Assembly (NCBI RefSeq): GCF_015207655.1
Contig: NZ_JADEWN010000026.1
Span: forward strand, 1 to 64,000
Length of the DNA: 64,000 nt
Source of the DNA: Gloeocapsopsis crepidinum LEGE 06123
Lineage (GTDB): Bacteria; Cyanobacteriota; Cyanobacteriia; Cyanobacteriales; Chroococcidiopsidaceae
Reading direction: 5' to 3'
Position numbers and translations under genes: made by a program. Under the pieces are notes generated by a model. The model saw only the letters and a list, made by a program, of their open reading frames with translations. It had not been told where the DNA came from and did not search any database. Position 1 is the stretch's first letter. Every line of letters begins with the position of its first letter. This document shows positions 1 to 64,000 of this stretch, piece after piece.

Positions 1-51
1 CAGTAATTCCCATTGTTCATCTGTGAGATCGGTACGATATGATTGACCCAT
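1..51 (-). mobile_element. N-terminus of an IS5/IS4-like transposase, cut by the window edge
   Basis: Read on the minus strand, the first 51 bases encode 17 residues beginning MGQSYRTDLTDEQWELL. This is the usual opening of IS5-family transposases (a short basic start, then DLTDEQW-E-L). The gene continues beyond the left edge, so completeness cannot be judged. The start codon is the ATG ending at position 51. The AT-rich stretch to its right (about 52-120) should hold the outer end of the element, but I could not define a terminal repeat with only one end visible. Family assignment rests on 17 residues. Confidence 0.6.
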
Positions 52-226
52 GACTCTCGTTCTCTGTCATTTTTTGCTATTGACAGGTTATTGTAACGAG
101 AGCTTTTTTACTTTTCAGACCTCCTCTAAGAATGTAGCTCGCCAACAACTAGCGTTACTCAGGTGACTTAGTTATAGCAATACAGTTGAATTCTTACTTC
201 AAAAGAGTATAAAAATAGAAACTATT

Positions 227-1294
227 ATGCAGCTTAAAAAAGAAAAAATTGAACTTGGCAAAGAGTATCCTATTACAGGAGAAATAGCAGGTATCAAAGA
301 AATTGAGCAAATTAGTATCGATGCCCTGAAGCAAAGTTTTCCAGATAATATTAGACCTGTTTTACGCGATGCTCATCCTAAACATCATGGTTGTCTTCGA
401 GCAGAATTTATTATTCATGATGATATTCCCCAAGAACTAAAAGTTGGTATTTTCAAACAGCCTCGTACTTTTAATGCTGGAATTCGTTTTTCTAATAATA
501 AAGTGCAGGATGATACCAAAAAAGATGTTCGAGGAATGGCAATTAAGCTCTTTGGAATAGAAGGCGAAAAACTCTTAGAACAACAAAAAGATGAGAAAAC
601 TCAAGATTTACTCTTAATTAATCATCCAGTCTTTTTTATCAAAGATGTGCAAGATTATGTTGAATTCTTTAGAGCAAGACAAGCCGCAAAAGGGAATTTA
701 CCGCTAAAGTTCTTCTTCCTCAATCCCAATCCATTTAAATGGCACTTGCGAGAATTTATTATTGGTATGGTTATGCTCAACAAAAAAGTGAGTAGTCCTT
801 TAGCCATTCAATATTGGAGCAGTACACCTTATAAACTAGGCGATCGCGCGATCAAATTCACAGTTGTACCTAATTCTAATAATGCTACACATTCAGTTGC
901 TAAATCGCCAGACTATCTGCGTCAAGCAATGGTTGAGCATTTAAATAGTCAAGAGGCTAGTTTTGATTTCTTAATTCAGTTGCAAACAGATGCAAAGAAA
1001 ATGCCCATTGAAGATCCGAGAATTGAATGGAAATCACCGTTTCAAAAAGTAGCAACAATTAAAATTCCTCGTCAGCAATTTGATTCTCTACAACAGATGG
1101 AATTCTGCGAACATTTATCTTTTACTCCTTGGCATTCTTTACCAGAACATCAACCTTTAGGCGGAGTTAATCGGGCACGGAAGCAGGTATATGAAGCACT
1201 ATCGGAATTACGCCACAATTTGAATAATGTCGTTGTTAAAGAACCGTCAGAAGAGGAATTCTTGAAGCTGTTTGGTAGAATGCCTTCCGACTGA
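227..1294 (+). CDS. Catalase-like heme protein (mini-catalase / allene oxide synthase-like family)
   Basis: At 355 residues this is shorter than a true monofunctional catalase (about 480 or more). It keeps the catalase core signature: the distal histidine region RDAHPKHHGCLRAEF with His50, the RTFNAGIRFSNN and DVRGMAIKLFG stretches, and a C-terminal segment with Tyr322 where the proximal heme tyrosine is expected. Such small proteins act on organic or fatty-acid hydroperoxides as often as on H2O2, so the substrate is open. There is no signal peptide, so it is probably cytosolic. ATG start follows an AT-rich leader with no strong ribosome site. The last residues (MPSD, stop) come from a palindromic repeat lying across the gene end. 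No lipoxygenase gene adjoins it. Confidence 0.8.
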   Translation: MQLKKEKIELGKEYPITGEIAGIKEIEQISIDALKQSFPDNIRPVLRDAHPKHHGCLRAEFIIHDDIPQELKVGIFKQPRTFNAGIRFSNNKVQDDTKKDVRGMAIKLFGIEGEKLLEQQKDEKTQDLLLINHPVFFIKDVQDYVEFFRARQAAKGNLPLKFFFLNPNPFKWHLREFIIGMVMLNKKVSSPLAIQYWSSTPYKLGDRAIKFTVVPNSNNATHSVAKSPDYLRQAMVEHLNSQEASFDFLIQLQTDAKKMPIEDPRIEWKSPFQKVATIKIPRQQFDSLQQMEFCEHLSFTPWHSLPEHQPLGGVNRARKQVYEALSELRHNLNNVVVKEPSEEEFLKLFGRMPSD

Positions 1295-1310
1295 AGTCGG
1301 GGCTACTCAG
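1281..1310. repeat. Dispersed palindromic repeat, family A, copy 1
   Basis: The core is CCGACTGAAGTCGG followed by GGCTACTCAG. The same unit recurs inverted at 18156-18185 and in diverged form at 37951-37980. This copy overlaps the stop codon of the catalase-like gene and supplies its final PSD residues. Confidence 0.7.
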
Positions 1311-1369
1311 ACAAAGTGTACCTTCGTACACTAAAACAAAAACAAGTAGCAGCGAATTCATTCGCCAAG

Positions 1370-2221
1370 TTATTCAAATACCACTGTACGATTCCCGTAA
1401 ACTAAAACACGATTTTGTAAGTGTAATCGCACTGCTCTTGCTAACACTACGCGCTCTAAATCTTTTCCTTTACGGATCAAATCAGCTACATCATCGCGGT
1501 GGCTAACTCGCGCCACATCTTGCTCAATAATGGGTCCTGCATCCAGTTCAGATGTAACATAATGAGCCGTAGCACCAATGATTTTTACTCCTCGTTCATA
1601 AGCTTGATGATAAGGACTTGCACCGACAAAAGCTGGTAAAAATGAATGATGAATATTAATAATCTTAGGAAACTGAGTAATAAATTCTGTACTGACAATT
1701 TGCATATATTTTGCCAGAACGACTAAATTAATTTTATATTCTTGTAATAGTTCGAGTTGTTTTACTTCTTGAGTAGATTTATTTTCTTTTGTAATTGGGA
1801 TATAATGAAAATCGATACCAAACTGCTCAGCAACTTCTTTTAAATCAGGGTGATTACTAATAATTACTGGAATTTCAGCAGTAAATTCTTTCGCTTTTTG
1901 TCGCCAAATTAAGTCAAATAAACAATGATCTTGCTTACTTACCCAAATTGCAATACGCGGGATAGTATCAGAAAAGTGTAACTGCCAATGTGCTTGTAAT
2001 GGTTGGGCGATCGCACTAAATGCTGGTGCAATGAATTCCCGTGGTAAATTAAATTCATCAAGTTGCCATTCTATACGCGTTAAGAATAAGCCTGCAGCAA
2101 AATCTGTATGCTGATCGGCATGAATGATATTACCGCCATTGGCGTAGATAAAGTTAGCAATTTTGGCGACTAAACCTTTTTGATCGGGACAGGAAATCAG
2201 TAAAGTTGCAGTAGGGTTCAT
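1370..2221 (-). CDS. purU: Formyltetrahydrofolate deformylase
   Basis: PurU hydrolyses 10-formyl-THF to formate and THF, balancing the one-carbon pool and feeding formate to PurT. The 283 residues match the family length. An N-terminal ACT domain (about 5-85, opening ATLLISCPDQKGLVAKI) is followed by a formyltransferase domain (about 88-283). The catalytic set is visible: Asn189, His191-His192 in NIHHSFLP and Asp227 in SELDAGP. The ATG overlaps the end of the upstream PspA-DUF4340 gene by 4 bp, so purU is the last gene of that minus-strand operon through translational coupling. No functional link to the ABC exporter is evident. The cytosolic assignment is secure. Confidence 0.95.
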   Translation of the reverse strand: MNPTATLLISCPDQKGLVAKIANFIYANGGNIIHADQHTDFAAGLFLTRIEWQLDEFNLPREFIAPAFSAIAQPLQAHWQLHFSDTIPRIAIWVSKQDHCLFDLIWRQKAKEFTAEIPVIISNHPDLKEVAEQFGIDFHYIPITKENKSTQEVKQLELLQEYKINLVVLAKYMQIVSTEFITQFPKIINIHHSFLPAFVGASPYHQAYERGVKIIGATAHYVTSELDAGPIIEQDVARVSHRDDVADLIRKGKDLERVVLARAVRLHLQNRVLVYGNRTVVFE

Positions 2222-3804
2222 GGAGAAGGAGATGGGCTAGCCGGAGTAGGTGTTTGCGGTGTAGGATTATCAGCATCTGGTGTATCGTTTTCAATTCTCC
2301 ATTCTGCTAAATCGCGATTTACTGCATTTTGAAAATCTGCAGACACCAAGAGTAAATCTACATTACCGCTAGGGTTATTTCCAGGATCAGCTTGAGCATA
2401 TAAAGAGTTGCCACTAAAATCAGCATTGCCTAGATTCAACTGATGTGTTTGCTGGTTATTGAGCGTGACTATAACAGTTGCTTGTGGATCGGCTAAACCA
2501 TAATCTGCAAGTTGATTTGTGGGAACTTGAATTGTGCGATCGCTTCTTCCTTGCACAAGTAAATCGAGTAAATAAGAAATTGACGCATTACTTGCGGGAG
2601 TCTTTTCAGGCGACGTCATCACCCATTGTCCATTTTGATTGCGTTCAAAGCCTAATGTTTGTCCTTGAGTTTGAATATTTAATGTTTGTACTTGTTCTTG
2701 AGTAAACGCAAAAATTTGCTGTTCTCTGACTTCCGCTTCTTGTCGCTGAGTCGCACCTCGGATTTCGTAGAAATAAACAAATCCTCCTAACCCTAGTGCT
2801 AAAAGTAGCAAAATCAAAGTGGTACGCTGTAACTTCATAGTGGAAACACAAGGATGACTAACTGTTGGATCTAGTTGTTTGTCTGGTTGTTCTAATTCTG
2901 CATTACTAGGGAGCTGAGATTGAGGTGCAGATGATTGTTTTTCCGAGGGTGATGCTGGTTGTGATATAGCTGGAGAAGACACTTGAGCTGTAAGTGTTGC
3001 TAATTCCTCGTCAACAATATTGTTTCCTACTTCCAACGCCATAAACTGGCTATTTTGATTGGCACTATCAATAACTGACTCAAACTTGGGTGCAGATGAT
3101 TGTTTTTCCGAGGATGGTAGTGATGCTTGTTGCAGTGAACTTCCTGGGAGTGACATTTGCGCTTTGAGTGCTGCAAGTTCATCATCAATATCACTTCTGG
3201 CTTCTAACGCTGCAAACTGACTTTCAAGATTATCCGTTGCTAACTCGGTTGCGGGTTGAGCGCGGGCTTCTTGCAGCATTATTTTTTCTTCCATCCGCTC
3301 AAATGCTGCCATTGCACTGCTTGTTCCCATTCTACCGATCGCGCCTTGCATTTGCTCTTGAGCTTTAGCTGTGGTTATCCGCGCCTTGACCATCTCTTTC
3401 TTCGTTTTAGCTTCCGAAATTTTGCTTTCTAGTGCGATCAGGTTGCGCTTAAGCGTGTCAATCTGGCTGGATTGTTGGTCGAAGCTACCGCGTAAAGCAA
3501 TTGTTGTTTCGACGTAGGTTTTCTTACGTTCGAGTGCTTGGCGTGCTAAGTTTTCGTTGCCTTTTTGCAGTGCTAACTGTGTATTGCTTCGCCACTTATT
3601 CACTTCATTTTGCGCTTGATTGTACTGTTGCTCGATACGTTTTTGTGCGGCGATCGCTTGAGCTACACTCTGACGTAGTTGAACTAAGTCTTCTTGCATT
3701 TCTAGAAGTAATTGTTCCAGCATTTTTTCGGGATCTTCTGCTTTGCTAACCATGTCGTTGAGGTTAGCTTTGACTACCCGATGACTACGCTCAAATAATT
3801 CCAT
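2218..3804 (-). CDS. PspA/IM30-like protein fused to a membrane-anchored DUF4340 domain
   Basis: One 528-residue frame joins two normally separate proteins. Residues 1 to about 225 are a PspA/Vipp1-type coiled coil (start MELFERSHRVVKANLNDMV, then AEDPEKMLEQLLLEMQEDL), a membrane-remodelling ESCRT-III-like fold. Residues about 226-320 form a Ser/Pro/Gln-rich linker containing a duplicated unit. From Met323 the chain becomes a DUF4340 protein: one transmembrane helix (about 327-345), a Q-rich stalk and a beta-rich domain ending in a Pro/Thr/Ser tail. DUF4340 proteins usually follow GldG-type exporter genes, which is the position here. The ATG at 2838 could be an internal start giving DUF4340 alone. 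The gene lies 45 bp after the gldG-like gene and overlaps purU by 4 bp. Confidence 0.8.
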   Translation of the reverse strand: MELFERSHRVVKANLNDMVSKAEDPEKMLEQLLLEMQEDLVQLRQSVAQAIAAQKRIEQQYNQAQNEVNKWRSNTQLALQKGNENLARQALERKKTYVETTIALRGSFDQQSSQIDTLKRNLIALESKISEAKTKKEMVKARITTAKAQEQMQGAIGRMGTSSAMAAFERMEEKIMLQEARAQPATELATDNLESQFAALEARSDIDDELAALKAQMSLPGSSLQQASLPSSEKQSSAPKFESVIDSANQNSQFMALEVGNNIVDEELATLTAQVSSPAISQPASPSEKQSSAPQSQLPSNAELEQPDKQLDPTVSHPCVSTMKLQRTTLILLLLALGLGGFVYFYEIRGATQRQEAEVREQQIFAFTQEQVQTLNIQTQGQTLGFERNQNGQWVMTSPEKTPASNASISYLLDLLVQGRSDRTIQVPTNQLADYGLADPQATVIVTLNNQQTHQLNLGNADFSGNSLYAQADPGNNPSGNVDLLLVSADFQNAVNRDLAEWRIENDTPDADNPTPQTPTPASPSPSP

Positions 3805-3849
3805 AGCTCTAAAGTTATGCCTTTTTCTTAAGCTTAAGTGTCCTGCACT

Positions 3850-5394
3850 TTATCTCCTGCGCCACCATAAGAAAACTGCTGAGGCGAAGCCAATTAAGGG
3901 AATCAACAGTAGTGCAGTTAAACCTAAAACGTTGGCTTGCTGTGCGGCTAAATTAATCCGGCGGTTTCTTGGTTCTCTGGGGCGAATTGAGAGTGTTTCT
4001 TCGTCTTGCTTACTTAACCAACCAACGGAGTTAAGAAATACGTCGCCATTGAGTTGCTGTTCAAATAATCCATCTACCGCAAAATTAGAATCACCAAAAA
4101 TAACAAGTCTTGCTTCTTGCGACGCTTGATTGTTAACTTGACGGCTCAGTGCAGCACCTATTGTGAGTGGACCTTGAACGTCGGTTTCTGGATTAAACTG
4201 CAATTGATCGCCCTGCAAATTACTTTCTGCCCAAGTTTGAGGGCTAGTGATTAATAACGGTGTAGCTTGCACTCCAGCAACTTCACTGAGTTCTAGCGAT
4301 CGCGCTTCACTGTAAAAAGAAATTCCATTGTTAAAGTCTTGCGTAATCGGATGTTCGCCGTAGGTGTCTACCACAGGAACCGCTGGACCAAAACCGATAC
4401 TTGCACCCGCTGGATCAATGACAATGCGATCGTCGAGGGTGACGCCCCAAGATTTTAATAAACTATCTAGCCCTGGATTCGTGTTGGGGTCAGTCATCAG
4501 AAGTAGACTACCACCAGAATTAAGATAATCAGTCAAAGCCTTGACTTCTGGAGGAAATAGTGCCTGTTTTGGACTTGCGACCACAATCATTGTGGCATCT
4601 TGAGGAATCGTCGGGTTTTGAATTAAGTTGAGTGGTTCTGTTGTGTAGCTGCGATCTCCTAACGCCGTGAGTGCTTGTGAGAGTCCGCCTTGTTCAGATG
4701 TGACAGGAAGTTCGCCGTGTCCCTGAAGAAAGTAAACTTTCGCAGTGCGATCGCTAATTACTTGCTGAATGCTATTTGTTAAACGAACTTCGGACAATCG
4801 TTGCTCATTATTGACAACTTGTACTAATCGCCGCTGTTGTCCTGCTTCGAGATGAACTTCACCAAATTGTTTGACTCCAAACTTTTCGGCTAACCCTCTT
4901 TGAACTTGCGGATCGACATACTCAAAGCTAAATTGAGGATTTTGCCGACGATAATTCTCTAGCAATTCGCGATCTTGCTGATCTTGATTGCGGTCAAAAA
5001 TCCACACATTCACAGGTTGCGATAAATTCCGTACAAGTTGCTGTGATTGTGGTGCTAAAGTAAATAACTGTGCTTCAGTAAAGTCTCTTCGCACTGGATA
5101 GCGCACCGCTAAGAAGTTAATTAACCCTAAAAGTGCCAATACAGATAGTGTGGCAATAAGTGCATTAGTTCCCGCTTGTGTTGAACGGCGACTCCACCAG
5201 CGGTTTTGGTTAGCACTAAATATCAGCCATAAGCCAGTGATGACAACACCAGCAATCAGTAACCCTAAAGGTACTGGTTCCCAATCGTTAGATACCAATC
5301 CAGCAGTTAATCCAGCAACAAAAAGAACTGGACCAAGCCAAAACAGATACTTCCAATATTTATAATTTCTTCTCGCAATAGACTTCATAAACAA
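3850..5394 (-). CDS. GldG-like auxiliary component of an ABC-2 exporter
   Basis: A 514-residue membrane protein of the GldG/ABC_transp_aux family. Three N-terminal hydrophobic helices (about 15-35, 40-60, 78-98) precede a large extracytoplasmic domain (about 100-480, with the conserved opening RRDFTEAQLFTLAPQSQQLV), and one C-terminal helix (about 490-510) ends in WWRRR. The family works with GldA/GldF-type ATPase and permease in Bacteroidetes gliding and in unassigned exporters elsewhere. Its substrate is unknown. It follows the permease gene after 206 bp and precedes the PspA-DUF4340 gene by 45 bp. The start MFMK has an alternative ATG at residue 3. Confidence 0.85.
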   Translation of the reverse strand: MFMKSIARRNYKYWKYLFWLGPVLFVAGLTAGLVSNDWEPVPLGLLIAGVVITGLWLIFSANQNRWWSRRSTQAGTNALIATLSVLALLGLINFLAVRYPVRRDFTEAQLFTLAPQSQQLVRNLSQPVNVWIFDRNQDQQDRELLENYRRQNPQFSFEYVDPQVQRGLAEKFGVKQFGEVHLEAGQQRRLVQVVNNEQRLSEVRLTNSIQQVISDRTAKVYFLQGHGELPVTSEQGGLSQALTALGDRSYTTEPLNLIQNPTIPQDATMIVVASPKQALFPPEVKALTDYLNSGGSLLLMTDPNTNPGLDSLLKSWGVTLDDRIVIDPAGASIGFGPAVPVVDTYGEHPITQDFNNGISFYSEARSLELSEVAGVQATPLLITSPQTWAESNLQGDQLQFNPETDVQGPLTIGAALSRQVNNQASQEARLVIFGDSNFAVDGLFEQQLNGDVFLNSVGWLSKQDEETLSIRPREPRNRRINLAAQQANVLGLTALLLIPLIGFASAVFLWWRRR

Positions 5395-5600
5395 CTAAGA
5401 TTTAGAGGGGCAGGGGTTGGGTAGGCGGGTAGTTGGGTAGTTTGGTAGGTGGGGAAACTAAGAGAGTTATGAATGTTGAGTGTTGAGTTAAGAAAACTCA
5501 AAGTTCAAATTTCTTTTAATTCAAAACGTGCTAACGCACCGCTACGCTAACAGAACTCAAAACTCAAAACTCTATTACCTACACTCCTACTTTGCTTGTC
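5395..5600. repeat. Intergenic spacer with GTTAGCGTAGCGGTGC repeat, family C, copy 1
   Basis: This spacer splits the exporter operon. The segment 5517-5569 (AATTCAAAACGTGCTAACGC, then CACCGCTACGCTAAC) recurs at 18104-18150 and inverted at 38011-38063. It is flanked by AACTCAAAACTC direct repeats and GTTGGGTAGGCGGGTAGTTG-like low-complexity sequence. No gene is seen. Confidence 0.65.
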
Positions 5601-6413
5601 TTAAGAACGTTGAAAGCGTAGTGCATCGATAGATTGGGCAGTTAAAAAGATACCTAAAAAAATGTAACTGGCAAATACAACAATACTACCTGTGTCAAAA
5701 ATGCCTTGGACTAAATTATTAAAATGTCTGAGTAACGAAAGATGACCTAATGCTTCTCCTATTGGACCACTAAATGCTCGTGCAACGGTATCAATTACCC
5801 AAAGAAATAGAACTAAGGCAAATGTGAGTACTGCTGCGAGTAATGTACTATCTGTCAGCGAAGAGATAAACATTCCCAAAGACAACACACTGGCTGCTAG
5901 AAGAATCAAGCCCAAGTGTCCTAGCAAAGGAACTGCGGGCGGAACCGGAGGATTTGAGGCGCTAAGAGCGATCGCTTGATACGCTAATAACGGTAGAATC
6001 ATGGCAATAAAAAACGTCAGTACTCCCAATAACTTACCGACAGCAACAGCCCAATTTGTCACAGGTGACGTCGCGAGTAACTCTAAAGTGCCGCGTTTGC
6101 GTTCTTCAGCATACAAACCCATCGAGAGGATGGGAAGGACAAATAATGCCAGCGAACCCATAATCCCTAAAAAAGCGCGTAAAAACTCGTAAGCAACATC
6201 AATTGGTGGTGCTGGTAATCCGATTTGTTGGGCTTGTAAATCGGCTTGGGCAGCCAGGGAAATATATCCTTGGGGACCTAAGAGAATAATCGTAAAGAAG
6301 AAGCCCGACAATAGCCAAAAAATCCCAGCGATTGCGTATGCTAAGGGCGATGCAAAGTAGCTTTGTAACTCTTTGCGATAAATCGCCACAATATTAGCCC
6401 AAATCAGTCTCAT
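5601..6413 (-). CDS. ABC-2 type exporter permease (GldF-like)
   Basis: The 270 residues contain about six hydrophobic helices, the layout of ABC-2 permeases. The stretch GLYAEERKRGTLELLATSPV is the conserved cytoplasmic coupling motif of this class (EExRGTLE.L...P). It begins within the last 4 bp of the ATPase gene (6410-6413), so the two are translationally coupled and form one transporter. The GldG-like protein downstream is the likely third subunit. The transported molecule cannot be inferred from sequence. The first residues, MRLIWANIVAIYRKELQSYF, form the typical amphipathic elbow before helix 1. Confidence 0.88.
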   Translation of the reverse strand: MRLIWANIVAIYRKELQSYFASPLAYAIAGIFWLLSGFFFTIILLGPQGYISLAAQADLQAQQIGLPAPPIDVAYEFLRAFLGIMGSLALFVLPILSMGLYAEERKRGTLELLATSPVTNWAVAVGKLLGVLTFFIAMILPLLAYQAIALSASNPPVPPAVPLLGHLGLILLAASVLSLGMFISSLTDSTLLAAVLTFALVLFLWVIDTVARAFSGPIGEALGHLSLLRHFNNLVQGIFDTGSIVVFASYIFLGIFLTAQSIDALRFQRS

Positions 6414-7438
6414 GGCGTTACCTCTTCTTTTTGCTTTTCTTCTGTTGCGGTTGCGTTCACGAAGTGTGCGCTTTGCGCATTCGCACCGTCTTCTAATTTT
6501 TCTTGAGTCGTTAGACGTAAAAAGACATCTTCTAAACTCGCCCGCGTACGTCGCATTTCACACACACCAATTCCCATACTCACTAAAGTGGCAATAATTT
6601 CTTTTCCTGGTTCAATTCCAGGTTCAGATACGACGCGCAAAACCGCCCGATTTGCGGGGATTTCAGTTGTTGCAATTGGTTCTACTACCCGCACTCCTGA
6701 CACTCGTTGTATTTGTTGCTGGGCAGCGGTAGAATTACCTTCAATTTCTAACTCATAGCCAGAACCACCCGCTAAACTTGCTTCAAGATTATCCGGCGTA
6801 TTTGTCGCCACAACTTTTCCTTGATTAATAATTGTGACGCGGTTACACGTCATACTCACTTCGGGCAAGATATGCGTAGACAGGATAATCGTGTGAGTTC
6901 CTGCTAGGCTTTTGATCAGATTGCGGACATCAATAATCTGTCGCGGATCGAGTCCGACGGTTGGTTCATCGAGAATAATTGCGGGAGGATCGTGAACGAT
7001 CGCTTGGGCAATTCCAACACGTTGGCGAAAACCTTTAGAAAGTTTGCGAATCAACACCCGACGTTTTTCTAGCAAATTACAGCGCTTGAGGGCAGCGTCT
7101 ACTTTTGACGGGCGATCGCCTGCGGGGACTCCTTTGAGTCTCGTGACAAAGTACAAAAACGCCTCAACAGTCATTTCAGGATACAACGGCGGCGTTTCTG
7201 GCAAATAACCTATTCGCTGTCGTACGGCTAAGGAATTCTCATGGACATCGTACCCTGCAATTTTGGCACTTCCACTTGTTGCGGGGAGATAGCCAGTCAA
7301 AATCCGCATTGTCGTGGTTTTACCTGCGCCGTTTGGTCCTAAAAAACCGACAATCTCACCTGGTTCGACACTAAAGGTGACATCTTGGATTGCTGGGGTA
7401 GATCCGTAAATCTTACTTAAATGCTCAACTGAAATCAT
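6410..7438 (-). CDS. ABC transporter ATP-binding protein (GldA/CcmA-like exporter)
   Basis: A 342-residue ATPase. Walker A is GPNGAGKTT (34-42), the signature is LSKGFRQR (133-140) and Walker B is ILDEPTVGLDP (155-165). The long C-terminal part (about 220-342) is typical of exporters that pair with ABC-2 permeases, including the LEDVFLRLT motif near residue 312. It is the first gene of the minus-strand operon ATPase-permease-GldG-PspA/DUF4340-purU, and its ATG lies about 100 bp from the divergent methyltransferase start. The shared region 7439-7534 must hold both promoters. Substrate unknown. Confidence 0.92.
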   Translation of the reverse strand: MISVEHLSKIYGSTPAIQDVTFSVEPGEIVGFLGPNGAGKTTTMRILTGYLPATSGSAKIAGYDVHENSLAVRQRIGYLPETPPLYPEMTVEAFLYFVTRLKGVPAGDRPSKVDAALKRCNLLEKRRVLIRKLSKGFRQRVGIAQAIVHDPPAIILDEPTVGLDPRQIIDVRNLIKSLAGTHTIILSTHILPEVSMTCNRVTIINQGKVVATNTPDNLEASLAGGSGYELEIEGNSTAAQQQIQRVSGVRVVEPIATTEIPANRAVLRVVSEPGIEPGKEIIATLVSMGIGVCEMRRTRASLEDVFLRLTTQEKLEDGANAQSAHFVNATATEEKQKEEVTP

Positions 7439-7534
7439 CGTTTTGCAGCGGATTTAGTTTGAGACTCTATATTAAACCACCATGTGTTTTAGCATAAAAA
7501 GGGGTGAGGAGCGAGTAGTGAGGGGTGAGGATTA

Positions 7535-8128
7535 GTGGTTAGTACCTCAGAATATTGGGAACAGCGATATCAAGAAGGAACAACTCGTTGGGATTTGGGA
7601 CAAGCTGCACCAGCGTTTGTGAGTTTATTGCAGTCACATTCTTTACAACCAGGCAAGGCAGCAGTTTTAGGTAGTGGTCGCGGCTATGATGCGATCGCAT
7701 TTGCCAAGTATGGCTTTGATGTCATCGGTTTTGATTTTGCACTCCTCGCGATCGCTGAAGCTACTGCAATTGCCCAAGCTAGAGACAGTTCAGCTCAATT
7801 TTTGCAACGTGATATTTTTGACTTGCCTGCTGAATTCTCTCGGTATTTTCACTACATTATTGAACATACTTGTTTTTGTGCGATTAATCCACAACAGCGA
7901 CAGGATTATGTAAAATTAGTGCGAGAAATTTTGCAACCACGAGGCGAACTGATCGCAATCTTTTTTACACATTCTCGTCCTGGCGGTCCCCCTTTTGGCG
8001 TTAGTCCAGAGGAAATTAAACAGTATTTTGCCACAGATTTTGAAATTCTGAAGTTACAGCCAATTACTAATTCTGTACCAGCGCGTCAAGGCGAAGAACA
8101 CTTTGGACACTTTCGCTTGAAACTGTAA
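7535..8128 (+). CDS. Class I SAM-dependent methyltransferase, TPMT-like
   Basis: A 197-residue protein with the thiopurine-methyltransferase-like opening EYWEQRYQEGTTRWDLGQAAPAF. The SAM-binding glycine loop is VLGSGRGYDAIAFA (about 44-57) and the acidic end of strand 2 is VIGFDFA. Bacterial members methylate thiols, halides or selenium and tellurium compounds, and the substrate here is not predictable. The start is GTG at 7535, placed 4-7 bases after GGGGTGAGG, which serves as the ribosome site and is part of a GAGGGGTGAGG low-complexity repeat (7501-7530). It is transcribed divergently from the exporter operon. Confidence 0.85.
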   Translation: MVSTSEYWEQRYQEGTTRWDLGQAAPAFVSLLQSHSLQPGKAAVLGSGRGYDAIAFAKYGFDVIGFDFALLAIAEATAIAQARDSSAQFLQRDIFDLPAEFSRYFHYIIEHTCFCAINPQQRQDYVKLVREILQPRGELIAIFFTHSRPGGPPFGVSPEEIKQYFATDFEILKLQPITNSVPARQGEEHFGHFRLKL

Positions 8129-8599
8129 AAAGTAGTACTACTAATATCATGTTGCTAGCTGCTAAATAACATGAGAAGAGCTGATTCGGTTTCAACCGCA
8201 ACTACACCAATAGAAGCAACAGGGGAGATAGAAGATTAGAGCGTTTAATTGGGTGCAACCATTTTTTTATTGGTATGAGTAAACGTGGTATGAGTAAACG
8301 AATCCTACCTTTATCGATTTATACAAGCCTGATTTTATGAGTCCACCTCAGTGAACTACCCTGTGGGAAGCCGCTGCGCGTCTATGTTTGTTTAGCTGCG
8401 AATATTATTTGCCAAGCGCTAAATTCACCGAATACGTTCCAAAACGGCTGCTAGAGGTGTACGGGCTAGTATCTTGCAGTTAAGCAAACCCTATCATTAA
8501 TAGAAACAACTTATATTTTAATGGTATTGTTATTAGAACTATTTATTGTTAAAGTGAGTCCAGTTAGCGAAACCGACAGCACTTAACAGGAGAAGTTCA
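8129..8599. other. 471-bp intergenic region with two repeats, no gene seen
   Basis: It starts with the palindrome AGTAGTACTACT (8131-8142) directly after the methyltransferase stop. A 15-bp unit GGTATGAGTAAACG(T/A) is repeated in tandem at 8272-8286 and 8287-8301. Positions 8341-8413 hold a dispersed repeat (family B, GGGAAGCCGCTGCGCGTCTA core) shared with 53110-53180. The last 130 bp are AT-rich and probably carry the promoter of the CP12-like gene, preceded by AGGAG at about 8588. Confidence 0.55.
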
Positions 8600-8884
8600 A
8601 TGGTTTACATTGCTGAGAAACAACTAGTTACAACAACTTCAATCTCTCGCTCTGAAAGCAAAAAATCTTTGGAAACATCCCTCCAAGCTGCTTTGGAGCA
8701 CGCTCGTCGCCTCACCCAAATGTACGGGATTGGAGTAACTGAGGTAGCTGTAGCCTGGGACGTGGTCGAAGAATTAGCAACTGCCAGGTTTCGCCAGCGG
8801 GAAAATAAAAGTTCTTCTTCTGCATTTGAACGCTACTGTGCCTTACATCCAGATGCACCTGAATGTCGCATTTACGACGTTTAA
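8600..8884 (+). CDS. CP12-family protein variant lacking the N-terminal cysteine pair
   Basis: CP12 is a small, largely disordered redox linker that binds GAPDH and phosphoribulokinase and switches off the Calvin cycle in the dark. This 94-residue protein has the CP12 core AWDVVEEL (52-59) and the C-terminal loop with Cys80 and Cys89 (YCALHPDAPECRIYDV). The first cysteine pair, which helps recruit phosphoribulokinase in canonical CP12, is absent; the corresponding stretch reads GIGVTEVAVAWD. Natural CP12 variants of this sort are known in cyanobacteria. The N-terminus is extended by Ser/Thr-rich sequence. AGGAG lies 8 bases before the ATG. It is monocistronic. Confidence 0.85.
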   Translation: MVYIAEKQLVTTTSISRSESKKSLETSLQAALEHARRLTQMYGIGVTEVAVAWDVVEELATARFRQRENKSSSSAFERYCALHPDAPECRIYDV

Positions 8885-9991
8885 ACAGCAGATGCTTCAT
8901 TCGCAACGTATCTTCTCGGATGAAGCCTACACTGCCTTGGTGTGATAGTTCACGATGTTGTTGCGATCTCACTTAGCGTGAGCCTTTAGATCTTTCCTTG
9001 CAGGAGCATAACAAATGGCTACGCCAAAACGGCAGGGTAATGTTTTAGCTAAGTTGACAACGAGATTTACTGTCTGCTTTCACTATTGCGTTGTAGTGCG
9101 ATCGCTGCATCCAACGCGGTGACAAATTTACAGACAAAGCAGAGCCAACACCTGCACAGCGCGGGCGTTGCAGTTTCTTCTTTGCCCTTGTCATCCCTGC
9201 TTGTAGTCGCTGGCTCGGTATGTTCGGCTAAATGTTGAATCACCATATCTGTGCCAGCATCTAGCAATTCTGAAATAGTGGTTAACTGCTGCTATAAATA
9301 ATAAGATTTACTTATAATCTATCTAGAAGCTATTAGCTTTGGGTTTAAGACCTCCGTTAAAAATCTCTGATTTTAACGGAATTCCTTTAACGGTGAGTGC
9401 CATCTCCCATTAAAAATTAATTCTCGTACTATGCCAATAAACCAAGCTCGAGCATCGCGCCAGCTAACGGCTAACAGCTATTGAATGTATAAAAAGAATT
9501 TATCTTAAATACAGATTATTAATTTAACAACAGAAGTGATAGAAAATAAATAGCTAGGATGCTTATATGATAAGTATTTCAGCCTTGGTGTAACTTTTTT
9601 GTTATTACTTATATCAACACAACGATCCCAACTGGGGTAGCTGAGGCTATCGCCTATGGCTAGCGCGATCAATGCCATTAAGAACCACAACAATCTGCCA
9701 GGGCAGTCGCACGATCTCAAGTGGGCAATTACAATCAATGTGCTGAAGAATTTCTCAACTAATCAGCAGGGCATTGAATGCATTATTGGGGAGAGAAAGG
9801 AGGACGCTTCTCTCTAAAGAGAGATTTTGTAAAATCAAAAATGAAGATAACCTCCAGACAGAAACTCTTGCAACTCAGGTATTATGGCTCTATTCCTATT
9901 AGACCTTTTTAAACACCCATTAAACAGTTAAATTGCCCACTTATCTCAGTACTCTCGCCATTTTACTGTAACTGCATTATTCTAAAAACCT
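8885..9991. other. 1.1-kb region without a convincing gene
   Basis: A possible 35-codon frame at 9015-9122 has a good AGGAG 7 bases before its ATG but no recognisable product. A minus-strand frame at 9067-9267 overlaps it and has a CRCWLCFVC cluster but no good start. A 53-codon frame at 9656-9817 (start MASAINAIKNHN) is preceded by GAGG and ends inside a hairpin, TCTCTCT-AA-AGAGAGA (9809-9824) followed by TTTT, which resembles a terminator. A second hairpin, CCGTTAAAA...TTTTAACGG, lies at 9354-9379. The ARTO promoter should lie in the last 150 bp. Confidence 0.4.
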
Positions 9992-10489
9992 GTGTTTAAG
10001 TATCTTCCACCTCTCAATGAGCATAACCTTCCTTATCCCGATACCATTCACCCAATCGTGGTGCATTTCGTGATTGCGATGGTGCTGTTTGCAGTGTTTT
10101 GCGATATTCTTGGGTATTTCACAAAAAATTCTAAATTGTATGAAGTCAGTTGGTGGAATCTGGCTTTCGCAACAGTTTCGATCTTCATTGCAATTATTTT
10201 TGGACAGATTGAAGCAGGTCTGGCAGAACCTTATGCTGCATCTGTTTCAACGCTGAATGTCCATACAGTTTTGGGCTGGTCGCTCTCAGGAATTCTGGCG
10301 ATCGTCACTGCATGGCGCTATGTGATTCGGTTACAGGAAAGACCGCAGTTACCCATTCCTTACCTTGCAGCGAATGTGCTGCTAGTTGGGCTAGTTTGCG
10401 TTCAGTCATACCTGGGCAGCTTACTCGTTTGGGTCTATGGTTTGCATACGATTCCTGTCGTAGAGGCAATCAGAGGAGGTCTACTATGA
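9992..10489 (+). CDS. DUF2231 membrane protein, first of two in the ARTO operon
   Basis: 165 residues with four predicted membrane helices (about 22-42, 55-75, 92-112, 125-148). It carries histidines at helix boundaries: His20 and His25 (HPIVVH), His91 (NVHTVLGW) and His152 (GLHTIP). The same positions are histidines in the next gene, which suggests a metal or heme site; this is inference. DUF2231 pairs commonly precede alternative terminal oxidase genes in cyanobacteria. The start is GTG at 9992; the first ATG in frame comes only at residue 30 inside helix 1, so GTG is preferred. Its TGA overlaps the next ATG by 4 bp. Confidence 0.82.
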   Translation: MFKYLPPLNEHNLPYPDTIHPIVVHFVIAMVLFAVFCDILGYFTKNSKLYEVSWWNLAFATVSIFIAIIFGQIEAGLAEPYAASVSTLNVHTVLGWSLSGILAIVTAWRYVIRLQERPQLPIPYLAANVLLVGLVCVQSYLGSLLVWVYGLHTIPVVEAIRGGLL

Positions 10490-11082
10490 ATCCAGAGCTG
10501 CTGAACCAGTGGAGTAGTTTGGGAGCGAATGGGTTGCCTTACCCAATTCCCATCCATCCCAACCTGGTGCATCTAACACTAGGGTTATTTATCGTGGCGA
10601 TCGCTTTTGACATTGTAGGGGCGTTGTTTCCCGTCGAGAAAGCAGTTTTTAAGTTTCTAGCGATTCCCGTTACCCGTTCGTCGCTGTTTGATGTCGGTTG
10701 GTATAACCTGTTGGCATCAGCGATCATTACCTTTTTTACGGTCATGGCTGGTTTGTTTGAAGTTTCTTTGGCTGTACCGCTTGCGGATGTCACTAGTGCC
10801 TGGGGGCTTCATGCCCTAGAAACGATGATTCTACACGGTGTTGGGGGGGTGCTCATTTTGACATTGATTGTGGGAATGACCGTTTGGCGCGGCTTTCAAC
10901 GCTATCAGTGGCGCAAAGACAAGGCAAGACAGGTGCAGTGGATTTATCTCGCTGCTGGTTTATTTGTTTTCGCTTTGATGTTTGTGCAGGGAACACTAGG
11001 CGCACATTTGGGTGGTGAGTTCGGCGTTCACGTTACAGCAGATCAGATGCTGTACTTAGGCGAAAATCCTAATCAACTGTAG
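10486..11082 (+). CDS. DUF2231 membrane protein, second of two in the ARTO operon
   Basis: 198 residues from the ATG at 10486, which has a strong AGAGGAGG site and overlaps the previous stop (ATGA). A longer frame reading upstream is only an extension through the preceding gene. Four membrane helices are predicted (about 28-48, 72-95, 112-134, 152-172). His24 and His29 (HPNLVH), His117 (LHGVGG) and His182 (FGVHVTA) align with the four histidines of the upstream paralogue; His109 and His174 are additional. It probably forms a complex with its paralogue and supports the oxidase encoded next, perhaps in electron entry. That role is inference, and no function is established for the domain. Confidence 0.82.
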   Translation: MNPELLNQWSSLGANGLPYPIPIHPNLVHLTLGLFIVAIAFDIVGALFPVEKAVFKFLAIPVTRSSLFDVGWYNLLASAIITFFTVMAGLFEVSLAVPLADVTSAWGLHALETMILHGVGGVLILTLIVGMTVWRGFQRYQWRKDKARQVQWIYLAAGLFVFALMFVQGTLGAHLGGEFGVHVTADQMLYLGENPNQL

Positions 11083-11176
11083 GGAAGGCGAAAGGCAAAG
11101 GACAAAAGTTGAAAGTCTTCCTGCCTCCTGCCTTATCCTCCCAGTTCACTGTTATAACTATGGTGCGATCGCTGTC

Positions 11177-12163
11177 ATGAGCAAACTCCGCGCAATTTTA
11201 ATAATGACGGTCTATGCCATCTTGGTGACGTTGGCTAGTATTTGGATGGCAAAACAATCCTACTCATGGTTTCCGCCAGAAGCATCGGCAGAATCGAAAC
11301 TGCTGGACGATCTGTTCAGTCTCTTCACGGGGTTAGGCACGTTCATTTATTTGGGCGTGATCGGACCTTTCCTCTACTCGCTGGTCTTTCATCGAGCCAG
11401 GAAATATGACATGAGCGATGGTCCCCCGATTGAGGGTAATACCTGGCTGGAGATTGTCTGGACGGCAGTGCCATTGGTTTTGGTGTTAACGCTTTCCTTT
11501 GTTAGCTATCGTACTTACGAAAAAATGGCGGTGCGGGGTCCGATGGAACTCGTGCATTTGCACCTACCCCAGATAATACAGCCTGCTTACGCTGCACCTT
11601 TTGATAGCACGCCGCAGCAGGAGATTGAGAATGCAGTAGAAACTGCTCCCATTGAAGAAATTGACGTGACCGCTAAGCAATGGGCATGGGTTTTCCATTA
11701 TCCAAAACAGGATATCACCAGCACTGAATTACATTTACCTGTCAATCGCCGAGTGCGGTTCACGTTGCGATCGGAGGATGTGTTGCATGGCTTTTACATT
11801 CCGGCATTTCGCCTGAAGCAAGATGTCGTTCCCAATCACGAAATCGATTTTGAACTAACTCCTGTTAAAACTGGCACCTATCGCCTGCGTGATTCCATGT
11901 TTAGTGGTACTTACTTTGCGGCAAATCAGGCAGATGTCGTTGTTCAGCCATTCAACGAGTATCAACAATGGCTTGCTGATGCTGCTGCTGCGTCGCCCAC
12001 CCCTGCGTTTAATCAGGCTGCTTTTGAGTACAGTCAAGCAAACGATCAAGAGGGTGCAACGAAAGACAACGTAGTCGTTCGCGGTTGGGACACGATCCCA
12101 CCAGCATCACCACCTGTGGTGAATTATGCCCCTAAGCACGAACCTGACAGTCCACCTACCTGA
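11177..12163 (+). CDS. ctaC: Cytochrome oxidase subunit II without CuA ligands (ARTO type)
   Basis: A 328-residue subunit II with three hydrophobic helices (about 7-26, 50-70, 92-110) and a periplasmic cupredoxin domain (about 150-262). In true cytochrome c oxidases this domain binds CuA through two Cys, two His, Met and Glu. Here only His204 (LHGFYIPAF) remains. In the C-terminal loop the ligand positions read Asp239, Ser243, Phe247 and Asn250 (RDSMFSGTYFAAN). The protein therefore cannot form CuA and should not take electrons from cytochrome c in the usual way. This is the hallmark of cyanobacterial alternative respiratory terminal oxidases. It lies 94 bp after the DUF2231 pair and 45 bp before subunit I. 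Confidence 0.92.
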   Translation: MSKLRAILIMTVYAILVTLASIWMAKQSYSWFPPEASAESKLLDDLFSLFTGLGTFIYLGVIGPFLYSLVFHRARKYDMSDGPPIEGNTWLEIVWTAVPLVLVLTLSFVSYRTYEKMAVRGPMELVHLHLPQIIQPAYAAPFDSTPQQEIENAVETAPIEEIDVTAKQWAWVFHYPKQDITSTELHLPVNRRVRFTLRSEDVLHGFYIPAFRLKQDVVPNHEIDFELTPVKTGTYRLRDSMFSGTYFAANQADVVVQPFNEYQQWLADAAAASPTPAFNQAAFEYSQANDQEGATKDNVVVRGWDTIPPASPPVVNYAPKHEPDSPPT

Positions 12164-12208
12164 TGTGGCTTACTTTCATAAGAGCGTTCGCTCAAGGATT
12201 ACTAACTT

Positions 12209-13924
12209 ATGACGAATATCTCGCTTGAGGCTCCAGAAGTCGTTCGCGGACAGCCCTACCCTGGTGCGCCCGACAACTGGAAGCGATTCTTTACCTTCAG
12301 CACCGATCACAAAGTCATCGGCATTCAATACATCGTCACATCGTTCTTCTTTTTCCTAATTGGTGGCACGTTGTCAATGATTATGCGGGGTGAACTCATT
12401 ACCCCCGATGCCGATTTAGTCGATCGCACCGTTTATAATGCGCTATTCACGATGCATGGCTCGATCATGCTGTTTATGTGGACATTCCCCGTTTTAGTGG
12501 GACTGGGAAATTACCTGGTGCCGCTGATGATCGGGGCACGAGATATGGCATTTCCTCGGCTCAATGCGGTTTCTTTCTGGATGGTTCCCGTGGTGGGCGT
12601 GTTGATGCTTGCCAGTTTCCTGGTACCAGGAGGTCCATCGCAGTCGGGATGGTGGGCATATCCGCCTGTCAGTATACAAAACCCAACAGGAAACCTGCTG
12701 AACGGGCAGGTGTTATGGATTTTGGCAGTGGCAATTTCGGGTGTGTCTTCGATCATGGGCGCGGTGAATTTTGTCACCACTATCTTCCGAATGCGGACAC
12801 CAGGAATGACCTGGTTTAGAACACCTGCTTTTGTCTGGTCAGTGCTAGGAGCACAGTTAATTCAACTGTATGGGCTGCCTGCACTAACTGGAGGAGCAGT
12901 GATGCTGTTGCTCGATATCACGATCGGTACCAGTTTTTTTGCACCAGAGCGGGGTGGCAATCCCATCTTGTATCAACACTTTTTCTGGTTTTACTCGCAT
13001 CCGGCAGTCTATGTAATGATTCTGCCAGTGTTCGGGATGTTTTCCGAAATTTTGCCCGTTCATGCCCGTAAACCTCTATTTGGCTATCGGGTGATTGCAG
13101 CATCATCTATTTTGATTACGGTTGTCAGTGGTTTGGTGTGGGTGCATCATATGTTTGCCAGTGCAACCCCCAGTTGGATGCGGATACTGTTTATGGTGAC
13201 ATCAATGCTGGTTGCCATTCCATCGGGTATCAAGGTGTTTGGTTGGGTCGCAACGATTTGGGGTGGCAAGATTCGCTTCACTACGCCAATGCTGTTTGCT
13301 CTGGGCGGCATTAGTAACTGGCTATTTGCTGGAATTACCGGAATCTTTCTTGCTTCTGTGCCGATCGATATCCACGTCAACAACACCTACTTTGTGGTCG
13401 GACATTTCCATTACGTGCTATATGGCGCGATCGTCATGGGTATCTATGCCGGAATTTATCACTGGTTTCCCAAAATGACCGGACGCATGTATTACGAAGG
13501 TTTGGGCAAACTGCACTTTGCCTTGACTTATCTGGGAACGGCGTTAACCTTCCTGCCGATGCACCCCGCTGGATTGATGGGAATGCCGCGTCGTGTCGCA
13601 TCCTATGACCTGGAATTTGCTTACTGGAATGTCTTAGCAAGTCTTGGCGGTTTTCTATTGGGTCTGTCTACGCTACCATTTATTCTCAATATGGTGAGTT
13701 CCTGGATTCGTGGCGAGAAAGTGGGCAACAATCCCTGGCGAGCATACGGCTTAGAGTGGCTCACCTCTTCACCACCGACTGTCGAAAACTTTGAAGAACT
13801 GCCGCTTGTGGTTTCGGGACCCTACGGCTACGGCAGGAACCAACCATTGGTAGGAAATACTCCCAATCCAGGCTTGACTGAATTTCCTGAATCTCTCACC
13901 GCTATGCAGAGTGATGAGTTATGA
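12209..13924 (+). CDS. ctaD: Heme-copper oxidase subunit I, A2 type (ARTO)
   Basis: 571 residues with the 12-helix heme-copper oxidase core. Key residues are visible: His83 for low-spin heme (TMHGSIMLF), His264 and Tyr268 of the CuB/cross-link site, His313-His314 (WVHHMF) for CuB, and His399 and His401 (GHFHYV) for the high-spin and low-spin hemes. Helix VI reads YSHPAVY (262-268). The D-channel glutamate of A1 oxidases is replaced, and the Tyr-Ser pair takes its place, which defines the A2 subtype. It reduces O2 to water with proton pumping in the cytoplasmic or thylakoid membrane. The upstream subunit II lacks CuA, so quinol or another donor is likely. Confidence 0.96.
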   Translation: MTNISLEAPEVVRGQPYPGAPDNWKRFFTFSTDHKVIGIQYIVTSFFFFLIGGTLSMIMRGELITPDADLVDRTVYNALFTMHGSIMLFMWTFPVLVGLGNYLVPLMIGARDMAFPRLNAVSFWMVPVVGVLMLASFLVPGGPSQSGWWAYPPVSIQNPTGNLLNGQVLWILAVAISGVSSIMGAVNFVTTIFRMRTPGMTWFRTPAFVWSVLGAQLIQLYGLPALTGGAVMLLLDITIGTSFFAPERGGNPILYQHFFWFYSHPAVYVMILPVFGMFSEILPVHARKPLFGYRVIAASSILITVVSGLVWVHHMFASATPSWMRILFMVTSMLVAIPSGIKVFGWVATIWGGKIRFTTPMLFALGGISNWLFAGITGIFLASVPIDIHVNNTYFVVGHFHYVLYGAIVMGIYAGIYHWFPKMTGRMYYEGLGKLHFALTYLGTALTFLPMHPAGLMGMPRRVASYDLEFAYWNVLASLGGFLLGLSTLPFILNMVSSWIRGEKVGNNPWRAYGLEWLTSSPPTVENFEELPLVVSGPYGYGRNQPLVGNTPNPGLTEFPESLTAMQSDEL

Positions 13925-13989
13925 ATGATGAATTTTGAATTATAAATAATGAATGGGATTAACTCAAAACTTTTGAAGCAGCAAACATC

Positions 13990-14598
13990 ATGACAGCAGA
14001 AAGAGTCATTTCCCAAGACGTTGAAGCGACCGTTCGACAGCACCAGGAGCATGACGCAGCAGGAAACAGTAAGTTTGGCTTTATCGTGTTTTTGCTCTCG
14101 GAAAGTGTCATCTTCCTGAGCTTCTTTACGGGTTACATTGTCTACAAAACCACCAATCCTGACTGGTATCCACCAGGTGTGACTGGTTTGGAAACCAGAG
14201 AGCCACTGATTAATACGCTTGTGTTGGTATCGAGTAGTTTTGTCATCTACGTGGCTGAGCGTTATTTACACGATAAAAAACTGTGGGGGTTTCGGATATT
14301 TCTGCTAGCAACAATGGCAATGGGGGGATACTTCTTGCTTGGGCAGGCAGTGGAATGGAGCAGTTTACCGTTTGGATTTAAAGACGGTTTGTTCGGGGGC
14401 ATGTTCTATTTACTGACCGGATTTCATGGTCTGCATGTCCTCACAGGCATTCTACTGCAAACATTGATGCTGGGGCGATCGTTTATCTCCGGTAACTACG
14501 ACAACGGTTTCTTTGGTGTTGAAGCAACGTCTTTATTCTGGCACTTTGTTGATGTCATTTGGATTGTGTTATACACGCTAATTTATGTTTGGCAGTGA
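13990..14598 (+). CDS. ctaE: Heme-copper oxidase subunit III
   Basis: 202 residues with five hydrophobic helices and the family landmarks FLLSESVIFLSFFTGYIVYK near the start, GFHGLHVLTG in the middle and WHFVDVIWIVLYTLIYVW at the C-terminus. It completes the operon DUF2231-DUF2231-ctaC-ctaD-ctaE. It begins 65 bp after ctaD; that gap holds TTATGAATGATGAATTTTGA-like AT-rich repeats. No heme A synthase or assembly gene follows, so heme A must come from another locus. Confidence 0.95.
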   Translation: MTAERVISQDVEATVRQHQEHDAAGNSKFGFIVFLLSESVIFLSFFTGYIVYKTTNPDWYPPGVTGLETREPLINTLVLVSSSFVIYVAERYLHDKKLWGFRIFLLATMAMGGYFLLGQAVEWSSLPFGFKDGLFGGMFYLLTGFHGLHVLTGILLQTLMLGRSFISGNYDNGFFGVEATSLFWHFVDVIWIVLYTLIYVWQ

Positions 14599-14618
14599 GG
14601 AAGGCAGGAGGCAGGAGA

Positions 14619-14980
14619 TTAGGTATGGGATTTGAGTTTGTTGAGGGTTGCGACTAGAAGTCTTTGCATTTGTTCGATATCGCTTAGGAGAGCAGTGAAT
14701 TTTGATGCTTCAGCTAGATTAACTTGTTGAGCGATGACCAATTAGTGTATCGAGTTCTCGCAACGAACCCAGAGCAATATGTAGAAACTGGATATACGTC
14801 GCGCTTTGTTTTTCTACCATATCCCTCTGCAATGTTAGATGCAACTGAAACAGATGCTCGTCTAATTTGACTCGTTAAACCATAAATTTCTGAGCGCGGA
14901 AAACCTTGCGTCAGCTGGTAACACTTAACAGCTAACTCCACTCCCTTCCTCCAAATAAACTGCTCCCTATGACTCATCAC
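14619..14980 (-). pseudogene. Four-helix-bundle protein (23S rRNA intervening-sequence protein family), two frameshifts
   Basis: From the ATG at 14980 the frame gives the family start (SHREQFIWRKGVELAVKCYQ, then GLTSQIRRASVSVASNIAEG). After YGRKTKRD it loses phase. The expected continuation IQFLHIALGSLRELDTL is found in a second frame, and IAQQVNLAEASKFTALL up to the stop at 14619-14621 in a third. Two frameshifts therefore separate an otherwise complete protein of about 120 residues. The family forms pentamers of unknown function and is common in cyanobacteria. It lies antiparallel between ctaE and the GMC oxidoreductase. Confidence 0.8.
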
Positions 14981-15094
14981 TAATATCCAACATATCTAAT
15001 AGCACCTTATTTCTAATAATTCCCACTATCCTCCAATATCTACTCTCTACCTTCTACTACCCTCTACCCTTCTTCCCCCTAACAGGAGATTTCT

Positions 15095-16597
15095 ATGATC
15101 GTTGACGACCAATACTATGACGTAATTATTGTTGGCACGGGTGCAGGCGGTGGAACCCTGGCGCGAAAGCTAGCACCAACTGGTAAAAAGATCTTGCTGG
15201 TAGAGAGGGGAGAACTGATCTATCGCGAAAGCTCAGAGTTGGTCGATACAGAAATTTTTAAGAAAGAACAATTTCATGCGCCTGAATCCTGGTACGACAA
15301 TACAGGAGAGCCATTTTATCCGCAAACATATTACGCCGTTGGTGGCAATACAAAAATCTGGAGTGGCGTTCTGCAGCGCATGCGCGAACGTGACTTTGAG
15401 GAAGTGCAGCATCAAGGAGGAATTTCTCCCGCATGGGCGCTGAAATATCATGACTTTGAGCCTTACTACACAGAAGCCGAGAAGTTGTATCAAGTACACG
15501 GTAAAGTCGAAGATGACCCCACTGAGCCGCCCCGTAGCGAAGCGTATCCTTTTCCAGAAGTTGCCCATGAGCCGATGGTGCAACGCATTGGCGACGCCCT
15601 TTCTCAGCAGGGTTTGCATCCTGTTCATTTGCCTTTAGGGTTGGGTAATCGCGGTAGAACTGATGCTGAGGACACCGGAGTTAGCCCAGTCCTCAACAAC
15701 GAAAACGTGACGCTCAAAACCTCTGCTCAGGTTGTTTGTCTGCATACCAATCCATCAGGCTCAGGGATCAAAGCAGTTCAAGCAAAAATTGGGGAACAGT
15801 CCTATTTGTTTTTAGGCGACATTGTGGTTCTTGCCTGTGGTGCTGTGAACTCGGCAGCCTTGCTGCTGCGGTCTGCCAACGAAAAACATCCCAACGGAAT
15901 TGCGAACGGCTCTAATCAGGTGGGGCGCAATTTGATGAAACAACTGCTGTCGGTTGTGGTGCAGTTAACCTCTACCGCTAATTCTGGGTCATTCTCCCGC
16001 ACAATGGGGCTAAATGATTTTTATTGGGGAGACAAGGATTTTCCGTATCCGATGGGTCACGTACAAAACTCTGGTGGCATTTTTCAAGATGTGATTTTTG
16101 CCGAAGCACCACCGATTTTATCGGCATTATCTAGGCTGATGCCAAATTTTGGCTTGCGGCAGTTGGCAACCCATTCAATCGGTTGGTGGCTGAAAACGGA
16201 AGACTTGCCCCATCCCAACAATCGCGTTCGCTATGTGGGAGACAAACTGCGAATTGATTACACCGCGAATAATGTAGAAGCGCACGATCGCTTGGTATAT
16301 CGTTGGGTTGATGTATTGAAAAGCGTCGAGCAGTCTCAACCCAATATATTTAACCGCGCAACCCATCCTCGCAGCGATATGCCTGTACAGGTTATTGCTC
16401 ATCAGTGCGGCACTTGTCGATTTGGAGAAGATCCGGCGACTTCTGTGTTGGATCTGAACTGTCGTGCCCACGAAGTGCATAATCTCTATGTTGTAGACAG
16501 CAGTTTTTTCCCATCTCATGCCAGTGTTAGTCCTGGTTTAACTGTCATTGCCAATGCTTTGCGGGTAGGCGATCGCTTAATCGAGCAGTTGAAGTAA
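15095..16597 (+). CDS. GMC-family FAD-dependent oxidoreductase
   Basis: 500 residues. The FAD-binding Rossmann motif is DVIIVGTGAGGGTLARKLAP (about 9-28), followed by ERG and the second FAD contact YAVGGNTKIWSGVL. The C-terminal GMC_oxred_C domain has VIAHQCGTCRFGEDPATSVL and the final VDSSFFPSHASVSPGLTVIA motif. These flavoenzymes oxidise alcohols, sugars or sterol-like substrates; the substrate is not evident. AACAGGAG stands 8 bases before the ATG. The gene follows the ARTO operon in the same direction after a 0.5 kb gap, so it might supply electrons to the quinone pool for that oxidase. This is speculative, since a broken gene lies between. Confidence 0.88.
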   Translation: MIVDDQYYDVIIVGTGAGGGTLARKLAPTGKKILLVERGELIYRESSELVDTEIFKKEQFHAPESWYDNTGEPFYPQTYYAVGGNTKIWSGVLQRMRERDFEEVQHQGGISPAWALKYHDFEPYYTEAEKLYQVHGKVEDDPTEPPRSEAYPFPEVAHEPMVQRIGDALSQQGLHPVHLPLGLGNRGRTDAEDTGVSPVLNNENVTLKTSAQVVCLHTNPSGSGIKAVQAKIGEQSYLFLGDIVVLACGAVNSAALLLRSANEKHPNGIANGSNQVGRNLMKQLLSVVVQLTSTANSGSFSRTMGLNDFYWGDKDFPYPMGHVQNSGGIFQDVIFAEAPPILSALSRLMPNFGLRQLATHSIGWWLKTEDLPHPNNRVRYVGDKLRIDYTANNVEAHDRLVYRWVDVLKSVEQSQPNIFNRATHPRSDMPVQVIAHQCGTCRFGEDPATSVLDLNCRAHEVHNLYVVDSSFFPSHASVSPGLTVIANALRVGDRLIEQLK

Positions 16598-16708
16598 TAC
16601 CTATTTTCACTTCCTAAATTCTCCAAAACCTCTCGTTTGGAGGTAGATCTCAACGTCAAAAATGGTAACAGTATATTAAGAACATTAAAATAAGGCATTG
16701 AAAACTAT

Positions 16709-17383
16709 ATGGCAAACTCCAGCCTAGCAGAAATTTCCGCACAGTTAGAAAGTCCAAATTCGCGCGATCGCATGTTGGCGCTTGCATCGTTGCGCGATGT
16801 TTCTCCAGCCGATGCTGTCCCTCTGATTAAAAAAGTCTTAGAAGATGAAATTTTGCAAATCCGCTCAATGGCGGTGTTTGCGTTGGGAATCAAGCCAACA
16901 GATGAATGTTATCCAATCTTAGTCAAACTCTTAGAAACCGATCCTGATTACGGAATTCGTGCTGATGCAGCTGGGGCTTTGGGTTATTTAGGTGACTTGA
17001 GAGCATTTGAACCTCTAGTACGAGCATTTTATGAAGATACCGAGTGGTTAGTTCGCTTTAGTGCGGCGGTATCGCTAGGGAATTTAAAAGATTCTCGCGC
17101 CCATGAAGTGCTGTTGCAAGCCTTAGACAGTGATGAAGTTGTGTTACAGCAAGCAGCGATCGCTGCTTTAGGTGAAATTAAAGACATTGAATCAGTCGAT
17201 CATATTCTGCGTTTTGCCCAATCAGAAGACTGGTTGACGAGACAACGCTTGGCTGAAGCTTTGAGTCAGTTACCTAGTGACAAGAGCGTATCTGCACTAA
17301 AATATCTAGAAAAAGATAGCCACCCTAATGTTGCAGCAGCAGCAAAAATTGCTCTAGAACGCCTTAACCAAGCTTCTACTTGA
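16709..17383 (+). CDS. nblB: HEAT/PBS-lyase-repeat protein, NblB-like
   Basis: 224 residues made almost wholly of about six HEAT-like repeats, for example IRSMAVFALGIKP, IRADAAGALGYLG, VRFSAAVSLGNLKD and LQQAAIAALGEIKD. NblB-type proteins resemble the CpcE/CpcF bilin lyases and help dismantle phycobilisomes or detach bilin from phycobiliproteins under nutrient stress. The ATG at 16709 lacks a strong ribosome site. The next gene, 44 bp downstream in the same direction, is a CpcS-type lyase, which supports a phycobilin role. A general HEAT scaffold function cannot be excluded. Confidence 0.75.
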   Translation: MANSSLAEISAQLESPNSRDRMLALASLRDVSPADAVPLIKKVLEDEILQIRSMAVFALGIKPTDECYPILVKLLETDPDYGIRADAAGALGYLGDLRAFEPLVRAFYEDTEWLVRFSAAVSLGNLKDSRAHEVLLQALDSDEVVLQQAAIAALGEIKDIESVDHILRFAQSEDWLTRQRLAEALSQLPSDKSVSALKYLEKDSHPNVAAAAKIALERLNQAST

Positions 17384-17427
17384 TTTGAAACACTCCAGCA
17401 AGCTGCTAACTTAGGAAATAGGTTTAA

Positions 17428-18006
17428 ATGCAGGATAAATTAATGGATATTCAAGAATTTTTTGAGCAAAGTGCTGGCAAATGGTTTTCACATCGCACAA
17501 GTCATCACTTAGCTTTTAAACAATCTGAGTCGGGAAAATCTGACATCACAATTGAAACATTACCAAACGATCACCCAGAAGTGATTAAACTTTGCGAACA
17601 GTATGAGGTCGATCCTGCACAAGCAAGTTGTGGTGCGCGTGTTAGCTGGAATGGCACAATGGAATGGGATGAAGAAAAACACGTTGGTTCTACGGTTTTA
17701 GTTTCAGTTCCCGATCCTGAAAATCCCCAACAAGGTAAGCTACTCCGCGAGATTGGTTACGCCGAGAAAGTTCCTGTTGCAGGGCGTTATATGATGGGTG
17801 ACGATGGGGCGTTAACCCTAATAACAGAATACGAAACGATGTCTTCTGAAGAACGGCTATGGTTTGCCAGTCCCAATTTGCGGATGCGAGTCAGCGTCTT
17901 AAAGCGCTTTGGTGGCTTTAGCATGGCGTCGTTTACTTCTGAGATTCGTATGGGTGGTGCGAAGCCTGCTTCTCAAGAAACTGAAACATCAAGTGTATCA
18001 ACTTGA
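17428..18006 (+). CDS. cpcS: CpcS/CpeS-type phycobiliprotein lyase
   Basis: 192 residues of the CpcS/CpeS lipocalin-like family, which attaches phycocyanobilin to Cys84-equivalents of phycobiliproteins. Conserved stretches include [20 protein letters not shown] near the start, [20 protein letters not shown] in the barrel and [20 protein letters not shown] before the C-terminus. The family usually begins at MDIQEFF, which is Met7 here (17446). The upstream ATG at 17428 has AGGAAATAGG in front and is kept as a possible start. It pairs with the NblB-like gene upstream. The C-terminal 15 residues ([11 protein letters not shown]) are a variable tail. Confidence 0.93.
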
Positions 18007-18171
18007 AGCTTGGCGAATGAATTCGCTAGCTAAACAAACCATATCCACCAATTTTTAGAGTTATGAGTTATGAGTGCTGAGTTATGAGTTATGAAGAGTC
18101 TCTTAATTCAAAACGTGCTAAGGCACCGCTACGCTAACAAAACTCAAAACTATGCCTGAGTAGCCCCGACT
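18007..18171. repeat. Intergenic repeats, families C and A, copy 2
   Basis: GGCGAATGAATTCGCTAGCT (18011-18030) matches the GCGAATTCATTCGCC motif at about 1350-1365. TTATGAGTTATGAGTGCTGA tandem sequence follows (18061-18095). Family C recurs at 18104-18150. Family A starts at 18156 and runs to 18185, across the end of the next gene, encoding its last residues LPSD on the minus strand. Confidence 0.65.
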
Positions 18172-18723
18172 TTAGTCGGAAGGCAAGGATTCTGATTGCT
18201 TGTTTTTTGCACTGCGGGAAATTGCTTTGAGTTTTGCGTGAAAGTCTGAAGTGGTAGCTTCTGGTGGAGTAAATCGCACAATCGGCGAGTAGTTGCTGCT
18301 TGTGGGCGATCGCACTTCATGGGTGGATCTACTCACATGGGGTGTAATGGTTGTAGGCTTAACTACCATAACTGATGAGTTTTGGAGTGGATTAGCTGCG
18401 GCAACAAAATGCATTTGCTCGTAGTGCGTGCTATTGTCTGTAGATTCGAGTTCAACAAGTGTATCAGGTAAGTTAGCACAGACAAGACGCTCGAAGTCAT
18501 GGGTGAAATGATGTAGTGCATCACCCCGACGTTGCCATACTGCCAAAATTTGATCGATAGAAACTGCTTTGTAACGTCCGCGATACAAGGCTTCAATGAC
18601 CGCAGCACGTACCCATTTTTCTGGGTAATTATGGAACCACTGAGCAATTAATTCACTGCTTGTATAGCCTCCTAAATCAAAGCTGTAGTGAATTAACAAC
18701 GCGGTCACTAATTCAGCGGTCAT
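18172..18723 (-). CDS. Conserved cyanobacterial hypothetical protein
   Basis: I do not recognise a named family. The first two thirds (MTAELVTALLIHYSFDLGGY, then WVRAAVIEALYRGRYKAVSI and LAVWQRRGDALHHFTHDFER) look like a compact helical domain. The rest is Thr/Ser/Pro-rich and probably disordered. The start at 18723 is chosen because conserved sequence begins there; ATGs at 18747 and 18810 are possible, the latter overlapping the upstream gene. It follows the UvrD/AddB-like gene on the same strand with little or no gap and is likely co-transcribed. The last residues (LPSD) derive from a palindromic repeat. Confidence 0.6.
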   Translation of the reverse strand: MTAELVTALLIHYSFDLGGYTSSELIAQWFHNYPEKWVRAAVIEALYRGRYKAVSIDQILAVWQRRGDALHHFTHDFERLVCANLPDTLVELESTDNSTHYEQMHFVAAANPLQNSSVMVVKPTTITPHVSRSTHEVRSPTSSNYSPIVRFTPPEATTSDFHAKLKAISRSAKNKQSESLPSD

Positions 18724-18766
18724 GTTTGTACCTAATTGATTCATCAGACCCCATGAAAGTGTCAAG

Positions 18767-20914
18767 CTAGATGAGAGTGTAATCTTTAAAGTTGATTGGT
18801 GCAGCAGCATTGACTAATGCTAGCAAAGGACCATCTTGTTCTTGTCCATTAACGGCTAAATCGCTGTGACATAAATAAACTCTCTCTTCTACTCTAGAAA
18901 GTAAATCTTGCAAAATTCGTTGTAGTCTTTGCCAGTCAGCATTGATGGTATCTTCGGCTGTCCAACCACGTGCATAGCGATCGTGCAGAAACAATGGCGC
19001 ACCAAATAATGTTGCTGCACCACCACTCAACCACAGCGGCGAACCGGCATCAAGCCAAAATTGCCAGCGATGACATTTTCGACTCGAACGGTATTGAAAA
19101 ATTGTTGCTAATGTAACAGCACGACTCATTGGACCAATTGGACGTACAGGATAGGGATTGGCAGTAATAGTTCCGCTTTGCAAAAGTTGAACGAATTGTG
19201 CTGTAGCTTGGGGCGGAGATTCCGTTGCTTCGGTCTGCCGACGAGTATCAACTTCCCAGTAGTGTTGCGCAGTTTCTAAAAGTTCTCGCAGGGCGGCTAA
19301 TTGTTCGTAGGGTAAATTGCTACCATTCCATAAAAACCTCTGAATAGCGCGATCTAACAGGGAAATTGGGCTAGGAATTAATCGTTGTTCTTGCTGCGAT
19401 CGCTGTAATTCGATCCATTGCACGATTTCTTCATAAGCTGTCGTCGCAGCATATCCCAAGCGATCCCAGCGATCGTATGCTGTTACTGGTAATAAATTAG
19501 GTTGTTCTGGATGCGGCGCATAGCAATAATCGGCAATTAATCCTGCCCGTACTAAATCTATATTAGGAATGAGCGATGACTCCTGGCGGTTTCTACTCAA
19601 TACAACCAGCATCTCAGCTACCGCATTGCGATCTACCAAGCGTCCTAAACCAGGATAGACAAAGCTTAATAGCGTCAGTAAGGCACGAATAATTGGATAA
19701 CTCACCAGTGGACGCTGATCGTTCAACGGGGCTACAGGAATTCCCTGTTTGGTTAGCAATTCTATAAGTGTATACCGCGCGATCGCGTCTAAACCTGGAG
19801 CAATAACAGCGATTTCTTGCGGTTGAATTTGGTGCGATCGCACTGCTTGGGTAATGACTTCGGCTGTTTGTTGTAATAAGTCACGCCGAGAAGTTGTTTG
19901 AATGGACTGAAATTCACTTGGTAGCGATATGACTCCAGCTGTGTTATCGAGTAATTCGCCAACTGGAAGTGATAAGGTATTGGCAAGGCAATTTAGGAGT
20001 GGCTGTGGTAAAAGCTCTACACGACAGCGATCGCGTAAACCTGCCATATAATCGGGATCGGCACCTAATCCTAAACGTACGCGACCATCGGGATTATAAG
20101 TAAATGCGCCAACAACTTTGCGACCGAGCAAAAAGTCAAAGAAATCGCGCATAATTCCTGGATAGTCATCAACGTCATCGGCAAGAACTGCTTGATAACG
20201 GCGCAGTAGATGTTGTTGATAGTTGCTATCGGGTAACAAATGTTGATAATACAGCTCAGTAATGATGCCATAAGTCAATAATCCACGTTCTAGACACCAA
20301 TTTCGCCATTGCAACAGCATTGTCTCTAGTAAAGGCGTTTCCACGATTCCTGTCGTAGTGACTTCTGCTGCGCCAAAACTGCGTTCCAACAAAGGCGCAA
20401 TTTCTGCGATCGGCGTTCCACTATAAGCTGCAAGTTGCAAAATATCGAGGATACGACGAATTAACCGATACTCATTTACATCCGTACGGCGTAATTCACT
20501 GTCAAAATGCGATCGCCACAAGTGGGTAGCTAACTCTTGTTCTGTTTCTGGACGCAATCGCACGGGAAACTGTGCTCTTAAGTTGAGGATCTGAATCAGG
20601 AGAGGCCAAAATAACATCACCTCATCTTGCAAAAAACCCAAAGGTGTCTTAGCGCGAACAGGATATTTTCCTGCAGTGGCACTGACAATTCTTTCTGCTA
20701 GTTCTCGACGATTCTCATCGTTTGCCGCTAAACACAATAGGGCTGGCGCTGTTTGATACTTGCTTAAGTATTCTTGACTATTTACAGCATTACGCTGCCT
20801 ACGGGTATCAGATTGCCCGTTAGTCTTGTCTACCCAGGTGCAAAACTGCGCTATCAAGCGAGCCGACTTACCGCTACGACTCGAACCTTCAATCCAAACC
20901 GAATCTGAAAGCAC
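18767..20914 (-). CDS. UvrD/AddB-like P-loop protein, probable DNA helicase relative
   Basis: 715 residues. A Walker A loop GSSRSGKS lies at 10-17 and an acidic Walker B-like LADDVDD at about 245. The order and spacing, with HQIQPQEIAVIAPG and YTLIELLTKQGIPVAPLNDQ later, resemble the SF1 helicase and AddB/RecC fold. I see no C-terminal nuclease motif and no clear full set of SF1 helicase motifs, so it may be a non-catalytic or specialised member. Related proteins are conserved in cyanobacteria without known function. The ATG at 20914 is close to the divergent pxcA start. Confidence 0.6.
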   Translation of the reverse strand: MLSDSVWIEGSSRSGKSARLIAQFCTWVDKTNGQSDTRRQRNAVNSQEYLSKYQTAPALLCLAANDENRRELAERIVSATAGKYPVRAKTPLGFLQDEVMLFWPLLIQILNLRAQFPVRLRPETEQELATHLWRSHFDSELRRTDVNEYRLIRRILDILQLAAYSGTPIAEIAPLLERSFGAAEVTTTGIVETPLLETMLLQWRNWCLERGLLTYGIITELYYQHLLPDSNYQQHLLRRYQAVLADDVDDYPGIMRDFFDFLLGRKVVGAFTYNPDGRVRLGLGADPDYMAGLRDRCRVELLPQPLLNCLANTLSLPVGELLDNTAGVISLPSEFQSIQTTSRRDLLQQTAEVITQAVRSHQIQPQEIAVIAPGLDAIARYTLIELLTKQGIPVAPLNDQRPLVSYPIIRALLTLLSFVYPGLGRLVDRNAVAEMLVVLSRNRQESSLIPNIDLVRAGLIADYCYAPHPEQPNLLPVTAYDRWDRLGYAATTAYEEIVQWIELQRSQQEQRLIPSPISLLDRAIQRFLWNGSNLPYEQLAALRELLETAQHYWEVDTRRQTEATESPPQATAQFVQLLQSGTITANPYPVRPIGPMSRAVTLATIFQYRSSRKCHRWQFWLDAGSPLWLSGGAATLFGAPLFLHDRYARGWTAEDTINADWQRLQRILQDLLSRVEERVYLCHSDLAVNGQEQDGPLLALVNAAAPINFKDYTLI

Positions 20915-21001
20915 TAACTGTAACCTCTGAGATTTGTTAAGATACCTCGTACATTGATTAACTAATAAAAATTACTATACAAGGCTGGATAACTGCCTGC
21001 C

Positions 21002-22342
21002 ATGAAAAGGTCTATTCCCCAACAAGTTTACTCGTTCTTAGTAAAAGCACAACAGTGGTATTTGGATACGCCAGAGAGATCTTTAGAGGAAGCATATAAA
21101 GCAGCCTTATTAATTAAGGCAATGGAAGATGAACACTTTAATGGACAAAAGATAGCACCAAATCCGAATTATGGTAGCAGTGCGATCGCCTATTTTCAAT
21201 CAGAACTTAAAAAACACTTAAAAACTATCCGAATGCGATTGACAGAGTTTAAGGCAAGTCGTTCTTGGATAAATCCTGATTACCAAAATATTACTAAAAT
21301 CACTAAAAACGATGGCACATTTACTGATAAAGACTCCTTTGCAATTCAAAAAAGAAATAATCAATCACGGATTTTAGAGAAACTTCGGTTTATTGATGAT
21401 ATTCTCGCTAAGTACGATCCAGAAGTGTCTGTCGATGCTGTTGTTGTTACCGAGAATCCTATTGTTTCTTCCGAACTAGCACCACCGATTGCGCCTAACG
21501 CTGTTGTTAAGAATACTAGCACTAGTAAGAAACCAAAAACTAAGGCTGAAACAACAAGTGTACTACCACGGTCTATTCTTAGTACTATTAATCGTCTTAA
21601 AGTCGAATTAGATCCTCGCGCCGAAACTGAAGTCGTCAAAAATTTTCGTAATTCACAAAGACGAACATTTATTTCTATTAGATTAATTCTTTTACTAATT
21701 ATAGTACCTTTTCTGACTCAACAGTTATCAAAGAATTTGATTATTAGTCCAATAGTCGAACACTTTCGTAACTCCCAAGAAGTTATTATCTTTCTTAATC
21801 CTGAGATGGAAGAAAGAGCCTTAATTGAAATGCAAAGGTTTGAAGAACAGCTTAAATTTAGAAATCTTTTGAATGAAGAAATGCAGCTTTCTCCTATCCA
21901 AATTGAACAACAAATGCATGAGAAAGTTAGAGAACTTGTTGAACACTTTCGTCAAGAAAGTTCCAATGCAGTCAAAAATGTATTTGCTGATTTATTATCT
22001 GTAGGAGCTTTTACATGGTTAATTGTCACAAGTAGAAAAGAGTTAGAAGTCCTTAAAGAATTTATGGATAATGTTGTTTATGGATTGAGTGATAGTGCTA
22101 AGGCATTTATTATTATTCTATTTACAGATATTTTTGTCGGATTTCACTCAACACACGGCTGGGAGGTTTTATTAGGAACTGCGTCGCGTCATTTTGGTTT
22201 ACCTGAAAATAGAGATTTTATTTTCTTATTTATTGCAACATTTCCAGTCATTTTGGATGCTGTGTTTAAGTATTGGATTTTCCGCTACTTAAATCGGATT
22301 TCACCATCAGCCGTTGCAACTTATCGTAATATGAATGAGTAG
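21002..22342 (+). CDS. pxcA: Proton extrusion protein PxcA (CemA/CotA family)
   Basis: 446 residues. PxcA is needed for light-induced proton extrusion and pH balance at the cell membrane, and its chloroplast homologue CemA sits in the envelope. A hydrophilic N-terminal half (starting RSIPQQVYSFLVKAQQWYLD) precedes the CemA domain with about four membrane helices: about 222-240, 325-345, 370-388 and 400-425. Conserved features include SNAVKNVFADLLSVGAFTWL and the DIFVGFHSTHGWEVLLG loop with histidines. The cyanobacterial N-terminal extension is of usual length. It stands alone between divergent and convergent neighbours. Confidence 0.92.
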   Translation: MKRSIPQQVYSFLVKAQQWYLDTPERSLEEAYKAALLIKAMEDEHFNGQKIAPNPNYGSSAIAYFQSELKKHLKTIRMRLTEFKASRSWINPDYQNITKITKNDGTFTDKDSFAIQKRNNQSRILEKLRFIDDILAKYDPEVSVDAVVVTENPIVSSELAPPIAPNAVVKNTSTSKKPKTKAETTSVLPRSILSTINRLKVELDPRAETEVVKNFRNSQRRTFISIRLILLLIIVPFLTQQLSKNLIISPIVEHFRNSQEVIIFLNPEMEERALIEMQRFEEQLKFRNLLNEEMQLSPIQIEQQMHEKVRELVEHFRQESSNAVKNVFADLLSVGAFTWLIVTSRKELEVLKEFMDNVVYGLSDSAKAFIIILFTDIFVGFHSTHGWEVLLGTASRHFGLPENRDFIFLFIATFPVILDAVFKYWIFRYLNRISPSAVATYRNMNE

Positions 22343-22450
22343 GCTTAAGGGCTAGAAGAGGAGTGAGTGAATAGAGTGACTAGTGACTAGCAATTAGCAA
22401 CCAACCAGCAGAACGATGCTGAAAGTTTGATTATTTAACCGGAGATGATA

Positions 22451-23134
22451 TTAAATATTCCCTCTTCTTTCTCGTTCTTGTAGTCGTTCTAAAAAAGCTT
22501 CTAAAGAACGCTTGCGTGCCAAAAGATATTGCATTTTTTGGAAACGGGCAACTGCAAGACTTACACTAGCTAACTGTTCGACAGGACAAGGATAAGACCA
22601 CTTTTGACCAAAGGTATCGACACCACAAAGGCGATAGCCTGGACGAGGTGATTCACAGGTAACTTCACTTTGATTGAACTTATAAGTCTCTTTTATATAG
22701 TCTATAGTCATAACTTCTGGTGCAGAATTTTGAGACTGCGACTCTAGCCAACCATCAACAATTGGTCCTTCCTGATAAAGATCTTTAATTTGTTGGACAA
22801 TTTGCCGAATTTGGTTTTTGCACGTAGCCGCATCCATTTTTGGTTTGGGTAGAAATCGCCTGTAAGTTGAGTGATTGGTTTTGCGATCGCTGTTACTAGT
22901 ACTAATAAACTGAGGTAACTGTGGTTCTCTATAGGTTTGATCTGAAGCTGAGAACGAGTCGTCAACTTGTGCAGAGTGATGTGCAGACATTTGTTGCTTC
23001 GTCTTGTCGCTGCGAATTTTAAAAGAATAGCTGTGATTCAACGCAGTATCTTGAGGTGAAGCAGAAGTGCTGATAATTTTTGCCTGGTGCCGATTTGGCT
23101 CTAATTTTCGTAGTTTTGGCTTCATAGTCTCCAT
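22451..23134 (-). CDS. Conserved cyanobacterial hypothetical protein
   Basis: 227 residues with no recognised family. The first 85 residues are basic, Ser/Gln-rich and probably disordered. The C-terminal 130 residues look folded: TCKNQIRQIVQQIKDLYQEG, then ESPRPGYRLCGVDTFGQKWS, the last with the shape of a small beta domain, and a long charged helix rich in Arg, Glu and Gln that ends the protein. The start is uncertain, since ATGs at residues 1 and 4 are both possible and neither has a good ribosome site. Convergent with pxcA. Confidence 0.6.
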   Translation of the reverse strand: METMKPKLRKLEPNRHQAKIISTSASPQDTALNHSYSFKIRSDKTKQQMSAHHSAQVDDSFSASDQTYREPQLPQFISTSNSDRKTNHSTYRRFLPKPKMDAATCKNQIRQIVQQIKDLYQEGPIVDGWLESQSQNSAPEVMTIDYIKETYKFNQSEVTCESPRPGYRLCGVDTFGQKWSYPCPVEQLASVSLAVARFQKMQYLLARKRSLEAFLERLQERERRGNI

Positions 23135-23300
23135 CCGAGGAATCAGCAGCTTGTTTATTTTTAATGTTAAAAATGCAGTTATTGAAGAAACTCCTCAAGT
23201 ATCGCATTTCTAGTCATGATACTGGTGGTAATTTTATCTGTTAGCAGCAGTTAGTACCAAAAATCAGGACAAAATATTGTATGACTTGGAATAGGTAAGG

Positions 23301-23876
23301 GTGACTTTGAGCAAAGTAATTCTTGTAACAGGACCAGCAAAATCGGGTAAAAGTGAATGGGCTGAAAACTTGGCTACTCAGACGGGTAAACCTGTCATTT
23401 ATGTCGCAACCGCATTAACTGACGAAAATGATATTGAATGGCTGTCTCGAATCGAACAACACCGCCAGCGCCGCCCTAAAGCTTGGGTAACATGGGAAAT
23501 TCCACTGCAATTAGTTGATGCAATTACGACGTCTCAAGATAGTTGTCTTTTAATTGATTCATTAGGTACTTGGGTAGCTAATTTGCTAGAGCAAGATCAG
23601 AGTAACTGGGAGCATACTATACAAAACTTGTGCTCAGGGTTGCAAGATGCTGAGCAGGATGTGATTCTGGTAGCAGAAGAAGTAGGGTGGGGGCTAGTTC
23701 CAGCTTATCCTGTTGGGAGAACTTTCCGCGATCGCCTAGGTCATTTAGTGCGTCGAATTGCAGCGATCGCTGATGTTGTTTACTTGGTTGCTGGCGGCTA
23801 TGTACTGAATCTTACAGAGTTAGGTTCTCCTTTACCATCACATCAGGACTATGGAACTCTTAACGACCAAGTTTAG
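23301..23876 (+). CDS. cobU: Bifunctional adenosylcobinamide kinase / adenosylcobinamide-phosphate guanylyltransferase
   Basis: 191 residues, the normal length. CobU phosphorylates adenosylcobinamide and then transfers GMP from GTP in the late steps of B12 assembly. The P-loop is GPAKSGKS (11-18). Other landmarks are YVATALTDENDIEWLSRIEQ, the DSLGTWVANLL motif, EEVGWGLVPAYPVGRTFRD and the VAGGYVLNL end. The start is GTG at 23301 with AGGTAAGG just upstream; no in-frame ATG lies nearby. No cobalamin riboswitch is recognisable in the 166-bp upstream gap, though this cannot be excluded by eye. Confidence 0.95.
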   Translation: MTLSKVILVTGPAKSGKSEWAENLATQTGKPVIYVATALTDENDIEWLSRIEQHRQRRPKAWVTWEIPLQLVDAITTSQDSCLLIDSLGTWVANLLEQDQSNWEHTIQNLCSGLQDAEQDVILVAEEVGWGLVPAYPVGRTFRDRLGHLVRRIAAIADVVYLVAGGYVLNLTELGSPLPSHQDYGTLNDQV

Positions 23877-23972
23877 CTTTTCTTCATAGCCATTTATCTA
23901 GGTAATTTGTCACTATTGAGTAGTAGATCAGTATATTTGTATAATCCCTCGTCCCTCGCCCCTATCTTTGTT

Positions 23973-24401
23973 ATGGCATCAGAACAAGAAGTGAGACAAT
24001 ATCTTGCCTACTGGTTTCAACTAGGTAAGAGAGTTATAGTAAACAACACTCAACAAGTTATCAAGCCAAAACTTGTGATTCAAAGCGGTCAGTATAGCCA
24101 AGAATTTGAAAATTGTTGGCAACAACTAAAAGCATTGGATTTAAATGAATCCTACCTAGAAGGTACAGAACAATCGATTGCTGAACTACTGACGCCTGCT
24201 TGGGAGATGAATTCCTGCGCCCGTTGTGCTATGCCTGTACCAATTCCTAGTGTAGGAGTTCCTTCACTGTCTTGTCCCTGTAATGATTTACCGACTTGGC
24301 CTAACACTGAAGTTCCTGCACCGCGATCGCCTGTTAATTCACAAGCACAACTTGCAGATATTCGCGATCGCCTTCTTGGTATTCCTAATCAAGGTAACTA
24401 G
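23973..24401 (+). CDS. Conserved hypothetical protein with a C-terminal cysteine cluster
   Basis: 142 residues from the ATG at 23973; an upstream TTG would add 22 residues of non-conserved sequence. The N-terminal part (MASEQEVRQYLAYWFQLGKR) is a compact alpha-beta region. A cysteine-rich segment follows (SCARCAMPVP, then LSCPCNDLPTWPN), suggesting a metal site or redox element; this is inference. The protein ends in a helix, ADIRDRLLGIPNQ. It is in the same direction as cobU, 96 bp downstream, but no link to cobalamin is evident. Confidence 0.65.
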   Translation: MASEQEVRQYLAYWFQLGKRVIVNNTQQVIKPKLVIQSGQYSQEFENCWQQLKALDLNESYLEGTEQSIAELLTPAWEMNSCARCAMPVPIPSVGVPSLSCPCNDLPTWPNTEVPAPRSPVNSQAQLADIRDRLLGIPNQGN

Positions 24402-24479
24402 CAAAAATATTTTATGTCTGTGTTGACAATACCAGTACTTGTTTGCGTAGGTTTATATAAATCAAATATGACTGGGGTG

Positions 24480-24500
24480 GGGTAGGCAAGATGCCTGCCC
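24480..24500. repeat. Palindromic repeat GGGTAGGCAAGATGCCTGCC, family D, copy 1
   Basis: An inverted repeat able to form a GC-rich hairpin in RNA. Related copies are at 26185-26205, 29273-29294 and 34856-34876, all between genes of the signalling and surface cluster. It lies in the 281-bp gap before the histidine-kinase-like gene; the rest of that gap is AT-rich with no gene seen. Confidence 0.75.
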
Positions 24501-24682
24501 TGCCTGTTATTGATATGACGGTTTGCAGTTTTCTGCAATTAACCTGTCTCATTAATGAACGCACATTAGCACTTTACACTAGTGCAGATATCAGTTGCTT
24601 TCAATTACTTTAGAAGAATGCTTGAGTAATGTACTAATTATTCGTCTATGAGCTAACGCTATAAAGATAGAAAATTAGCGTT

Positions 24683-25438
24683 TTGCAAGCTTTGTATATT
24701 CTTCTATTTATTGCTGTATCAATTGTGACTTTTCAAGATATTGTTTTGTCACTACTTTATTTTAGTAGTGCCATCTGGTTAATTGCATCTTACTTGAAAA
24801 CTCAAAAAGCTTTGCAGTGGTGGTCTTACAGTCAATCAATTAAGCTTGCTAATGAAGCTGAACAAATTAGGGGCAGTTTACTACAAGAATCATGCTGTAT
24901 GCGCCGTAGTATCGAGCGCTCAATTACTGAACTAGGAACTGCTAAAAGTAGTCGAGAGTGGATACAAACTGTTGAACTGCTACATCATTCTTTAGCTCAT
25001 TTAGGCGATCGCCTTGCTCCTCCTCATATAGAATACAGTCTACCCTTAGCCATTGAATTCCTGATCGAATCGTGGCAAGCAAAAAACACTCAACTTAACA
25101 TTAAGTCACAACTACCAAAGGTGTGGCGGGACGAAATCCCCGATCGCAGCATCATTATTCTCCAAATATTAGACGAATTACTGAGAATGCTCTCAGTAAA
25201 AAATTTAACAAAAATTTCACTAGAAATTAGCTTGATTCCACTACAATACGAACTCAATGAGCTAGCGATTGCAATTTCCTACCCTGATGTTCAAACATTT
25301 CTACTTTGTTCCAATTTAAAAGAACTGAAGTATCTTAAACAAACCTTTAGCTTCCTCACTTCTGGACAGTGCTTCTGTCGCAGAAAAAATCTCACCGAAA
25401 CGTTATATTTTCGCTGGCGATCGCCTAAAAGGAGTTAA
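24683..25438 (+). CDS. Degenerate histidine-kinase-like membrane protein
   Basis: 251 residues with two N-terminal hydrophobic helices (about 3-22 and 20-38), a helical region and a weak ATPase-like C-terminal domain. The helical stretch (SLLQESCCMRRSIERSI, then LLHHSLAHLGDRL) occupies the place of the dimerisation domain. A remnant N-box may be QILDELLRMLSVKN, but glycine boxes G1 and G2 are missing, so kinase activity is unlikely. It is 3 bp from the response regulator gene and probably senses or tunes the pathway. The start is TTG at 24683, forced by an in-frame stop just upstream and lack of an early ATG. Confidence 0.6.
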   Translation: MQALYILLFIAVSIVTFQDIVLSLLYFSSAIWLIASYLKTQKALQWWSYSQSIKLANEAEQIRGSLLQESCCMRRSIERSITELGTAKSSREWIQTVELLHHSLAHLGDRLAPPHIEYSLPLAIEFLIESWQAKNTQLNIKSQLPKVWRDEIPDRSIIILQILDELLRMLSVKNLTKISLEISLIPLQYELNELAIAISYPDVQTFLLCSNLKELKYLKQTFSFLTSGQCFCRRKNLTETLYFRWRSPKRS

Positions 25439-25441
25439 GCT

Positions 25442-26119
25442 ATGAGCAATAATTTATTACAGCAAAAGCAAAAAATTCTTGTTATTGACGATCACGAAAC
25501 TGTGCTTAATGGAACAATTTATGCTCTCAAACAACACTATCCAGAAGCAGAAATTCGCACAGCACAAACTGCACAACAATTACTAGAACAATTACCCAGT
25601 TTCAAACCCGATCTTGTGGTCATGGATCTTTCGATTCCAGAAAAGGTGGGGGAACATGATAAATCTGATGTAGGTATTCAACTACTCAAGACATTAATGC
25701 AGCAATATCCTACACTGAATTTTACAGTCCAAAGTAGTTATATGAAAGCTTTAGTACGCATCAAACCTGCCATTGATGCTCATCAAGGAGGCTTCACTGT
25801 AGCAGATAAAAGTCTTTCTACCAAAGAAATGTTAAAGCGAGTGGACTGGGCTTTACAAGGTTTGACCTATACGAAAGACTTAAAAGCTATACATAGTGGA
25901 TTAGAAATTAAACAAGACTGGCTGACACTATTGCAACTCGCCTTTGAAGAAGAATTACAAGATAAGGAAATTGCCAAACGAATGTTGGTATCAGATCGTA
26001 CTGTGCGCCACTACTGGACGAAAGTTCAAGACGTACTTGATGTCTATCCTGATGAAGGCAAAAAGAATATCCGCATTCAAACTGAAAAACGTGCCAGAGA
26101 AGCAGGATTAATTGATTAA
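25442..26119 (+). CDS. Response regulator with C-terminal helix-turn-helix
   Basis: 225 residues. The receiver domain (about 11-135) has the acidic pair Asp16-Asp17, the phosphoacceptor Asp62 (DLVVMDLSIPE) and the conserved Lys in VADKSLSTKEM. The C-terminal domain (about 160-225) has a LuxR/NarL-like helix-turn-helix, EEELQDKEIAKRMLVSDRTV. It sits between the degenerate kinase and the CHASE2 kinase and is the likely phosphate acceptor of the latter. AAGGAG precedes its ATG. Candidate targets are the surface genes downstream; this is inference from position. Confidence 0.88.
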   Translation: MSNNLLQQKQKILVIDDHETVLNGTIYALKQHYPEAEIRTAQTAQQLLEQLPSFKPDLVVMDLSIPEKVGEHDKSDVGIQLLKTLMQQYPTLNFTVQSSYMKALVRIKPAIDAHQGGFTVADKSLSTKEMLKRVDWALQGLTYTKDLKAIHSGLEIKQDWLTLLQLAFEEELQDKEIAKRMLVSDRTVRHYWTKVQDVLDVYPDEGKKNIRIQTEKRAREAGLID

Positions 26120-26184
26120 TCGGTAATTAGCATTTAGCAGTTAGCAATTAAATTATAGCTAATAAAAAAAATGAATACTGAGTC

Positions 26185-26205
26185 GGGTAGGCATCTTGCC
26201 TGCCT
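26185..26205. repeat. Palindromic repeat family D, copy 2
   Basis: GGGTAGGCATCTTGCCTGCC, the inverse orientation of copy 1. It lies in the gap between the response regulator and the CHASE2 kinase and could act as a transcript-end hairpin or an insertion. Confidence 0.75.
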
Positions 26206-26309
26206 ACACACATTTTATGAAGTTAACTTATCACTATGCAGAATTATACATGGTGAATTGTGAATGGGATCAACTCAAAACTCAAAACTTGGAAGAAAGG
26301 TAGAGTTCA

Positions 26310-28187
26310 GTGAAACGCGCTGTTTGGCAAAAAATTCTTGATACATATGCACGCTGGCAAATTGGTGCGCTACCAGGATTCACTTTTTTGGGATTAATCA
26401 TTTTTGTACGTTTAACAGGGTTTTTTCAATATCACGAGTGGTTAGTTTTTGATAGTTTCCTGCGTTGGCGTCCAACAGAAGAAGTTGATGACCGAATTAC
26501 AATCATTGGTATTAATGAAGCAGATATCCAAAGCTTAAAAGCATACCCAATTCCCGATCGCGAACTGGCTTTATTAATTGATACATTACAAGAATATCAA
26601 CCAAGAGCAATTGGTTTAGATATTGTAAGAGATCACCCTGTTGAACCAGGTCATCAGGAACTCACTGCTGTATTTGAGAAGAGTAAAAACCTTTTTGTCG
26701 TTGAGAAGGTACTACCAGAGACAATTGCACCACCAATCATATCTACAGTGCAGATTGGGTTTATTGATGCGGTGTTTGATAATGATGGACGTTTGCGGCG
26801 TAGCTTGCTAGGAATGCCAAATCCACAAGATCGTCAAGACTATAAGCACTCATTAACTCTACGTCTAGCAACAGCTTATTTAGCTTCTGAAGGGATAAGT
26901 TTAGAAAACGGCATTCGCGATGTGAAAACAATGCGGTTTGGTGCGGTTGAACTGCCGCAAATACATCCGTATTCTGGTGGATATGTCAGAACAGATGCAG
27001 GTGGACTGCAAATTCTACTGAACTATCGTAATAGTCAAAACCCATTTCATTCCTTATCTCTTAATGATGTCAAAAGTAGGAATTTTGACCCTGCGTGGTT
27101 GCGCGATCGCATCATTATTATCGGCATGACTACTCCTAGTGCCAAAGATGTTTTCAATATTACGGCGATCGCCAGCAGTCATTCCGCACCTGGAGAGATT
27201 TATGGAGTCGAGGTTCAAGCCCATGCGGTGAGTCAAATTATTAGTACAGTCCTTGATGGGCGATCGCTTATTTGGACTTGGGCAGATGGATGGGAATATT
27301 TATGGATTATGGGCTGGGGTATTGTCGGCATTATCTTAGGATGGCTGCCACTTGCACCACACAAAAACTTTATCGGTGTTGGGATAGCAAGCATTTGTCT
27401 TGTGGGTGCGAGTTATGTACTGTTGATATGGTGGGGGTTGTGGATTCCTGTTGTTCCTACAGTACTTGTTTTAGTTCTAAATGGTGTAGGACTCACGGCT
27501 TTCTATCAATACGACCGCGCGATGCGATCGCGCCTGAATGAACGTCAATCAACAATTAATCACACTTATACTACTATCCACAATGGACCTTTACAAACGC
27601 TGAAATTACTTATTAAACAATCTCGCGATCGCGAGATACATCAAGATGAATTAATCTCGAAATTGACACAGATTGATAGTGAATTAAGGGAAGTTTACGA
27701 ATCTCTTGAAAGAGAAGTTCAAACCCAAGAACACAGTTTACGTATTGGCAGTGGGCAAGAAATTAACTTAAATGCCCCTTTACACGAAACTTTATACCAA
27801 GTTTACAGCCAAACTCTCGAACGTGACTTTCCCTGCTACAGAACACTTCAACTGAAGATACCCAACTTTGAACCAATTGACGAACGACATCTTAGCATTG
27901 AGCAAAAACGTAGCCTGTGTCAATTTTTGGAAGAAGCTTTATGCAACGTTGGTAAACACGCCAAGGGAGTTACCCGCTTAAGAACTGATTGTCTGCAAAA
28001 AGAAGATCAATGTATTGTGCGTGTCAAAGACAACGGTTCAAATTCCAGTGTATCTTCTGAAGGTCGCGGAACCAAACAAGCAATGCAGCTTGCCCGACAA
28101 CTACGCGGAAAGTTTCACCGCCAATCATCTCCTGAGGGTACAATATGTGAATTAACTTGGCGTACTAAAAAGTCTTGGTTTAGTTAA
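26310..28187 (+). CDS. CHASE2-domain sensor histidine kinase
   Basis: 625 residues. One N-terminal helix (about 18-36) is followed by a large extracytoplasmic CHASE2 domain (about 40-330, with ITIIGINEADIQSLKAYPIP and the RAIGLDIVRD motif), then three helices (about 335-400). The cytoplasmic part has a dimerisation helix with His424 (TTIHNGPLQTLK) and an ATPase domain with N-box FLEEALCNVGKHAKG and G1 VKDNGS. This is the HisKA_3-like arrangement that partners LuxR-type regulators, such as the one 190 bp upstream. The ligand is unknown. The start is GTG at 26310 with GAAAGG upstream. Confidence 0.9.
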   Translation: MKRAVWQKILDTYARWQIGALPGFTFLGLIIFVRLTGFFQYHEWLVFDSFLRWRPTEEVDDRITIIGINEADIQSLKAYPIPDRELALLIDTLQEYQPRAIGLDIVRDHPVEPGHQELTAVFEKSKNLFVVEKVLPETIAPPIISTVQIGFIDAVFDNDGRLRRSLLGMPNPQDRQDYKHSLTLRLATAYLASEGISLENGIRDVKTMRFGAVELPQIHPYSGGYVRTDAGGLQILLNYRNSQNPFHSLSLNDVKSRNFDPAWLRDRIIIIGMTTPSAKDVFNITAIASSHSAPGEIYGVEVQAHAVSQIISTVLDGRSLIWTWADGWEYLWIMGWGIVGIILGWLPLAPHKNFIGVGIASICLVGASYVLLIWWGLWIPVVPTVLVLVLNGVGLTAFYQYDRAMRSRLNERQSTINHTYTTIHNGPLQTLKLLIKQSRDREIHQDELISKLTQIDSELREVYESLEREVQTQEHSLRIGSGQEINLNAPLHETLYQVYSQTLERDFPCYRTLQLKIPNFEPIDERHLSIEQKRSLCQFLEEALCNVGKHAKGVTRLRTDCLQKEDQCIVRVKDNGSNSSVSSEGRGTKQAMQLARQLRGKFHRQSSPEGTICELTWRTKKSWFS

Positions 28188-28489
28188 AGTTATGAGGGGG
28201 TAAGGTATGCCTTACCCGTATGTGTTGAGTTAAGAAAATTCTTTTAATAATTGCCTCCGGCACCTTTGTTCGCTTTCCAAAACTCTTTCACTCTTCTACT
28301 TGCCACTAAGTTCACTCACTCCTCGCAAGAGTGCTCCTCACCCCTCTTCTAGCCACTAGCCACTTAAGTCTCATTTTGTATTTTTCTGTCATTGCGTTAG
28401 CTCGAATCTGCTATTTCTTTAACATAAAGCACCGATGAAATTGAAATATTTCTCTCATATTGTGAAACTGAAGCGTTGAAGAATCTATT
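28188..28489. other. Intergenic region with a strong hairpin and low-complexity repeats
   Basis: Immediately after the kinase stop a perfect hairpin, GGGTAAGG-TATG-CCTTACCC (28198-28217), may end the transcript. CTAGCCACTAGCCACTT-type repeats follow (about 28350-28370). The last 100 bp are AT-rich and likely hold the promoter of the DUF928 gene. Confidence 0.55.
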
Positions 28490-29263
28490 ATGTTAAGCAA
28501 ACTTACTAAAATTCTCACAAAACGCATTGATAGCAAGTTAGTCACAAGTTGTATTTTGGTTTACTCTTTAGTTCTAGGTAACACTGTTCTTGCTGAATAC
28601 AGACCACCTGCTGACCAAAAACCTCCCACAACTAGGACAACTAGTACAGTGACGAGAACAGGGGGATGTCGCGGAGATAAACAAACAACATTAACAGCCC
28701 TTGCGCCTCAAAAGCATACCGGACAAACAGTTTCTTCTCATCCAACTTTTGCGTGGTTTGTACCTGATACAGAATCTTATCCGCTTGAATTTCGGCTTTA
28801 TAGATATGAAGTAAGCGGCGATCGCACACTCATCCAAAAGATTCAATTACAAAGCGATCGCGGGATCATGTCCTTTTCTCTACCACTTGATACACCACTG
28901 GTAGCTGGACAAAGATATCATTGGCAAGTTGTTCTCTTGTGCAATCCAAATCGTCCTTCTAGCGCTTTAGTCACAGGTGCAGATCTCGATGTTGTCGCAA
29001 CACCACATGAGTTGGCAAGCAAACTGGCAACAACTAATATCCCACAACAAAGATCCCATCTCTACGCAAGTGCAGGTTTATGGTACGACGCCCTAAGTAC
29101 AGCTTTAACTGCTACAAATACGCAACAAAGGCTTGAGCTAGATTTATTAGAAGATTTAGCTAAGTTAGAAGATATTAGTGATGCACACACAGTCAAATAC
29201 AGTAGTCGCATCAGACCTATTATCGAGCTAGAACGACAACAAAATACATCGTACTTGTATTAA
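28490..29263 (+). CDS. DUF928 secreted protein
   Basis: 257 residues. An N-terminal hydrophobic stretch (about 18-35, LVTSCILVYSLVLGNTVLAE) acts as signal peptide with cleavage likely after VLA. The family motif follows: TRTGGCRGDKQTTLTALAPQ, then THPTFAWFVPD-like SHPTFAWFVPD and HWQVVLLCNPNRPSSALVTG. A C-terminal helical part ends SRIRPIIELERQQNTSYLY. DUF928 proteins occur with CHASE2 sensors and CHAT proteins in cyanobacteria; function unknown. It is probably periplasmic or at the cell surface. Confidence 0.88.
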   Translation: MLSKLTKILTKRIDSKLVTSCILVYSLVLGNTVLAEYRPPADQKPPTTRTTSTVTRTGGCRGDKQTTLTALAPQKHTGQTVSSHPTFAWFVPDTESYPLEFRLYRYEVSGDRTLIQKIQLQSDRGIMSFSLPLDTPLVAGQRYHWQVVLLCNPNRPSSALVTGADLDVVATPHELASKLATTNIPQQRSHLYASAGLWYDALSTALTATNTQQRLELDLLEDLAKLEDISDAHTVKYSSRIRPIIELERQQNTSYLY

Positions 29264-29272
29264 GCTGTCTGA

Positions 29273-29294
29273 GGGCAGGCAAGATACCTACCCC
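29273..29294. repeat. Palindromic repeat family D, copy 3
   Basis: GGGCAGGCAAGATACCTACC, imperfect hairpin. It lies between the converging ends of the DUF928 and CHAT genes and could serve as a two-way terminator. Confidence 0.7.
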
Positions 29295-29322
29295 ACATTT
29301 TATGAGTATGTATCAGAATTAA

Positions 29323-31914
29323 CTACAACCAATTGCCAATGAGAATAAATGGTGCCCAGTAAGCTGGATGAGTATATATACCACCTTGTTCAATCAGTGA
29401 TAATTGGGCTGTTTGTAAAGCTTGTGCTTTGCTCATTCTAGACTCTTTCAAGCTTTCATAAAATTGTGCGGCTACTTGTGCAGTTGCAGCGTCTTCAATC
29501 GACCATAGCGATGCTAAAGCACTTTTGGCACCTGCTTGGACTGCAACCCCTGCAAGACCTAAAGCAGCGCGATCGTCTCCGATCGCAGTTTGACAAGCCG
29601 TTAAAGTCAAAAGTTCAATAGGTTCTGTGCTTTTGGTAGTACTGCGGATCAGCCTATCAAGTTCGGTAATTGTTAGCTTCTCCTGATTTCCAGTGACAAG
29701 AAACGTATTTTCTGGAACAGTACCAAATACTCCATGAGTAGCAATATGAATAATTGGATAAGTGTTGCTACTCAACTCTTGTTGCAAGCGCGTACGGTTA
29801 AACTCTTCGTTTAATAAAGGTGTGCTGCCTTTTAAATGTTCTTGAACTTCACCAATTTCTTGTTGGACATAGGGTAGTGGGGCAAATTCTTGACCGTCAA
29901 TTTCAACTCTTTCGGTTAATCCTAACGCAAGTGCGCGTAAATTTTGTGGATTAGAGGCTTTCAACTCAGTTAAGCTTAAACCAGGAGTTGTGGCCACAGC
30001 ATATTTTTGAATTAAAAACTTCTCTCCATCATGCAACGCAGCCATTGGCACACTACGTAAAATTCCATCCTGAATAAAAACAAGTGTATCAATTTGTGCT
30101 TGTTCCAATTCAGCTGTAAAAGGACGAATTAACCAATCATAAACTTTCTGTGCAGGTTGAGGATTATAATCATCAAAAAAGCTTTCAAGTCCCAAACGAA
30201 ATTCGTTGATTTCTTTTCGTAGGCTTTCGCTATCTTTATCTAACCAAGTAACTTTTTTATCACCATTGGGAAAACTAGCAATAATTGCCGTACGCTCATC
30301 TAACACCAAAGAACTAAAAATTACGGTATTTCTATCTATGCTACCGATATCTACTCCCTGTGGATTAACAACTGTTAAAGCACAGTCGTCACCAAAATAG
30401 TTTTGGAGTTCTGCAAGTTTGAGTGAATCTGCTGTTGTGAGTACGGAAGTAAGATTTTTGGTATTTGCATCTGTTGCCGATAGTAGAACAGATGGTGGAA
30501 CATCATTTAGTTTCAGCGTAATTAAATCACGATAAATTGGTTCAACAGTGTCTCGAAAATCAAACTGTAAATCGCGGTTAGCTGTCAGAATTTCGTCGCG
30601 AATTGTTTCAATAGTTGTTATTGCTTTTTCATAGGCACTAATTGCTGCTGGCTTTTGATTTTGTGCTTGATAAATTCTGCCAGTTTGCCATTCCCAAAGA
30701 TAAAGACTATCTTTGTCTTGTTCGGCTGCCCACCGTGCTTGTTGAGTTAGTTTTAATGCTTGTGTGTAGTCTTTACGGCATTCGTAAATATGACCAAGTT
30801 CACCAACTACAAAGGATAATGCACGATTATCTTGAGTTTTTTGGGCAATACTAGTAGCTTGTTTTAGCAATGCGATCGCATTTGGTTGAACTCCTACATT
30901 CAGGCATTCTAAAGGTGAATTTGTACTTGATTGTTGTCGTTTAGCCAGGTCAATTGCTGTATAGATTTTGTTGCGATTGTCGGGGAGTTGCTGCCATAGT
31001 ACAAGTGCTTGTTGATTTGCTTGTGCGGCAGCAATAAAGTTTTCTTGCTGATAATATAATGGAATTAAATTGATATAAGCACGAGTTTGATTTACTCGAT
31101 CGTTTTGTTGCTGTGCGACCTTAAGGCTATTTTGAAAAAATTCTACAGCTTTAGTAGTGTGACTTACTACTTGTTGTCGTAGTTGATTTGCTTGTTCGCT
31201 TTCCCCAAGTCTTTCAGCAGATTTTGAAGCGCGATCGCTAACTTGGGCAAGATTACTATAAGTATTACCTAAGCTATTCAAAGCAGAGATATGCAACTGA
31301 AAACTAGCGATCTCTGTAGCGATTTTTAAGCTATGTTGCAGATAGTCAATTGCTTGCAAATAATCACCACGAATGCGATAAGCTTCTCCCAAACTTCCCC
31401 AAGCTGCGGCTTCTCCTAGCAAATCTTTGTGCGATCGCGCAATACTAACTGCTGTTTGTGGAAGACATTCTTGATTTGATTGTACTGCACCACATAACAG
31501 CGCGATCGCTTGACGGTTTTGCCCCATACTGCTATAAGATTGGGCTTGTTCGGTGAGGAGTCTTCCTGTTTGTTGTCGATCAATCGGGCGATAGTAGGCG
31601 ATCGCTTGTTCCCAGTATTGAATTGCTTGGTTACTTTGACCGAGTTGTTGATAAGTTCGGGCTAAATTTTCTGCTACTATTGCTACTTCTTGCTGATTAT
31701 TTTTAGCTTTTTGATATAAGATTAACGCTCTTTGCCAAGGTGCGATCGCGCCGTTATAGTCTCCTGCTTGATAACGTTCAATTCCTTGCTGGACAAATTG
31801 ATGTGCATAGGGTACTTGAGCAAGTAAAGGCATATTACCCCACCACAAGCAAGTTAGGCTACTCAGAAGCATAATTAATATGAAGTAATAACGAGCTTTG
31901 CGGCGTTGTCGCAT
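29323..31914 (-). CDS. Exported TPR-CHAT protein (caspase-like peptidase fold)
   Basis: 863 residues. An N-terminal hydrophobic signal (about 8-32) precedes about eight TPR repeats (about 40-440, for example YQAGDYNGAIAPWQRALILY). A CHAT domain follows (about 560-863). The catalytic pair of the caspase-like fold is present: His727 in IIHIATHGVFG and Cys774 in LTLTACQTAIGDD. CHAT proteins with TPR arms act as proteases in other bacteria, including the TPR-CHAT partner of type III-E CRISPR effectors. No CRISPR genes are present here. It is convergent with DUF928 and divergent from the TPS exoprotein gene, with which it shares a 167-bp promoter gap. Confidence 0.9.
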   Translation of the reverse strand: MRQRRKARYYFILIMLLSSLTCLWWGNMPLLAQVPYAHQFVQQGIERYQAGDYNGAIAPWQRALILYQKAKNNQQEVAIVAENLARTYQQLGQSNQAIQYWEQAIAYYRPIDRQQTGRLLTEQAQSYSSMGQNRQAIALLCGAVQSNQECLPQTAVSIARSHKDLLGEAAAWGSLGEAYRIRGDYLQAIDYLQHSLKIATEIASFQLHISALNSLGNTYSNLAQVSDRASKSAERLGESEQANQLRQQVVSHTTKAVEFFQNSLKVAQQQNDRVNQTRAYINLIPLYYQQENFIAAAQANQQALVLWQQLPDNRNKIYTAIDLAKRQQSSTNSPLECLNVGVQPNAIALLKQATSIAQKTQDNRALSFVVGELGHIYECRKDYTQALKLTQQARWAAEQDKDSLYLWEWQTGRIYQAQNQKPAAISAYEKAITTIETIRDEILTANRDLQFDFRDTVEPIYRDLITLKLNDVPPSVLLSATDANTKNLTSVLTTADSLKLAELQNYFGDDCALTVVNPQGVDIGSIDRNTVIFSSLVLDERTAIIASFPNGDKKVTWLDKDSESLRKEINEFRLGLESFFDDYNPQPAQKVYDWLIRPFTAELEQAQIDTLVFIQDGILRSVPMAALHDGEKFLIQKYAVATTPGLSLTELKASNPQNLRALALGLTERVEIDGQEFAPLPYVQQEIGEVQEHLKGSTPLLNEEFNRTRLQQELSSNTYPIIHIATHGVFGTVPENTFLVTGNQEKLTITELDRLIRSTTKSTEPIELLTLTACQTAIGDDRAALGLAGVAVQAGAKSALASLWSIEDAATAQVAAQFYESLKESRMSKAQALQTAQLSLIEQGGIYTHPAYWAPFILIGNWL

Positions 31915-32081
31915 TGGATATCTCCACTATTAAATTCTGATATAAAAGTGAACTTCTTTTTATTTAAGATTAAATTTGCTTGCTGTTTTTTGACGCTCGT
32001 ATTATATCTATCACTAACCGATAGCTATTGATCTGCTCACTCCTTAATTTTTTATAAAAAGTATCCAAGTCAATACATCTT

Positions 32082-34832
32082 ATGACAATTTATAGTAGGA
32101 TTATTTTTTATTCACAGTTAATCAGAAACTTATTAGTATTAGGAATTATCGGAAAAATCCTCTGTGTTTTACCAGCAATAGCACAAATTGTCCCAGATGA
32201 AACGCTAGAAAGTGAAAAGTCGGTCGTTACGTCATTTGACCCTGTACCTATTGATTTCGTTACAGGCGGTGCAACTCGTGGAATCAATCTCTTTCATAGT
32301 TTCCAAGAATTCAATGTTAATGCAGGACGCCAAGCTTACTTTAGTAACCCTGCAGGAATTGAAAACATTTTAAGTCGAGTAACTGGAAAAAATCCTTCTA
32401 GTATCTTAGGGCTTCTCGGTGTACTAGGTAATGCAAATTTATTTTTAATTAATCCCAACGGAATTATTTTTGGTTCAGAGGCAATCCTGGATGTTCAAGG
32501 ATCGTTTGTCACGACAACAGCAAATGCTGTTCAGTTCGGCAATCAAGGTTTTTTTAATACTGCTAATCCTACTTCTATTTCACTTCTATCAGTTAATCCT
32601 TCAGCGTTTCTTTTTAATCAAATTGCACCGAATTCCTTTATTTATCAATCGACAAGCTTTCTTCAAGTACCTGGGAGTAACAGCTTGATATTCCTAGGTG
32701 GAAATGTGACTATTGATGGTGGAAGATTGTTTGCTCCAAGCGGTCGAGTGGAGATAGGAGGATTAGCTGGAGAAGGAAAAGTAGAGTTAACGATTAATGG
32801 TGGTAATTTGGATTTGAATTTTCCTCGTGATGTAGCAAGAGCAGATGTATTACTAACAAATGCAGCAGGAATCGGTGTAGCGGGAGAAGGTGGAGGTAGT
32901 ATTGAAATCAACGCTAGAGATATCAATCTTTTAGGAGCAAGTTTCTTATCAGCAGGCATACAACCTAATTTAGGATCTATTGATACTCAAGCAGGAGATA
33001 TTACACTTGACGCGTCAGGGCAAGTTACTTTAGGAGAATTTAGCTTAGTTGGTAACTTTGTCACTCCCAATTCTACTGGTAGTGGTGGCAATATTTATAT
33101 TAAAACTGAGTCGCTATCTATTACAGAAGGAGCGCAAATTGGTGCTGCAACTGTTGGACAAGGTGATGGAGGAAACATAAAAATTGATGCCCGCGATACT
33201 GTGACTGTTGCTGGATTTAATAACGGCGAACGTAGTGGAATTTTGAGTACTGTGAACATTGGAGCAAATGGTAATGCTGGAAGTATCAGTATTGAAACAG
33301 AAAATTTATTTTTAAACGATGGTGCGCAAGTTGTTGCCAATACTTTCGGTGAAGGAAATGCTGGCAGTATATTTGTACAAGCTGACAATGTTTCGCTGGA
33401 TAACGCGAGTGGAATCTTGAGTAGTGTGTCATCAGGCGCAGTCGGTGATGGTGGTGATATCAATATTCAAACGCGATCGCTCTCTTTAACAAATGGTTCG
33501 CAAGTACAAGCAGCGGTATTTCGAGAACAAGGAGAAATTCCAGGCGGACAGGGTAAGGGAGGTAATATCAGCATTAATGCAAGTGAATCTGTAGATCTGG
33601 TTGGTATTAGTTCAGTACAACTTCCCATTACTAGCCCTTTCAATCCTTTAAAACTCTTACCAACAGAAGGATTTTCGAGTGGACTATTCACAAGTACAGA
33701 AAAAGGCGCGATTGGATCGGGTGGAAACATTACTATCAATACAAGAAGCTTGCAAGTACGCAATGGTGCGATCGTCAACGCTCAAACTCTTAACTCTAGC
33801 GATGGTGGTAATATCACACTCAATGTAAATACTTTTACCGCTACTGGTGGTGGACAAGTTTTAACAGTAAGTCGCGATCGCGGTAAAGCAGGAAATATTA
33901 CCCTAACTGCAACTGATAGTATTACTTTATCTGGTAACGATCCCAGCTTTTCTGAACGATTTGAGCGCTTTGGTAGGGATGTTGTGAATAATGAAGGTTC
34001 TGCTAGTGGCTTATTTGCAAGTACAGATGCAGATTCTACAGGTAGTGGCGGTACTATTAATTTAGGCACAAGAAATTTATTTTTAAGCGATCGCGCTGAA
34101 ATCTCTGCTCAAAGCCTTGGAACTGGTATAGCAGGAAATATTAGTATTCGTGCTGATGAATCTGTAGAGGCTAATAATAGTGATATTGCTACTTCTGCTA
34201 GTCAATCCATTGGTGGTGCTATCAATATTGTTGCTGGAGATATTCGCTTGCATGGTGACAGTGATATTCGTACTAATGTTGCTAGTGGGGAAGGTGGCGG
34301 AGGTAATATTGCCTTAAGTGCTAACTCTGTCTTGGCTTTTGATGTCAGCGATATTTTAGCTTTTGCCCGCGATGGTCAAGGTGGCAATATTATATTGAAT
34401 ACACCTGTGTTCTTTGCCGAAAACTTTCAACCTGCTGCATTTAACACTAACCCAGATAACTTAGAAGGTAACAACCGTGCTGATGTCAATGCGAGTGGTG
34501 CTGTAGCTGGAGTTGTCACAGTACCTGATGTCAGTTTTATCCAAAATAGTCTGACAGATTTGCCAGAAAACCCTATCAATACTGATACTTTAATTGCCAA
34601 TAGCTGTATCGCCCGCAGTCCTCAGCAAGGAGGAAATTTCTTAGTTACAGGTGCGGGTGGCTTACCATTGCGCCCAGGAGATTCTGTATCTACATATCCT
34701 ACAGGAACTGTGCGATCAATTCCTAATAATACGTCATCCCGTCCTTGGCAATTAGGCGATCCTATCGTAGAACCGCAAGGAGTCTATCGATTGGCAAATG
34801 GACGATTACTATTGAGTCGCGAGTGTTTGTAA
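32082..34832 (+). CDS. Filamentous-haemagglutinin-like two-partner-secretion exoprotein
   Basis: 916 residues. A signal-like N-terminus (about 10-38) precedes a TPS secretion domain (about 40-160) with the conserved NANLFLINPNGIIFG motif. The rest is a repetitive beta-helix passenger with repeats such as GSGGNIYIKTESL, GDGGNIKIDARD and GSGGNITINTRSL at intervals of about 50-70 residues. The C-terminal part has two cysteines (NSCIARSPQ and SRECL), as in cyanobacterial members. It should be exported through a TpsB/FhaC pore, but no tpsB gene is in this window. It is probably an adhesin or matrix protein; function is not proven. Confidence 0.9.
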   Translation: MTIYSRIIFYSQLIRNLLVLGIIGKILCVLPAIAQIVPDETLESEKSVVTSFDPVPIDFVTGGATRGINLFHSFQEFNVNAGRQAYFSNPAGIENILSRVTGKNPSSILGLLGVLGNANLFLINPNGIIFGSEAILDVQGSFVTTTANAVQFGNQGFFNTANPTSISLLSVNPSAFLFNQIAPNSFIYQSTSFLQVPGSNSLIFLGGNVTIDGGRLFAPSGRVEIGGLAGEGKVELTINGGNLDLNFPRDVARADVLLTNAAGIGVAGEGGGSIEINARDINLLGASFLSAGIQPNLGSIDTQAGDITLDASGQVTLGEFSLVGNFVTPNSTGSGGNIYIKTESLSITEGAQIGAATVGQGDGGNIKIDARDTVTVAGFNNGERSGILSTVNIGANGNAGSISIETENLFLNDGAQVVANTFGEGNAGSIFVQADNVSLDNASGILSSVSSGAVGDGGDINIQTRSLSLTNGSQVQAAVFREQGEIPGGQGKGGNISINASESVDLVGISSVQLPITSPFNPLKLLPTEGFSSGLFTSTEKGAIGSGGNITINTRSLQVRNGAIVNAQTLNSSDGGNITLNVNTFTATGGGQVLTVSRDRGKAGNITLTATDSITLSGNDPSFSERFERFGRDVVNNEGSASGLFASTDADSTGSGGTINLGTRNLFLSDRAEISAQSLGTGIAGNISIRADESVEANNSDIATSASQSIGGAINIVAGDIRLHGDSDIRTNVASGEGGGGNIALSANSVLAFDVSDILAFARDGQGGNIILNTPVFFAENFQPAAFNTNPDNLEGNNRADVNASGAVAGVVTVPDVSFIQNSLTDLPENPINTDTLIANSCIARSPQQGGNFLVTGAGGLPLRPGDSVSTYPTGTVRSIPNNTSSRPWQLGDPIVEPQGVYRLANGRLLLSRECL

Positions 34833-35134
34833 TCAGAAATTGAATATTAAATGTAGGGTAGGCATCTTGCCTGCCCACGCCCGTTAGTCATTCTTAATTT
34901 ACATTTATTCTGTCGAGAATATTACGGAAGATTGCGGTAGCAATGTCTACTGACAATTAAATTTACACAAAAATACAATAATATACCTGCACTTTTTTGT
35001 ATTTTTAAAATATATATACAAACTTTTAACGCTGCTTTGAGGTATGGGTAAAAAGAAAGACAAATTAATATTTATGTTCTTTAAAACCAGCTACTCGATG
35101 CAGAAGTCAAAATAATTTTATAGAGAAAACAAAA
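34833..35134. other. 302-bp gap with family D palindrome, copy 4
   Basis: The palindrome GGGTAGGCATCTTGCCTGCC lies at 34856-34876, 24 bases after the exoprotein stop, where a terminator would be expected. The remaining 250 bp are AT-rich with ATATATATA and TTAAAATATATATAC tracts. No gene is seen; it should contain the promoter of the S8 peptidase gene. Confidence 0.6.
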
Positions 35135-36967
35135 ATGCTAGCTAGCTCTCGTCGAAACAGTGAGTATTTTTCTATTACTAGTGCTAATGAGTCTTTAGAC
35201 AAATTACGTTCAACATCTAGAGTCATCGAATCAGGAATCTTACCAGAATTTGACGATCCACCATCAAACAATAGAACATCGTATAGTTCTAGTTTCTCAA
35301 ATTCAGTCACACCACTTGCACCTGATCCTGGAAGTAGTCTGAATACAGCGTATAATCTTGGCACTCTCAATCGTCCGTTTACCCTCACTGATTTTGTCGG
35401 CAATAGTAATGTTTCTGATATTTATCGCTTTAACTTAGCAAGTAATAGTAGTTTCAACTTATCTCTAAACGGTTTAACCGCAGATGTTAATGTCGAATTG
35501 CTTAATGGTAGTGGTACGCGCATTAGATGTTCTAATGCTTCTGGCACAACATCAGAATGGATAGACAGCATCCTAAATACAGGGACTTACTATGTTAAGA
35601 TCTTCCAGCACAGTGGCAACACAAACTACCGACTTAGCATATCTGCTACGCCAATTGTCAATGGTGTCCGTACTGTTTTAGGAAACTTAGGCGCAGATAC
35701 ATTTACTTGGCAATCTGGGTTTAATCGTACAGTTATTTCTGGCAATGGCAATGTGGATTTTGGTAGTGGAGGATTAGACACACTGAATCTTGGTCTTGCT
35801 AACATTTCCTCAACTACAACTAGATTAAATCTTGCCAATGCTAATGGAGGAGGGGTGCTTTATAACCCTGGAAACGGTGTGCGTGTATTTGATGCAATTA
35901 CACTTAACAATAGCAATCAAATTCTATTTGAAGGAATTGATCGCATTCGCTTTGCAGATCGGACAATTAACCGCTTTGTCAGACCTAATGATCCTTTGTT
36001 TAATCAACAGTGGAATTTGCATATGATGGGCGTGCATAATGCTTGGCACTTTACTAAAGGTTCCACAAATGTCGTGATTGGCGTTCAAGATACAGGGTTG
36101 GGAGTTAATAACAATGGTAATATCCACCCTGAACTACGCGCAGGCAATACTATTAGATTTGGTAATAACTACCGCGATGAGTTTACAGGCGGAGACTATT
36201 ACACTTCTCACGGTAGTGCAGTTCAAGGCATTATTGCAGCGAGAAGTAATAATGGCATGGGAATAAGTGGCATCAACTGGAATTCTCCTGTTCTTAATAT
36301 TGATGTATTAGGCGGAGATCAAGCAGATTACAACTTAGCTGAAGCTACAAAAGTCATGATTACTCAAGCTAATAGTCGGGGGCGAAAGCTGATCGTTAAT
36401 ATGAGTTTGGGAGGGGGAGGTCGTGATTTTGCATTTGAGCAATTAATTGCTAACAATCAATCAAATGCTTTGTTTGTTATTTCCTCTGGTAACAGTGATA
36501 TCAATAGTATTTCTTACCCTGCTAACTTAGCTTCAATTTATAGCAATGTCATCGCAGTAGGTGCTTCTTGGGGTACTCGTGATGCAAACAATAGTGCAAC
36601 CACACCAGGCGATCGCATCTCATATCCCTGGTTCTGGGGTTCTCAGTATGGAACTGGACTTACCTTGATGGGACCATCAGAGGTCATTGCCCCTTATGCC
36701 GATCTCAATGGACAATTTAGCTACTGGGGAACAGGAAGCACTTCTGGGTTTAATGGTACTTCAGCCTCAGCCCCAAACATCGCAGGTGTCGCATCTTTAG
36801 TATGGAGTGCTAATCGCAATCTTTCTGCTACCCGAATCAAGCAAATATTATCACAAACAGCTTTTGATTTAGGTGCAAGAGGCTACGATCCAGTGTATGG
36901 TCATGGATTTGTGAATGCTGATGCTGCTGTCCGACGCGCAATGGCAATTGGACGAGGTACCGCATAG
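35135..36967 (+). CDS. Subtilisin-like S8 serine peptidase with N-terminal PPC domain
   Basis: 610 residues. A low-complexity N-terminus without a classical signal peptide is followed by a PPC (pre-peptidase) beta domain (about 70-170, YRFNLASNSSFNLSLNGLTA), a linker, and an S8 peptidase domain (about 295-605). The catalytic triad is visible: Asp319 (GVQDTGLGV), His359 (TSHGSAVQGI) and Ser543 (NGTSASAPNIAG). Proteins of this layout are often sent out by type I secretion, but no C-terminal signal or transporter genes are seen. It may process surface proteins such as the exoprotein upstream; this is inference from position. Confidence 0.92.
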   Translation: MLASSRRNSEYFSITSANESLDKLRSTSRVIESGILPEFDDPPSNNRTSYSSSFSNSVTPLAPDPGSSLNTAYNLGTLNRPFTLTDFVGNSNVSDIYRFNLASNSSFNLSLNGLTADVNVELLNGSGTRIRCSNASGTTSEWIDSILNTGTYYVKIFQHSGNTNYRLSISATPIVNGVRTVLGNLGADTFTWQSGFNRTVISGNGNVDFGSGGLDTLNLGLANISSTTTRLNLANANGGGVLYNPGNGVRVFDAITLNNSNQILFEGIDRIRFADRTINRFVRPNDPLFNQQWNLHMMGVHNAWHFTKGSTNVVIGVQDTGLGVNNNGNIHPELRAGNTIRFGNNYRDEFTGGDYYTSHGSAVQGIIAARSNNGMGISGINWNSPVLNIDVLGGDQADYNLAEATKVMITQANSRGRKLIVNMSLGGGGRDFAFEQLIANNQSNALFVISSGNSDINSISYPANLASIYSNVIAVGASWGTRDANNSATTPGDRISYPWFWGSQYGTGLTLMGPSEVIAPYADLNGQFSYWGTGSTSGFNGTSASAPNIAGVASLVWSANRNLSATRIKQILSQTAFDLGARGYDPVYGHGFVNADAAVRRAMAIGRGTA

Positions 36968-37143
36968 AATATAGAATCAAAAGCTTGTGACAATGTTGAA
37001 ATTGGGAAGCGCGATCGCACTTATTAGTAGTTGCCTTTCATTCAATTTAGTGGTTCTCGCTTACTATCTTCACAACCTATTCCTACGCTACAAAATAATA
37101 ATAATGTGAAATCTGGGATGAATGAACACTTTAGTCATACTCG

Positions 37144-37914
37144 CTACTCACTACGGCGATGAACTAAAGTTGCACTAGACTGATCTGTTGCTAAAACGAC
37201 TAATTCACTGATGTTAACGTGTGGCGGGCGACTGGCACAGAACAAGACAATATCAGCAATATCTTCGGCAGTAAGAGGAGTTATTCCTTGGTAGACTTTC
37301 TTTGCTCGCTCGACATCTCCATGAAAGCGAACTTGACTAAACTCAGTTTCCACCATACCAGGATCTATCGAACTAACACGTATAGGAGTACCGAGTAAAT
37401 CCATCTTTAAACCTTCTGAGAGTGCTCTTACCGCTGCTTTGGTAGCACAATAGACGCTACCACCTGGGTAAGCTTGATGTCCGGCAATTGAACCAATATT
37501 GATGATATGTCCTTGTTCGCGATTAACCATTCCTGGTACAAGTAAGCGAGTCATGTAGAGCAAACCCTTAATGTTAGTATCAATCATCTCCTCCCAGTCT
37601 TGAATATCGGCTTCGTACAGTTTGTCTAAACCTCGGCTTAAACCGGCGTTGTTAATTAAAATATCAACATTTATCCAAGGTTCAGGAAGAGATTTCAGTG
37701 CTGATTCTACTGAGGAGCGATCGCACACATCTAAGGACAAACAATGAACCTGAGTAGCTTGCTTAAGTTCACTGGCTAGTTCCTCTAAGCGCTCTAAACG
37801 ACGGGCTACAAGTATCAATTTTACTTTTTCTTGAGCAAAAGCCTTAGCACAAGCTGCTCCAATTCCACTACTTGCTCCTGTAATGAGAACAATTTTGTCT
37901 TGAATTGCAGCCAT
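37144..37914 (-). CDS. Short-chain dehydrogenase/reductase, YdfG-like
   Basis: 256 residues. The NADP-binding motif is TGASSGIG (12-19), with LVARRLERLEEL after it pointing to NADP(H). The NAG motif is NNAGLSRG, and the catalytic Ser-Tyr-Lys set includes YCATK. The closest known type is YdfG, an NADP-dependent 3-hydroxy-acid (serine/allo-threonine) dehydrogenase with broad specificity. It is cytosolic and monocistronic. The gap to the S8 gene (36968-37143) shows nothing clear. Confidence 0.88.
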   Translation of the reverse strand: MAAIQDKIVLITGASSGIGAACAKAFAQEKVKLILVARRLERLEELASELKQATQVHCLSLDVCDRSSVESALKSLPEPWINVDILINNAGLSRGLDKLYEADIQDWEEMIDTNIKGLLYMTRLLVPGMVNREQGHIINIGSIAGHQAYPGGSVYCATKAAVRALSEGLKMDLLGTPIRVSSIDPGMVETEFSQVRFHGDVERAKKVYQGITPLTAEDIADIVLFCASRPPHVNISELVVLATDQSSATLVHRRSE

Positions 37915-37950
37915 ATTATGTCAGTTCCATGTAGTAACTAAAAACGCCGT

Positions 37951-38063
37951 TCGACTCGACTATAGTCGGGGCTATATGAGCAAAGTTTCAAGAGTGTTGA
38001 ATCCTAAAGAGTTTTGAGTTCTCAGTTTTGTTAGCGTAGCGGTGCGTTAGCACGTTTTGAATT
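37951..38063. repeat. Dispersed repeats, families A (copy 3) and C (copy 3)
   Basis: CGACTATAGTCGGGGCTA (family A core, diverged) begins near 37957. Family C lies at 38011-38063 in inverse orientation (GTTTTGTTAGCGTAGCGG, then TGCGTTAGCACGTTTTGAAT). Both follow the same order as at 18104-18185, so the two families travel together. Confidence 0.65.
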
Positions 38064-38137
38064 GAAGTTTCTCAACTCTTTTAAACTCATAATTCAGCAC
38101 TCAACACTTCACGACTCTAACTGATTCGCACTCGCTC

Positions 38138-38854
38138 CTAAGCCACCAACTGATTTCGGTTAGTGTAAACTTGCTGTACGTATTCTAGGTCTAGATCGCA
38201 TAAGTAATCGACAACCCAGTTAGCTTGTCTTTGCAACATATGAAACGGATAAGTATTTGCTATTCCAACAACAGAAATTCCAGCACTTTTAGCTGCGGTG
38301 ATTCCGGCTGGGGTATCTTCAATTGCAAGACACTCTGTAGGCTGTAATTGTAAATCGGGTTCTAGTTCGTTTAGTTTTTCTACAGCAAGGAGATAACCAT
38401 CTGGTTCAGGTTTACTTGTCGTGATGTCATCGCCGGCAACAATGATAGAGAAGTATTCAGTTAAACCAAGACGATTTAAAACAAGTTCCACTTCAGAACG
38501 CAATGCGCCACTGACAACTGCTAATTTGAGATGATGCGATCGCACTTGAAAAATGAGATCTTCTAATCCTGGGTATGTTGGTAACTTTTCTAGTTTTTCT
38601 AGTTCTTGTTGATATGCTTCAGCTTTGCGTTGAATAATTCGAGTGAGATATTCATCGCTGACAACTCGACCTCGACGCTGCAATAATTCACGAATACAAG
38701 CGCGATCGCTGCGTCCTAAACAAACTTGGCGATACTCTCCTGGCTTGGGGCGCAGATTCTCTGCAATTAAAACTTGATCGATGAGTTGCTGGTGAATGGG
38801 TTCATCGTTAATAATCACACCATTGAAGTCAAACAAAATCGCTTTTAAAGTCAT
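38138..38854 (-). CDS. HAD-superfamily hydrolase, beta-phosphoglucomutase-like, with altered motif I
   Basis: 238 residues from the ATG at 38854, which has GAGG nine bases upstream; a TTG 15 bases earlier is less likely. HAD motif I reads LFDFNGVIINDEP, so the nucleophile Asp9 is kept but the usual second Asp is Asn11. Other motifs are present: VVSGALRSEVE (motif II), the Lys of SKPEPDGY (motif III) and AIEDTPAGI (motif IV). This Asn form may reduce phosphatase activity or favour another reaction. It starts within 20 bp of the end of the methyltransferase gene and is co-transcribed with it. Confidence 0.88.
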   Translation of the reverse strand: MTLKAILFDFNGVIINDEPIHQQLIDQVLIAENLRPKPGEYRQVCLGRSDRACIRELLQRRGRVVSDEYLTRIIQRKAEAYQQELEKLEKLPTYPGLEDLIFQVRSHHLKLAVVSGALRSEVELVLNRLGLTEYFSIIVAGDDITTSKPEPDGYLLAVEKLNELEPDLQLQPTECLAIEDTPAGITAAKSAGISVVGIANTYPFHMLQRQANWVVDYLCDLDLEYVQQVYTNRNQLVA

Positions 38855-38869
38855 ACTGCACTGCCTCAA

Positions 38870-39736
38870 CTAAGCTGGAGAAGGTATCCACCCTTCAAGC
38901 GGAATGTCTTCTTCAGTGCGATCGCTAACTCTTCCCTTTTGTGTTATTGGCTTCACGCCGCGAGTGACTTGATGAATGAACCATAAATCTTTTGTTTGCA
39001 CAGCCTCAAAACCTGCTGCACCCATCCAAGCATCAACACTTTCTGCTGCAAAGTCACGGATGTACGGTTCTTCAAATACATTATTGAGCCAATCTAGTTG
39101 ACGGAGTGTTTTTTGATTTCCGTCTAAAATTAATACCTCGCCACCTACAGTGAGTAATCGAAAACTTTCTTGCAAAATGGTTTGAGAAACAGCTGCTGGT
39201 GTCTCGTGGAACAGTAACGAAGCTGTGACTACATCAAAACTAGCATCAGGGAATCCTGTACATTCCGCATTACCGTGCCGCCATTGAATATCTAAATTTG
39301 CAGTTTTTGCCTTATACTCCGCCATCACTAACATATACGGTGATAAATCTAAACCAATCACTTCAGAGGAAGGAAATGCCTGTTTGAGCATTAGTGTTGT
39401 TGAGCCAGTACCGCAGCCTAAATCAAGAATTCGTCGTGGATGACTTTGAATTGTGTCAATTAGTCCCTGACGTATCAGGGTTTCATTTGGTGGCAACACA
39501 TATTGCGTAATCGGATCGTAGGATACCGCTGCACCAGGATTGAGATAGCCTCGCTCAATGCCGTGGAAGTTTTGACTGCTGTAGTATAAAGGTGTTTCTA
39601 CATCCGCTCGCTGAAATCTTACTGCTTCTTGCTGCCAATCAATACTCTCATAAAATTGCCGCAACTCTTTTTCGTTAATGAAGGAACGGACAATAGGTGA
39701 GAGAAAACGTTCCCAAATGGTATCTTGCCTGGGCAT
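38870..39736 (-). CDS. Class I SAM-dependent methyltransferase
   Basis: 288 residues. The SAM motif is ILDLGCGTGSTTLMLKQAFP with VIGLDLSPYML after it, then HGNAECTGFPDASFDVVTA, as in the UbiE/Methyltransf_11 group. The N-terminal 100 residues form a helical cap (FLSPIVRSFINEKELRQFYE). The substrate is unknown. It is the first gene of a two-gene unit with the HAD protein. Confidence 0.85.
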   Translation of the reverse strand: MPRQDTIWERFLSPIVRSFINEKELRQFYESIDWQQEAVRFQRADVETPLYYSSQNFHGIERGYLNPGAAVSYDPITQYVLPPNETLIRQGLIDTIQSHPRRILDLGCGTGSTTLMLKQAFPSSEVIGLDLSPYMLVMAEYKAKTANLDIQWRHGNAECTGFPDASFDVVTASLLFHETPAAVSQTILQESFRLLTVGGEVLILDGNQKTLRQLDWLNNVFEEPYIRDFAAESVDAWMGAAGFEAVQTKDLWFIHQVTRGVKPITQKGRVSDRTEEDIPLEGWIPSPA

Positions 39737-40056
39737 AGGAGTTAATCTAAATAAGCGTAGATGGCGATCGCATCAAGGTTTATCCCCTTTCTTTACAAAT
39801 TGTAATATATAACTGCAAAGAACTGCTCTAATTGTCAGCATAATTTCTAGCACTAATTATATAAGTTTTAGATTTTTACATGAAATATTCAACTCAATTA
39901 TAAAGAGTACATTTCCTTCTTTTGGGTGATGCATTTTTTATTAACTTTACCTAACGAAAATGATACTAGTATTAACTTAAATGAAACTAGAAAATGATAA
40001 ATATTATGCCTATCTAATCAGACAATAAGTTTATCATCTACTCAAAGGATCAAATC
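39737..40056. other. 320-bp AT-rich intergenic region, no gene seen
   Basis: The divergent promoters of the methyltransferase-HAD unit and the DUF3891 gene must be here. I see no hairpin or repeat. AAAGGA precedes the ATG at 40057 by 8 bases. Confidence 0.5.
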
Positions 40057-40830
40057 ATGCTACATCGCCAAGAAACAGCAGGACTTGTTGCAATTACTCA
40101 ACCTACACATTCTTGGATTGCTGGTTGTCTAGCAAGGATGTGGGAAGAACAATGTGGTTTTACTCCTAGAGAAGAAGTTTGTCTTGCAGCTGAACAGCAC
40201 GATATCGGCTGGGTAGTATGGGAAACTGCACCCACTTTGAATTTTGAAACAGGCTACCCCCACAACTTCATGGAATTGCCAACTGAGATACATACGCAGA
40301 TTTGGTCAGGTGCCAAAAAATTAGCGTTACCATTTGGTAGGTATGCAACCCTTCTTGTCTCACTTCATGGTACTGGACTATTTGAGCGTTTCCGTAATTG
40401 GCAAGAATCACCCGCATCTTCTCGGTTAGTTAAAGCTTATTTAGAGCAAGAATATGATTTTCAAGAACAGTTGATTGCTAACCTAAAGAACGACTCACAT
40501 TATGCATCTTATGCTACTCCAGAAATTATTGATCGTAACCGTTCTCTAGTTGCGCTTTGGGATACGCTTTCGCTGACTTTATGTATGGGGCTACGCGAAG
40601 AGAGACAATTTCATCAAGTCCCTACAGTATCAGGTGAAATGACACTTACTTTAACTCCTATGGAGAATGACATAATAAAAGTAAATCCTTGGGTATTTGA
40701 ACAAAATGAAGTAACCCTTGTCTATGAAGGGCGACTACTACAAGAAAAGTTTGTAGATGAAACCGCAATGCGTAATGCATTAGAAAATGCAACGTGGGTA
40801 AGTATTGTTAATAGATTAATTCCCGCTTGA
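40057..40830 (+). CDS. DUF3891 family protein
   Basis: 257 residues matching the DUF3891 pattern: an early conserved Gln/His segment (GLVAITQPTHSWIAGCLARM), then CLAAEQHDIGWVVWE, which carries an HD-like His-Asp pair, and TLLVSLHGTGLFER further on. The spaced histidines and Asp recall HD-domain phosphohydrolases, but that is inference; no function is established. The next gene, a Uma2 nuclease, starts 27 bp downstream in the same direction. Confidence 0.85.
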   Translation: MLHRQETAGLVAITQPTHSWIAGCLARMWEEQCGFTPREEVCLAAEQHDIGWVVWETAPTLNFETGYPHNFMELPTEIHTQIWSGAKKLALPFGRYATLLVSLHGTGLFERFRNWQESPASSRLVKAYLEQEYDFQEQLIANLKNDSHYASYATPEIIDRNRSLVALWDTLSLTLCMGLREERQFHQVPTVSGEMTLTLTPMENDIIKVNPWVFEQNEVTLVYEGRLLQEKFVDETAMRNALENATWVSIVNRLIPA

Positions 40831-40857
40831 TCAAATTTTTAATAAAAGCGATCGCTC

Positions 40858-41418
40858 ATGGTAAAACTACCAACACAAGCCCTGACTCTAGAAGAGTTCC
40901 TCAAGCTACCTGAGACTAAACCAGCTAGCGAGTATATCAGTGGTCAAATTATTCAAAAACCTATGCCCCAAGGAAAGCATAGTAAGTTACAAGGTAAGTT
41001 AGTTACTACTATCAATGAGATAGCTGAGCCTCAAAAGATTGCACTTGCCTTTCCAGAATTACGCTGTACCTTTGGTGGACGATCAATAGTACCTGATGTT
41101 GCTGTATTTAGTTGGGAACGTATACCTGTTGATGAAAATGGAGATGTTGCTAATGTATTTACATCTACTCCAGATTGGACAATTGAAATTCTTTCTCCTG
41201 ACCAAAGCCCAACCAAAGTAATTAGCAATATTCTACATTGTCTAACACATGGTTGTAAATTAGGTTGGCTAATTGATCCGGATGAGAAATCAGTTGTAGT
41301 TTATCCATCAGGAAAACAACCAATTTATTTTGAGGAGGCAGATGATTTACTTCCTGTAGCTGAGTTTTTAGAACTGCAACTTAAAGTAGAAGTGTTATTT
41401 AACTGGTTAAAAATATAG
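40858..41418 (+). CDS. Uma2 family endonuclease-like protein
   Basis: 186 residues of the Uma2/DUF820 family, which has a PD-(D/E)XK nuclease-like fold and is greatly expanded in cyanobacteria. Landmarks: LTLEEFLKLPETKPASEYIS, the Asp in IVPDVAVFSWERIP, the Glu in PDWTIEILSPDQSP and LGWLIDPDEKSVVVY. The active-site pattern D-x(n)-E-x-L appears intact. Its role is unclear; mobile-element or restriction links have been proposed for the family. ATG start after GCGATCGCTC. Confidence 0.88.
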   Translation: MVKLPTQALTLEEFLKLPETKPASEYISGQIIQKPMPQGKHSKLQGKLVTTINEIAEPQKIALAFPELRCTFGGRSIVPDVAVFSWERIPVDENGDVANVFTSTPDWTIEILSPDQSPTKVISNILHCLTHGCKLGWLIDPDEKSVVVYPSGKQPIYFEEADDLLPVAEFLELQLKVEVLFNWLKI

Positions 41419-41670
41419 AAAATAGTTTTGATTTTAACTAATTGAATAGAAAATTTAAACTTGCATAGATATCTTAAGAATTGACGCTTTAGAGATGCTT
41501 TCTTCAAGTACTAGCAAAACCCCAGCGATTTTCTGACTTATGGTAATCTATAGCTATTTTTAGCTTAATTTCTATTTTAAGTAATTCTTCAGTAGTATTT
41601 ACTATGCTAGATGAACTGGAACGTTATATCAGTTAAAAAGACAAATAATAGGTATAACGGAATACGAAAT

Positions 41671-42879
41671 ATGACACAAAGTAAAGATGTGGCACAATTG
41701 GGACTCTTCAGTACAACCATCTTAACATTCTTTTTATCAACTGCTGTATTACCACAAAAAGTACTAGCTGAAAATAGTGTAAGTACAGCAAATTTGACTG
41801 ATTTAAAGCCAGGCGATCGCTTAGATAACTGGCAGTATAATTTTCAGGAAGTTAAATTAGAGCAGAATACCACAACAGTATTTGCAAATCAGTTTGTAAA
41901 TGAAAATAGTTTTACGACTACAGAATTAGATCAACTGCCAAATTTTAATGACAACAATGTAAATCATGAATATCAATCTGCATACATTACAAGTTCTCAG
42001 CAAGTAGAAGTTTCCTATAATGCAGTAGATTTGTTAGCAGAAAATAGTTTAGAACAGCAGTTATTGATAGGTGAAGTTGATTTAGACACACTTTGTCGCA
42101 CTTTTCCCCTAAATTCACGCTGCGCTGGCTACCAACAAACGTCCGAACAACAAACACAACAACAGCTAATACAACGACTATCGCAATCAGAACGACAAAA
42201 CTTAGAAACACGTTTATTAGAAAGATTAGCACTCACACCAGAAGCACCTGTGCGGAGTGGTTTTGCACTAGGAGGTAAAGTTAGTACTTTGGGTGTTGGG
42301 ATTGAGGGTGTTGGTGCGATTTCACCCAATTTGAATGGCAGACTAGGATTTAATTACTTAGGTTTTAGTGATGGATTTACCGAAAGTAACATCGATTATG
42401 ACGGTGATTTACAACTACTAAACGCTACTGGAATGCTTGATTGGTTTCCTTCAAGTACAAGTGGTTTTCGAGTGACTGGAGGTTTAATCTATCAAAACAA
42501 TCGAGTTGATGCGATCGCGCGTCCGGCTGAAGTCTTAGAAATTGGTGGTATTGAATTTCCGCTAGCTGTAGTTGGTCAACTTGAGGGTTCATTAACATTT
42601 CCTAACACAATTGCACCTTATATTGGCATTGGTTATGGTAATCCTGTGAGCCGCGGTAGTGCATTCAGCTTTAATATCGATTTAGGTGTTTTATTTCCAG
42701 GTTCACCACAAGCAGATTTGCAAGCAACAGGTCCAGGTGCAGATCTTATTGGCGGAATTCCTATATTAAATAATTTACTAGAGGATGCGATCGCCCAGGA
42801 AGAACAAGATATTGAAGATAACGTCAGTTGGCTTGGCGTGTATCCAGTACTTTCTATAGGAGTTTCTTATCAGTTTTAA
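41671..42879 (+). CDS. Exported outer-membrane-like beta-barrel protein, unassigned
   Basis: 402 residues from the ATG at 41671; the ATG at 41611 would add 20 residues before the signal peptide. The signal peptide (FSTTILTFFLSTAVLPQKVL, cleavage near VLA-EN) is clear. A disordered Asn/Thr-rich region, a cysteine-bearing helix (TLCRTFPLNSRCAGY) and a C-terminal half with alternating hydrophobic strands (SGFALGGKVSTLGVGIEGVG, then LSIGVSYQF) follow. The terminal Phe after a Tyr-Gln pair is typical of outer-membrane barrels. No family name is recognised. Confidence 0.7.
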   Translation: MTQSKDVAQLGLFSTTILTFFLSTAVLPQKVLAENSVSTANLTDLKPGDRLDNWQYNFQEVKLEQNTTTVFANQFVNENSFTTTELDQLPNFNDNNVNHEYQSAYITSSQQVEVSYNAVDLLAENSLEQQLLIGEVDLDTLCRTFPLNSRCAGYQQTSEQQTQQQLIQRLSQSERQNLETRLLERLALTPEAPVRSGFALGGKVSTLGVGIEGVGAISPNLNGRLGFNYLGFSDGFTESNIDYDGDLQLLNATGMLDWFPSSTSGFRVTGGLIYQNNRVDAIARPAEVLEIGGIEFPLAVVGQLEGSLTFPNTIAPYIGIGYGNPVSRGSAFSFNIDLGVLFPGSPQADLQATGPGADLIGGIPILNNLLEDAIAQEEQDIEDNVSWLGVYPVLSIGVSYQF

Positions 42880-42951
42880 TGACAAATTGGTGCTGGCAAT
42901 TCTTTCAGCAATGATTACACCTGCTGTGCTCATTGTTGCTTTTTTTCACAT

Positions 42952-45642
42952 TCAAAAGGGTTGCGATCGCATACAAGCAACGCAATCGCGTGCCTCTTTT
43001 TTAGCACGGTATAATGCAGCATCCGCAGCACGAAGGAGTTCTTCTGGAGTATGACCATTTTCTGGAAAACAGGCAACTCCTAGAGAAAGAGTAATCTTAC
43101 TAAGTAACTGCTGATTGTACTGGAGTTTTAGCAGTTTAACTTCTTGCCGGAGTTGCTCTGCACGCTGACACGCAACTTCCAAAGTTGTCTCTGGTAAAAT
43201 CAGCGTGAACTCTTCACCTCCGTAACGACAGGCTACATCTGATTTACGGATAGAGTCTTGCAAAACTTGAGCTAATTTTTGTAAAACAAGGTCGCCCGCT
43301 TTATGACCAAACGTATCATTAAAGCGCTTAAAGTAGTCAATGTCGAGCATGATCAGTGCTAGTGGTTGCTGTTGGCGATCGCAGCGATAAAGTTCTAGTT
43401 CGAGTGATTCCGCCATGTAACGACGATTAAATAACCCTGTCAGTGGATCTCGAACGCTTTGATTGTGTAGTGTTTCGCGAAGTTTTACGTTTGCCAAAGA
43501 AAGCGAAATTCGTTCTGCTACTGTTAAAGCAAGCTGTTGCTTAACTTGTGTTAATTGTCCAGATTCTAGCGAATTTAAATACAGCATACCTAGTGCTTCA
43601 CCTTGCGCCACCATTGGTATGCAGAGTGACTCGGCAGGGAATTGGTTATGATTGATGTGTTTGCATAGTAAACCGCTACAGGCATCATTCACAAAATGCG
43701 ATCGCCCGCACCGTAGCGCCCAACAATCATTTGATGCAAACAAGTTATGGCTAGATAGTGGTGCTGAACCCCACGCAGTCACGGCTGTAAATAAATTTTG
43801 TGGTGCATTATGCAAAAAAATCGCACCTGTTATTTCAGGAAATAGCTGTGGCATTTGAGCAGCGATCGCCCGACAAGCTTCCTCAACTGTGAGACATGCT
43901 TGGAAAATATCACTCATTTCCGCAAGTTGAGCAATTTCGCGGTTACGTTGTTCTAAATAAGCCACTGAGTTCTTGAGTTGCTCGTTGACTTGCTGTAAAG
44001 CTGCTGCTCCCTGCTTGCGCTGTGTAATGTCTGTGTGTGAACCAACCATTCGCACTGGCTTGCCCGCTTCATCCCATAATGCTTGACCGCGATCTAAAAT
44101 CCATTTATAAGTGCCGTCTTTGCACAGTACGCGATGCTCAGAGATATAAAAAGGTGTTTTCTGAGCAAAATGATCTTGAATAACTTGTGTAACCCAACCA
44201 AGATCGTCGGGATGCACGCGAGATGCCCATTCATCTAAATGGTTCGCAATTTCTTGCTCTTGGTAGCCTAACATTTCCTTCCACCGCGCCGAAAAGAACA
44301 CTTGATTTGTTTTGACATTCCAATCCCAAATGCCATCATTGTTACCACGTAAAGCCAGTTGCCAACGTTCCTCACTTTCTTGCAGTGCATCTAATGCCTG
44401 TTTACGCGCTGTAATGTCTTGAATTTGCGCAATGAAGTACAACGGATTACCATTAGCGTCGTGAACTAACGAAACACTTAAAAGAATCCAGACGATATGC
44501 CCTAGTTTGTGGAAATAGCGCTTTTCCATCTGATAGGTGCGAATCGCGCCCGCTAACATTTGGCGAACATAATTAAGATCGATATCGAGATCGTCTGGAT
44601 GCGTAATCGCTTGAAAATTAGTTGCAAGTAGTTCGTACTCTGAATAACCGACAATCTCACATATGGCGCGATTGACTTTTAGCCAGGTGCCGTCTAGTGC
44701 TACTAATGCTATCCCAATTGCTGCATAGTCAAACGCGCTCCGAAAGCGCTCTTCACTTTCTCGCAGCGCCTCCTCGGTTTGTGCTAATGCATCTAATGTC
44801 TGTTTATAGTTAATAATTTCGCTTTTGAGTTCTTGGTTAGCGACTTCAACTGCTTTGATACGTTGTAACGCTTGATTTTGGTTGCTCTTGGCAATTTCAG
44901 CAAGACATTCTAGTTGAGTTTGCGACTCGCGTCGAATTCGTGCTTGGTATTGCGGCAAAAAGTTTGCTAAATTAGGTTCTTCGTCTATGAGTAAAGAAAG
45001 ATAGTTTTGTACTCGCTGATCTGCTGCGTATCCATACGCTACTTCGGGGTGGGCTTCCATCCAAGTGTGACAGGTTTTGATATAAGCAATTAATGTGACT
45101 AAGTATTGATAATTTTCAAAACCTAATAATCGCCGCAACTGAGTTTGGTCATACCCAGAAGTGTCTTTTCCTAAAAAAATGAATGCTGAACAGTAAATGA
45201 GACTTTCTTCAATTGCAGAATCAAAAGACAAGCGTGTTAAGTTATTCGTTGCGTTGACAAGCACTCGAAAATGATGCTCAATCTCGGTTTCTTCCAGAGG
45301 AGGTGGCGATTCTAGCAATATTAAGACTTCTCGTGCTTTCATCCCTAATGAGTATAAGGAGCAGCTATGGCATACCATGCAGTAAGGAACACTACAATAG
45401 CGAGAGAGGTATGCAGACAGCTTTTCCTTAAATAAAGTTGGTAAAGGATTGTCGAGATAGGCACTGAGAGTTTGCTGCCACAAGTTTTCTAAGATGTAGG
45501 GATTCTGTTGTGCCGGACTAAAGAAGGGAGGGAAAAAGCCTAGTTTTGCCTCAATCTCGACTTTGATTTGCTCACTCGTGCGCGTAGAATAGCTTTGCAC
45601 TGCGTTAACTCTGGATGTGATTGATGGGGAACCTGAAATCAA
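42952..45642 (-). CDS. AhpD-like / PAS-PAS / GAF / GGDEF diguanylate cyclase
   Basis: 896 residues. Residues about 25-230 resemble the AhpD/carboxymuconolactone-decarboxylase fold, with a cysteine cluster Cys83, Cys88, Cys91 and Cys94 (YCSVPYCMVCHSC). A coiled coil (about 245-290) leads to two PAS domains with PAC motifs (about 290-415 and 420-545), a GAF domain (about 570-715) and a GGDEF domain. The active-site loop reads GGEEF (808-812) in RYGGEEFTLILPE, so c-di-GMP synthesis is expected. The cysteine pair could make the cyclase redox-responsive, which is inference. It is cytosolic and monocistronic. Confidence 0.85.
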   Translation of the reverse strand: MISGSPSITSRVNAVQSYSTRTSEQIKVEIEAKLGFFPPFFSPAQQNPYILENLWQQTLSAYLDNPLPTLFKEKLSAYLSRYCSVPYCMVCHSCSLYSLGMKAREVLILLESPPPLEETEIEHHFRVLVNATNNLTRLSFDSAIEESLIYCSAFIFLGKDTSGYDQTQLRRLLGFENYQYLVTLIAYIKTCHTWMEAHPEVAYGYAADQRVQNYLSLLIDEEPNLANFLPQYQARIRRESQTQLECLAEIAKSNQNQALQRIKAVEVANQELKSEIINYKQTLDALAQTEEALRESEERFRSAFDYAAIGIALVALDGTWLKVNRAICEIVGYSEYELLATNFQAITHPDDLDIDLNYVRQMLAGAIRTYQMEKRYFHKLGHIVWILLSVSLVHDANGNPLYFIAQIQDITARKQALDALQESEERWQLALRGNNDGIWDWNVKTNQVFFSARWKEMLGYQEQEIANHLDEWASRVHPDDLGWVTQVIQDHFAQKTPFYISEHRVLCKDGTYKWILDRGQALWDEAGKPVRMVGSHTDITQRKQGAAALQQVNEQLKNSVAYLEQRNREIAQLAEMSDIFQACLTVEEACRAIAAQMPQLFPEITGAIFLHNAPQNLFTAVTAWGSAPLSSHNLFASNDCWALRCGRSHFVNDACSGLLCKHINHNQFPAESLCIPMVAQGEALGMLYLNSLESGQLTQVKQQLALTVAERISLSLANVKLRETLHNQSVRDPLTGLFNRRYMAESLELELYRCDRQQQPLALIMLDIDYFKRFNDTFGHKAGDLVLQKLAQVLQDSIRKSDVACRYGGEEFTLILPETTLEVACQRAEQLRQEVKLLKLQYNQQLLSKITLSLGVACFPENGHTPEELLRAADAALYRAKKEARDCVACMRSQPF

Positions 45643-45918
45643 TACCTATGCAATGACTCATCAATTTGATGATTGCGCAAAGCGCAATGCCCAAAGCGAT
45701 CGCACATCTATGAAGATGTGTTCTCTAGAATGACTTATCAATCAGCACCCTGGTCAATTATTCCCGCATTTTAGCTTTTATCAACACCTTTCACTAAAAT
45801 TTCTCAGCAAAAAATTACAGATAGTCTTATGCTTTGCAGAGTACGCAGTGGCGATCGCAGATCTCAATTTCCACAACAGAATTTGTCTTGGACAGTGCAA
45901 GTAACACTAAAAATGTTC

Positions 45919-46890
45919 CTATGACTTAATTCTATCTGACTTAGGATGAGCATTTCTTTCAATATACTCGCGACTAGCACCACCACCGTCAATTTGTACT
46001 TGAATTGCTGGTTCGTAGCCTTCTGCTGCACTACGGATTTGTGCCACACTCGATAGCAATACGCCGTAAACTACTTTAGAAAAAATGTCTGCCATCGTGT
46101 AGAGAAATTGTCGCGTTACAGCTGCCCACGCACCCCATGCGGGAAAAGCCTTCCAAGCCCAAGGTACCAAGTAGGCTAAGGGATAAAGCGTCCAAGAAAT
46201 CAAGATTAACCACCAAATTGTCCCCATAGTTTTATAGGCTTGGCGAGGTAAATTTTCACGTGATTTGAAGATCAAATTCCCCATCATATAGAGAATGTAA
46301 ACGTAAAAAACGGTACTTACCGCACCCCAAAAGAGAAACCAACCAGTGTTTGTAATTTCAAAGTACTGTCCGATATATCCTGTGTAAATCATTAATAAAC
46401 CAGCAGTGATGAAGCGAAACCGCAGCTTGCGGAAACGTCCTGGCGTAACATCAATCACAAATAACATTTGAGTTAGCAAACATGGTACATCAATTGACCA
46501 ATTAAGGTAACGATAACCATTCGAGAACGTGCTTTCTGTAAATCTGCCTGCTGTACCAACACCCAGCCCCCAAACTGTTCCATCAAAGGCAAATGCTGAC
46601 AGCCACTCTACTAATTGCAAACCTAGAATTAAGAAAGCTGACACCATGACGACAGCAGATAGCGTCGATGATGGTTGAAATCGCGGTAACGAGCGACTGT
46701 TAGTTGTAATAAATTATACAAATCCTACTGCCATCACACTCACACCAAGTGTTAATAAATGCGATATTAATTGGTGCTGTACTGGCGAGTAAGTGAGTAA
46801 GTTTTCCATAATCGTACCTTCTGGTACAACTACAGTCTGCGCCATCAAATTTTGTATAAAGGAAGTTGCCAGCACTCCTAACTCAAACAT
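45919..46890 (-). pseudogene. NDQ-type (sodium-pump-like) microbial rhodopsin interrupted by one in-frame stop
   Basis: From the ATG at 46890 (GAGGAG upstream) the frame encodes helix A, reaches a TAA at codon 59 (46714-46716), then continues in the same phase to 45919. An open frame begins only at codon 82 (46647). Helix C reads RYLNWSIDVPCLLTQ; the residues at bacteriorhodopsin positions 85, 89 and 96 are Asn130, Asp134 and Gln141, the NDQ triad of KR2-type light-driven Na+ pumps. ITGYIGQYFEITN and the retinal lysine Lys272 (ADIFSKVVYGV) match the family. In KR2 the equivalent of the stop is a Tyr, one base from TAA. The short form would lack helix A. Confidence 0.85.
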
Positions 46891-47248
46891 TAATTCTCCT
46901 CATTAACTGAACAGTAAAATAAGTAATAAAATATTTTATTTAAAAACATTTTTTATTCTATATTTATTTAGTAGAATATTAACTTGTCGCAGTATTAAAA
47001 CAAAAAAACATCAATTGCTCAAGTTCTCTTGAAAGTATTATCTCTAATAAATATGTAACCAACTCTATCTCAAGATATATTTCATTTTGAAGAATGTGTA
47101 TAGTATAAAACTAAAATTCTTAATAAGATTAGTACGACTTGACACACAGGCTAATAACAGTAGTATACACAGGCAGGTTAACAAGATTAGATTTAGATGA
47201 TATAGCGGGGCAGCTATTTCATATTCAATGCGTTAACTTACTGTGCAA
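46891..47248. other. AT-rich 358-bp region upstream of the rhodopsin
   Basis: It contains runs such as AAATATTTTATTTAAAAAC and no gene. It should hold the rhodopsin promoter. No carotenoid dioxygenase (blh) gene for making retinal lies near. Confidence 0.5.
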
Positions 47249-48292
47249 TTAACTTGCGAATAGAATTTGATGTAGCAAATCTCGATGAATGGTTGCTTGA
47301 TCTACTAAAGATTGAATTTGATCTGGAGTAAGAGAATCACCATTTGCATAATGTTCAAGCAATGTATTATAAATTACATGATATTCATCAGGAATTTCAG
47401 TTAAATTCCATCCTGGCATATCAAGTTCTGCCATCAATTTACTCACTTTAGGATCGTAACTTAAGGCAAAACAGCGACATCCCTCAGCCGCAGCCATAAT
47501 TAAACTATGAAGGCGCATACCGATCGCCATTTCAACACCTCGAAATAAGCCTTTTAAAGCTTTAGGATCTTGCAAAGACAAAATTTTATAAACTCCAGGA
47601 AGTTGCGGTGCGATCGCTTCAGCAATTGCTAAATCTTGACTTTGCTGAAAAGGCACGAGCAAAATACAAGTTTGTGTTGCTTTTTGAAAATCAATTAAAG
47701 CACGGGTGAAATTACTAAGACGAGTTGCAGTTAATTGGGGGTGCGATCGCAATGTGACTGCAACTCTAGGTGCAGGTAAATCCCATAACCCAAGTACAGG
47801 CGAAGCCTCTAACGCCCATACTGGATCGGGGGCGAGAGTACATGGAATTCCCCATTCAGATAATAAAGCCGCACTACCTCGATCGCGGACACTCACTGCA
47901 GTACAATTTTCAAATGTCTGTCGTGCCAACTCCTGTGTAGTATTACGCTTTAGAGGACCAATTCCCTGCGCCCAAGCAATCGTTTTTAATCCGAGTTTTT
48001 GTGCAAGTGTCATTAATCCGCCGTAATACAAAGGGCTAATCGCACTCGTCACATCTTGCATCAAACTTCCACCACCCCAAATAAACGCATCCGACTTGCG
48101 CAAAGTTTGGAGTACGCTGAATAATCCCATGCGATCGCACGCTTCCACATGATAGCGATCGCGCGTCTCCTGCGGATTACCCGAAAGTACAATTGGTGTC
48201 ACATGATCTGGTAACATTTGCAAAAGTGTTGCTAATAAAGCCTCATCACCACCATTGCCCTTACCATAGTATCCACACAAAACTGCCCGCAT
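47249..48292 (-). CDS. csaB: Polysaccharide pyruvyl transferase CsaB
   Basis: 347 residues from the ATG at 48292; a GTG 9 bases upstream is possible. CsaB adds pyruvate ketals to cell-wall or exopolysaccharide sugars. Family landmarks are LCGYYGKGNGGDEALLATLL, FIWGGGSLMQD, TIAWAQGIGPL, the VRDRGSAALLSEWGI motif and the GMRLHSLIMAAAEGCR motif with its conserved His. The length is normal. It stands alone, without S-layer or polymer genes beside it, so its acceptor is probably an exopolysaccharide. Confidence 0.92.
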   Translation of the reverse strand: MRAVLCGYYGKGNGGDEALLATLLQMLPDHVTPIVLSGNPQETRDRYHVEACDRMGLFSVLQTLRKSDAFIWGGGSLMQDVTSAISPLYYGGLMTLAQKLGLKTIAWAQGIGPLKRNTTQELARQTFENCTAVSVRDRGSAALLSEWGIPCTLAPDPVWALEASPVLGLWDLPAPRVAVTLRSHPQLTATRLSNFTRALIDFQKATQTCILLVPFQQSQDLAIAEAIAPQLPGVYKILSLQDPKALKGLFRGVEMAIGMRLHSLIMAAAEGCRCFALSYDPKVSKLMAELDMPGWNLTEIPDEYHVIYNTLLEHYANGDSLTPDQIQSLVDQATIHRDLLHQILFAS

Positions 48293-48442
48293 CTTACCCA
48301 CGTTATTACCTCAGATAACCTAACAAAAACTCTATCCGAGATTGTCAGTCATTAACTAAATCTGAGCAGTACCATAAAAAAGCACTTGTATACAATTTGA
48401 TCGCTACCCTCATCCCTCACCCCTCGCCCCTCATCCCTCATT

Positions 48443-48787
48443 ATGCACGCCCTCTCAATTCCAACTTGGATTATTCACGTTTCTAGCGTGATTGAATGGA
48501 TTGCCGCGATTTGGTTAATTTGGACATACGGTGAAGTGACTCGTAACCGTAGCTGGTGGGCTTTATCTCTGGCGATGTTACCTGCACTTGTGAGTGCAAT
48601 GTGTGCGTGTACGTGGCACTTTTTCGACAATGCAGAATCGTTAGAGTGGTTAGTAACACTTCAAGCGACAATGACTGTTGTTGGTAACTTCACGCTGTTA
48701 ATTGCTGCATGGTTAATTTGGCGTTCTACAACAGAAAAGAAAAGTTCTGAAGTGACTTCCAGTGTTAGCCAAAAGGCAAACTTATGA
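48443..48787 (+). CDS. ycf49: Ycf49-like protein (DUF2499)
   Basis: 114 residues with three membrane helices (about 10-28, 37-58, 70-95). The opening MHALSIPTWIIHVSSVIEWI, the WWALSLAMLPALVSAMCACT stretch with its cysteines and the WHFFDN motif match Ycf49, a protein kept in cyanobacteria and some plastid genomes. Function unknown. The TGA overlaps the next ATG by 4 bp, so the two membrane proteins are made together. The leader (48411-48442) is a CCCTCACCCCTCGCC-type repeat. Confidence 0.88.
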   Translation: MHALSIPTWIIHVSSVIEWIAAIWLIWTYGEVTRNRSWWALSLAMLPALVSAMCACTWHFFDNAESLEWLVTLQATMTVVGNFTLLIAAWLIWRSTTEKKSSEVTSSVSQKANL

Positions 48788-49104
48788 TTCAAGACGTCTC
48801 CTTTCTTTTGCATCCTTCCAAAGAAACCTTATTTGCTTTATCATTGTTTCCCTACTTGGGTTTCTTATGGTTTCTCACTCGTACTTCCCAAATGCCACGT
48901 TTAGCATTAATTGGCTTTTACTGTACTTTGGTATTTGTTGGCGTGACAATTCCAGCAGGAATTTATGCTCAAGTTCACTACGGTGAATCATTAGCAAACG
49001 TTGATTGGTTACATGGGAGTGCAGAATTTTTCTTAACGCTATCGAATATTTTGGTCGTGCTAGGCTTCAGACAAGCTATCAAAGAAAGAGAAGCTAAAAG
49101 TTAA
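48784..49104 (+). CDS. DUF3593 membrane protein
   Basis: 106 residues with three hydrophobic helices (about 15-32, 40-60, 75-95). [20 protein letters not shown] at the start and [20 protein letters not shown] in the loop match DUF3593, a cyanobacterial and plant family always found beside Ycf49/DUF2499. The ATGA overlap with ycf49 indicates coupling. Function unknown, probably in the thylakoid or plasma membrane. Confidence 0.88.
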
Positions 49105-49150
49105 TAACAGCGCATTACCAGTTACCAGTTACCAATTACCAATTACCCTT

Positions 49151-49924
49151 ATGGAAGTCATACCAGCGATAGATTTACTTGCAGGCAAATGCGTGCGTTT
49201 GTATCAAGGAGATTATGCGCGATCGCAAGTCTTCAACGATAATCCCGCAGACGTAGCGCAGCAATGGGTAGAACAAGGCGCAACGCGATTGCACGTTGTC
49301 GATCTCGATGGCGCGAAGCAAGGTAAGATTGTGAATTTGGAAGCGATTGAGGCGATTACTGCGGCGGTATCCGTACCAATTCAAGTTGGCGGAGGATTAC
49401 GCGATTCCACTAGCGTTGCACAGTTATTAGACTTAGGCGTACAGCGCGTGATTTTAGGAACCGTTGCTGTTGAACAACCGCAATTAGTCGCAGATTTATG
49501 TCAAGAGTTTCCTGGGCAAATCGTTGTTGGGATTGATGCACGCAATGGTAGAGTTGCAACGCACGGTTGGTTAGAAACATCGGAAGTGTTAGCAACACAA
49601 CTCGCAACGCAGATGCAAGAATTGGGTGCTGCTGCAATAATTTATACTGATATTCACCGTGATGGTACGCTATCAGGACCTAATTTAGAAGCGCTAAGAG
49701 AACTCGCAACAGAAATTTCAATTCCGATTATCGCCTCTGGTGGTGTCAGTTCGGTTACAGATTTATTGAGTTTGCTGGCTCTTGAACCGTTAGGAGTCAT
49801 CGGTGCAATTGTTGGTCGTGCATTATACACTGGAGATATTTCGCTCAAAAGTGCGGTGCAAGCAGTTGGACAAGGTAGATTACAAGATATTCCACCTGAT
49901 TTAGGATTTTCAGCGTTTGCTTAA
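49151..49924 (+). CDS. hisA: Phosphoribosylformimino-5-aminoimidazole carboxamide ribotide isomerase
   Basis: 257 residues, a complete (beta/alpha)8 barrel. HisA opens the ProFAR ring in step 4 of histidine synthesis. Catalytic Asp8 ([14 protein letters not shown]) and the second Asp in [15 protein letters not shown] are present, as are the phosphate-binding VQVGGGLRD-like QVGGGLRD and IIASGGVSS loops. It stands apart from other his genes, as is usual in cyanobacteria. The next gene follows after 10 bp. Confidence 0.96.
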
Positions 49925-49934
49925 GCGACAAGTT

Positions 49935-50480
49935 ATGGAAACATTGGCAAAGTGGACAGTAGACGATTATCACCGGATGATTGCATCGGGTATTTTAGAC
50001 GATCGCCGCGTGGAATTGTTGGCGGGAGAAATTCACGAAATGACACCAGAAGCACCAATACACACATTTTGTGGAGGAAGCTTAGCTGATTATTTCCGCG
50101 ATCGCCTCAATCGTCAAGCCCTTGTTCGCGAAGCCCGCCCAATTACACTGACATCTTCAGAACCAGAACCAGATATTGCCATAGTACGCGGTTCTTGGAG
50201 CGATTACCGAGAGCGTCACCCTGGAGCTAATGACATCTATCTAGTGGTAGAGATATCTAATTCAAGTTTAACCAAAGACTTAGAACAGAAGCAGCCCATA
50301 TATGCAGCAGCAGAAATTCAAGAGTATTGGATATTAGATCTCACTACGCTACAGCTAATTGTGTTTCGCGATCCACAAGGAAATAAGTATCAATCACGGC
50401 AAGACATTAAAACTGGAATAGTCTCTCCATTAGCGTTTCCAGAGATTACTATATCAATTGAGCAATTATTTTCTGTTTAA
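49935..50480 (+). CDS. Uma2 family endonuclease-like protein
   Basis: 181 residues from the ATG at 49935. An upstream TTG would overlap hisA. Family features: WTVDDYHRMIASGILDDRRV, LLAGEIHEMTPEAPIH, the Asp in PEPDIAIVRGSW, and the Glu in DIYLVVEISNSSLTKDLEQK. YAAAEIQEYWILDL completes the PD-(D/E)XK-like core. It belongs to a different subgroup from the Uma2 protein at 40.9 kb, with little shared sequence. It is convergent with, and overlaps by 4 bp, the next minus-strand gene. Confidence 0.9.
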   Translation: METLAKWTVDDYHRMIASGILDDRRVELLAGEIHEMTPEAPIHTFCGGSLADYFRDRLNRQALVREARPITLTSSEPEPDIAIVRGSWSDYRERHPGANDIYLVVEISNSSLTKDLEQKQPIYAAAEIQEYWILDLTTLQLIVFRDPQGNKYQSRQDIKTGIVSPLAFPEITISIEQLFSV

Positions 50481-50752
50481 TAGCGATCGCGCCCTTCAAT
50501 CCAAGCCAAAATTTGTTCTTCAGAAACATGATAAATTGAGCGCTGAGTTATTGGATTGTAAGCACTCCACCAAATATTACCCTGGCGATCGCACGTAGAC
50601 CAAACTTGCAGTTCTGATGAGACTATCAAATATTTGCGTAGCAATTGCCAAATGCTATGTAGCTTGAATCGAAAAACTGGCTTACTCAAATTGTCTTTAT
50701 TTTGGTTCGGTTTTGCTCGTTGATATTTTTGCCAATTTACCAAAGTTTTCAT
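50477..50752 (-). CDS. Small conserved hypothetical protein
   Basis: 91 residues. A basic N-terminus (NWQKYQRAKPNQNK) is followed by a compact alpha-beta stretch with several aromatics (LQVWSTCDRQGNIWWSAYNP, then ERSIYHVSEEQILAW-like QRSIYHVSEEQILAW). Proteins with this WSAYNP...EE..W pattern recur in cyanobacteria without assigned function. ATG start; its end overlaps the end of the Uma2 gene by 4 bp. Confidence 0.6.
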   Translation of the reverse strand: MKTLVNWQKYQRAKPNQNKDNLSKPVFRFKLHSIWQLLRKYLIVSSELQVWSTCDRQGNIWWSAYNPITQRSIYHVSEEQILAWIEGRDRY

Positions 50753-50973
50753 TGCACAAACCTTTAAATTTACAGTGTTTCTCTTTGAGTTATGAGCATC
50801 AAGTCGGGGTTGCTAACATTCCTATTAGCGATTAGCCAATACATTGCAGCGTTTAGATATTATGTAGAAACGCGATCAACAAACAAATCATGATTTGAAT
50901 CACGTCTATCAGTAAATTTGATGGATGATTTTTGTATTTTTGCGACAATGCAGACAGTGCTGATATCTTCGTT

Positions 50974-51882
50974 ATGGGTTTTGACTACCAAAGCCAACTC
51001 AAGCTGTCTCAACTGCAAGTTTTAATCGCAGTTGCCGATTGTGGTAGTTTTAGTGAGGCTGCCTTGCAACTGCAATTATCTCAGTCAGCAGTAAGTTATG
51101 CGATCGCGACTTTAGAAGAAGAACTAGGCATTTTACTTTTTATGCGAGGGCGTTATGGTGCGCATCTTACTCCTGTAGGCGAGCAAATTGTAGATCGGGC
51201 GCGTCAGATTTTGTACTTGATGGTAGATATCGTTAAACAAGCAAACCTAGCCAAAGGATTAGAAGGTGGCTTAGTACGGATCTCTGCATTTCGCAGTGCG
51301 GGAACGAATATTCTCCCAAGAATCATTGCACAATTTTGCCAGCGCTATCCGGCGATCGCGGTGAGTATTGCAGAGTACGACGATCGCGCGGATGTAGAAG
51401 ATGATTTACGCAAAGGGCGTGCTGATATTGGGATTACGTATTTACCAACAAGCCATGAATTTGAAATTTGGGAATTGATGCATGATGAATTCGTAGTACT
51501 ATTTCCTCCCAGCTTTGAGCCAAAATCCACTCAGCCGAGTTGGGAAGACTTAAAAGTTTATCCTTTGATCGTGCCTCCCGACGGCTGTGACTGCGATACG
51601 ATGATGTACGCTCATTGTGCTAAATATGGTGTAACGCTACAGGCAACGTATAAAATTCGCTCTGATACCACAATAGTTAACATGGTTGCACAAGGATTAG
51701 GAACTGCAATTAGTCCTCGCCTTGCAGCTGAACCAATTCCAGAAGGGGTACAAGTTTTTAGTCTTCCAGTACCCTTTTTTCGGACGATTAGTGTTGCTAT
51801 ACTCGCAGACGCGTTACTAACTCCGGCTGGATTTGCTTTACTCGATCTTCTCAAGAGTAGCTTTGTACCAATTCGTAGTTAG
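50974..51882 (+). CDS. LysR-family transcriptional regulator
   Basis: 302 residues from the ATG at 50974, the usual LysR length; a TTG at 50932 would add 14 residues. The N-terminal winged helix-turn-helix (about 7-66) reads LSQLQVLIAVADCGSFSEAA, then LSQSAVSYAIATLEEELGI. The C-terminal co-inducer domain runs from about 90 to 300 (GGLVRISAFRSAGTNILPRI). The effector is unknown. A LysR gene usually acts on a divergent neighbour, here the small hypothetical gene on the minus strand; this is weak inference. Confidence 0.92.
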   Translation: MGFDYQSQLKLSQLQVLIAVADCGSFSEAALQLQLSQSAVSYAIATLEEELGILLFMRGRYGAHLTPVGEQIVDRARQILYLMVDIVKQANLAKGLEGGLVRISAFRSAGTNILPRIIAQFCQRYPAIAVSIAEYDDRADVEDDLRKGRADIGITYLPTSHEFEIWELMHDEFVVLFPPSFEPKSTQPSWEDLKVYPLIVPPDGCDCDTMMYAHCAKYGVTLQATYKIRSDTTIVNMVAQGLGTAISPRLAAEPIPEGVQVFSLPVPFFRTISVAILADALLTPAGFALLDLLKSSFVPIRS

Positions 51883-51998
51883 ACCTTATCGCTTGAGCCT
51901 CAGAGGTTGATAGCTCTTAGTAAAGATTGAATTCGTTGTTCTAAGTTGGCAAGGATTTATTGCTAAACTTTTTACACCAACAGCGGAGAGTGCCGCTC

Positions 51999-52940
51999 AT
52001 GAACACCTCGATTCGGCTCCTTCAAGAAAATGAGCTAGCAACGGCTGACCATATCTTTCGACTTGCCTTCGGCACTTTTATCGGATTGTCTCAACCCACT
52101 GATTTTGGCAGTGATGCGAACTATGTTCAACCCCGCTGGAAAGTTGAGCCGTCAGCGGCATTTGCTGCTGAGGTTGATGGGAAACTGGTTGGCTCGAATA
52201 TCGCCACTTGTTGGGGTAGCGTCGGTACTTTTGGTCCACTCACTATTCACCCTGACTTCTGGAATCGAGGCATTGCTCAGCGTTTGATTGAACCTGTGAT
52301 GACTCAGTTTGCTCAATGGGGAACGCAACAGGCTGGGTTGTTTACCTTTCCAAATAGCCCAAAGCACCATACGCTTTATCAGAAGTTTGGATTCTATCCA
52401 CGCTTTCTGACCTTTATTATGGCAAAACCAATTCAAGCAATTCAGCAGAACTTACCAGGAACGAAGTACTCCCAACTCGATCCACAGCAACAATCTCATT
52501 GTCTTAAAGAGTGTTCTCAACTCACAGATGCTATTTATTCAGGGCTAGATTTATCGCGCGAGATTGAAGCCGTTCATGCTCAAAATTTAGGTGACACCGT
52601 TTTGCTGTCGGATGAAACAGGTCTAACAGGATTCGCAATTTGTCATTGTGGTGCAGGCAGTGAAGCAGGTAGCGATGTATGCTATGTCAAGTTTGGAGCA
52701 GTACGCCCAGGAATACAAGCGGGAGAACAGTTTGAGAAGTTACTCGACCTGTGTGAAGCGTATGGAGCGTCTCAAAAAATGTTGCGTCTCGTTGCTGGCG
52801 TGAATACAAGCCATGATGCAGCCTATATCAAGATGGTTGCTCGCCATTTTCGCACTGAGATCGTCGGTGTCGTCATGCACAAGCCCAATGAGCCTGGTTA
52901 CAATCGACCAGACGTTTTTGTATTAGACGATTGGCGTTAG
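51999..52940 (+). CDS. GNAT-family N-acetyltransferase
   Basis: 313 residues from the ATG at 51999, which has GGAGAG upstream. The acetyl-CoA-binding motif is in the N-terminal half: LTIHPDFWNRGIAQRLIEPV (R-G-I-A loop). The C-terminal half (about 165-313) looks like a second, degenerate GNAT-like domain (VCYVKFGAVRPGIQAGEQFE). The substrate is unknown. It is probably not in an operon with the LysR gene, which ends 116 bp earlier. Confidence 0.85.
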   Translation: MNTSIRLLQENELATADHIFRLAFGTFIGLSQPTDFGSDANYVQPRWKVEPSAAFAAEVDGKLVGSNIATCWGSVGTFGPLTIHPDFWNRGIAQRLIEPVMTQFAQWGTQQAGLFTFPNSPKHHTLYQKFGFYPRFLTFIMAKPIQAIQQNLPGTKYSQLDPQQQSHCLKECSQLTDAIYSGLDLSREIEAVHAQNLGDTVLLSDETGLTGFAICHCGAGSEAGSDVCYVKFGAVRPGIQAGEQFEKLLDLCEAYGASQKMLRLVAGVNTSHDAAYIKMVARHFRTEIVGVVMHKPNEPGYNRPDVFVLDDWR

Positions 52941-52950
52941 GGAAAACGGG

Positions 52951-53109
52951 TTTGAATTAGCTTCCATACGAGTCAATACAGTTTGTGCAGTCATTGATAA
53001 AGAAATTCTCGATAGAATATTTGGCGAACAGCGTGCAGAGGTTGTGAAAGCGATCGCTCAAAAGCTTCCTGTTAAGCGGATTGGGAAACCTGAAGAAATT
53101 GCCGATTAA
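52951..53109 (+). pseudogene. C-terminal fragment of a short-chain dehydrogenase
   Basis: In frame from 52951 the sequence reads FELASIRVNTVCAVIDKEIL, then RIFGEQRAEVVKAIAQKLPV and KRIGKPEEIAD, stop. This is the classical C-terminal region of an SDR (IRVNxVxPGxI...P..R.G.PEEIAD). The N-terminal two thirds are missing, and the chain ends where repeat family B begins at 53110. It is a gene remnant. Confidence 0.8.
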
Positions 53110-53180
53110 GTCCACGAAGGTGGACTATCCTGCGGGAAGCCGCTACGCGTCTACGTTTGTCTAGCAGCGAATTTATTCGC
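53110..53180. repeat. Dispersed repeat family B, copy 2
   Basis: Begins with the perfect hairpin GTCCAC-GAAG-GTGGAC and continues GGGAAGCCGCTACGCGTCTA, then CAGCGAATTTATTCGC. It matches 8341-8413. It directly follows, and seems to have cut off, the SDR remnant. Confidence 0.7.
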
Positions 53181-53259
53181 ACTCGCATTCACGCAAGAGG
53201 TTTAATCTTCTAATTACGTAGCATAGGATAATATTTGTATATTCAAAAATACTCTCATT

Positions 53260-54342
53260 ATGACTGATTCGCATAAAACTAAAGTGCAGCAATGGTTATC
53301 AATCGGATTGCCGTTTCCTTTAGTTATCTTAAATGGTTGGTTACTGTTACAAGCTTTTGAGTATTTTCAACCATTAGTGAGTATTTTTGTCTTAGCTGCT
53401 ATTTTAGCTTTCATTTTAAACTATCCTGTTGATTTTTTGCAACAACGTCAAATAGAACGTCAATATGCTGTTGGAATTGTTTTTATCGCAGCTTTAGTCA
53501 TTTTAGTTGGTTTAGGTATCACTTTAATTCCGATTTTTTTAGAAGAATTAAATGAAAGTGCTAGGCTGCTTCCACAGTGGATTGATTCGGGAAGTGAAAA
53601 ACTTCATGCTGTTGATGACTGGGCAGCATCGCGAAATTTACCAATTAATTTTACAGAATTAGCCAGCCAAATTACCGCTCGTCTTCCCGATGAATTAGAA
53701 TCATTAGCAAAACGGTTTTTAGGAGTTGCACTAGGGGCAATTGATAGCGTTTCCGAAGTTATTGTAACAGTTGTCATTAGTTTCTATTTTCTATTAGATG
53801 GCGAACGAATTTGGAAAGGTATTATTAAACGATTTCCACCACGTTTCGGTATTGCTTTACAGCAATCTTTAAAACAGAATTTTCAAAACTACTTTATTGG
53901 GCAAGTTGCGCTAGCCGTCATTGTTGGCATCGCAATGACTTTAGTATTTCTCTTTTTAGATGTTCCTTTCGGTTCAATTTTTGGTTTAGGTGTAGGAATT
54001 CTTACCCTAATTCCTTTCGGAGATGTTTTGAGTTTTAGTTTAGTGAGTTTATTAGTCGCTTCGCACGATTTTTGGCTAGGAGTTAAAACATTAGCTGTTG
54101 CACTTGTCGTCGATCAAATTATCGATCAAATCATTGCACCTAGGTTGCTTGGAAGTTTTACCGGACTTAGCCCTGTAGGAATTATTGCAGCTTTAGCCAT
54201 AGGAACAAAACTTGCAGGGCTTTTAGGATTACTCGTTGCTGTACCTTTAGCAAGTTGTTTAAAAGACGTCTTAGATAGTATGCAAGATGAACCTGAAGAA
54301 ACTAATTCCGCAGTAACCGCAGACCGCTTAGTATCACAATAA
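53260..54342 (+). CDS. AI-2E family transporter (PF01594)
   Basis: 360 residues with about seven to eight membrane helices. The family signatures are the early LVILNGWLLLQAFEYFQPLV helix, the FFLDGERIW-like YFLLDGERIWKG segment, the re-entrant GLGVGILTLIPFGDVLS motif and LLAVPLASCLKDV-like LLVAVPLASCLKDV. Members include autoinducer-2 exporters and Na+/H+ antiporters, so the substrate is open. The last 41 bp overlap the end of coaT on the other strand. Confidence 0.9.
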   Translation: MTDSHKTKVQQWLSIGLPFPLVILNGWLLLQAFEYFQPLVSIFVLAAILAFILNYPVDFLQQRQIERQYAVGIVFIAALVILVGLGITLIPIFLEELNESARLLPQWIDSGSEKLHAVDDWAASRNLPINFTELASQITARLPDELESLAKRFLGVALGAIDSVSEVIVTVVISFYFLLDGERIWKGIIKRFPPRFGIALQQSLKQNFQNYFIGQVALAVIVGIAMTLVFLFLDVPFGSIFGLGVGILTLIPFGDVLSFSLVSLLVASHDFWLGVKTLAVALVVDQIIDQIIAPRLLGSFTGLSPVGIIAALAIGTKLAGLLGLLVAVPLASCLKDVLDSMQDEPEETNSAVTADRLVSQ

Positions 54343-56233
54343 CAGTTGACCCTTCATGCCCAATAACTCCTAAAGGCAAAGTAATATTACCCGCAAAATT
54401 TGCAATTAACAGTAAAACAATAAAACTCAAAGCAAACACAATATTTTGTTTGACAATTGACTGCGATCGCCTACCCAATCGAATCGCCGCAACTAACTTA
54501 TCCAAACGATCCGCCATTAAGACAATATCCGCCGTTTCCAACGCAACATCACTCCCCGCCGCACCCATTGCAATCCCCACTGATGCTTGGGCAAGCGCAG
54601 GTGCATCATTAATTCCATCACCTACCATTGCCACAGTTTGATATTGTTTCTGTAAGTCACGAATCGCATTTACCTTGTCTTCCGGTAAAAGCCCCGCATA
54701 AACCCGATCAATCCCAATATCTTGCGCAATATTACGCGCAGTACGTTCATTATCCCCTGTCAGCATCACAACCTGCTGAACTCCTAAATGCTTCAAGTGC
54801 GAAACAATTTGAAAAGCTTGCGATCGCACCGTATCCGCCACTGCAACGATTCCCAACACTTGATTTTCTCTGGCTACCCACACCACAGTTTTACCCTGGG
54901 CTTCTAACTGCTGGCTGGATTTCCCCAACCTCTTGTTTGCAACAGAACTTTGTTCGCAGACAAATGTTGCTTTTCCTACCAAAACTTCCTGATTATCTAC
55001 CTCTCCACTAATCCCCAAACCTGGATGCGATCGCACATTCTCTATTTTTTGTGTGTCGTTTCCCCGCTTCATCGCCTCAACGATCGCCTCACCAATCGGA
55101 TGTTCTGAATAAGCCTCCAACGCCGCCGCTACTTGCAACACCTCCGATTCTGTCACCCCATCCGCCGGAATCACCTTGACAACCTGCAACTTCCCCGTCG
55201 TCAAAGTTCCCGTTTTATCAAAAGCGATCGCCTTTACCCGCCCCATCATTTCCAACTGCGCCCCACTTTTAAACAAAATCCCCTGACGCGCCCCATTAGC
55301 GATTCCCGATAATAATGTAGGCATAATCGCCGCCATCAACGCACACGGCGAAGCCACAACTAAAAAAATTAAAGCCCGATAAATCGTTGTTTCCCAATTC
55401 CAACCCCAAATCAACGGCGGTAAAATTGCCAGTAGCATTCCACATACCACAATTACCCGTGCATATCCGCGTTCAAAGCGTTCGATAAATAACTGCGATG
55501 GCGGGGCTTCGGTTTGCGCTTGTTTGACAAGTTGAATCACGCGCTGAATTAAACTACTTTCTGGTGGCTGATGAACTCGTAGTTGCAATGCACCATAACC
55601 ATTCAGCGTACCTGCAAAGACTTCATCTCCAACTGTCTTCTCTACTGGTAGCGATTCACCTGTAATCGCGGCTTCGTTAAGCGTCGTGTAACCTTCAACA
55701 ATAATGCCATCAGTAGGAATCAATTCTCCAGGTTTTACTAAAATGCGATCGCCCACTTCTAATTTTGCCACTGGAGTCATTTGTTCTTGCCCATGTAATA
55801 ATACTCGTGCGGTATCTGCACTCAAACTCATCAAGCTACGAATATCTCGTTCGGTACGCTGCATTGCATAGCCTTCTAACGCACCACTGATGGCAAAGAT
55901 TAATATTAATACTGCCCCATCAACAATCAAGTAATATTCTCGTCGCCACAAACCCAATCCTGCTGCACCTAACGCGGCGACAATCATCAGTAAGTCAACA
56001 TCGAGTTCTCTTTCTTTCCATAAAGTTGTCAATCCTTCGCGGGCGCTTTCATAACCGCCAATGACATATGCTGCACACAGCAGTAACAACCCTAAACCCA
56101 ACCAATCCCAGTACAACGATAACCAACCGCAGAATAAAAGAACGCCACAAGCGATCGCAGCAAGTGCATCAGGATGTTCTCTCAGTGTTTTGAGGCGAGG
56201 AATTGCCAAGGAATTAGCTATCACAGTAGTCAT
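54302..56233 (-). CDS. coaT: Cobalt-exporting P1B-4-type ATPase CoaT
   Basis: 643 residues, the size of Synechocystis CoaT. No N-terminal metal-binding HMA domain is present. The metal-site motif in the membrane is SPC (295-297, VVASPCALMAA), which marks the P1B-4 group that exports Co2+ and related ions. The phosphorylation motif is DKTGTLT (Asp339), with YSEHPIGEAI and GDGINDAPALAQASVGIAMG further on. A MerR-type promoter with 20-bp spacer stands directly upstream, and a CoaR regulator gene lies nearby on the opposite strand. Together these make cobalt efflux the most likely role. Confidence 0.93.
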   Translation of the reverse strand: MTTVIANSLAIPRLKTLREHPDALAAIACGVLLFCGWLSLYWDWLGLGLLLLCAAYVIGGYESAREGLTTLWKERELDVDLLMIVAALGAAGLGLWRREYYLIVDGAVLILIFAISGALEGYAMQRTERDIRSLMSLSADTARVLLHGQEQMTPVAKLEVGDRILVKPGELIPTDGIIVEGYTTLNEAAITGESLPVEKTVGDEVFAGTLNGYGALQLRVHQPPESSLIQRVIQLVKQAQTEAPPSQLFIERFERGYARVIVVCGMLLAILPPLIWGWNWETTIYRALIFLVVASPCALMAAIMPTLLSGIANGARQGILFKSGAQLEMMGRVKAIAFDKTGTLTTGKLQVVKVIPADGVTESEVLQVAAALEAYSEHPIGEAIVEAMKRGNDTQKIENVRSHPGLGISGEVDNQEVLVGKATFVCEQSSVANKRLGKSSQQLEAQGKTVVWVARENQVLGIVAVADTVRSQAFQIVSHLKHLGVQQVVMLTGDNERTARNIAQDIGIDRVYAGLLPEDKVNAIRDLQKQYQTVAMVGDGINDAPALAQASVGIAMGAAGSDVALETADIVLMADRLDKLVAAIRLGRRSQSIVKQNIVFALSFIVLLLIANFAGNITLPLGVIGHEGSTVIVILSGLRLLRN

Positions 56234-56252
56234 TAAATCAGGCGACTACCCT

Positions 56253-56284
56253 ATGCTAAACCTTAACATTAATGTCAATGTCAA
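56253..56284 (-). promoter_or_regulatory. MerR-type coaT promoter with CoaR operator
   Basis: On the minus strand TTGACA (56284-56279) and TAGCAT (56258-56253) are separated by 20 bp rather than 17. The spacer carries the dyad TGACATTAATGTTA centred near 56271. Long spacers with a dyad are typical of promoters activated by MerR-family sensors. The expected start of transcription is about 13 bases before the coaT ATG. Confidence 0.7.
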
Positions 56285-56359
56285 GCTTGAAGTTCAATAA
56301 ATAGCGACGTTGTTCATGTAAAGATACATAATATGTCAATTTTGATATAATAATTTGAG

Positions 56360-56692
56360 ATGAACGATGCTAACAAACCACTGGTGTGGCTGAGTGGTGA
56401 GGTGAAAACACCACCCTTCTCATCTGAAGCTCGCATTGAAGTTGGGTTTTTGTTACGTAAACTCCAGAATGGAGAGACATTATCGTTACCACATTCGCGC
56501 CCGATGCCTAGTATCGGTTCTCACTGCCATGAATTAAGAATTACAGACTTGAATAAAGAGTGGCGAATTATTTATCGCCTTGATGAAGATGCAATTGTAA
56601 TTATAGAGGTTTTCCAAAAAACGACACAAAAAACACCATCTTCAGTGATTCAAAATTGCAAAAAGCGACTCAAGCGGTATGACGAAATATAA
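56360..56692 (+). CDS. HigB/RelE-superfamily toxin
   Basis: 110 residues matching the phage-derived Gp49-like/HigB family: KPLVWLSGEVKTPPFSSEAR, then LHRLQ-type LLRKLQNGETLSLPHSRPMP, ELRITDLNKEWRIIYRLDED and VFQKTTQKTPSSVIQNCKKR. Such toxins are ribosome-dependent mRNA nucleases. The antitoxin gene follows, in the toxin-first order of HigBA. TATAAT at 56346-56351 is only 9 bases before the ATG, so any transcript from it would be nearly leaderless. It lies between coaT and coaR. Confidence 0.85.
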   Translation: MNDANKPLVWLSGEVKTPPFSSEARIEVGFLLRKLQNGETLSLPHSRPMPSIGSHCHELRITDLNKEWRIIYRLDEDAIVIIEVFQKTTQKTPSSVIQNCKKRLKRYDEI

Positions 56693-56708
56693 GAAAGGAG
56701 TATTAATT

Positions 56709-57077
56709 ATGGATTCAGCGAAGCGTCAACGCTTAGAAGCAGCAGGCTGGAAAATTGGCACAGTAGAGGAGTTTCTAGAACTTTCTTCAGCAGAATTAGC
56801 ACTGATTGAAATGAAGCTAGCATTAAGTAGAAAATTAAAGGAGCAGCGCTTAAATCGTAAACTTTCTCAAACTGCTGTAGCACGGCAGATTAATTCGAGT
56901 CAATCGAGAGTAGCAAAAATGGAAGCTGGAGAACCATCGGTTTCTACTGACTTGTTAATTCGTACTTTACTATCGATAGGAGCAACACCGAGAGAAATTG
57001 CTGAAGCAATTTCAGTTAGTCATGCTAGCATTCAAAATTCAGCTGATGATAATTTACAGTTGAGTGCAAGTCATTGA
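56709..57077 (+). CDS. HigA-like XRE-family antitoxin
   Basis: 122 residues from the ATG at 56709, which has AAGGAG 9 bases upstream; an earlier in-frame ATG overlaps the toxin gene by 14 bp. The XRE helix-turn-helix is RKLSQTAVARQINSSQSRVA (about 52-71), preceded by WKIGTVEEFLELSSAELALI, typical of antitoxins of this group. It should bind the toxin and repress the operon promoter. The TGA stands two bases before the coaR ATG, so regulator and toxin-antitoxin genes are probably on one transcript. Confidence 0.87.
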   Translation: MDSAKRQRLEAAGWKIGTVEEFLELSSAELALIEMKLALSRKLKEQRLNRKLSQTAVARQINSSQSRVAKMEAGEPSVSTDLLIRTLLSIGATPREIAEAISVSHASIQNSADDNLQLSASH

Positions 57078-57079
57078 TT

Positions 57080-58174
57080 ATGGTAGATGAATATTTAACG
57101 ATTAAAGAACTGACTGAAAGTGTGGGTGGTAATATGACTCCGCGCATGGTACGGCATTATCATCAAGTGGGGTTGTTAGCGCAACCCGTGCGATCGCACA
57201 GCAATTATCGGCTATATACGCAACAAGATGTTCAACAATTGCGGCGAATCGTTGCATTAAAACAACAAGGCTTTCAACTATCGCACATTCGTCAATTACT
57301 CGAAACCGATTCTGCAGGGGAAGTGAATACGCTGACAACGCAACTGCAACAACAATATCAGTCAGTTATGCAACAGTTAGCACGGTTGCGCCAAACCGCA
57401 GCAGCATTAGAAGGATTATTAGGGCGCGATCGCGCGTGTCAAAATTTGCAAGCCGAAGCAATTGCGCAACTACGGCTTTTAGAAGTGGAAACACAAGATG
57501 GATTAGGACAGTTAGAACAGTTGTGGGATAGCTGGGATGCAGCAACGCACGATCATCCTGAAGCTTTTGCGGAGTCGTTACAGCGGTTGTTACCCGATTT
57601 GTCGGATCGATCTGAAATTGAAGCTGATTTACTCGCAAAGTTGGTGTTAGCGTGTGGTGATGTGAGTTTAGTCAACTTTGTGCGGTTGGGAAATCGGGCG
57701 ATCGCTGCTGCTAGAGATGCTCTATCATCAAATTGCCAAGTTGTTGGTGATGTTCCTGCTGTAGTTGCAGCCCTCGATCAAACTCGGCTAAAACATCTCG
57801 GTTGTAAAGTAACAACACTCATCGACGATCCTCACATTACCAGTGCGGCTGAAGCAGAACAAGTATTCTGGCATCAAAATCAACACAAATTACAACAACT
57901 TGAACGTGGATGTGTCTTAGTTGTAGGATACGCACCATCGGTACTCATGGCAGCGTGTGAAGCAGTAGAAAGTGGAATGCAACCCGCTTTAATTATCGGA
58001 ATGCCAATCGGTTTTAGTCATGCGCCCGCAGCTAAACGTAGATTGATGCGATCGCGTATCCCGTTTATTACTACCGAAGGAACTTTAGGCGGTGGTTTAC
58101 TCGCAGCAGTTGCACTCAATGCACTTGCAGAATCATTAATTGAAAAGCCAGATTGCCATTGTTATTTGGGTTAG
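57080..58174 (+). CDS. coaR: Cobalt sensor CoaR (MerR-type HTH fused to precorrin-8X methylmutase domain)
   Basis: 364 residues from the ATG at 57080; a TTG at 57074 is in the same frame. The N-terminal MerR domain (about 1-75) reads RMVRHYHQVGLLAQPVRSHS, then LRRIVALKQQGFQLSHIRQL. A long dimer helix leads to a CbiC/CobH-like domain (about 165-360, DVSLVNFVRLGNRAIAAARD, then GMPIGFSHAPAAKRRLMRSR). The end has the Cys359-His360-Cys361 motif needed for cobalt sensing in Synechocystis CoaR. Known CoaR activates coaT when cobalt is in excess. Here it is the third gene of a higBA-coaR unit. Confidence 0.93.
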   Translation: MVDEYLTIKELTESVGGNMTPRMVRHYHQVGLLAQPVRSHSNYRLYTQQDVQQLRRIVALKQQGFQLSHIRQLLETDSAGEVNTLTTQLQQQYQSVMQQLARLRQTAAALEGLLGRDRACQNLQAEAIAQLRLLEVETQDGLGQLEQLWDSWDAATHDHPEAFAESLQRLLPDLSDRSEIEADLLAKLVLACGDVSLVNFVRLGNRAIAAARDALSSNCQVVGDVPAVVAALDQTRLKHLGCKVTTLIDDPHITSAAEAEQVFWHQNQHKLQQLERGCVLVVGYAPSVLMAACEAVESGMQPALIIGMPIGFSHAPAAKRRLMRSRIPFITTEGTLGGGLLAAVALNALAESLIEKPDCHCYLG

Positions 58175-58182
58175 TTCCTTAT

Positions 58183-58944
58183 TTACATTGCGCTATATCC
58201 ACCATCAACCATTAAAATAGTCCCTGTAACATAAGAAGAAGCTGACGAAGCTAAAAAGATCACTGATCCTGCAAGTTCTTCAGGTTTTCCTCGACGTCCC
58301 ATTGGTGTAAACGTTTTAATTTGTTCTTGCTTTTTAAGATCAGCGTGAATATCACCCGCACCTTGCATGATATTTTCAAAGTATCCTGGAGCAAAACCAT
58401 TAACGCGAATTCCTTTATTTGCCCATTCAACAGCCATTGTTTTGACTAACTGATTTACACCTCCTTTCGCTGCTGCGTAAGCAACCAATCCATGAATTCC
58501 GACAACACTTGCAATCGATGAATTCATAATAATTGAACCACCTGTACCTTGTTTGATCATCTGTTTTGCAGCCGCTTGAGCGCAATTAAAATAGCCTTTT
58601 AAGTCAACGTTAATAATTGCATCCCATTCAGATTCTTCTAAATCTTCTGCTGATTTAATAATGTCAATTCCCGCATTACAAACCATAACATCAAGCTTGC
58701 CATAATGCGTTACCGTCTGCTCTACTAACTGCAAACACTGATCGCGCCTAGTGACATCAACACTTAAGGCTAATGCATTACCAATTGTTCTTGCGGTAGT
58801 TTCAGCTTCGACACGATCAATATCGGCAATAACTACACTAGCACCAGCATCAGCTAAACCTTGGGCGATCGCTTTTCCCAATCCCCGCGCTGCACCTGTG
58901 ACAATTGCCACTTTACCTGTTAAATCAAACAGTTCTTTACTCAT
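58183..58944 (-). CDS. Short-chain dehydrogenase/reductase
   Basis: 253 residues from the ATG at 58944. A TTG three codons earlier is less likely. The nucleotide loop is TGAARGLG, with VVIADIDRVEAE favouring NAD(H). CNAGIDIIKSAEDLEESEWD, the Ser of MNSSIASVVG and the YAAAKGGVNQLV motif complete the active site. It ends in YVTGTILMVDGGYSAM, as in FabG, gluconate or glucose dehydrogenase-like enzymes, so the substrate is uncertain. It starts 14 bp after the NhaC-like gene and is co-transcribed with it. Confidence 0.88.
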   Translation of the reverse strand: MSKELFDLTGKVAIVTGAARGLGKAIAQGLADAGASVVIADIDRVEAETTARTIGNALALSVDVTRRDQCLQLVEQTVTHYGKLDVMVCNAGIDIIKSAEDLEESEWDAIINVDLKGYFNCAQAAAKQMIKQGTGGSIIMNSSIASVVGIHGLVAYAAAKGGVNQLVKTMAVEWANKGIRVNGFAPGYFENIMQGAGDIHADLKKQEQIKTFTPMGRRGKPEELAGSVIFLASSASSYVTGTILMVDGGYSAM

Positions 58945-58958
58945 AGCTAGCAATATAT

Positions 58959-60308
58959 TTATAACAACACTTTTCTTTTCAAGGAAATCCTTTTAAATTG
59001 AATCCAACTAAAAATTGGGAGAAAATATAAATAAAATGTATACGGAATAAATTTCCAGTCAGTCATTAAAATTGTTACTGGTACAAGTCCAGCAATATTC
59101 CAAGGGATTAAAGGAGAAATTACAACGACCGTGTTTTCTAAATCAAGCGCTAGTTGATAATTATCTAGTTTCTTATGATAGCTTTCTTGCACAAGTTGCT
59201 GCGTCAATAGAATCGCAATCGTTTGAGTGCAACCAAAAGCTGCTGCTGCTGTTCCTACAACAATTGTTCCTAAAAATAAGCGGCTTCTACTTTTAGATTT
59301 TTCTAGAAAAACTTCAACAGACTCTAAAACTCTAGTTCCAGCAATCATACCTGATAAAGCTGTAGAGATAATCACAACAATTGAAACTTTCAGCATAGCA
59401 ATAATTCCACCTCCTTTTAATATGGGTGCGAGGGGAGACGCAATGCCTAAATCAAATCCATAGACAGCATAATTTAGTAATTGAGTTAGTGAGTATTTTT
59501 GTAAAAATATTCCTATAATTAGGCTAGTGATAATACTGAAAAATAAAGTTATTTTGACTTCAATTTGTAATAAGGATAGCAGTAAAATTATAAAACCTGG
59601 TAGTAAACCAAATAAATTGAGGTTAAAAACTTTGGGAATTTCAGTAAGTAAAATGTTGTCTGTTACTGCGATTGGATTACTTATTGATAAAACTAAATAA
59701 ACAAAACTAGCAGCTAAAAAAGGTAGCCAACCAGTTATCATCATATTTTTTAGATTTATATATAGTTTAGTTTGAGTAATAGTGGCGACAAGATTAGCAC
59801 TCGAAGACATCGGAGATGCGCGTTCGTGTAGCATGCGTGAAACGCAATCGCCAAAATAGGCTCCAGCAATAATTGCCCCTGCTACTATATGAGGATTAGC
59901 GTCACTTTCTCGTGCCATAATCATTAAAGCAATGCCAATAGTACTGACAGTTCCAAAAGAAGTACCAAGTAGCACTGAAACCATGCTAGTTAAGATGAAG
60001 GCTGATAAAATAAAGTAGCGCGGATTAAGCAATTGAATTCCATAGTAGACAAGTGCAGGTACAGTTCCCGCTGCCATCCAAACACCTGTAACTGCACCAA
60101 TTAATAAAAGAATACTAATGACTGAAAAAGATTTTTGGCTACTATGAATAGCTAAAGATATCAAAGCCTTTAAAGTAAACCCTCTGCGCCAAAGAACAAG
60201 AGTAAATATGATTAAAGAAAATAAGAGAGGATAACCTATAAAGTAACCTTTTGTAAGACTAATTATTATACAAATAAACGAAACAATTATGGCAATTATT
60301 AAATCCAT
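58959..60308 (-). CDS. NhaC-family Na+/H+ antiporter-like protein
   Basis: 449 residues with about 11-12 membrane helices. Family marks are LLIGAVTGVWMAAGTVPALV, LLGTSFGTVSTIGIALMIMA, AGAYFGDCVSRMLHERASPM and, near the end, AFGCTQTIAILLTQQLV and NTVVVISPLIPWN. NhaC proteins exchange Na+ for H+, and some are malate/lactate antiporters. The sequence is more AT-rich than its neighbours. The first gene of a unit with the SDR, which could suggest an organic-acid substrate; this is inference. Confidence 0.82.
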   Translation of the reverse strand: MDLIIAIIVSFICIIISLTKGYFIGYPLLFSLIIFTLVLWRRGFTLKALISLAIHSSQKSFSVISILLLIGAVTGVWMAAGTVPALVYYGIQLLNPRYFILSAFILTSMVSVLLGTSFGTVSTIGIALMIMARESDANPHIVAGAIIAGAYFGDCVSRMLHERASPMSSSANLVATITQTKLYINLKNMMITGWLPFLAASFVYLVLSISNPIAVTDNILLTEIPKVFNLNLFGLLPGFIILLLSLLQIEVKITLFFSIITSLIIGIFLQKYSLTQLLNYAVYGFDLGIASPLAPILKGGGIIAMLKVSIVVIISTALSGMIAGTRVLESVEVFLEKSKSRSRLFLGTIVVGTAAAAFGCTQTIAILLTQQLVQESYHKKLDNYQLALDLENTVVVISPLIPWNIAGLVPVTILMTDWKFIPYTFYLYFLPIFSWIQFKRISLKRKVLL

Positions 60309-60598
60309 TATTTGTTGATATTTCTTTATTTAACAGCATATCAACTTGCGTTTTAGTTTGCAAAAATCTATGTGAATAGCTTCCATGAATAAAAAAGATA
60401 GTTGCTGCTGCGATCGCCTATCCCATTTTGGATTTTGATTTTGACGATTTAGATGTTGTAGTTAGAAGGTAAAACGGTATCTTCTTCAAACCCACTTCGT
60501 ATTGTATTAACAAAACCTAATGCTATTTTGTATACTGCAATGATGACAAATATTCTCATTTAATCATAAAGCTAGTATCTCTTGCACTAAAGTAACTG
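60309..60598. other. 290-bp intergenic region, no gene seen
   Basis: AT-rich spacer between the NhaC-like gene and the broken AraC gene, divergent. CTGCTGCGATCGCCTATCCC contains one HIP1 site. No hairpin of note. Confidence 0.4.
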
Positions 60599-61332
60599 AT
60601 GAAAACGATTACAGAAGCAGAATACACAGAACAGAACAGTGGGAAGCCAGCTTGCATAAGCACTATCTTGCTTACAATGTGGATGGTTTTGATAGAGTAG
60701 GAAGATGCCAGAATCAATATAGCAAAGATTACTTTTGGGAAATTCAGCTATGCCCTGGACTGATGGTGGAGTTTATCGAAGATGACTATCACCGATGTTT
60801 AAACAAGGAAAACCATCACGATGACTCGATGACAGTGTTGGTATCGAAGTTCTACCTTTCAGGAGTGCATCAGGTACTCACTCCAGGTATCAAAGGCGTT
60901 AAAGAAGACTATGAAGAAAAGGCTGGATATAATTATCTATTTTTTCTACCGGATATTAAGGAAATAGAGATTTCACCAGCTAACCAACGATTGCAATTTC
61001 TGAGAATTTTTCTAGAACTTGACCTATTTCGTTCTTTTAGCACCGATTTTGATATTTTGCCAGCTGCACTACAGTTATTGAAAGAAGATAACTCAGCACC
61101 ACGTTTTCATCAAGCTGTGGGTAGAATAACCGCTAAAATGCGCGATACGCTTTGGGAGATTCTTAACTGTCCTTATCACGGGATGATGAAAAGAATGTAT
61201 CTTGAAAGCAAAACTTTAGAATTACTCGTTTTACAACTCAATCAGTGGAATGACGATCGCAATTCTACTTTGACTCCCACCTTGCAGCGCGAGGATATTG
61301 AGCGACCATATCATGCTAGAGAAATTTGGTAG
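60599..61332 (+). pseudogene. AraC-family (PchR-like) regulator, frameshifted and truncated by an IS1 remnant
   Basis: The start MKTITEAEYTEQ (ATG at 60599) and the main part WEASLHKHYLAYNVDGFDRV are in different frames. Removing one unit of the tandem ACAGA-ACAGA at 60626-60635 joins them as EYTEQWEASLH, so a 5-bp duplication broke the gene. The N-terminal sensing domain (about 230 residues) is otherwise intact. The linker before the DNA-binding domain (LQREDIERPYHAREI) ends in TGG-TAG, whose TAG lies inside the IS1 remnant. The AraC helix-turn-helix is entirely missing and is not found to the right of the element. Confidence 0.8.
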
Positions 61333-61672
61333 TGCTACATAAGTAATGATGCATTGTAGTAATGGATGGGTAGTGCTCAAGATGTAATGATGGAGAAGTA
61401 GAGTTTCTTGCTGTTCTCCTTCCATGCCAGCTTGCCCTATTTGTGCATCTTGGCGGCGTATGTGCTAGTTCTACCGAGCCAGCGGCATCGAGCGGTCGGA
61501 AAGGAAACAGGCTTTTGCAGCTACATTGAACGATTCAACAACACCTTGAGACAACGCGTGTTGAGGCTGGTGCGAAAAACCTTGTCCTTCTCAAAATCGT
61601 TGGAGAATCACATTGGTGCCATCTGGTATTTCATCCATTACTACAATGCATCATTACTTATGTAGCACTACC
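61328..61672 (+). mobile_element. IS1-family deletion derivative with 41-bp perfect inverted repeats
   Basis: 345 bp bounded by GGTAGTGCTACATAAGTAAT... at 61328-61368 and its exact complement at 61632-61672. Inside, MPACPICASWRRM at 61424 resembles the zinc-finger start of InsA. An in-frame segment in another phase, HRAVGKETGFCSYIERFNNT, then RLVRKTLSFSKSLENHIGAI up to the stop near 61665, is the C-terminus of the IS1 transposase. The middle of the transposase is deleted. A second partial end (GGTAGTGCTCAAGATG) lies at 61369. I see no clear target duplication. Confidence 0.82.
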
Positions 61673-61720
61673 GATTAATCTTTGTTTTGTTCGCTTAATG
61701 CTTCAAAGATTAGCGACTGG

Positions 61721-62470
61721 TTAAATAGATCCCAAATGGGTTCTATAAATTATATCATTATCCGAATTGCTAAACTGATGCGTTGGAACATCTAGAACTA
61801 GTTTACCCGCTTGAATACCAAGAATGCGATCGCTATACTGCGTCGCTAATTCAACTTGATGTAAATTGCAGATAATCGTGATGCCTTCCTGGTCGCAGAG
61901 CGATCGCAACAGTCGCAGCACCACATGGGCAGTTTCAGGATCGAGGCTGGCAACAGGTTCATCTGCCAGAATTAGGCGAGCTTTTTGGGTAAGAGCACGG
62001 GCAATTGCAACTCGCTGCTGTTGCCCTCCCGAAAGGCGATCGGCGCGTTGAAAGGCAACCTCTAATAATTGCACTCGCTCTAAGGCAGCTAACCCTTCTC
62101 GCAATAAACTAGCAGGAAACTGACTCGTTAAACATCGCCACAGCGGCAGTTCTGGTAAACAACCTCCCAGGCAGTTCTCTAGAGCCGTGCGACGCCGCAC
62201 CAAGTTAAATTGCTGAGCCACCATTGCAATCTGCGTGCGTGCCTGCCGTAGCTCCAAGGCAGAACATTGGTTCAAATTCCGCCCTTGAAACCAAATCTTT
62301 CCTGTATCAGGCTGAGTAAGTTGCAGAAGGCAGCGCAGCAAAGTCGTTTTCCCAGAGCCACTCGCACCCAGAATTGCGGTGAAAGTATGGGGCACGATCT
62401 CAAAGCTAAGGTTTTGGAGTGCGAAGTGACCGCGCTGGTAAGATTTGGTTAAATTTTCAACAACAATCAT
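61721..62470 (-). CDS. phnC: Phosphonate/phosphite ABC transporter ATP-binding protein
   Basis: 249 residues. Walker A is GASGSGKT (35-42), the signature is [16 protein letters not shown]-like [17 protein letters not shown] and Walker B is [14 protein letters not shown]. The family-typical [20 protein letters not shown] closes it. PhnC powers uptake of phosphonates, phosphite or related compounds. It is the last gene of the minus-strand unit phnD-phnE-phnC, one base after phnE. The 48-bp gap to the IS1 remnant shows nothing. No C-P lyase genes are in view. Confidence 0.92.
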
Positions 62471-62471
62471 G

Positions 62472-63326
62472 TCAATTTAATCGCTGGCGGAAGTAGGCGC
62501 TGAATGCATCAATTAGGCTAACCATTGCCAAAATCAATAGCAAAATGGTACAGAGTCGAGGAAAGTCGAGCAGCTTTAAACTGACTAGCAATTCGTAGCC
62601 GATACCTCCAGCCCCAACGATACCTAAAATTACAGAAGAACGGACGTTAAATTCCCATAAATACAAACTGATGCCAATTAATCCAGGTAGTGCTTCGGGT
62701 AAGACTGCAAAGGCAAAGCTGCGAAGGCGATCGCTCCCAGTGGCTTCAATGGCTTCAATCGGTTCGCTGGGTAATGATTCCAACACTTCAGCGTAAAGCT
62801 TTGCCATCGATCCAGTCGTGTGAAATGCTACGCCTAAGGCTCCAGCAAAAGGTCCTAAACCCACAATTGAAACAAAAAATAAAGCGAAAATAGCAGTATC
62901 AATACCGCGTAGCAAATTTAGTAGCCCTCGTAGGGGAGTAGCTAACCATTGCACCGGAGTAATATTTCGCGCAACTAACAAGGCTAGAGGAACGGCAACT
63001 AGAATTGCACAACCTGTGCCAATAATGGCGATTGCTAAGGTTTCCCAAATCGCTTCAAAAAAGATGGGTAGCTCTGAAAAATCAGGCGGAAATAAACGAG
63101 ACAGCCATTCTCCCACTGTAGGGATGCGCTGCCAAAATTGCAACAAATCTACCCTTGCTGTGCGGGCACTAGCAATCAGTAGGGCGATCGCCAGCACTCC
63201 CCAAAAGCTACGATGCAAAAGTTTCCAAACACCTCCCTGTCGTCGTTGCTCAGTTGCTAGGATTGCATTTAAATCAGGAAAATTATCAACTCGATTAACT
63301 TCACTCTTAGTAAATGGAAGGGTCAT
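62472..63326 (-). CDS. phnE: Phosphonate/phosphite ABC transporter permease
   Basis: 284 residues with about six membrane helices. The binding-protein-dependent transport signature (EAA loop) is TGSMAKLYAEVLESLPSEPI, then EAIEATGSDRLRSFAFAVLP. It resembles PhnE closely (GLLNLLRGIDTAIFALFFVS, SVILGIVGAGGIGYELLVSL). The ATG overlaps the phnD stop by 4 bp. A hydrophilic stretch of about 35 residues precedes helix 1, slightly longer than usual. Plasma membrane. Confidence 0.93.
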   Translation of the reverse strand: MTLPFTKSEVNRVDNFPDLNAILATEQRRQGGVWKLLHRSFWGVLAIALLIASARTARVDLLQFWQRIPTVGEWLSRLFPPDFSELPIFFEAIWETLAIAIIGTGCAILVAVPLALLVARNITPVQWLATPLRGLLNLLRGIDTAIFALFFVSIVGLGPFAGALGVAFHTTGSMAKLYAEVLESLPSEPIEAIEATGSDRLRSFAFAVLPEALPGLIGISLYLWEFNVRSSVILGIVGAGGIGYELLVSLKLLDFPRLCTILLLILAMVSLIDAFSAYFRQRLN

Positions 63327-64000
63327 TTTAGCTTGCCAACTAATAATCCTGCTTGCTCAATCGAAGCGTAGTTGCTGCCGTCAGATGTAATAAACCCCGT
63401 GTAGTTTTTAGGCAATAGAGTTTTGGCTTGTTCTGGAGGTAGATTAACTAGTGCTTCTTGCAACTGGGTTCTAATTGTCTCTGGGAAATCGCCTCGAACC
63501 ACAATTGGATCGTTAGGCAACGGCTCAGATTGCCAGATAATCTTAAGTTTACTTTTGTCAATCTTGCCTTCGTCGGTCAACACATCTAGATTACGGTCGT
63601 AGTCAGAGGCAATATCCACTTGGTTACTTAGTACAGCGATCGCTTGCGCAGCGTGACTCGCACCTTCGTTATAGTCAAATACAACTTTCGGATCGAGATT
63701 GCGTCGCTTAAATTCCGCCTGGGGAACGAGCCAACCAGACGTCGAGCCTACATCTGCCAAACTAAGCCTGAGTTTGGTACCTTGCTGACTTTGGGCGATT
63801 GCCTCCTCCAGGGTATTGAACGGTGCGTCTGCCCGTGCCATTAACACTGAATAATAGGTAGGTTTGTCTTTGTACTTGACAGTAGCAATTGCCTGCAACG
63901 AAGGATCGTTGTGCCGTGCCAGCATATAGCCCCAAGGACCTAACCAAGCAACATCCAGAGTGCGCGATCGCAATGCTTCCGAAATGCCAATCCAGTCATC
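63323..64000 (-). CDS. phnD: Phosphonate/phosphite ABC transporter substrate-binding protein, N-terminus outside the window
   Basis: 226 codons are visible; the frame stays open to the right edge (DDWIGISEALRSRTLDVAWL), so signal peptide and first lobe start are missing. Features of the PhnD family are DVAWLGPWGYMLARH, SLADVGSTSGWLVPQAEFKR, NQVDIASDYDRNLDVL and IIWQSEPLPNDPIVVRGDFP. The periplasmic protein captures phosphonate or phosphite for PhnE/PhnC. Whether the ligand is phosphonate, phosphite or methylphosphonate cannot be told from these residues. Confidence 0.9.
   Translation of the reverse strand, partial: DDWIGISEALRSRTLDVAWLGPWGYMLARHNDPSLQAIATVKYKDKPTYYSVLMARADAPFNTLEEAIAQSQQGTKLRLSLADVGSTSGWLVPQAEFKRRNLDPKVVFDYNEGASHAAQAIAVLSNQVDIASDYDRNLDVLTDEGKIDKSKLKIIWQSEPLPNDPIVVRGDFPETIRTQLQEALVNLPPEQAKTLLPKNYTGFITSDGSNYASIEQAGLLVGKLK

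What the first reader, a model, noticed from the sequence alone, without database searches (positions are those of the whole stretch)
45919..46890. NDQ sodium-pump-type rhodopsin in a cyanobacterium, broken by a single TAA codon
The open frame beginning at 46647 lacks the first transmembrane helix. Reading upstream in the same phase gives a good ribosome site, an ATG at 46890, helix A and the conserved LSAVVMVSAF junction, interrupted only by TAA at codon 59. The matching KR2 residue is Tyr, one base away. The NDQ triad, the retinal lysine and the GYIGQ motif are intact. It is either a very recent loss, a sequencing error, or a gene read through or started internally. NDQ rhodopsins are best known from marine flavobacteria, so a cyanobacterial copy also matters for ion physiology and gene transfer.
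Basis: partly seen in the sequence, partly recalled or inferred. Interest (0 to 1): 0.9.

Follow-up and report, generated by a model that had tools for sequence, protein, structure and literature searches.

The report
Recently broken cyanobacterial sodium-pump rhodopsin gene
A cyanobacterium carries a gene for a light-driven sodium pump that one stop codon appears to have broken recently, while close relatives carry the same gene either whole or broken in other ways, so this pump looks repeatedly dispensable in that family.

Summary
Window 46890-45919 (minus strand) reads as a full-length NDQ rhodopsin, about 46% identical to KR2, cut by one TAA at codon 59 (46716-46714). KR2 has Tyr45 there, as do the four orthologues that keep the site.

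Orthologues lie at the same place beside a csaB-like gene in five genomes of the family. Three are intact, including Gloeocapsopsis dulcis. One sister has a 1-bp insertion. Gloeocapsa sp. PCC 7428 has lost the 5' part and carries further lesions. So three of six copies are broken, each differently. A fourth broken copy lies in a Phormidium MAG. The nearest sister has Tyr at the site, so the stop arose after their split. Codon models reject neutral drift along whole tip branches: the losses are recent. Without reads, a sequencing error cannot be excluded.

Internal start or readthrough is unlikely: the downstream ATG lacks a ribosome site and drops helix A and part of helix B.

Cyanobacterial NaRs are already published. 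Here they form two deep clades outside the flavobacterial group. The host also has a second, intact NDQ rhodopsin.

Verdict: recent pseudogene, one of several independent losses.

The parts
45919..46890 (-). NDQ rhodopsin gene (type A), 323 codons read through one TAA; pseudogene
46714..46716 (-). TAA at codon 59, near the end of helix A; KR2 Tyr45; Tyr in the four orthologues that keep the site
46717..46890 (-). 58-codon 5' frame (N-terminus and most of helix A), start ATG 46890 (ATG also in G001, GTG in the three intact orthologues)
46896..46900 (-). AGGAG ribosome-site-like motif before ATG 46890
45919..46647 (-). 242-aa open frame after the stop, from the ATG at KR2 Met68 (inside helix B); no ribosome-site-like motif before it
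46501..46503 (-). Asn of NDQ (KR2 N112)
   Evidence: codon 130
46489..46491 (-). Asp of NDQ (KR2 D116)
   Evidence: codon 134
46468..46470 (-). Gln of NDQ (KR2 Q123)
   Evidence: codon 141
46075..46077 (-). retinal Lys (KR2 K255)
   Evidence: codon 272
47249..48301 (-). polysaccharide pyruvyl transferase gene (PF04230; the name csaB is recalled), upstream neighbour in all six carriers (synteny anchor)

Best explanation
The gene descends from an intact cyanobacterial rhodopsin of the NDQ (Na+ pump, NaR) class and was inactivated very recently by a nonsense mutation near the end of helix A. Ribosomes starting at ATG 46890 would make a 58-residue peptide with no retinal site, and the rest is not expected to be translated efficiently. 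The loss is one of several independent ones at this locus in the family. In this strain it may be buffered by a second, intact NDQ rhodopsin elsewhere in the genome. Shown: the stop, the intact and the differently broken orthologues, low dN/dS, the second copy. Inferred: no functional product, Na+ transport by the intact relatives, and why the pump is dispensable.
For: The stop sits at a conserved Tyr; three intact orthologues are 92-95% identical over the post-stop part. There are three unlike lesions among six same-place copies: TAA here, a 1-bp insertion in G001, and in G014 a 517-bp stretch (as in G010) replaced by 128 bp, plus a TAA, a TGA and a 1-bp deletion in the remnant. The nearest sister G001 has TAC at the site, and its own insertion is absent here, so both lesions postdate their split. 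Between G000 and G001, Sd is 15.5 and Nd 2.5 over 291 codons. Omega = 1 over the whole tip is rejected for each broken tip (2dlnL 6.15, 7.18, 21.62). Of 25 G002 frames and 35 G001 frames of at least 120 aa that match the window at over 60% identity, rhodopsin is the only one with a stop inside the window's coding part, so the assembly is not full of stops here. No ribosome-site-like motif stands before the internal ATG.
Against: One substitution in a draft assembly of 150 contigs could be an error, and low dN/dS fits an error or a working gene just as well. Omega on the window's tip rests on very few changes. G001, too, is a draft (about 60 contigs) with one inserted base, and several of its neighbouring genes are also broken or missing, so part of that may be assembly quality. 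Two other window genes look shortened or fragmentary against G002 (its frames at 62873 and 54193). There are no expression data.
Confidence: 0.8

Rival explanations
1. The TAA is a sequencing, assembly or mixed-culture artefact and the strain has an intact NDQ pump.
For: A single base; the rest of the gene shows purifying selection; draft assembly.
Against: Consensus errors of this kind are rare in draft genomes (general knowledge, not tested); no other shared gene of the window carries such a stop; two of five sister copies are independently broken, one of them in PCC 7428 by a replacement of hundreds of bases within a 5.43-Mb contig.
Confidence: 0.12
2. A shorter protein from ATG 46647 (helices B to G, with NDQ and Lys) is made and kept for another role, perhaps with the helix-A peptide as a split rhodopsin.
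For: The residual frames of all three broken family copies still show low dN/dS; the 242-aa frame keeps NDQ and Lys.
Against: No ribosome-site-like motif; the start lies inside helix B and drops KR2 N61 and S64; lesions fall at different places in different copies, and G014 has stops and a deletion inside its remnant, so no shared short form exists.
Confidence: 0.05
3. The TAA is read through or recoded so that full-length pump is made.
For: The frame is continuous on both sides.
Against: None of the five orthologues has the stop; RNA folding around it is unremarkable (z -1.68; 8 of 200 shuffles fold as well); TAA serves as ordinary terminator in 12 of 33 window frames examined.
Confidence: 0.03

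Closest known systems
Solved NDQ sodium pumps: KR2 (3x3b, 4xtl) and 8jh0 (labelled 'Xanthorhodopsin' in the PDB; that it is the Indibacter Na+ pump is recalled)
   Same: NDQ triad, R109, D251, K255, H30, S64, S70, GYIGQ; about 46% identity to KR2 over 247 aligned positions
   Different: Broken by TAA here; uptake-side N61 and G263 are both Ser; KR2 Y25, T83 and D102 are His, Leu and Arg; 14 more residues before the aligned part and 4 more in the B-C region
Cyanobacterial NaR genes of Hasegawa et al. 2020 (PMC7541481) and Hasegawa-Takano et al. 2024 (PMC11528372)
   Same: NaR class in Cyanobacteria (1 and 6 genes; passages, one section)
   Different: The passages infer acquisition from outside cyanobacteria, and the word 'pseudogene' occurs in neither main text; which strains they hold was not seen (supplements not readable), so overlap with the copies here is possible
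Second NDQ rhodopsin in the same genome (G000:C74, 308 aa)
   Same: NDQ triad, Lys, GYIGQ
   Different: 49-53% identity to the window gene, intact, of another clade (B), near a Na+/H+ exchanger-family gene

Membership tests
NDQ sodium-pumping rhodopsin (NaR) | Homology to microbial rhodopsins (PF01036) | tested here: met
   104.6 bits against cut-off 24.6
NDQ sodium-pumping rhodopsin (NaR) | N-D-Q triad in helix C | tested here: met
   N130, D134, Q141 = KR2 N112, D116, Q123
NDQ sodium-pumping rhodopsin (NaR) | Retinal Lys in helix G | tested here: met
   K272 = KR2 K255
NDQ sodium-pumping rhodopsin (NaR) | Groups with NDQ rhodopsins, apart from xanthorhodopsin-like ones | tested here: met
   100/100 branch in both careful trees; chloride-pump (NTQ) rows were not in the trees
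NDQ sodium-pumping rhodopsin (NaR) | Seven helices in one open frame | tested here: not met
   TAA at codon 59 ends the frame in helix A: a pseudogene of the family, not a working member
NDQ sodium-pumping rhodopsin (NaR) | Light-driven outward Na+ transport | not testable with these tools
   needs expression and a transport assay of an intact orthologue
Pseudogene | Disabling lesion absent from orthologues at the same place | tested here: met
Pseudogene | Relaxed selection | tested here: inconclusive
   no rise in omega on the window tip (2dlnL 1.01, towards lower omega), as expected of a very recent loss but also of an error
Pseudogene | No functional product | not testable with these tools
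   needs proteomics or expression data

The most novel reading that the evidence does not exclude
Cyanobacteria hold two of the oldest lineages of NDQ sodium pumps, branching before the marine flavobacterial radiation from which the class is known, and in the family of Chroococcidiopsis and Gloeocapsopsis one of these pumps is switched off again and again by fresh, independent mutations, as if Na+ pumping by light were selected for and against on short time scales.
Probability: 0.2. Interest if true: 0.7.

Novelty: new member of a known kind. Interest (0 to 1): 0.45.

Why it matters
A set of close strains with whole and freshly broken copies at one locus is a natural experiment: it allows a test of what a light-driven Na+ pump is worth to an organism that already has chlorophyll photosynthesis. 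The deep placement of two cyanobacterial NDQ clades also questions the published remark that cyanobacteria acquired NaR from outside.

Tried and rejected
Recent transfer from flavobacteria: not supported by the trees. A single cyanobacterial origin of clades A and B was neither shown nor rejected (p-AU 0.111). Of the three rows added from the Chloroflexota and Deinococcota searches, L208 falls below all other NDQ rows, L209 joins the base of the non-cyanobacterial group and L210 lies inside it; L208 and L209 are long branches. So 'NDQ arose in cyanobacteria' is not shown. One other cyanobacterial row, G636, sat apart from clade B on a long branch; I dropped it and 12 others. Five rows of the set were left out beforehand (two duplicates, three short or broken).

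Redundancy with the second NDQ gene as the general cause of loss: rejected as a general rule, because the other two broken-copy genomes, G001 and G014, show no second NDQ match. It remains possible for this strain.

Breakage tied to the NDQ type: 4 of 11 type-A copies are broken against 0 of 18 xanthorhodopsin-like matches of the class search (Fisher p 0.014), but within the family 3 of 6 against 1 of 11 xenorhodopsin-like copies gives p 0.099. The counts are post hoc and the copies related, so I claim no excess. The 11 are the window, G001, G002, G004, G010, G014, G248, and one each from Lyngbya aestuarii, Vasconcelosia, strain SU3 and Phormidium tanganyikae (these last four were each seen in two collections and counted once). 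Of the 18, one (L184) does not reach the motif, so 17 were typed by it; stops shown there for L172 and L173 lie past the gene's end.

RNA structure at the stop and the promoter scan (4 sites against 5.6 in shuffles) led nowhere. The search for the blh-type retinal enzyme (PF15461) found nothing, but no control rang either. No structure prediction was run; I took the fold from the similarity to solved pumps. Searches read loci on the wrong strand and were superseded. One search (paper search) returned unrelated papers.

Full report
OBSERVATION. The minus-strand stretch 46890-45919 reads as one rhodopsin frame with one internal stop, TAA at codon 59, 46716-46714. AGGAG stands five bases before ATG 46890. 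After the stop the first start is ATG 46647, giving 242 aa, with no ribosome-site-like motif in the 25 bases before it. Pfam Bac_rhodopsin matches at 104.6 bits for the short frame. Read through with Tyr at the TAA, the protein matches Na+-pump structures best: 8jh0 (named 'Xanthorhodopsin' there, 2e-67), then the KR2 chains (about 3e-62), then chloride pumps (3.5e-56 and weaker). On the KR2 alignment N112, D116, Q123, R109, D251, K255, H30, S64 and S70 are kept; N61 and G263 are both Ser; Y25, T83 and D102 are not kept.

WHICH ORGANISM. The window lies in a 5.67-Mb draft genome of 150 contigs. Its same-genus relative G002 carries a contig identical over the 8 kb queried to a Gloeocapsopsis dulcis plasmid, and G014 one identical over 8 kb to a Gloeocapsa sp. 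PCC 7428 plasmid. A try for G003 found nothing. The species of the window is not known.

ORTHOLOGUES. Of 60 genomes searched (the window's own included) 11 had a match: the own one, five with an orthologue (G001, G002, G004, G010, G014) and five with weak matches to remnants or other rhodopsins. The PF04230 (csaB-like) gene lies upstream on the same strand in all six carriers. In the 12 non-carriers of the family in which it was found, nothing rhodopsin-like lies in the flanks held, at most 1.5 kb a side; one genome (G017) gave no csaB match. Aligned, G002, G004 and G010 are intact with a GTG start. G001 has a 1-bp insertion in the B-C region. G014 has lost its 5' part (517 bp in the G010 arrangement replaced by 128 bp) and carries a TAA, a TGA and a 1-bp deletion in the rest. 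No lesion is shared. In a Phormidium tanganyikae MAG the type-A copy has a TGA and a shifted stretch across the D and Q of the triad.

RECENCY. G000 and G001 differ by 15.5 synonymous and 2.5 non-synonymous changes over 291 codons (omega 0.047). A codon model from my own script on six sequences and 294 codons gives omega 0.036 overall. Tips G000, G001 and G014 show no significant rise (2dlnL 1.01, 0.55, 1.37; for G000 the estimate is lower, not higher), and omega = 1 along the whole tip is rejected for each (2dlnL 6.15, 7.18, 21.62). So each gene worked for most of its tip branch. The data cannot separate a very recent loss from an error or from a working gene.

BACKGROUND. Of 61 G002 frames in the stretch compared, 25 match the window at over 60% identity; 4 were flagged. 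These are rhodopsin, one whose stops lie before the window's start codon, one cut short (10-240 of 333) and one fragmentary. Of 65 G001 frames 35 match; 3 were flagged: rhodopsin, a gene broken in G001 itself, and one whose stop lies before the window's start codon. The shared part of the window is thus not full of nonsense codons. On the G001 side more genes of this stretch are broken or missing.

OTHER RHODOPSINS. The genome has two more: an intact NDQ rhodopsin of 308 aa on C74 (NDQ-B) and an intact one on C72 with Asp-Thr-Ala in the triad positions, by recall like sensory or xenorhodopsins. C74 has a Na+/H+ exchanger-family gene and an MscS-type channel gene nearby. Carotenoid-oxygenase-family genes are present (3 places, 4 matches). 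In the family search 16 of 19 genomes have a rhodopsin match, and broken copies also occur in other types (G006 frameshift; G011 stop and frameshift; G013:C1 several stops); G018:C187 (one TAA) and G008:C93 (partial) were not worked out. NDQ-B remnants, C-terminal only, sit in G003 and G009; the G009 one is 81% identical to C74 over 57 residues.

DISTRIBUTION AND TREE. In 388 genomes of the order 15 matched at 1e-10, of which 10 carry NDQ copies or pieces of them and 5 are xanthorhodopsin-like. In 388 of the class 25 matched at 1e-25, of which 7 are NDQ-bearing (8 copies) and 18 xanthorhodopsin-like. In careful trees type A is one clade (100/99, 99/99) and type B another (98/98; G636 fell apart from it). 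The Bacteroidota and other non-cyanobacterial NDQ proteins form a separate group in which neither nests. With rows from further searches, L209 (Deinococcota search) joins the base of that group, L210 (same genome) lies inside it, and L208 (Chloroflexota search) falls below all NDQ rows; L208 and L209 have long branches. The non-cyanobacterial rows came mostly from a best-80 list by similarity to the window (80 of 128), so more distant NDQ proteins, such as the Erythrobacter type, are missing. At 1e-58 the search around the Thalassobius genome found 1 of 395, the seed itself, around the Chloroflexota genome 2 of 301, and around the Trueperaceae genome 2 of 111, seeds included.

LITERATURE. Hasegawa et al. 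2020 (PMC7541481, passages) list 1 NaR among 56 cyanobacterial rhodopsin genes and suggest horizontal transfer. Hasegawa-Takano et al. [quoted passage not shown] 'Pseudogene' occurs in neither main text. A search for rhodopsin with Gloeocapsopsis gave 0 papers, with Gloeocapsa and Chroococcidiopsis 2 (one opened for passages, which do not speak of NDQ). Rhodopsin, pseudogene and cyanobacteria gave 31, of which 15 were seen as a listing only. Searches were seen as listings, with passages of PMC9728251. I found no report of the broken NDQ copies in these searches.

VERDICT. Most likely a recent nonsense mutation in a real NDQ rhodopsin gene, one of at least three independent breakages among six same-place copies. 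The protein class and its presence in cyanobacteria are known; the repeated, fresh loss and the deep placement of the cyanobacterial clades are what is worth following.

Noticed in passing
G000:C74:49142-50068 (L103:10143-11069): Second, intact NDQ rhodopsin in the same genome, of another clade, with a PF00999 Na+/H+ exchanger-family gene and an MscS-type channel gene close by.
   Followed up: partly
L105 about 8109-8246; L106 about 8306-8482: C-terminal remnants of NDQ-B rhodopsin in two relatives of the family (G003, G009); the L106 remnant has an in-frame stop.
   Followed up: partly
L142/L154 (G006), L143/L155 (G011), L152 (G013): Broken copies of other rhodopsin types (xenorhodopsin-like and halorhodopsin-like by motif and recall) in the same family: rhodopsin genes decay here more generally.
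   Followed up: partly
window 41611-42879 and 42952-45642 against G001 and G002: In sister G001 the 422-aa gene without Pfam match is in pieces, and of the PAS-GAF-GGDEF gene only a 49-residue match is left; G002 shows no match over 60% for the latter at all.
   Followed up: no
window about 9992-16597: Block of six frames of at least 120 aa with no match over 60% in the syntenic stretch of G001, while flanking genes are shared.
   Followed up: no
L021/L165 (Phormidium tanganyikae MAG): NDQ-A copy with a TGA and a shifted stretch across the D and Q of the triad, else well conserved.
   Followed up: partly
L209 and L210 (G1519, Deinococcota search): One genome with two NDQ rhodopsins of quite different places in the tree.
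   Followed up: partly
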